From: Actinomycetota bacterium
GTDB lineage: Bacteria > Actinomycetota > Acidimicrobiia > Acidimicrobiales > UBA8592
Assembly: GCA_002715425.1 (NCBI GenBank)
Contig: PAYW01000023.1
Span: forward strand, 1-22,110
Reading direction: 5' to 3'
DNA length: 22,110 nt
Part shown: positions 1 through 22,110 of the stretch, piece after piece
How the letters are laid out: each line of letters begins with the position of its first letter
How positions within the stretch are numbered: position 1 is the first letter of the stretch
Translations under genes and position numbers: made by a program
The notes under the pieces: generated by a model
Databases searched by the model: none
Seen by the model: the letters and a program-made list of their open reading frames with translations, nothing else
Told to the model about the DNA's origin: nothing

Positions 1-2
1 GG

Positions 3-185
3 GTGCTTTCCTTCGGGGGGACAGTTCCTTTCGGGAATTTGATTGCAGGTCCGCTGATAGAGGTAACATCGCTATCAGCGATTCTTTACTCAAGTGCGGC
101 CATCGCCATTCTTCTTGGTGGACTGTTCAGACTCAAGTCCGGCCCCATAATCGGAGAAGAGATCCTCGCTAACGACAAGAGCTAG
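3..185 (+). CDS. C-terminal end of a probable MFS transporter (partial)
   Basis: The window opens inside this gene, and only about 60 C-terminal residues are visible. They hold a glycine-rich hydrophobic stretch (SFGGTVPFGNLIAGPLIE) and then a second hydrophobic helix (about residues 22-43) that ends in a charged tail. The pattern of small residues followed by a final helix resembles the last two transmembrane segments of major facilitator exporters of the EntS/MFS_3 kind. Its stop TAG (183-185) overlaps the stop of the convergent gene on the other strand; both stops share the palindrome CTAG at 182-185. The true start lies upstream of the window. The substrate cannot be told from this fragment, and another polytopic membrane protein is possible. 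Confidence 0.55.
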   Translation: MLSFGGTVPFGNLIAGPLIEVTSLSAILYSSAAIAILLGGLFRLKSGPIIGEEILANDKS

Positions 186-535
186 GTACTATCTGCCTCA
201 TTCATATAATCCCGGTAATAGGTGATGCATCCATCTTCGACGCGGTAGACGCCAACACCCTCTCGGTATCCGTCGTCGGAGGTAAACGACCACTGTGCCC
301 AAGCTGTATGATCATCTCCTGCAAGTTCTTCGAGACGAAATTTGCCATTGATCGAAGCCACAACCGTATTCATCTTCTCGAGAAATTGAGAGATTTCAGA
401 CCTTCCGTTAAATGTTCCAAAAATCGGGTCATCAAAGACCGCATCTTCGGAAAACATGTGGGCCGTGAGGGTGTAATCCCCCGAATCCTGATTCGACCAG
501 AATTGTTTTATCACGTCGTATGCTTCACCACCCAT
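182..535 (-). CDS. SnoaL-like / NTF2-fold protein
   Basis: A 117-residue protein that looks like a stand-alone NTF2-like (SnoaL) domain: an N-terminal helix, the pattern 'HMFSEDAVFDDP' (about residues 26-37), a following 'GRSEISQFLEKM' helix, and C-terminal strands with paired aromatics (WAQWSF, GVGVYRVEDGCITYYRDYMN). This small cone fold serves in ketosteroid isomerases, polyketide cyclases and many unassigned proteins, and the catalytic role here cannot be assigned. The length is normal for the family. A strong Shine-Dalgarno AAGGAGGG (complement of 541-548) lies 5 bases before the ATG, so the start is secure. The gene follows the acyl-CoA ligase on the same strand with a 50-base gap and may be cotranscribed with it. 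Its end overlaps the MFS gene by 4 bases. Confidence 0.8.
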   Translation of the reverse strand: MGGEAYDVIKQFWSNQDSGDYTLTAHMFSEDAVFDDPIFGTFNGRSEISQFLEKMNTVVASINGKFRLEELAGDDHTAWAQWSFTSDDGYREGVGVYRVEDGCITYYRDYMNEADST

Positions 536-585
536 AGAAACCCTCCTTCGATATTTTTGATGGCACGTGGCTTCAAACCTTCTTT

Positions 586-2112
586 CTAATTAACTTGCTT
601 GTCTTGGCCCTCCCAATATGGAGCACGGAGCTTGTACTTTTGCAGCTTGCCGGTCGCCGTTCGTGCTAGTTCATCACGGAATTCAATCGACGTTGGGCAT
701 TTGTAATGGGCTAATTTTTCTCGGCAGTAATCAATAAGCTCTTGTTCAGTTATTTCACTGTCAACGACGACCAGAGCTTTCACGGTTTCGCCCCATTTGT
801 CATCGGGAACGCCGATAACAGCAACCTCGGTTACAACCTCATGCGAGAAGAGAACATCTTCAACTTCAATAGAGGAGACATTCTCCCCACCTGAAATAAT
901 GACATCCTTTTTCCTATCAGCGATAGTTACATAGCTCTCATCATCGATATATCCACCATCACCTGTATGGAACCAGCCCGAACGAATAGCGTCATCTGTC
1001 GCTTCAGGTTGATCCCAGTAGCCCTTTAAAACATGATTCGATCGGGCGAGAATCTCACCATCATCTGTGACTTTTATCTTCACGCCCAAAGCTGGCGCTC
1101 CAGCACGACCCAATAACTGTGCCCGTTCTCCGCTGGGGAGCTGGTCCCATTCTGTTCTCCCTCGCGACATCGTTAAAAGCGGAGCCGTCTCAGTTAGGCC
1201 ATAGATTTGAATAAACTCCCAACCCAATACTGTCTCGACCTGCTCAATAATTGAGGTTGGCGGAGGAGCACCAGCAACTACGATCCTTGTCCGGCCAGCC
1301 CCTGGGATTTCACCTTCCCATGTTGCAGCAGCGTCAAGTATTGCAGCTACAACAGCGGGAGCGCCACACATCAGTGTCACGCCATGCTTCTTAACTCGCT
1401 GGAGGATTTCTTCGCCGTCGACTTTCCGCAAAACAACTTGCGGAACTCCCATAGCAGTTAGGGCAAACGGCATCCCCCACCCATTGCAATGAAACATCGG
1501 CAATGTATGCAGATACACATCACGATCATTTACTCCTGCCTGCCACCCAAAGATCGCAGCGTTTGTCCATAGCATCCTATGGGTCATCTCAACACCTTTA
1601 GGCCTCGCCGTCGTTCCACTGGTGTAGTTAATCGTTGCGGTAGCGTTCTCATCCTCCTCCCACTCTTCAGGCTCTCCAGACACAAAGATCTCACGATCAG
1701 TATCGGCACCCAAAACAAGAAACTTCTTCACAGATATGTCCGTCAAAGTTTCTGCTAACTCTGGATCAACAAGTAAAACTTCCGCACCTGAATGGTCAAC
1801 TATATACTGGATTTCTTCAAGGTTCAAACGAAAGTTAATAGGGACACCTACTCTCCCGTAAGCGGCCGTCCCAAACAGAAAAGTAAGCATTCGCGACGCG
1901 TTTTGAGATACAAGAGCAACTCGGCCACCTATCGGAACACCCATTAGTTCAAACCCCTTAGCCATTGCCTTAGCCCGACTAGCGAACTCACCATAAGTAA
2001 GATCTGGAAGAGGTTGCGCCGGCTGATTCGGCTCATCAATGATTCCGATACGAGTGTCGTAGACGAGACGAGCCCGATCTATATGATCTTTGATGGTTAA
2101 TGGAACAAGCAT
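586..2112 (-). CDS. Fatty acyl-CoA ligase (AMP-binding, ANL superfamily)
   Basis: A 508-residue adenylate-forming ligase, expected to activate a carboxylic acid to acyl-AMP and then acyl-CoA in the cytosol. All core motifs are present: P-loop YTSGTTARPKG (163-173), A5 motif YGLTETAP (304-311), TGD (383-385), the hinge region ADRKKDVIISGGEN (398-411) and the catalytic lysine K489 in ARTATGKLQK. The C-terminal LRAPYWEG is typical of the medium/long-chain and aryl acyl-CoA synthetase branch. The length is normal. A Shine-Dalgarno AAAGGAG (complement of 2120-2126) sits 7 bases before the ATG, and a good sigma70-type promoter lies further upstream. The chain length or aromatic nature of the substrate cannot be read from the sequence. 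The SnoaL-like gene downstream may belong to the same transcript. Confidence 0.93.
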   Translation of the reverse strand: MLVPLTIKDHIDRARLVYDTRIGIIDEPNQPAQPLPDLTYGEFASRAKAMAKGFELMGVPIGGRVALVSQNASRMLTFLFGTAAYGRVGVPINFRLNLEEIQYIVDHSGAEVLLVDPELAETLTDISVKKFLVLGADTDREIFVSGEPEEWEEDENATATINYTSGTTARPKGVEMTHRMLWTNAAIFGWQAGVNDRDVYLHTLPMFHCNGWGMPFALTAMGVPQVVLRKVDGEEILQRVKKHGVTLMCGAPAVVAAILDAAATWEGEIPGAGRTRIVVAGAPPPTSIIEQVETVLGWEFIQIYGLTETAPLLTMSRGRTEWDQLPSGERAQLLGRAGAPALGVKIKVTDDGEILARSNHVLKGYWDQPEATDDAIRSGWFHTGDGGYIDDESYVTIADRKKDVIISGGENVSSIEVEDVLFSHEVVTEVAVIGVPDDKWGETVKALVVVDSEITEQELIDYCREKLAHYKCPTSIEFRDELARTATGKLQKYKLRAPYWEGQDKQVN

Positions 2113-2146
2113 TCCGGAGCTCCTTTAGGATTGTCCAGTATTTGAA

Positions 2147-2175
2147 ATTTTAGACTGTACATCTCTTTTCGTCAG
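2147..2175 (-). promoter_or_regulatory. Sigma70-type promoter of the acyl-CoA ligase gene
   Basis: On the reverse strand, CTGACG (complement of 2170-2175) is followed after exactly 17 bases by TAAAAT (complement of 2147-2152). The -35 matches 4 of 6 and the -10 matches 5 of 6 consensus bases. It lies about 35 bases upstream of the ATG at 2112, which leaves room for the visible Shine-Dalgarno. Assigned by eye. Confidence 0.5.
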
Positions 2176-2254
2176 ATCGACAGACATAACCTAATGACTT
2201 GTTAAAACATATTGTATGAGATCTGGGGATTACATATCAGACTTGTGGTCGTGC

Positions 2255-2260
2255 TATTTT
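2255..2260 (+). promoter_or_regulatory. Candidate -10 box for a leaderless sulfatase transcript
   Basis: TATTTT ends 6 bases before the ATG at 2267, so transcription would start at or very near the A of the start codon. No Shine-Dalgarno is present in TATTAA, the only sequence between the hexamer and the ATG. The hexamer is simple and AT-rich, so chance is possible; the same geometry at other genes in the window supports it. Confidence 0.4.
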
Positions 2261-2266
2261 TATTAA

Positions 2267-3757
2267 ATGAACGCACCGAATATTCTTCTAATAGTCGCAG
2301 ACCAAGAACGTCAACGAGATTGGATTCCTGAAGATTTCTCTCTACCTGCCAGACAACGTCTCATGGACCAAGGGTTGGAATTTACAAAGTATTACACACA
2401 TACATCCCCTTGCTCGCCAAGCCGCGGAACCCTGTTTACGGGTCAATACCTGCCGGTCCATGGAGTTCTGGAAAACTGCATAATGCCGGCAAATGGGGAA
2501 TTATCCACTGACGCCCAAACGCTCGGAAAGCTTTTCCGTTCAAAAGGCTATTGCACCGGCTACAAGGGCAAATGGCATCTTGCGCCGGTGGCTTTTCCAG
2601 ACATGGACGCATATGGGTTCAGTGACTGGGAAGGTAACGATAAAGCATTTTGGGGACAGGCTGGAAGCGGTGTTGAATTTGATGAGCCGATTGCACGTTC
2701 CGCTGCCAAGTGGATACAGGATAGAAAAGACGAGTCAAACCCGTGGTTCTTATCAGTGGGCCTCGTTAATCCGCACGACATCATGTGGTTCCCTATGGAC
2801 CAGCCCTGGTATCAGGAAGAAAACGCTGAAAAGGTCAAAGCATTAAAAGAGCGATATGCGACATATGACTGGGGGCGAGAGGACCCTCTTCCCGCTTTCA
2901 ACCTGCCATACGAGGAATGGATGACGGAGCTTCCGGAGAATTTCGACGATGACTTACATACGAAGCCTGATGTTCATAGAAGGTTCATGCATGAAATGTC
3001 TAGGTCAAATGGGTATTTGGATCCGGCTGACAGGCCGAAATGGCTTCGATTGCTCGATTATTACCTCAAACTTCATCAGATGAGCGATGAGAGCTTGTCA
3101 TTGATCCTCAATGCGTTGGATGAAACCGGGGCATGGGACAATACTGTGGTTATTTTCACTGCTGACCACGGTGACCAGTGTGGATCGCATGGCCTGCGTT
3201 CAAAAGGCCCATGGAATTATGAGGAGACTATGAAAATACCGTTGTATGTCGTTGCGCCAGGTATTACCTCACCAGGAACTGTTACTGATGCGATGATGAG
3301 TCCTGTCGATCTCGCAGCTACTATCTGTGAGCTTGGTGGGATCAATCCGGATGAAGCTGATTTGCCTGGCAGGTCAATGCTTCCATTTTGGGAGAACCCA
3401 TCGCTTAATGGAAGGGACTATGTTCTATTTGCCCAAGATTGGGCATGGTATGACGGCCTGTTGAATACGAGGTATGCAAGTAGAGGCATTTTTGACGGCC
3501 GCTATAAATACTGTCGGTATTTCGGTATCGGAGGATCAAGTACTACGCGAGGTACTCCTATAGAAGGGCCGAAAATCTTCACAGAGGATGCCCACTTTGA
3601 CGATCAGGAACATGAGTTCTATGACCTTCATGAGGACCCTCATGAGTTGGTTAACCTTGCTATGGACCGGAACCGACGAGCAGAAATACGAGAATGGTAT
3701 GAGCGTCTCCGTAAAGCTGAAATAGAAGAATTCGTTTCGCTTCAGGCCAAAACGTGA
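2267..3757 (+). CDS. Type I sulfatase, probably cytosolic
   Basis: A 496-residue alkaline-phosphatase-superfamily sulfatase that should hydrolyse a sulfate ester to an alcohol and sulfate. The formylglycine site is C49 in CSPSRGTLFTGQ, matching the CxPSR rule, so activation by a formylglycine-generating enzyme is expected. Metal-site residues are visible: D12-Q13 near the N-terminus (DQ rather than DD) and D300-H301 in FTADHGD. K100/K102/H104 in YKGKWH, H170 in NPHD and K313 in RSKGPW are further conserved active-site positions. There is no signal peptide: the N-terminus runs directly into the first beta-strand (PNILLIVADQ), as in choline-sulfatase-like cytosolic enzymes, so the substrate must be imported. 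It overlaps the kinase gene by 4 bases (GTGA). A close paralogue lies at 9847-11337. The substrate is not known. Confidence 0.92.
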   Translation: MNAPNILLIVADQERQRDWIPEDFSLPARQRLMDQGLEFTKYYTHTSPCSPSRGTLFTGQYLPVHGVLENCIMPANGELSTDAQTLGKLFRSKGYCTGYKGKWHLAPVAFPDMDAYGFSDWEGNDKAFWGQAGSGVEFDEPIARSAAKWIQDRKDESNPWFLSVGLVNPHDIMWFPMDQPWYQEENAEKVKALKERYATYDWGREDPLPAFNLPYEEWMTELPENFDDDLHTKPDVHRRFMHEMSRSNGYLDPADRPKWLRLLDYYLKLHQMSDESLSLILNALDETGAWDNTVVIFTADHGDQCGSHGLRSKGPWNYEETMKIPLYVVAPGITSPGTVTDAMMSPVDLAATICELGGINPDEADLPGRSMLPFWENPSLNGRDYVLFAQDWAWYDGLLNTRYASRGIFDGRYKYCRYFGIGGSSTTRGTPIEGPKIFTEDAHFDDQEHEFYDLHEDPHELVNLAMDRNRRAEIREWYERLRKAEIEEFVSLQAKT

Positions 3758-4815
3758 TCAACCCTCCTCCCTTCCCAACATCTGTTGGTGAACTGACCGG
3801 ACCTTTCCTAAGCGGCGCACTTGGAGCAGAAGTTTCAGAGTTTCACGCTGATCGTATTGGGGAAGATCGGGGAATGCTCGGGGAAATTTTTAAACTGGAT
3901 ATCTCTTTTGAGGATGACTCGATGGAACCGCTGACGCTTGTCGCAAAATTCGCCGCTCTTCGAGAAGAAACTTTAGCTCTCGCAAAACGCGGAGACACTC
4001 ACGAACGAGAGCTCCGAAGCTACGATGAGATGCTCTCATCCGCACCTGTTAACGTGCCTGAGCTTATCGCAGCATGGTACGACGATGAGACAGCGGAGTT
4101 CCTTTTGTTGCAGGAATTGATCTCGGCGGATACCTCCGTAGATCAAATAGCTGGCCTCTCAGAACAGCAGGCTCGACTTGTAATCTCAGAAATGGCGAAA
4201 TTGCATGCGTACTGGTGGAATGATCCCAGATTGGAAGGAATGAGCTGGCTGCCGCGACTAGATGACCAAAGAAGACGAACCAACTTGACGACAATTACAC
4301 GAAACGGATGGGGAAAGTTAGCCGAAATGCTCGAAGGGGAAATTTCACTTTCGAACATTCCTAAAAATGGTGAGGAGCTAGCTGAAAAAATAGATGCAAT
4401 GCTGAGCCGGACTGCAGCGTTCCCATCTACATTTATTCATAGTGATTTGAGGGCAGATAATCTGCTGTTCTCACCGGATGGCCATTCTGTTGCACTTATT
4501 GACTGGCAGGGTTGCTGCATTGCTCCACCAGTGTTTGATTTTGCATATTTTCTCATCCAGTCCGTGACGATCGAAGACCGGCAGCGTTTAGAAGATGATC
4601 TCCTTCGGTTCTATGCTGAGGAACTGGAACGAGGTGGGCTGAAAATCAGTCTCTCAAACTTGAGGGAGGTCTATGAGTCTTCGCTCATTTATAGTTTCGC
4701 AATTGCATGTTCTATACCACTAATCAATGACCCTACCATCCCACGTGTTCGGGAGCTTGGTATCGCGATGGGAACACGGTCGATTCAGGTACTCAAAGAT
4801 CACAGTCAGATTTAA
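3754..4815 (+). CDS. APH/ecdysteroid-kinase-like phosphotransferase
   Basis: A 353-residue member of the aminoglycoside phosphotransferase/choline-kinase-like fold. The ATP-site lysine is probably K65 (LVAKF), the catalytic loop is HSDLRADN (H229, D231, N236) and the metal-binding aspartate is D250 in LIDWQ. The family phosphorylates hydroxyl groups of small molecules using ATP. It starts with GTG inside the sulfatase stop (GTGA), so translation is coupled and the two proteins should be made together. I infer that it phosphorylates a hydroxyl freed by the sulfatase, or a related substrate; nothing in the sequence shows which. The context gives no reason to call it an antibiotic-resistance enzyme. 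The length fits the ecdysteroid-kinase-like/DUF1679 branch. A second, distant homologue is encoded at 18451-19551. Confidence 0.85.
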   Translation: MINPPPFPTSVGELTGPFLSGALGAEVSEFHADRIGEDRGMLGEIFKLDISFEDDSMEPLTLVAKFAALREETLALAKRGDTHERELRSYDEMLSSAPVNVPELIAAWYDDETAEFLLLQELISADTSVDQIAGLSEQQARLVISEMAKLHAYWWNDPRLEGMSWLPRLDDQRRRTNLTTITRNGWGKLAEMLEGEISLSNIPKNGEELAEKIDAMLSRTAAFPSTFIHSDLRADNLLFSPDGHSVALIDWQGCCIAPPVFDFAYFLIQSVTIEDRQRLEDDLLRFYAEELERGGLKISLSNLREVYESSLIYSFAIACSIPLINDPTIPRVRELGIAMGTRSIQVLKDHSQI

Positions 4816-4927
4816 TACTTGTACTTGGGCTTCCTTCAACTGGAGTCGGGAAATTCAAATGAGCTAAACCTTCAATCATGGATTGTCGAATCTAGTTTCT
4901 GGTTTAATCGGTTAAGTCTTCGCAAGG

Positions 4928-5539
4928 TTACTGAGATACTGTCTGAGAACTGATTGCTTCGATGAATTTTACGATGCTTTCTCCGCTACCAGGAATTTCA
5001 GCTTGTCGGAAGTGTCTTTCAAAGAACCATCCCATAATAAGACATCGAATGACTTCTTTGAGTTCAGGCTCAGATAGCACTGAGAATTCCCCTGTCCTGG
5101 TTCCGAGTGAAGCTAAAGATTGAAAAGTTTCATCTTGGAAGCTAGCTCTTCGTTGCATCAATTTCTCAAACTCTGGATGAAACCGAGCTTCAAGGGGAAG
5201 GGATGCTAGAAAAGCTGAATGGCCGGGAAAGTCATCAGCGATCTTACGGCTTGATGTTATGAGGTGGTCGAAAGCTTCAACGAGCGTGTCTCTCTCACTC
5301 GCCGAAGACACACTTCCCCAGATCGCATCAGCTGTCTCTTCAAAGACCGCCATATACAAGGTTTCTTTATTTTCATAGTGGTTATAAATGGCGCTGGGAG
5401 CGAGATCTGCTGATTCCGCTATTTTTAAGATGGACGCACCATCGTAGCCTTTGACAGAAAATACGCTTCTTGCAGCATCAAGGATTCGTTGACGTGTTTC
5501 TGCGCTATCTACTCCAGCAGGCCTACCACGCTTCCCCAT
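4928..5539 (-). CDS. TetR-family transcriptional regulator
   Basis: A 203-residue TetR/AcrR-type repressor. The N-terminal DNA-binding domain is clear: TRQRILDAARSVFSVKGYDGASILKIAESADLAPSAIYNHYENKETLY (residues 15-62), with the helix-turn-helix at about 36-55. The C-terminal 140 residues are the all-helical ligand and dimer domain, which is variable and gives no ligand clue. A Shine-Dalgarno AGGA lies 6 bases before the ATG. It follows the permease on the same strand after about 31 bases, so it is probably the last gene of the transporter operon and a good candidate to control it. A candidate operator is the inverted repeat at 9723-9739. A three-base-loop hairpin in the 112-base convergent gap downstream is too weak to call a terminator. 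Confidence 0.93.
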   Translation of the reverse strand: MGKRGRPAGVDSAETRQRILDAARSVFSVKGYDGASILKIAESADLAPSAIYNHYENKETLYMAVFEETADAIWGSVSSASERDTLVEAFDHLITSSRKIADDFPGHSAFLASLPLEARFHPEFEKLMQRRASFQDETFQSLASLGTRTGEFSVLSEPELKEVIRCLIMGWFFERHFRQAEIPGSGESIVKFIEAISSQTVSQ

Positions 5540-5570
5540 TTATTTTCCTAACTGAACGAATGGGCTGAGT

Positions 5571-6536
5571 TTATAGAGAAACAACTTTTCCTCGAGCTTC
5601 TGTATCTTGCCACCGTAAGAACCGTCGTTCCATCATCCCAATGATTGCATTAAATACAAGGGCAAGGCCGGCGAGTATTGTGATTAACCCGATTGCTTTG
5701 CCCATACCGAAGTTATTTGTTTCGTAGAGCAGACGCTGCCCTAAACCGCGTTTAGAGACGATGAACTCTCCAAGTACGACGGCAAGTATCGAATAGATGG
5801 AAGAAAGACGAAGAGCTCCAAATAATGGGCCAAGAATACCTGGAATGACGACAAATCTGAATTTTTGGAATTGAGTTGCACCCATGGAAGTCGCAACAAC
5901 ATCAAGATCTGGGTCTACACCGCTCACTGCAGCCTGAACAGGTATTTGCACAATAAAGAAAACAATTATTGTTGCTAGCGCAACTTTCGATGCAATATCA
6001 ACCCCGTACCAGAGAATCAAGATCGGGGCGAGTGCGATCTTTGGAACAGCATTCGCAAAGATAAGAAAGGGAGACATCACTTTCGCTGCTTTTCTGAAGC
6101 TCCCTAGGAGAAGCCCGACAATAAATCCCGAACCGGATCCAATGACGAAGCCAAGGAGCGCTTCCTGTAATGTCACCCAGAAATCGCCCCAGAACAGTGA
6201 ATCATTCCAAACGTCTTGGAAGAAATCCAACGCTTCGCTGGGTACCCCTTGGAATAGGGGCATAATTTCCGGAAAAAGTTCATAGTCCCAACCGAGGAAA
6301 GAGAATGGGCTCCCTCCTTTGAAAATCCAGCGTGATTCCCACGCCCAAATAATGAGGACGAGGAGAGCTATTCGGATAAATTGGATTGGGAGGTCGATGG
6401 CTGTAAGAATTCGCTTCCATCTTGGCACTTCGACGATAGTTGACATGTCGAAACGTTCTGATTGAACAGTTGACGTTTGAGAATTGTCTGTTTCCTCATT
6501 ATTTGGTTCAGGTGAGGTTATATCAGATGATTTCAT
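5571..6536 (-). CDS. NitT/TauT-type ABC transporter permease
   Basis: An inner-membrane permease of the SsuC/TauC family (BPD_transp_1). I start it at the ATG at 6536, giving 321 residues, because that codon has GGA about 9 bases upstream and overlaps the ATPase end by only 14 bases; longer in-frame starts (to 6599) would overlap by 77 bases and add no domain. About six membrane helices are visible, near residues 50-68, 123-145, 155-177, 182-203, 243-260 and 279-302. The ATPase-coupling (EAA) loop is at 214-232 (VVATSMGATQFQKFRFVVIPG). The N-terminal 35 residues are polar, Glu/Ser/Thr-rich and longer than in E. coli SsuC. It should pair with the ATPase at 6523-7296. Nitrate, sulfonate, pyrimidine or other organic anions are possible substrates for the family. 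Confidence 0.9.
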   Translation of the reverse strand: MKSSDITSPEPNNEETDNSQTSTVQSERFDMSTIVEVPRWKRILTAIDLPIQFIRIALLVLIIWAWESRWIFKGGSPFSFLGWDYELFPEIMPLFQGVPSEALDFFQDVWNDSLFWGDFWVTLQEALLGFVIGSGSGFIVGLLLGSFRKAAKVMSPFLIFANAVPKIALAPILILWYGVDIASKVALATIIVFFIVQIPVQAAVSGVDPDLDVVATSMGATQFQKFRFVVIPGILGPLFGALRLSSIYSILAVVLGEFIVSKRGLGQRLLYETNNFGMGKAIGLITILAGLALVFNAIIGMMERRFLRWQDTEARGKVVSL

Positions 6537-7296
6537 CACGAAGTTCCTTCCATATCCTGTGTTCCGCTTCTTTAAATTTGTCATCGAATCGGAGTTCATC
6601 TATCACTCTTGGCCGTGGTAGATCAATGATCGTATCGCTTTTGATTTGACCAGGTCGAGCAGTCATGACAATAACCCGATCTGCGAGCAAGACGGCTTCT
6701 TCTAGGTCGTGGGTTACGAAGATGACTGAACTTTCCCCTGATCTTTCCCAGAGGTTTATAAATTCTCCTTGAACGGTGAGTCGAGTTTGAGCATCAAGGG
6801 CTCCAAATGGCTCATCCATTAGCCACAAATCTGGGTCAATGGCTAGGGTTCTTGCAATTGCGACTCGTTGGCGCATTCCTTGTGAGAGTTGAGATGGGTA
6901 GGAGTCTTCAAATCCGTCGAGATGCAATAGGGAGATAAGTTCATGGGCTCGTTCTCGCCGCGTAGCTTTGTCTACTCCGTGAATTTGTAATCCCATTTCG
7001 ATATTGCGAAGCGCTGTTCTCCATGGGCTTAATGCCGAACGAGCCAGCATATAGCCAACATCGCGGCTTGGTCCATTGACTTCCGTACCGTTCCGCTTAA
7101 CTGATCCGGCTGTAGGCGGAATCAAACCTGCCAACATGTTAAGTACGGTTGTTTTCCCACAGCCACTGGGACCAACGATAGCTACGAATTGGCCTTTGGG
7201 AATTGCAATATTGATGGTGTCTACGGCGAGGACTGGGTTGTTACCTTCACCACCGAACACTAATGAAACGTTTTCTATGTCGACAGCATTGGCCAT
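6523..7296 (-). CDS. NitT/TauT-type ABC transporter ATPase
   Basis: A 257-residue nucleotide-binding subunit of the SsuB/TauB family that powers import from the cytosolic face. Walker A GPSGCGKTT (42-50), Walker B LWLMDEP (157-163), D-loop GALD (165-168) and H-loop H196 are intact. Two positions differ from the textbook pattern. The Q-loop region reads VGYMLARSALSPW, where aligning the PW pair to SsuB puts Ala85 in place of the usual Gln. The signature reads LSQGM instead of LSGGM. Both may be subfamily traits. A weak AGGA lies 12 bases before the ATG. The gene begins about 40 bases past a strong hairpin that follows the binding-protein gene, so it is probably translated from the same message at a lower level. 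Confidence 0.93.
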   Translation of the reverse strand: MANAVDIENVSLVFGGEGNNPVLAVDTINIAIPKGQFVAIVGPSGCGKTTVLNMLAGLIPPTAGSVKRNGTEVNGPSRDVGYMLARSALSPWRTALRNIEMGLQIHGVDKATRRERAHELISLLHLDGFEDSYPSQLSQGMRQRVAIARTLAIDPDLWLMDEPFGALDAQTRLTVQGEFINLWERSGESSVIFVTHDLEEAVLLADRVIVMTARPGQIKSDTIIDLPRPRVIDELRFDDKFKEAEHRIWKELRDEII

Positions 7297-7337
7297 AATT
7301 TTTGATTCCTGTCTTTAATATCTTGTCTAAAAGGTTT

Positions 7338-7369
7338 TTCGGGGCCGGTGCCTGAGCACCGGCCCCGAA
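7338..7369 (-). repeat. Perfect 14-bp hairpin between binding-protein and ATPase genes
   Basis: TTCGGGGCCGGTGC (7338-7351) and its exact complement GCACCGGCCCCGAA (7356-7369) enclose a 4-base loop (CTGA on the + strand, 7352-7355). The stem is very GC-rich and far more stable than anything else in the window. In the operon direction (reverse strand) it is followed by AAACC, not a U-run, so it is not a classical intrinsic terminator for this operon. Its place, 27 bases past the binding-protein stop and about 40 bases before the ATPase start, suits an mRNA-protecting or partial-termination element that keeps binding protein more abundant than the membrane parts. That role is inference. Confidence 0.8.
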
Positions 7370-7395
7370 TCAGTTTCTATGAACCGACTTCGTTT

Positions 7396-9690
7396 TTATT
7401 CGCAGTCTAGGTCCTGTGCTACCTCATCAGCAGCGAACAGTCGGTCGGTCTTGCCGACATCGACAGAAATCTGGCTGATCGTTTCGATCTGTCCAAATTG
7501 TATGTCACCTGTAGTGCTGAATGCATTTTGGTACTTCTCGATAAGCGCTGGTACCAGCGGGTGGAGAGCTTCTGCTAGACGAGTCTTCGCAATTTCTCCA
7601 GCTTGTTCCGCATTAGCGGGATCCGCTAGCCATTCAATAGCTGCTACAGTTCCTGACTTGTAGGCACAGAGTTCAGCTTGCTTAGCTTCAAATGTGTCCT
7701 TACCAGTCATGTAGACAAGGCCTGGCCAATCAAGTCCAGCAGGGCCTTCGCCTCGTTGGATCGAGAATGGGTTAATGCCTGCTCCGGTCTCTACAGCAAC
7801 AACCTGGAATGGATCGAATGTAACGGTCCAGTCAGTGTCGCCAGATTCTAGACCTGGAAGTGGCTGTAAACCAACAGCTACATAGGTGAAGCACTCTTCA
7901 TCGAGGCCTGCTTCTTGAATAAGGATCCTTGCGAGGTCCTCAGCTGCAGCACCACGAGCAACAACACCGACGTTGGTGCAGTCAAGCGCTTCCATGGCTT
8001 CTTGCCAGTCCATACCTGAAGTTATGCCATTTGCTTCTGCAAAGTCAGCATCGACAATGACATCAAATAGGTTATAGAGCAATGTTTCCATGAACACAAC
8101 AACTTCGAGGCCATTGTTAAGCAATGGGAAGACGTTGTTGTAAATGTTCGCAGCGAAGTCAGCATCACCGGATGCAAGAGCAGCTGCGGTCTCAGGTCCA
8201 CTACCGATCTGGACACACTCAAGTGTGAGGTTCCTCTCAGCGTATAGTCCTGCCTCTACTGCTATCCACTGTGGTAGTGAAGCAATTGATGGAGCACAAG
8301 TGGTACTCATTGTGACCATTTCAGGAAGCTTATTAAGTCCTATACCTGCTGGTTCTGGCGCTGGAGCTGCCTGTGTTGGCGCTGCACCGGATTCGAAGGT
8401 TAGTTCTTCTACAACTTGTTGGACACCGTCAGCGTCGTATTCATACACTTCGTAAATACCTGTTCCTGGTTCACCGACATCGAGGAAATCGATAACGCCG
8501 GAAGCGCCGTCGTAGTCAATGTCAGCTCCAGTTGCGAGCAGGTCTTTACATTCAGCGAATGTTGAACACTTTTCACCGTCACGGCTTACCGCAACCATTT
8601 GGGCGGCAATGTCAGCAGAATTGTTTGATCCTGCGGCTTCAGCAGCAAGAGCGATCAGAATCGCACAGTCATATGACTGAGCGGAGAAGATCGTCGATAC
8701 GTCAGGAGCAAACTCAGCGAACGCACCCGGGAAGAATGCGGCGCCAGTTGAGGGAGCAGCAGCTGGCTGCGTTCCCTTAATACCTGAACCAATGCTTGGG
8801 TTGGCTTCATCAATAAGCGCACCAAGTTCTCCGGTTGCCATACCATCGGTGATGTAAATCTGGATGTCAGCAGGGCCTGCACCTTGCTCGATCATGGCTT
8901 GAATTAACTGAACACCTTCTTCGAAGGCAACAATTACGACAGCGTCAGGACCGGAAGCAATTACGTCAGCTACCACATCATCGAAGCTTGTGGATTCTGG
9001 AGCGTAAGGCTCATTGTAAACGATGGTTCCACCACCGGCTGCAACTGCAGGTTCAAATTCGGCGTTAAAACCGACACCATAGTCATCTGCACGGCTCACA
9101 ACAGCCACGTTGGTGTACCCGTCACCGAGTACCACGTTGGCTAGAGCTGGAGCTTGCAGGTCATCGGATGGTGCTGTACGGAAGTAGTATCCGTCGTCAC
9201 CAGATGTACCCAAACCAGCGGCCGTGTTTGATGGTGAACACTGTGTCACACCAGCGGAAGTAATCTTTTCGATTACCGAACCGGTAATACCTGAAGCTGC
9301 AGCACCAACAATGGCATTCACATTTTCAGTCAACAACCGGTCAACCGTAGTATTGGCGATATCAGGATCTGTACCCGAATCACCCTTTGTTAAAGTAACG
9401 TCAGCGCCATTGACACCACCAGCGGCGTTAATGTCACGTATAGCCATATCAACTGCCAAGACAAGCGGTTCTGACAAAAATGCCAGTTGGCCGGTCTCAG
9501 GTAGCAACGTTCCGATATTTAGCCCTTCAGCAGATCCTGCGTCGCTTGCTTCGCTAGAGCTTTCGCTAGAGCTGGCAGATGCGTCAGAACCACTACTGGA
9601 AGAGCTGTCATCGTCATCGCCACAAGCTGCGGCGACAAGAACGAAAGCAAACAATACGGCTAGAAGTCTTAATAGACGTCTATTCCTCAT
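7396..9690 (-). CDS. Two-module solute-binding lipoprotein (LivJ-type + NMT1/SsuA-type)
   Basis: A 764-residue exported lipoprotein. Residues 1-22 are a signal peptide (RRLLRLL, hydrophobic core, AAAC), with C23 as the lipidation site, and a Ser/Asp/Ala-rich tether runs to about 56. Residues 57-430 are a complete type I binding module like LivJ/amide-binding proteins: GTLLPETGQLAF, AVDMAIRDINAAGGVNG, IVGAAASG, YYFRTAPSD, VVSRADDYGVG. An Ala/Pro linker (432-450) leads to residues 455-764, a type II module of the NMT1/SsuA/TauA kind: WIAVEAGLYAERNLTLECV, GSGPETAAALASGDADFA, GLESGDTDWTV. Each half has about the length of a whole binding protein. The reading frame is open throughout, with no sign of a frameshift. 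A Shine-Dalgarno GAGGGG (complement of 9698-9703) supports the start. Only NitT/TauT-type partners follow; no LivH/M/G/F is in the window. The ligands are unknown. Confidence 0.9.
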   Translation of the reverse strand: MRNRRLLRLLAVLFAFVLVAAACGDDDDSSSSSGSDASASSSESSSEASDAGSAEGLNIGTLLPETGQLAFLSEPLVLAVDMAIRDINAAGGVNGADVTLTKGDSGTDPDIANTTVDRLLTENVNAIVGAAASGITGSVIEKITSAGVTQCSPSNTAAGLGTSGDDGYYFRTAPSDDLQAPALANVVLGDGYTNVAVVSRADDYGVGFNAEFEPAVAAGGGTIVYNEPYAPESTSFDDVVADVIASGPDAVVIVAFEEGVQLIQAMIEQGAGPADIQIYITDGMATGELGALIDEANPSIGSGIKGTQPAAAPSTGAAFFPGAFAEFAPDVSTIFSAQSYDCAILIALAAEAAGSNNSADIAAQMVAVSRDGEKCSTFAECKDLLATGADIDYDGASGVIDFLDVGEPGTGIYEVYEYDADGVQQVVEELTFESGAAPTQAAPAPEPAGIGLNKLPEMVTMSTTCAPSIASLPQWIAVEAGLYAERNLTLECVQIGSGPETAAALASGDADFAANIYNNVFPLLNNGLEVVVFMETLLYNLFDVIVDADFAEANGITSGMDWQEAMEALDCTNVGVVARGAAAEDLARILIQEAGLDEECFTYVAVGLQPLPGLESGDTDWTVTFDPFQVVAVETGAGINPFSIQRGEGPAGLDWPGLVYMTGKDTFEAKQAELCAYKSGTVAAIEWLADPANAEQAGEIAKTRLAEALHPLVPALIEKYQNAFSTTGDIQFGQIETISQISVDVGKTDRLFAADEVAQDLDCE

Positions 9691-9716
9691 GTAATTTCCC
9701 CTCTGTAATAGAAATT

Positions 9717-9745
9717 AAAATACTGAACAGGGAGTTCAGCATCGT
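9717..9745 (-). promoter_or_regulatory. Promoter of the transporter operon with inverted-repeat operator
   Basis: On the reverse strand, TATTTT (complement of 9717-9722) is a -10 candidate about 27 bases upstream of the lipoprotein ATG. The 17 bases before it (9723-9739) form a perfect inverted repeat, CTGAAC-AGGGA-GTTCAG, so the repeat fills the whole -10/-35 spacer. The -35 position (complement of 9740-9745) reads ACGATG, a poor match, which suits a regulated promoter. A repressor bound here would block polymerase; the operon's own TetR protein is the obvious candidate. The repeat is seen directly; promoter and regulator are inferred. The surrounding 9691-9846 gap is AT-rich and shows nothing else. 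Confidence 0.5.
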
Positions 9746-9846
9746 TTTATTCTGCCATTTAAAAGATGAATTAACAAATAAATGAACAAATTAGCAATTA
9801 TGTATTTTGCCTAATTCTTTAGATTTTTTATGAGATATTCAAGTTG

Positions 9847-11337
9847 CTAGGCAATTGGGGCATAATCGACCTCTTCGATTGCCCTTAATTCATCAAATTT
9901 CTGGCGGAGTTCATTTCTCCGACTTCGATCCATAGCTAAATTAACGAGTTCATGGGGATCTTCTTGTAGGTCGTACCATTCGTGGTCATGGTCCTCGAAT
10001 GGGCTGTCAACATCGAACTGGATCGTTCCTGAAAGTGGAACTCCGGCGGCGTCGGCGCCACCGCCAACACCATAGTATCTACAGTATTTGTAGCGACCGT
10101 CAAAAATACCTGCACTGGCGTATCTTGTATGTTCCACCCCTTTATACCAAGGCCATTGTTGGGAGAAAAGCACGTAATCGCGTATCTTGGCATCTAAATC
10201 GTCAAAGAATGGTGAAAGACTTTCTCCAACTAGCCCAGGGTAATCGCTGGGATTGACGCCGCCGAGCTCTGCAATGGTTCGGGCCAGGTCAACATGGCAT
10301 GCTAAAGAATTTGTTTTGGTTCCGGCTTCGGTTTTCCCTGGAATTTTCAGATACAGGGGGATCCGCATTGTTTCCTGATAATTCCAGGGCCCTTTTGAGC
10401 GGAGACCGTGCGATCCGACTTGATCTCCATGGTCGGAAGTAAAGATAATTATTGTGTCATCCCAGACATTGAGGTCATCGAGAGTTTTGAATATCCGCAT
10501 CATTTCGGAATCATTAAGTTCGTGCAATTTGACGTAGTAGTCGAGATAGCGGAGCCATAAGTATTCATCTTCTCGATTCATAGTTCCCGGTGCCCCCCAT
10601 TTGAGCATTGCATGCATCCATCTTCTGTGAACATCCGGTTTTGTATGGAGGTCGTCGTGGAAGTTAGCTGGAAGTTCCGTAAACCACTCATCCAATGCGT
10701 GCGCAAAAGGAGGAAAATTATCTTCACGACCCCAATCTCTATCCTTGAGTCGCTCTCGCACATGATCGGTTTCTTCTTTGTTATCGACTTGCCACCATGG
10801 CTGGTCACACGGAAACCACATGATGTCATGAGGGTTGACGAATGCCGTCGTCAAAAACCAAGGGTCTCCTGAAGTCGCGTGTTCTTCTAGCCAAGTAATA
10901 GTCTGATCGGTTATCGGCTCATCATATTCTGTTCCAGTTCCTGGAAGTCCCCACCAAGCGGAGTCATTCCCCTCCCAGTCACTAAAGCCGTATTTCTCCA
11001 TCTCTGGATACCGCTGATTCTGTAAATGCCACTTACCTTTATACGCAGTTTTATATCCTTGTTCTCTCAGCATATGGCCAAGAGTGGCGGTCGAGGTAGG
11101 AAGATTGGTGTTCTCTGGCCCTGTTGAGTTTTCTAGCACTCCATGCTGGAGCATGTATTGCCCTGTAAACAAAGTCGCCCGAGATGGGCTACAGGGCGAG
11201 GTGTGCGTGTAATAGTTCGTAAATTCTAACCCTTCATCGAGCAGACGTTGGCGGGCGGGCAGGTCGACTCCTGCTGGAAGCCAATCACGCTGTCGTTCTT
11301 GATCTGAAACAATAAGGAGAATATTGGGTTTAGTCAT
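9847..11337 (-). CDS. Type I sulfatase, paralogue of the one at 2267-3757
   Basis: A 496-residue sulfatase of the same subfamily and exactly the same length as its paralogue; 48 of the first 60 residues are identical by direct comparison. The formylglycine site is C49 in CSPSRATLFTGQ. D12-Q13 and D302-H303 (FTSDHGD) are metal-site residues, with K100/K102/H104 (YKGKWH), H170 (NPHD) and K315 (RSKGPW) also conserved. There is no signal peptide, so it should act in the cytosol. Divergence lies mainly in the middle (about 183-215 and 243-257) and near 405-440, which may tune substrate choice. There is no Shine-Dalgarno; a TAGGTT hexamer ends 6 bases before the ATG. It lies immediately upstream of the transporter operon on the same strand (156-base gap). 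The substrate is unknown; phosphonate or phosphate ester hydrolysis cannot be excluded in this superfamily. Confidence 0.92.
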   Translation of the reverse strand: MTKPNILLIVSDQERQRDWLPAGVDLPARQRLLDEGLEFTNYYTHTSPCSPSRATLFTGQYMLQHGVLENSTGPENTNLPTSTATLGHMLREQGYKTAYKGKWHLQNQRYPEMEKYGFSDWEGNDSAWWGLPGTGTEYDEPITDQTITWLEEHATSGDPWFLTTAFVNPHDIMWFPCDQPWWQVDNKEETDHVRERLKDRDWGREDNFPPFAHALDEWFTELPANFHDDLHTKPDVHRRWMHAMLKWGAPGTMNREDEYLWLRYLDYYVKLHELNDSEMMRIFKTLDDLNVWDDTIIIFTSDHGDQVGSHGLRSKGPWNYQETMRIPLYLKIPGKTEAGTKTNSLACHVDLARTIAELGGVNPSDYPGLVGESLSPFFDDLDAKIRDYVLFSQQWPWYKGVEHTRYASAGIFDGRYKYCRYYGVGGGADAAGVPLSGTIQFDVDSPFEDHDHEWYDLQEDPHELVNLAMDRSRRNELRQKFDELRAIEEVDYAPIA

Positions 11338-11343
11338 GAAGTA

Positions 11344-11349
11344 AACCTA
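11344..11349 (-). promoter_or_regulatory. Candidate -10 box (TAGGTT) for a leaderless sulfatase transcript
   Basis: On the reverse strand TAGGTT ends 6 bases before the ATG at 11337, inside the 54-base gap after kynureninase. No Shine-Dalgarno lies between. The same hexamer at similar spacing occurs before the genes starting at 18436 and 20609. Confidence 0.45.
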
Positions 11350-11391
11350 GCAGACCATTCTCAAAAGATGCGAAGAATCGAGGATCCCTCT

Positions 11392-12657
11392 TCAGCTAAC
11401 CAACTTTTTGAATTTTCGGATAGCACGAGCGATATCAGAGAATGAAGAATACATAGGTACCGGGGCAAAGCGAAGCACATCTGGATCTCGCGCATCTGGA
11501 ACAACACCTTCAAGAATAAGTTTCTTCTCTAAAGCTGCTGCGTCATCTTTAACCCGAACGGATATTTGGCATCCTCTCCTTTCGGGATCCTCTGGCGTTA
11601 TGCTCTCAACCTCATCAATCGTTTGAATCCCTTTTTCTAGATAATCCGTTAACCGGATCGACCTCTCTCTTAGTGCCCCAAAACCAATTTCGTGAAACAT
11701 TTCTAAAGATCTCTTAAGCGGAACCATAGAGAACAATGCTGGGTTTGAGACTTTCCAGCCATCTGCTGATTGCCTCGGCACAAATCGCTCTTGGCCATGC
11801 ATATCGAATCTAGTATCAGGGTTATTACCCCACCATCCGGCAAGCCTGATCAAATCGACATCTCTATGGTGCTTCTCATGCACGAAATATCCGGAAATAC
11901 TCCCGGGGCCCCCATTCAGGTATTTGTATGTGCACCATGCGGCAAAATCAGCCTCTAGTTTGTGAAGGTCAATGGGAACATTCCCTACCGCATGTGCTAG
12001 ATCTAACCCGACGGTAATTTCATATTTTCTAAATTGTTGCAACCACCTTGAAAGATCGTGATACTGCCCTGTGTAATAGTTCAGACCTCCAATTAAAGCA
12101 AGCGCTACCTCTTCTCCATATTTTCGTAAGGTGCCAACTACATCGTCAACAGTAACGTTGTCAGGGTTTTCAGCGTCTATCTCAATGACGTCTACTTCGG
12201 GATTTCCCCCATGCCATGCCACTTGTGCAGCAGCGGCGTATCTATCTGAAGGAAAGGCATGGGGCTCAAGCAGTATTTTTCTCCGACTCTTAGAAGGACG
12301 ATAAAAACTAGCCATCAAAAGATGGAGATTCGTCGTCAACGACCCCATAATCCCAACTTCACTTTGTTGAGCACCTACCAAGTCCGCCTGCAACGCAGAA
12401 ACGACCTCGTCATACCTGTACCAGGATTCATCACCCTCAAAGTGCCCACGAACTCCTTTACTCCCCCAATCGGAAAGAGCGCCGAGCATCGCCGCTGGAG
12501 TGTCTTTCGGCATGAGACCTAGTGAATTACCGGCGAAGTAAGCTTCTTCGCAGCCATCGGAATCTAATGGAATTGTGAACTGGTCACGTATCGCTGAGAG
12601 TGGATCTGCTTCATCAAGAGCTAGTGCTTCTTCATTTCTAAAAGTGAACGATGTCAT
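11392..12657 (-). CDS. kynU: Kynureninase
   Basis: A 421-residue PLP enzyme of the aspartate aminotransferase fold that cleaves L-kynurenine (or 3-hydroxykynurenine) to anthranilate (or 3-hydroxyanthranilate) and alanine. Diagnostic features are YFAGNSLGLMP (40-50), the substrate-site HAFPSDRYA (133-141), D219 in GLDLAHAVGN that pairs with the pyridine nitrogen, and the PLP lysine K245 in CTYKYLNGGPGS. The C-terminal RGCQISVRV and APVPMYSSF segments are also typical. The length is normal. The start ATG overlaps the upstream CoA-transferase stop (ATGA, 12654-12657), so the two are translationally coupled. No tryptophan dioxygenase, kynurenine formamidase or kynurenine monooxygenase is in the window. 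The kynureninase fold is firm; a different beta-substituted amino acid as substrate is possible. Confidence 0.92.
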   Translation of the reverse strand: MTSFTFRNEEALALDEADPLSAIRDQFTIPLDSDGCEEAYFAGNSLGLMPKDTPAAMLGALSDWGSKGVRGHFEGDESWYRYDEVVSALQADLVGAQQSEVGIMGSLTTNLHLLMASFYRPSKSRRKILLEPHAFPSDRYAAAAQVAWHGGNPEVDVIEIDAENPDNVTVDDVVGTLRKYGEEVALALIGGLNYYTGQYHDLSRWLQQFRKYEITVGLDLAHAVGNVPIDLHKLEADFAAWCTYKYLNGGPGSISGYFVHEKHHRDVDLIRLAGWWGNNPDTRFDMHGQERFVPRQSADGWKVSNPALFSMVPLKRSLEMFHEIGFGALRERSIRLTDYLEKGIQTIDEVESITPEDPERRGCQISVRVKDDAAALEKKLILEGVVPDARDPDVLRFAPVPMYSSFSDIARAIRKFKKLVS

Positions 12658-13868
12658 GTCTCGCCTTGGCCAATTACGTTCTGCTCTTCAAGCTCGCGTA
12701 TTTCGCTCTTGGTAAAGCCAAGTTCTATGAGAATGCTTTCATTATGTTGACCTAATGTTGGTGCTTCGAGTTCAAGAGGATCCGGAAATTCAGAAAAATG
12801 AAGAGGATCACCAGGAACATAGAACTCACCGAGGAATGGGTCGCTGACTTTTTTAACTGCGCCTCGTGATTCAAAATAGGGATGTCCTATAGCTTCGTAG
12901 GGGGCTAGAACCGGGGCACAAGGGACGCGTGCTTTCTCTAAGATAGCGACGATTTCTTCATCGGTTTCAAACCCTTGCATCCAATTTTCGATGATGTCAT
13001 TGAGTTCATCTCTATTGCGCATCCGCCCCATAAGATCCACAAACCTATCGTCTGTTAGAAGTTGGGGTTGTCCAATTGCTTCGACAAATCGGGGCCACTG
13101 GGCTTCCATACATTGGACTACTATCCAGCCTTCTGGTGCTTTAAATGCCCCTAGGGGACTGTTAATTGCTGACCGATGTCCGGAACGTTTGGGTTTCCAT
13201 CGCATACCTGTCAACGAAGGCCCTTGTACAGCTAACTCCTGAGAGTGAAACAGAGAGTCAACCATCGAAATGTCGACAAATTGACCATTCCCAGTTCGCT
13301 CGCGGTGAAACAATGCATAGCCAATTCCTGCTACTGCATGAACACCCGACATCACATCACCTATAGATTGTCCGGTTGGCATCGGGGGCCCGTCTGGTTC
13401 TCCTGTCATATACATTGTCCCACTGAAGGCTTGCGCGATCATATCGAAAGCTGGCCTATCACTATGCGAACTCGTTCGCCCAAAGCCTGAGATAGACGCC
13501 ATGACCAGCCTGGGATTTATCTGCCTAACTGCTTCCCAGTCAAATCCTCTGCGTTCGAGAACGCCTGGACCATAATTTTCAACGAAGACATCAGCATCTT
13601 TGAGTAAATCTTTAAGGATCCGTTGACCTTCAGGATGGTCAAAATCAATGCATAAGCTTTTCTTTCCGCGATTCTGCTGAACGTAGTATCCACTTCGCCC
13701 AGATTCATGCACAATCGCATAATTACGGGTGGGGTCGCCGTATGGAACTCGTTCAACTTTAATAATCTCTGCCCCCATTTCTGCGAGCATTCTGGTGACA
13801 GTTGGCCCGGCTAAGTATTGGGTCATGTCTATGACTCGAATATTGTCAAGAATCCGTGGCTTTTCCAT
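12654..13868 (-). CDS. Class III CoA-transferase (CaiB/BaiF family)
   Basis: A 404-residue family III CoA-transferase, which moves CoA between carboxylic acids through an enzyme-bound anhydride or thioester. The N-terminal signature LDNIRVIDMTQYLAGPTVTRMLAEMGAEIIKVE (7-39) is classical, and the likely catalytic aspartate is D171 in SIGDVMSG. The tail SDPFLGEFYVPGDPLHFSEFP followed by APTLGQHNESILIELGF is the usual C-terminal closing pattern. The length is normal. It is the first gene of a pair with kynureninase. There is no Shine-Dalgarno; TACGGT ends 7 bases before the ATG. It diverges from the Rieske oxygenase gene across a 96-base gap, so the two may share control. Donor and acceptor acids are unknown; an aromatic acid made from kynurenine is one idea. 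Confidence 0.92.
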   Translation of the reverse strand: MEKPRILDNIRVIDMTQYLAGPTVTRMLAEMGAEIIKVERVPYGDPTRNYAIVHESGRSGYYVQQNRGKKSLCIDFDHPEGQRILKDLLKDADVFVENYGPGVLERRGFDWEAVRQINPRLVMASISGFGRTSSHSDRPAFDMIAQAFSGTMYMTGEPDGPPMPTGQSIGDVMSGVHAVAGIGYALFHRERTGNGQFVDISMVDSLFHSQELAVQGPSLTGMRWKPKRSGHRSAINSPLGAFKAPEGWIVVQCMEAQWPRFVEAIGQPQLLTDDRFVDLMGRMRNRDELNDIIENWMQGFETDEEIVAILEKARVPCAPVLAPYEAIGHPYFESRGAVKKVSDPFLGEFYVPGDPLHFSEFPDPLELEAPTLGQHNESILIELGFTKSEIRELEEQNVIGQGET

Positions 13869-13875
13869 ACAAGGG

Positions 13876-13881
13876 ACCGTA
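13876..13881 (-). promoter_or_regulatory. Candidate -10 box for leaderless CoA-transferase transcript
   Basis: On the reverse strand TACGGT ends 7 bases before the ATG at 13868. No Shine-Dalgarno is present and the -35 region is poor. It fits the TANNNT pattern seen before several other genes here. Confidence 0.35.
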
Positions 13882-13918
13882 CCGGACGAAGACGAAAGGC
13901 ACTACAAATAGTAACAAC

Positions 13919-13947
13919 TTCACAACGTCACCGTTAATAGCTATCCT
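13919..13947 (+). promoter_or_regulatory. Sigma70-type promoter of the Rieske oxygenase gene
   Basis: TTCACA (13919-13924, 5 of 6 matches) is separated by exactly 17 bases from TATCCT (13942-13947, 4 of 6). A strong Shine-Dalgarno AGGAGGGG (13955-13962) then precedes the ATG at 13965. Transcript and ribosome site agree with each other, unlike the leaderless genes nearby. Confidence 0.55.
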
Positions 13948-13964
13948 ATTTATTAGGAGGGGTT

Positions 13965-15299
13965 ATGACAGACGTACTTAGGGAAAGAGAGCAGACGCAA
14001 GAAGATGCACATGCTCCTAGCGGCCAAAAAGAAATAACTGCTGACCGTTACCTTTCCCCAGAGATCCTTAACAAGGAATGGGAGTACGTCTGGCCGCGAA
14101 CTTGGCTCTACGCAGGAGTTGCGTCCGATGTCACAGAACCAGGCGAGTTTTTTGTCTTCAATATAGGACCAGAATCTATTTTGGTTTCTCATACGGATGA
14201 AGGTGAGATAGCTGCCTTCTACAATGCCTGCCAGCACCGCGGAGCGCGTGTCATGGTCAATGAACGCGGATGGATTAAAGATTTTGTTTGCCCCTACCAT
14301 GGGTGGACGTATGGACGTAACGGAGCTCTCACCGTTGTTCCAGATGAAGACCGATTTAGTCAAGGGGTTGACTGCGAGTCCCAGTCGCTCGTTCCGGTTA
14401 GAACTGAAATATGGGCGGGCTTGGTTTGGGTATGCATGGATGACGATGCTCCTTCCTTCGATGAATATATCGGTCCGTTAAAAGAACAGATAGAGCACTA
14501 TCGATTAGAGGAAATGGTGGTAGTTCAGGACCAAACCGTTCGCCTTGAGTGTAATTGGAAGGCCGTATTCGATAACTTCGGAGAGCTCTACCATGTAGAA
14601 CATATCCACCCGCAGCATGCCCTTATTTTTGATTGTCCAACGAGCAGGGTCCGACTATGGAAAAATGGCCACACCAGCGTCTACATCGATGGTTTCACGG
14701 TCAATACCCGCCTTGATATCCCAGAAGAACCAACAAAACTTATGCGAGGACAGTTAGAGTCTCTCGGGATGGACCCTGAAGAATACCGGGGACGCGTACT
14801 CGATGTTAGGGAAGATGTTCAAAAAACGAGAAGAGACATGGCATCACAGCTTGGGTACAACTATGACCGTCTTGCTGATGAAGAACTCAGTGATATTTTC
14901 CAACACAATATTTTCCCAAATATGCTGATCACTCTCCAACCGGATAAAGCACTCCTTATGCGGGCCCGCCCACATAAAAGCGACCCAAGTAAATGCTATT
15001 GGGACAAAATCACCCTTGTTATGCCGCCAAATGAAGAAGCAGAGATTTCCGCTGACCTTCAATTCATGCCGAAGCCAAAACCAATCCCAGAGGAACGCCC
15101 CGAACGTGAGGAATTCACTCAGGAAGATGTAATAGCAGGGAAAAAAACAATGGACATCACGGTCGATCAGGATGTTCACCTCATTCGAGATGTCCAAAAT
15201 GGGATGCGTTCAAGAGGATTCAAGAAACAAGTATTGAACGATGATGAATCTCGAATCCAGCACTACCACGATTGGTATTCCTGGTACATGGGGGATTGA
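13965..15299 (+). CDS. Rieske non-heme iron oxygenase, alpha subunit
   Basis: A 444-residue terminal oxygenase component. The [2Fe-2S] Rieske centre is complete: C89-x-H91 (CQHRGARV) and C109-x2-H112 (CPYHGWTYG). The catalytic domain shows NWKAVFDNFGELYHVEHIHPQH (197-218), with H210 and H215 as mononuclear iron ligands; the third, acidic ligand cannot be fixed by eye. The C-terminal SRGF followed by a polar tail that ends in an aromatic-rich helix is common in this family. Such enzymes dihydroxylate aromatic rings or demethylate substrates such as betaines and carnitine. No beta subunit, ferredoxin or reductase is encoded here, so electron partners must lie elsewhere. Placement opposite a kynureninase/CoA-transferase pair suggests, but does not prove, an aromatic substrate. 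The start is supported by promoter and Shine-Dalgarno. Confidence 0.92.
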   Translation: MTDVLREREQTQEDAHAPSGQKEITADRYLSPEILNKEWEYVWPRTWLYAGVASDVTEPGEFFVFNIGPESILVSHTDEGEIAAFYNACQHRGARVMVNERGWIKDFVCPYHGWTYGRNGALTVVPDEDRFSQGVDCESQSLVPVRTEIWAGLVWVCMDDDAPSFDEYIGPLKEQIEHYRLEEMVVVQDQTVRLECNWKAVFDNFGELYHVEHIHPQHALIFDCPTSRVRLWKNGHTSVYIDGFTVNTRLDIPEEPTKLMRGQLESLGMDPEEYRGRVLDVREDVQKTRRDMASQLGYNYDRLADEELSDIFQHNIFPNMLITLQPDKALLMRARPHKSDPSKCYWDKITLVMPPNEEAEISADLQFMPKPKPIPEERPEREEFTQEDVIAGKKTMDITVDQDVHLIRDVQNGMRSRGFKKQVLNDDESRIQHYHDWYSWYMGD

Positions 15300-15310
15300 A
15301 ACAGAATCTG

Positions 15311-16021
15311 GTGACAGCACCCACTGAAATAACTTTCCTTAGCTGGAATCTAGCTATGCTCGAACGATCAGCTGAAGCTCCGGTGTCTTGGGAACAGTAC
15401 AACACCGAAGAAGCGATCCGGCAACAGGTCCTCTCTATTGCTCCTGACATTGTGCTCTTTCAAGAACTACCCGGCATCGTACCCTTCATTGAAACTCACG
15501 ACATGGTGAAAGCAAACCCACAAAGCCATAGCGGCCACCTAGCAACGTTAGTTTCACACGAACTAATGAACGGACCCATTGAGTATTTAGCAATACCTGG
15601 CTGTGGCCTACTCACAACGTTCAAAAGTTTCGGATTAACGGTAGCCAACATCCATCTCAGCCCCGGTAAGGGAGAGACAAAAACTCGACGTGATCAACTA
15701 TCGGCCATTATCGGAGGTTGCCCAAACGAACACCTAGCAATCATCGGAGATACAAATACGAGAAATTCAGAGATTAAAAAAATTCGTGATGCTGGTTTAC
15801 TTGCACCAACTCTTCCAAAGCCCACGTGGGATAGTTTCAGAAATAGATTCCATTTAGGTTCGCCTAGATTTCGAGCAAATTTCACACGCTGCTTCACTCA
15901 TCCAAGTATTCAGGTAACTAACCTTAAGGTAATCGATAGTTCGGTCATGCAGGAAAGTAAGACATTCTATCTAAGCGATCACTTCGCCCTTTACGGAACC
16001 CTAGTGATACCAAAAAGTTAA
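15311..16021 (+). CDS. Endonuclease/exonuclease/phosphatase-fold protein
   Basis: About 236 residues covering one complete EEP domain of the DNase I-like fold. Counting from the GTG at 15311, the visible motifs are SWN (11-13), QE (51-52), NIH (113-115), GDTN (146-149) and SDH (222-224), which supply the metal and catalytic residues of Mg2+-dependent phosphoesterases. There is no signal peptide. The start is uncertain: TTG codons at 15296 and 15272 are in frame, and none has a good Shine-Dalgarno; GTG fits the domain edge. It begins 11 bases after the Rieske gene and is probably cotranscribed. Substrates across this fold range from DNA to phospholipids and nucleotides, and I cannot choose among them. 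Confidence 0.8.
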   Translation: MTAPTEITFLSWNLAMLERSAEAPVSWEQYNTEEAIRQQVLSIAPDIVLFQELPGIVPFIETHDMVKANPQSHSGHLATLVSHELMNGPIEYLAIPGCGLLTTFKSFGLTVANIHLSPGKGETKTRRDQLSAIIGGCPNEHLAIIGDTNTRNSEIKKIRDAGLLAPTLPKPTWDSFRNRFHLGSPRFRANFTRCFTHPSIQVTNLKVIDSSVMQESKTFYLSDHFALYGTLVIPKS

Positions 16022-16111
16022 GCACTAAAGGAAGTAAAAGTCACCTATAAGGATTCTGGCTTAGTTCGTTGATTCTGCACTCGCAACTCTCAGATTTCAC
16101 CTATCTTCATC

Positions 16112-16117
16112 TAAGCT
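16112..16117 (+). promoter_or_regulatory. Candidate -10 box for leaderless thioesterase transcript
   Basis: TAAGCT ends 6 bases before the ATG at 16124, and no Shine-Dalgarno is present in TTAGCG. The 102-base gap after the EEP gene holds nothing else that I recognise. Confidence 0.4.
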
Positions 16118-16123
16118 TTAGCG

Positions 16124-16765
16124 ATGGACTCCCCAGAGGAACTTGTTGCCGAACTTCGATCTGTTATAAGCACTTTTCGAACAACTGATTTTTATCAATT
16201 CGTAGACCAAGGAGGTTCCATTGACGAGTTAAGAGACACCCTTATAGAAATAAGAGAGAAACTACTTCCATATAAGGTTTCCGGAGAGAGAATGCAGGCT
16301 GGGCTCCGACCTGAGGAATACTCCTTCCGGCCAGATACCCCAGTCCGATTTGATTTCAGCGAAATAGAACCGCGAGAATTCTTTCCATATAGTCCACTAA
16401 TCGGTGATCTAAACCCGATTTCTCCACCTTTCTACTTTTGGAAAGAAGATGAATTTCTTCTAGGAAAAGGAATTTTTGATTCTCAATACTGTGGGCCCCC
16501 AGAAGCTGTTCACGGGGGCCACGTGGCAGCGCTAATGGATGAATTGCTAGGAGTCACTGGCGTCGTTTCGGGATACGGCGGTTTCACCGGAACGCTTACG
16601 GTTAGATATCGGGCAACAACGCCTCTAGATGAGGAATTATCCCTCAAGGGGTGGATACATAAAGTTGAGGAACGAAAAGTTACTATCCGCGGAGAGCTCA
16701 AAACAGGTGAAAAAACTTGCGTTACAGCCGAGGGAATCTTTATTCAACCGCGAGATGATAAGTAA
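16124..16765 (+). CDS. Hotdog-fold thioesterase (PaaI-like)
   Basis: A 213-residue protein whose C-terminal half (about 105-210) is a single hotdog domain: the active-site segment AVHGGHVAALMDELLG (128-143; H130, D139), then TGTLTVRYRATTPLDEEL and the strand-rich end. This segment is typical of PaaI/YbgC-related acyl-CoA thioesterases (the 4HBT family). The N-terminal 100 residues are helical and then Pro/Phe-rich, and are longer than in a minimal thioesterase; they lack a second hotdog motif. It probably hydrolyses an acyl-CoA in the cytosol and so could balance the CoA ligases in this window. Leaderless-type start. A separate SDR gene follows after 72 bases. Confidence 0.85.
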   Translation: MDSPEELVAELRSVISTFRTTDFYQFVDQGGSIDELRDTLIEIREKLLPYKVSGERMQAGLRPEEYSFRPDTPVRFDFSEIEPREFFPYSPLIGDLNPISPPFYFWKEDEFLLGKGIFDSQYCGPPEAVHGGHVAALMDELLGVTGVVSGYGGFTGTLTVRYRATTPLDEELSLKGWIHKVEERKVTIRGELKTGEKTCVTAEGIFIQPRDDK

Positions 16766-16825
16766 TAACCTGTCGATTATCACAACAAGATCTCCCTTTT
16801 CCTTGCCGGATCACATTCGCCGATA

Positions 16826-16831
16826 TATCTT
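16826..16831 (+). promoter_or_regulatory. Candidate -10 box for leaderless SDR transcript
   Basis: TATCTT ends 6 bases before the ATG at 16838, with GAACCG between and no Shine-Dalgarno. It lies in the 72-base gap after the thioesterase gene. Confidence 0.4.
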
Positions 16832-16837
16832 GAACCG

Positions 16838-17791
16838 ATGAGCGAAACAACCGGATGGACCGAGCAAGACATACCTGAGCAAACAGGAAAAGTAATCATA
16901 GTTACTGGAGGGAATTCCGGTATCGGATACGAAACAGTTCGAATTCTTGCCCAGCGCGGCGCACATGTGATCCTCGCTGCCCGAAATGCTATTAAGGGGA
17001 ATGAAGCAGTAAACGAAATACTTTCAGAAGACCCTTCTGCAAATGTTGAAACACAACCTCTGGACTTAGCCGACCTCTCTTCTATTCATGAATTTGCAAG
17101 TTCTTTTAAGGAGCGGGGAATTCCGTTACATACCCTGATCAACAATGCAGGCATTATGGCGGTCCCCAAGGGAACTACAGTTGACGGCTTTGAACTTCAA
17201 TTCGGAGTTAACCACTTGGGCCATTTCGCGTTAACTGGGCTTCTGATAGAAAGTCTGGTAGCTCAAAGTGGAGGGCGCGTAGTTAACGTTGCAAGTAATG
17301 CGCACAGACAAGGTCGACTGAACTTCTACGACCTGCAGTCAAATCACCGGTACGGGCGAATGCGCGCTTACGCTCAAAGTAAACTAGCGAATTTGGTCTT
17401 TACCGCTGAACTTGATCGAAGGCTTCATAGAGCGGGAAGAACCGAAACCCTTTCAGTTGCCGCCCACCCAGGGATGGCGCATTCAAATATTGGTTCAAAC
17501 CTGAACTCAGAATCATATTTTGATCGACTCTTCGAAAAAAGTTTAAAAGCTCTTGGCCCCTATTTTGTGCAATCGACTCTTTCCGGCGCTGTCCCTACCC
17601 TTAGAGCTGCAACGGACCCCTCAGCTACTGGTGGAGACTATTTCGGCCCTAGCGAACGGATGCAAACGCGAGGTTCAGCCGTGAAAGTCCAAGCTAAAAA
17701 AGCCGCATACGATGTGCATGACGGACGGGCTCTTTGGGAGCAAAGTGTTGAGCTGACGGGTATAGATTTTTCTGACCTCAATCAGAGTTGA
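16838..17791 (+). CDS. Short-chain dehydrogenase/reductase (retinol dehydrogenase-like)
   Basis: A 317-residue classical-type SDR. The cofactor motif TGGNSGIG (23-30) is followed by a basic AARN (47-50) after strand 2, which favours NADP(H). NNAG (102-105), N125 and the catalytic S153, Y178 and K182 (YAQSK) are all present. The length, about 60 residues more than a minimal SDR, and the NHLGHF-ALTGLL and AHPGMAHSN segments fit the RDH/WWOX-like branch, which oxidises or reduces lipophilic alcohols and ketones. No membrane segment is seen. The substrate cannot be told. It converges on the histidine phosphatase gene with a 33-base gap that has no clear terminator. Confidence 0.92.
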   Translation: MSETTGWTEQDIPEQTGKVIIVTGGNSGIGYETVRILAQRGAHVILAARNAIKGNEAVNEILSEDPSANVETQPLDLADLSSIHEFASSFKERGIPLHTLINNAGIMAVPKGTTVDGFELQFGVNHLGHFALTGLLIESLVAQSGGRVVNVASNAHRQGRLNFYDLQSNHRYGRMRAYAQSKLANLVFTAELDRRLHRAGRTETLSVAAHPGMAHSNIGSNLNSESYFDRLFEKSLKALGPYFVQSTLSGAVPTLRAATDPSATGGDYFGPSERMQTRGSAVKVQAKKAAYDVHDGRALWEQSVELTGIDFSDLNQS

Positions 17792-17824
17792 TATCTCAGC
17801 TCTTGAAGCCACTGGCGTTAAATA

Positions 17825-18436
17825 TCAAAACTTTGGGCGCTCAAGTAAATGGCGGACATGCCCTGTCTCATTGATGCTTCGCACCGTACGCAAACCGGTT
17901 TTAGAAGCTTCAACTCTTGTTACGCTTGTATAGTCCGGCCTAATTGCTAGGGGATTCTCCAAACCCCAGAGAATCTGAAGGTAGACGGAAATAACCATCC
18001 CATGACAGAAAACAGCTACCGTCTGGCTGGGGAATTCTCCGACAATTTGGTCAAAAGCCGCATGGACACGCTGGCGAAAACCTTCGTAGTCACCCTCAAA
18101 TATGGCTGAGGGGTCCTTGATGAACTCTTGAATCGATGGTGAATCGAATGTCATTTCCTCTACAGGGATGTACACCGAACTATTGTGATCTGATTCACGG
18201 AGATTATCGCGCTGTGAGATTTCGACTCCAAGGCGTTTAGCTAAAGGCAGGGCAGTCTGTTGAGCCCGTTTCATAGAACTTGAAACAACGTGATCGATTC
18301 TCTCACCTTCTAAAAAATCAGCAATCGCCTCAGCTTGGAGATGACCTATCTTCGATAGCCTAGGGTCAGCTGGTCCTTCTCCTTCAGACTTCTCTTCGCG
18401 CTCAGGGCGCGCGTGCCGGACGATAAGGAGATCCAT
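17825..18436 (-). CDS. Histidine phosphatase (phosphoglycerate-mutase-like) protein
   Basis: A 203-residue branch-1 histidine phosphatase. The signature is LIVRHARPE: R7 and the phospho-accepting H8, with Ala in place of the usual Gly of the RHG motif. SSSMKRAQQTA supplies R57, E81 (LRES) is the likely general acid region, and H145 in VFCHGM completes the pocket. The GHLQAEAIADFL helix is typical. Family members dephosphorylate sugar phosphates, phosphoproteins or nucleotides. It lies 14 bases after the APH-like kinase on the same strand, so a kinase and a phosphatase sit together. There is no Shine-Dalgarno; TAGGTT ends 5 bases before the ATG. The substrate is unknown. Confidence 0.9.
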   Translation of the reverse strand: MDLLIVRHARPEREEKSEGEGPADPRLSKIGHLQAEAIADFLEGERIDHVVSSSMKRAQQTALPLAKRLGVEISQRDNLRESDHNSSVYIPVEEMTFDSPSIQEFIKDPSAIFEGDYEGFRQRVHAAFDQIVGEFPSQTVAVFCHGMVISVYLQILWGLENPLAIRPDYTSVTRVEASKTGLRTVRSINETGHVRHLLERPKF

Positions 18437-18441
18437 TGTTT

Positions 18442-18447
18442 AACCTA
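18442..18447 (-). promoter_or_regulatory. Candidate -10 box (TAGGTT) in the kinase-phosphatase gap
   Basis: On the reverse strand TAGGTT ends 5 bases before the ATG at 18436 and fits inside the 14-base gap after the kinase stop. The gap has no Shine-Dalgarno, so either this gene has its own leaderless transcript or it is translated poorly from the kinase message. Confidence 0.4.
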
Positions 18448-18450
18448 GGC

Positions 18451-19551
18451 CTAACACAAAGGTCCAATGTGTTCAACGAGATTCCAGCGAACAGCTGCAT
18501 CAATGGATCCTTGGAGAAACTTATCGAACCTCTGATGCATTCTTTCTGCTCCGGAACCATAGGCCGATACGTCCTGAAGATATGGGACGCATTGACACGA
18601 GACCGGATACAGAATCCCCCATGCGAGGGCTTCTTCGAGTTCCTCTGCCGACCATGTCGGCCCGCCTGACTCTGCCAGTTTTTTTCGGTATAGCGTTAGG
18701 AGAGCAGGTTCTGCATCGAGTGTTTCTTGATTATGTGATGCAGCAAGGAGCCAGCCAAGGTCGACACCTGGGTGCGAACGCATGATGCTTTGCCAGTCCA
18801 AAATAATAGGACCGTCTTTATCTATGAGAATATTGTCCAGCTCATAATCAATATGAGTCAATGTCCAAGGTCGGTCGGCATATCGACCAAGCCACTCGAC
18901 AGTATTATTGATCCAACTTCTATCAAGTACTTCGAAAAGGTCTTTGGGGAAACGGTTAGGTTCATTTTCAGCAAGAGTGTTCCATGCAGTTTGTGTCATT
19001 TCAATTCCTAGCTGGAGACTTTCCGCACGCCAGTCAATAAGCCAAGGAACCTCCAAAAGACGGTCATTCATCCAAAACTTTCCATGCATGGTTGCAAGAT
19101 CAGAAACAAGCTTTTCCATCACGGGTATAGAACAGCCTAAAAGAATATCCCCTTTTTCAGCTTCAAAAATGTGTTCTAGTAGCAGAAACGCTTTTCCTGT
19201 TTCTGGATCGAAAAGATTGACCCAGCACTCGGGAATGCGCATATCTATCTCTTGAACAAAATCAGAATAGAAGCCTGACTCGCGAATATAGAACTGCATG
19301 ATGGTGTTATACCATCTAGCGGTAGCATCATCGAGCGGGCATTTTGCAACAAACGTTGTGGGAAGATCTTCTCGATCGCCTTCTTCCCAAACAACTCTGA
19401 AAATTCCGACCTCGCCCATCGCTCCAGTAAAACCATCCATAGGTTTGTGCTCGAGTGACTTGATGGCAGGAACTGAATGACCAGCGTTCTGGAGTTGCGT
19501 TGTCAACCATTGTGCCGTGACTCCCGCCAGTGCCTCCGGAATATCTGCCAT
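18451..19551 (-). CDS. APH/ecdysteroid-kinase-like phosphotransferase
   Basis: About 366 residues with the aminoglycoside phosphotransferase-like kinase fold. K70 (TTFVAK) is the likely ATP-site lysine, the catalytic loop is HIDYELDN (H233, D235, N240), and D252 (ILDWQ) binds metal; the common HGD reads HID here. A glycine-rich segment, GFTGAMGEVG (40-49), precedes the lysine. I use the ATG at 19551 because GGAG lies 6 bases before it; an ATG at 19557 and a TTG at 19563 are alternatives. It should phosphorylate a small-molecule hydroxyl with ATP. It is only a distant relative of the kinase at 3754-4815, sharing motifs rather than long identity. It precedes a histidine phosphatase and diverges from the EamA gene. 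Confidence 0.85.
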   Translation of the reverse strand: MADIPEALAGVTAQWLTTQLQNAGHSVPAIKSLEHKPMDGFTGAMGEVGIFRVVWEEGDREDLPTTFVAKCPLDDATARWYNTIMQFYIRESGFYSDFVQEIDMRIPECWVNLFDPETGKAFLLLEHIFEAEKGDILLGCSIPVMEKLVSDLATMHGKFWMNDRLLEVPWLIDWRAESLQLGIEMTQTAWNTLAENEPNRFPKDLFEVLDRSWINNTVEWLGRYADRPWTLTHIDYELDNILIDKDGPIILDWQSIMRSHPGVDLGWLLAASHNQETLDAEPALLTLYRKKLAESGGPTWSAEELEEALAWGILYPVSCQCVPYLQDVSAYGSGAERMHQRFDKFLQGSIDAAVRWNLVEHIGPLC

Positions 19552-19668
19552 CTGCATCTCCAACTAGTTGAGTTTCATACTAGTCAGACGAAGCTCGCAG
19601 TGAGGAGTCCTCAAGGAACTTGGCTATCTGTTGGTAGCTCGGATGGACCCGCTAAGCAGAATGTGAAG

Positions 19669-19674
19669 TAATGT
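19669..19674 (+). promoter_or_regulatory. Possible -10 box before the EamA gene
   Basis: TAATGT ends 9 bases before the ATG at 19684 and would give a leader of only 2-3 bases. The alternative TAGAGT (19674-19679) is only 4 bases from the ATG. No Shine-Dalgarno is present. The 132-base divergent gap shows no other signal that I can support. Confidence 0.25.
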
Positions 19675-19683
19675 AGAGTTCCC

Positions 19684-20598
19684 ATGCTTTCTGCAACCTC
19701 CTCTCATAAACTCTCGACAAGCGTTTGGACATATGTAGCATTTACAGGTTTGACATTCGGGGCTGGTGCCCTGTTGGTTAAGAAACTTACCAATGATGGG
19801 ATTGATCCTTTCACCGTTACATGGATCCCGTTTCTAATAAGCGGAGCTTTGGCTCTCGGGACTGGATACAGGCGAAACCAGTTATCGAGAGCTGCGGTAT
19901 TTCCAGGGATACTTCTCGGTGTCCTTGCAGGGGCAGGCCCCTCGTTAATTTTCAACTATGGGTTCGATAAGCTTCCAGCTGGCATTGTTACTCTCCTTAT
20001 CTCTCTAGGACCTATTTTCACTGCGATTGTTGCCCATTTTGTTTTCGATGACGAACGATTCAACTCTTTGAAAGGAGCTGGACTTGTCCTGGCCTATGGC
20101 GGAGTAATGATGCTGACTATCGATTCAGTCGGAGAGAAAGGATCGCTTAGCGACATCCTAATTGTTCTCGCCGGGTCAGCGCTTGGTGGATCTGCAGGTG
20201 TTCTCGTCCGTTACTATTCTCTTCGACATGAGCCGATGGCGCTTATCGCCCCCAATTTATTTACTGCTGGGATCGTCGCTTTGATTCTGACATACGCTAT
20301 GGATATGGCGACACAACCATCCGGAGGTTTCGCCGCATGGCATTTCGCTGCATTGTTTTTTTTCGGAATAACAACGTTTTTGGCTTTTCTGGCTATATTT
20401 CGGGCGAATCAACTTGGCACGACAGGCCAAGTTTCAGTCATTGGGTATTTCCTTCCACTATTCGGGGTTATCGGAGGGATGGTATTTTTTAAAGAAGATG
20501 CAAGTTGGCCACTTCTCGTTGGTGGAATGTTAATAGTGGTGTCGATGGGTTTAATCGGGCGCGGCTCCAAAGGACTTCCCGCCGTCGACTCCGAGTAG
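19684..20598 (+). CDS. EamA/DMT-family transporter
   Basis: A 304-residue inner-membrane protein with two five-helix EamA repeats (about residues 15-145 and 155-292), the usual drug/metabolite transporter plan. The end of each repeat shows the family pattern: LPAGIVTLLISLGPIFTAIVAHFVFDDE at 97-124, and GTTGQVSVIGYFLPLFGVIGGMVFFKED at 245-272. The FxxDE/FKED loop before the last helix is typical of EamA proteins. Such transporters export amino acids, purines or other metabolites, or are permeases of unknown direction; no substrate can be read here. Its stop TAG forms the first three bases of the hexamer TAGGTT that may drive the next gene. Confidence 0.93.
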   Translation: MLSATSSHKLSTSVWTYVAFTGLTFGAGALLVKKLTNDGIDPFTVTWIPFLISGALALGTGYRRNQLSRAAVFPGILLGVLAGAGPSLIFNYGFDKLPAGIVTLLISLGPIFTAIVAHFVFDDERFNSLKGAGLVLAYGGVMMLTIDSVGEKGSLSDILIVLAGSALGGSAGVLVRYYSLRHEPMALIAPNLFTAGIVALILTYAMDMATQPSGGFAAWHFAALFFFGITTFLAFLAIFRANQLGTTGQVSVIGYFLPLFGVIGGMVFFKEDASWPLLVGGMLIVVSMGLIGRGSKGLPAVDSE

Positions 20599-20601
20599 GT
20601 T
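20596..20601 (+). promoter_or_regulatory. Candidate -10 box (TAGGTT) overlapping the EamA stop
   Basis: TAGGTT begins with the EamA stop codon TAG and ends 7 bases before the ATG at 20609. No Shine-Dalgarno is visible in the 10-base gap. This is the third TAGGTT placed 5-7 bases ahead of a start codon in the window. Confidence 0.4.
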
Positions 20602-20608
20602 TAGCTAT

Positions 20609-22105
20609 ATGGAAAGCAACCTTTTTGAAGTGCTGCGCAAACCGAGCGATGGGCAGTCTGAACAAATTTTCCTTCGCGACCCTGACGGAGAACCACTGAC
20701 GTATTCTGGATTTTTTAAGATGTCCGGACGATACTCTGCTGCGCTTCATGCATGCGGGGTAAAGGAGGGAGACAGAGTCCTTGTCAAGGTCGAAAAATCT
20801 ATCGACGCTTTGGCCCTCTATCTTGCCTGCCTCCAATCCGGAGCAATATACGTTCCCTCAAACCCAAGGAACACGGTTGAAGAAACAGAGTACCTATCTC
20901 AAGATGCTGAACCTTCACTTGTGGTCTTTTCGCATGGGTGCACCCAGAGCGTAAATACACGATCTGAAACACTTGGAAAAATGAATGGAAGCCTGACCTC
21001 CTTGGCAGAGTCGCTTGACGGAACAGACCAGGTTACCCAACGTTCAGATTCCGATCTTGCAGCGATGCTCTATACCAGTGGAACGACAGGTAAACCTAAA
21101 GGTGCGATGCTCTCACACCGGAGCTTAATTGCTAACGCAATTGCGCTTCATGAGATCTGGGGGTTCGATTCAGAAGACATTCTGCTGCATTGTCTACCGA
21201 TCTTCCATGTTCACGGCCTTTTCGTAGCTCTCCATTGTTCGATGCTGAGCGCATCGGAAGTTATCTTTCTTAACAAATTTGAACCCGATACCGTTCTTGA
21301 TCACCTTAAGGAAGCGACTGTTATGATGGGCGTTCCGACCCATTACGTGCGCCTACTTAGCAGTAGTCGATTTGACTATGACCTGTGTGCCCATATGCGT
21401 CTCTTCACTTCTGGATCAGCCCCCATGTCCACCCTCGTTCATGAAAAATTCCAAAGACAAACAGGTCACCGGATTCTTGAACGTTACGGGATGACCGAGG
21501 CAGGAATAATTACTTCGAATCCGCTACTAGGAGAAAGAATCCCGGGAACAGTGGGCTTCCCACTCCCAGGGATGGAACTTCGCGTCGCACAGGATGATCG
21601 TGAATGCGACATTGGGGAGTTAGGAGTTGTTGAGATACAAGGAGATCATTTGTTTTCCGGATACTGGAAGCAGCCGGAAAAGACTGCTGCGGCTTTTTCA
21701 GAAGACGAATTTCTCATTACTGGAGATATCGGATGTCTAGATGAGAATGGGAGGTTATCTCTTCAGGGACGGTCTAATGACATGATGATTTCTGGAGGAG
21801 AGAACATCTACCCCAAAGAGATTGAACTCTGCCTTGAAGAGTTCGATACCATTGATGGATGCGCAGTTACTGGCCTTCCCCACCCAGATCTTGGTGAGGC
21901 TGTGACTGCATTCCTTATCTTAAATGGAGAATTCTCAGAGTCCGCAATAGATCAATACCTTCAATCTCGTATTGCGAACTATAAGAAGCCCAAAAAATAT
22001 GTCATTGTTGATGCTCTTCCCCGAAACGCTATGGGTAAAATTCAAAGATCAAAATTACGCGAAGAGTATTCATCTCTTTTCTCTGATGCAGAAGACCACG
22101 ATTAG
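20609..22105 (+). CDS. MatB/ACSF3-like acyl-CoA synthetase (probable malonyl-CoA synthetase)
   Basis: A 498-residue adenylate-forming ligase. P-loop YTSGTTGKPKG (155-165), YGMTEAG (293-299), TGD (371-373), ISGGEN (394-399) and the catalytic K477 in PRNAMGKIQ are present. Segments shared with malonyl-CoA synthetases set it apart from the fatty acyl ligase at 586-2112: LPIFHVHGLFVALH (196-209), MMGVPTHYVRLL (239-250), and ERYGMTEAGIITSNP with IPGTVGFPLPGMELRV (311-326). In MatB the arginine of the GVPTxYxRL motif contacts the free carboxylate of malonate, and it is kept here (R248). It would make malonyl-CoA, or a methylmalonyl-CoA-like product, from the diacid, ATP and CoA. No malonyl-CoA decarboxylase or malonate transporter follows within the window, although the adjacent EamA transporter could be related. 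The stop lies 5 bases before the window's end. Confidence 0.88.
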   Translation: MESNLFEVLRKPSDGQSEQIFLRDPDGEPLTYSGFFKMSGRYSAALHACGVKEGDRVLVKVEKSIDALALYLACLQSGAIYVPSNPRNTVEETEYLSQDAEPSLVVFSHGCTQSVNTRSETLGKMNGSLTSLAESLDGTDQVTQRSDSDLAAMLYTSGTTGKPKGAMLSHRSLIANAIALHEIWGFDSEDILLHCLPIFHVHGLFVALHCSMLSASEVIFLNKFEPDTVLDHLKEATVMMGVPTHYVRLLSSSRFDYDLCAHMRLFTSGSAPMSTLVHEKFQRQTGHRILERYGMTEAGIITSNPLLGERIPGTVGFPLPGMELRVAQDDRECDIGELGVVEIQGDHLFSGYWKQPEKTAAAFSEDEFLITGDIGCLDENGRLSLQGRSNDMMISGGENIYPKEIELCLEEFDTIDGCAVTGLPHPDLGEAVTAFLILNGEFSESAIDQYLQSRIANYKKPKKYVIVDALPRNAMGKIQRSKLREEYSSLFSDAEDHD

Positions 22106-22110
22106 GCACC

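What the first reader, a model, noticed from the sequence alone, without database searches (positions are those of the whole stretch)
7396..9690. One lipoprotein joins two unrelated solute-binding folds
Residues 57-430 look like a full LivJ/amide-type (type I) binding module and residues 455-764 like a full NMT1/SsuA-type (type II) module, joined by an Ala/Pro linker (about 8341-8397) behind a single lipobox. These modules normally serve different ABC families. Here only SsuB/SsuC-type membrane parts follow, so the N-terminal module has no obvious LivH/M partner. It may capture a ligand, pass it to the second domain, act as a ligand sensor, or let one importer serve two substrates. I do not know of a characterised protein with this order.
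Basis: partly seen in the sequence, partly recalled or inferred. Interest (0 to 1): 0.8.

Follow-up and report, generated by a model that had tools for sequence, protein, structure and literature searches.

The report
Two-receptor lipoprotein with a shared cassette
A marine actinobacterium makes one membrane-anchored protein out of two unrelated nutrient-catching receptors, and the first receptor looks like a reusable cassette that relatives place on several different proteins and that may still feed its own importer, encoded elsewhere in the genome.

Summary
The 764-residue minus-strand protein is a lipoprotein with a type I (LivJ/HAAT) module at residues 55-433, an Ala/Pro linker and a type II (NMT1/SsuA) module at 454-764, confirmed by Pfam, AlphaFold and structure comparison. 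It is not an assembly join: 45 of 120 listed homologues share the architecture. In the nearest genus it also precedes a second HAAT receptor and a Peripla_BP_4 receptor; elsewhere it follows other domains or is duplicated. N copies group by lineage rather than by partner, and between window and G004 a low-divergence block ends at the module border. In other Actinobacteria N is usually a stand-alone receptor near LivFG. Fifteen of 18 genomes of the genus keep the LivH orthologue; in 14 loci read, none has N or B2 beside it. Best reading: C serves the adjacent SsuBC, while N is the displaced receptor of the orphan Liv importer, acting in trans. That step is inferred. The window's own genome is not held, three genus genomes have the orphan importer without detectable N, and one (G015) lacks SsuBC beside C.

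The parts
7396..9690 (-). Two-module substrate-binding lipoprotein, 764 aa
9622..9690 (-). Signal peptide and lipobox, residues 1-23, lipidated Cys23 predicted from the AAAC motif
   Evidence: sequence
9529..9621 (-). Ser/Asp-rich spacer, residues 24-54 (pLDDT low)
8392..9528 (-). N cassette: type I LivJ/HAAT binding module, residues 55-433; conserved positions S79, N101, T102, Y150, F202, D228 in module numbering
8332..8391 (-). Ala/Pro linker, residues 434-453; end of the low-divergence block shared with G004
7399..8331 (-). C module: type II NMT1/SsuA-like binding module, residues 454-764
6523..7296 (-). ABC ATPase of the NitT/TauT type (SsuB/SaoA-like), probable partner of C
5571..6599 (-). 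ABC permease, BPD_transp_1 (SsuC/SaoP-like), probable partner of C; overlaps the ATPase ORF by 77 bases
4928..5539 (-). TetR-type regulator at the end of the gene run
9847..11337 (-). Sulfatase (CSPSR motif, no leader seen) upstream; neighbour in relatives too
2267..3757 (+). Second sulfatase, 57% identical to the first; on the far side in relatives too

Best explanation
The protein is two independent substrate-binding proteins on one lipid anchor, each for its own ABC importer. The C half docks on the SsuB/SsuC-type importer encoded next to it, perhaps for a sulfate ester or sulfonate, since cytosolic-looking sulfatases flank the locus. The N half is the displaced receptor of a Liv-type (HAAT) importer, LivHMGF, that is encoded elsewhere next to amtB and has no HAAT receptor gene found beside it. 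N keeps the LivJ-type pocket positions, so its ligand is probably an amino acid or a similar nitrogen compound. During evolution the leader plus N replaced the 5' end of several receptor genes (C, a second HAAT receptor B2, a Peripla_BP_4 receptor), and recombination keeps the copies alike within a lineage. Any of these loci, when expressed, then also supplies the receptor of the orphan importer. Shown: the two folds, the recurrence, the lineage-wise similarity of N copies, the low-divergence block against two relatives, LivHMGF without N beside it. Inferred: docking in trans, ligand classes, independent action of the halves, and that the window's own genome has the orphan operon.
For: N outside the fusion group is usually near LivFG: 67 of 75 loci within 5 kb, 63 of them convergent; in the order sample 43 of 56 non-genus genomes with both have N within 10 kb of LivH. 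N and this LivH co-occur across the order: 60 of 64 genomes with N have it, against 26 of 234 without N (not corrected for kinship; 7 of the 26 are genus genomes where N is broken or absent). In the genus, 15 of 18 genomes have the LivH orthologue; 14 of these 15 loci were read and BLASTP found no N or B2 homologue there; amtB lies beside LivH in all 14 (glnD behind it in the 13 where held), cpn60 downstream in the 10 where that side is held. N precedes C next to SsuBC, B2 next to LivHMG and MFS-LivF (G002, G015, G018) and a Peripla_BP_4 receptor (P0056, P0060, G008), while B2 alone or the Peripla_BP_4 receptor alone stands at the same places in other genomes. Positions S79, S100, N101, T102, F202, E204, D228 are invariant in the 100 N modules compared, many of them near-copies; position 150 is Tyr or Trp. 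dN/dS of N 0.08-0.18 in six comparisons. The disordered linker permits independent docking.
Against: No docking, binding or expression data. The window's own assembly is not held, so its orphan operon is not shown. Within the genus co-occurrence is weak: of 10 genomes with N seen (whole or as an edge fragment of at least 76% identity) 9 have the LivH; of the 8 others 6 have it. Of these, G007, G010 and G011 (76-84% complete) show neither N nor C; G006 has N+C but no such LivH (72% complete). Outside the genus 19 genomes have LivH without N at E 1e-60, and G181 (71% complete) has LivHMGF without N beside it, so a receptor-less operon is not unique to cassette genomes. Two genus loci (L248, L256) have a 364-aa ORF after LivF; in L248 it is Peripla_BP_2, a receptor of another kind. 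Only 18 neighbour ORFs from 5 of the 14 loci were scanned by Pfam. In G015 C has no SsuBC beside it. X+N and SHOCT-TM+N proteins also suit a non-transport role.
Confidence: 0.48

Rival explanations
1. N is an accessory capture or relay domain: it binds a ligand near the membrane and hands it to C, or senses it and modulates C or SsuBC.
For: Covalent tethering; conserved pocket positions in N.
Against: The cassette, up to 100% identical in amino acids, sits on unrelated receptors (P0044 with C and P0060 with Peripla_BP_4; P0047 with C and L129 with B2 at 99%), so it is not adapted to C. N and C identities are uncorrelated over 11 N+C proteins (Spearman -0.10). In the GlnPQ tandem the two domains bind independently (PMC8025302, passages read).
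Confidence: 0.15
2. N is a structural or assembly module (oligomerisation, spacing from the envelope), as the amino-terminal domain is in ionotropic glutamate receptors, and no longer feeds an importer.
For: Same order of folds as those receptors; N also on X and SHOCT-TM proteins and in tandem (25 of 120 listed homologues); within the genus N and the orphan LivH do not track each other closely.
Against: Pocket positions are invariant in every fusion class compared, which a spacer would not need.
Confidence: 0.15
3. Both halves feed the single SsuBC importer, GlnPQ-like, so that one importer takes two substrates.
For: Both are next to SsuBC; GlnPQ has two tandem domains on one importer (PMC8025302).
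Against: The modules belong to different importer families, N+B2 stands beside Liv-type permeases, N has an orphan permease set of its own lineage, and in G015 N+C has no SsuBC beside it.
Confidence: 0.08
4. The cassette is a largely passive product of recombination between receptor genes with similar leaders, tolerated in front of a receptor.
For: Low-divergence block over leader start and N against G004 and G001; presence or absence of N at the B2 and Peripla_BP_4 loci; copies at least 99% identical in 17 of 25 tandems.
Against: Purifying selection (dN/dS 0.08-0.18) and invariant pocket positions.
Confidence: 0.11
5. Chimeric assembly across a repeated module.
For: N is a repeat in these genomes: contigs break at its borders, with exact overlaps of 55-132 bases.
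Against: N+C recurs in 45 of 120 listed homologues down to 60% identity in C and on contigs up to 902 kb; same synteny in separate genomes.
Confidence: 0.03

Closest known systems
LivJ/LivK and other HAAT receptors (Peripla_BP_6; LivK 3td9, LivJ 4gnr, Atu2422 3ip5)
   Different: Not a stand-alone protein and not next to LivHMGF here; below the curated cut-offs of the NCBIfam Liv and urea receptor models
SsuA/TauA/NrtA and pyrimidine-precursor receptors (NMT1 families; 2x26, 6ssy, 2g29, 3ix1)
   Different: Carries a foreign type I module in front; substrate unknown
GlnPQ of Lactococcus (tandem substrate-binding domains)
   Same: Two substrate-binding domains in tandem with a flexible linker in a Gram-positive bacterium (PMC8025302, passages)
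   Different: There both domains are linked to the permease and serve one importer; here two different folds on a lipid anchor, with separate permease genes
Eukaryotic ionotropic glutamate receptors
   Same: Order of folds: amino-terminal domain of the LivJ-like kind, then ligand-binding domain (Foldseek alignments of 729-841 columns; both domains derived from bacterial binding proteins by fusions, PMC3483616 passages)
   Different: No channel; these two-domain alignments have rmsd 15-27 A, so only the order is shared, presumably by convergence
OpuAC + NMT1 protein P0129 (535 aa)
   Same: A homologue of C behind another binding module
   Different: The partner is an OpuAC domain, matched over profile positions 81-257 of 257 only, so its start may be cut off

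Membership tests
HAAT/LivJ-type receptor (N half) | Peripla_BP_6 profile over the gathering score, and type I fold over the whole module | tested here: met
HAAT/LivJ-type receptor (N half) | Ligand-pocket positions of the family kept | tested here: met
   S79, N101, T102, F202, D228 invariant in the 100 N modules compared, aligned by HMMER to residues of 4gnr and 3ipc; that these positions contact the ligand is recalled, not computed
HAAT/LivJ-type receptor (N half) | Encoded next to LivHMGF | tested here: not met
   None in the window; met for most stand-alone N in other taxa
HAAT/LivJ-type receptor (N half) | Delivers ligand to a LivHM permease | not testable with these tools
   orphan LivHMGF in relatives only
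NitT/TauT (SsuA/TauA) receptor (C half) | NMT1-type profile and type II fold over the whole module | tested here: met
NitT/TauT (SsuA/TauA) receptor (C half) | Next to BPD_transp_1 permease and SsuB/TauB-type ATPase | tested here: met
   window; relatives; exception G015 (L137)
GlnPQ-type tandem receptor | Two substrate-binding domains in tandem | tested here: met
GlnPQ-type tandem receptor | Domains covalently linked to the permease | tested here: not met
   the ORF ends after the C module; permease is a separate gene
Ionotropic glutamate receptor | Pore domain inserted in the type II domain | tested here: not met
   C module is one ordered domain of 311 residues with the secondary structure of a type II receptor throughout

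The most novel reading that the evidence does not exclude
A shared receptor cassette: marine Acidimicrobiales have removed the receptor gene from a Liv-type importer and spread it as an exchangeable, homogenised N-terminal cassette over the receptors of several unrelated importers (and other surface proteins). One orphan permease is thus fed in trans by several hub lipoproteins, which couples a nitrogen importer to whichever nutrient locus is expressed.
Probability: 0.33. Interest if true: 0.85.

Novelty: new variant of a known kind. Interest (0 to 1): 0.67.

Why it matters
Receptors of ABC importers are normally dedicated to one permease and encoded beside it. Here a receptor domain behaves like a plug-in: it precedes receptors of three Pfam families in one genus, its copies are kept alike, and the importer it came from seems to have lost its own receptor gene. 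If docking in trans is shown, annotation of importer substrates by gene neighbourhood fails for such cases, and one can test directly how tethering two receptors of different folds affects uptake. It also gives a bacterial example of the order of folds on which ionotropic glutamate receptors are built. The repeat nature of the cassette would explain why these genomes break in assembly exactly here.

Tried and rejected
Assembly chimera: considered seriously because N is a near-exact repeat; rejected on recurrence and synteny.

Urea receptor (UrtA): not adopted as a label. Urea models hit N only weakly, and the orphan permeases and ATPases match Liv or Urt models below the curated cut-offs. The substrate stays open.

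Purifying selection alone as the reason for conserved N: rejected for two pairs. Synonymous divergence between window and G004 is 0.20 in N but 0.62-1.51 in C, SsuB, SsuC and the upstream sulfatase; against G001 0.13 in N and 0.47 in the sulfatase. Against G006 there is no such dip (N 1.08, C 0.79, SsuB 0.91, SsuC 1.16), and its N is 68-79% identical at DNA level: there N is no better conserved than the rest.

I first took the B2 ORFs of G001 and G017 (L203, L204), cut at a contig start, for N+B2; their sequence shows the acidic leader of stand-alone B2, so they were dropped from that count.

Rows dropped: from the N tree, P0003-P0027 (near-copies of the window) and P0059 (tail unlike any partner) were left out, and of P0084-P0121 only six were used (74 rows). 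The pocket count used the set (P0001-P0083, six further proteins, six loci), not the more distant tandems. The N/C comparison used 11 of 46 N+C proteins, chosen as the diverged ones. The AU tests used groups named after the identity table had been seen, and a quick tree.

Literature: PMC searches listed no paper whose title or abstract start describes a type I plus type II receptor fusion in bacteria or a shared receptor cassette. Subscription journals and preprints are not in that library. PMC10205998 and PMC9602780 were looked at by passages only.

Full report

IT IS NOT A JOIN. Of 120 listed homologues (3134 passed E 0.001 among 7996 scored) I classed, by BLASTP with the modules, 45 as N+C, 25 as tandem N+N, 12 as X+N, 3 as N+B2, 2 as N+Peripla_BP_4 and 33 as single N or unclassed. 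The last class includes P0077 (SHOCT repeats, a hydrophobic helix, then N) and P0052 (N+C whose end departs from C). N+C contigs reach 902 kb. In the nearest genus (18 genomes held, G001-G018) the order kynureninase, sulfatase, N+C, SsuB, SsuC, TetR is complete in G004 and G006 and seen in part in ten others (G001, G002, G003, G005, G008, G009, G013, G014, G015, G017), often cut at or near the N module. G015 is an exception: its C gene is followed by TetR with no SsuB/SsuC (L137).

N IS A REPEATED CASSETTE. In this genus N precedes three different receptors. At the C locus it is next to SsuB/SsuC. At a second locus it precedes a HAAT receptor, B2, in G002, G015 and G018 (the last cut, with the end of N), next to a fused LivH-LivM-LivG permease-ATPase and an MFS-LivF fusion (Pfam for G002); G003, G008, G009, G010 and G014 have B2 with its own acidic leader and no N, and G001 and G017 look the same where cut. 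At a third locus the end of N precedes a Peripla_BP_4 receptor in G008 (cut), as in P0056 and P0060, while G011 has that receptor alone. An Rbs-type ATPase and permease were seen beside this receptor only in G009, where it lacks N. Contigs of the genus break at the N borders with exact overlaps between loci of one genome: 132 and 90 bases in G015, 126 in G002; in G014 55 bases link the two halves of its own N+C gene. N is therefore a within-genome repeat in at least G002 and G015.

THE COPIES ARE KEPT ALIKE. Amino-acid identity of N follows lineage, not partner: P0044 (N+C) and P0060 (N+Peripla_BP_4) 100%, P0047 (N+C) and L129 (N+B2) 99%, P0041 (N+C) and P0077 (SHOCT+N) 96%, whereas P0001 and P0040, both N+C, share 79%. 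In a tree of 74 N modules the N+C label needs 10 changes and N+B2 3; holding N+C, or N+B2, as one clade is rejected (log-likelihood lower by 337 and 150; groups were chosen after seeing the identities). The X+N label is more coherent (2 changes). N and C histories disagree: over 11 chosen N+C proteins identities of N and C are uncorrelated (Spearman -0.10, 55 pairs); P0035 and P0039 share 98% in C but 84% in N, P0035 and P0043 60% in C but 99% in N. At DNA level, window and G004 are 92-97% identical across N but 72-88% in the sulfatase, the intergenic stretch and C, with the step at the linker; the start of the leader is also in the block at 95%, its spacer lower at 82%. Synonymous divergence is 0.20 in N against 0.62 (C), 0.77 (SsuB), 0.63 (SsuC) and 1.51 (sulfatase); against G001 it is 0.13 in N and 0.47 in the sulfatase; against G006 there is no dip in N (1.08, C 0.79). 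This points to recombination, not only selection. Selection acts too: dN/dS of N is 0.08-0.18 in six comparisons. Tandem N+N proteins tell a like story: 17 of 25 have copies at least 99% identical, two are at 97-98%, six at about 68-70%.

WHERE N COMES FROM. In 75 loci outside the fusion group (L050-L124, of the 80 returned, which kept the best 80 of 538), 67 have LivF or LivG homologues within 5 kb of N and 63 have them convergent. In a sample of 298 genomes of the order, 64 have N (E 1e-60), 86 have the LivH that neighbours stand-alone N in UBA10347, 60 have both; outside the genus 43 of 56 have the two within 10 kb, and in 11 of the other 13 they lie on different contigs. So N probably began as the receptor of this importer.

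THE ORPHAN IMPORTER. In the genus 15 of 18 genomes keep the LivH orthologue at 57-63% identity; G006, G013 and G016 do not show it. I read 14 of the 15 loci (not G005): amtB lies divergently beside LivH in all 14, glnD behind it in the 13 where held, cpn60 downstream in the 10 where that side is held (Pfam identities from L244). BLASTP found no N, B2, C or Peripla_BP_4 homologue in these loci. Eighteen neighbour ORFs from five loci were scanned by Pfam: AmtB, GlnD, chaperonin, NUDIX, chlorite dismutase and other enzymes, one without a family, and one binding protein, a Peripla_BP_2, after LivF in L248; L256 has an ORF of the same size in the same place. The place next to LivH that N holds in UBA10347 (L253) is held here by amtB. 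No stand-alone N gene was seen in the 18 genomes, so the natural receptor seems to survive only as the cassette. Against this: N is seen in 10 of 18 genus genomes, whole or as an edge fragment; 9 of these 10 have the LivH, but so do 6 of the other 8. Of those six, G005, G009 and G017 show C at a contig edge, so N may be lost there; G007, G010 and G011 show neither. They are 76-84% complete, and N is the part that assemblers break. Outside the genus G181 has LivHMGF without N beside it.

HOW IT PROBABLY WORKS. Positions S79, N101, T102, F202 and D228 are invariant in the 100 N modules compared, from every fusion class, and position 150 is Tyr or Trp; they align with Ser, Thr, Tyr and acidic residues of LivJ-type proteins (that these bind the ligand in LivJ is recalled). 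N should therefore bind an amino acid or similar compound, which fits an importer beside amtB. The C half, beside SsuBC and between two sulfatases with a CSPSR motif and no visible leader, plausibly collects a sulfate ester or sulfonate; this is inference from neighbours. A disordered linker lets each half dock separately. In GlnPQ, two tandem domains bind independently of each other (PMC8025302, passages), which makes independence the default expectation.

KNOWN KINDS. Each half is an ordinary family member by profile and fold. The nearest system is the GlnPQ tandem, but there both domains are linked to one permease. The order of folds is that of ionotropic glutamate receptors (PMC3483616 passages), without the channel; only the order is shared. 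I rate it a new variant of a known kind. Searches in the open library listed no description.

LIMITS. The window's own assembly is not held. Most evidence comes from metagenome-assembled genomes with breaks at N. Docking, ligands and expression are untested.

Noticed in passing
L130:7773-10235; P0061-P0072: N at the C-terminal end of lipoprotein-like proteins whose N-terminal part carries repeats of a Cys-containing motif (DELWESC...ACDELFWNSPSGSEYEALGAC) without a clear Pfam family in those scanned; no importer gene was recognised in the one locus read (L130).
   Followed up: partly
P0077: Two SHOCT repeats, a hydrophobic helix and then N: unlike a lipoprotein; single 2.2-kb contig.
   Followed up: partly
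L129:8191-10398 and L129:5359-8190: An MFS transporter fused to a LivF-type ATPase, next to a LivH-LivM-LivG fusion; seen at the B2 locus in several genomes of the genus.
   Followed up: partly
P0129: A homologue of the C module behind an OpuAC (glycine-betaine-type) binding domain.
   Followed up: partly
P0048-P0051, P0084-P0086, P0106 and others: Tandem N+N proteins whose two copies are 99-100% identical, P0106 on a 2.56-Mb contig.
   Followed up: partly
L137 (G015): N+C locus in which C is followed directly by TetR, without SsuB/SsuC.
   Followed up: no
L139 (G001 C27): The C gene reads as two ORFs (147 and 98 aa), so it is interrupted there or the contig has an error.
   Followed up: no
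window 2267-3757 and 9847-11337: Two 57%-identical sulfatases with CSPSR motif and no visible leader flank the locus on opposite strands, with kynureninase, CoA-transferase III, a Rieske oxygenase and acyl-CoA ligases nearby: perhaps a catabolic island for a sulfated compound.
   Followed up: no
L131, L132, L133, L136: A second TetR gene beside the first at the same locus in G009, G013, G014 and G003, absent from the window.
   Followed up: no
L196:9241-10794: Peripla_BP_4 receptor with about 180 extra N-terminal residues that are neither N nor a Pfam family, divergent from an Rbs-type ATPase and permease.
   Followed up: no
window 6523-6599: ATPase and permease ORFs overlap by 77 bases; the permease start may lie further in.
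   Followed up: no
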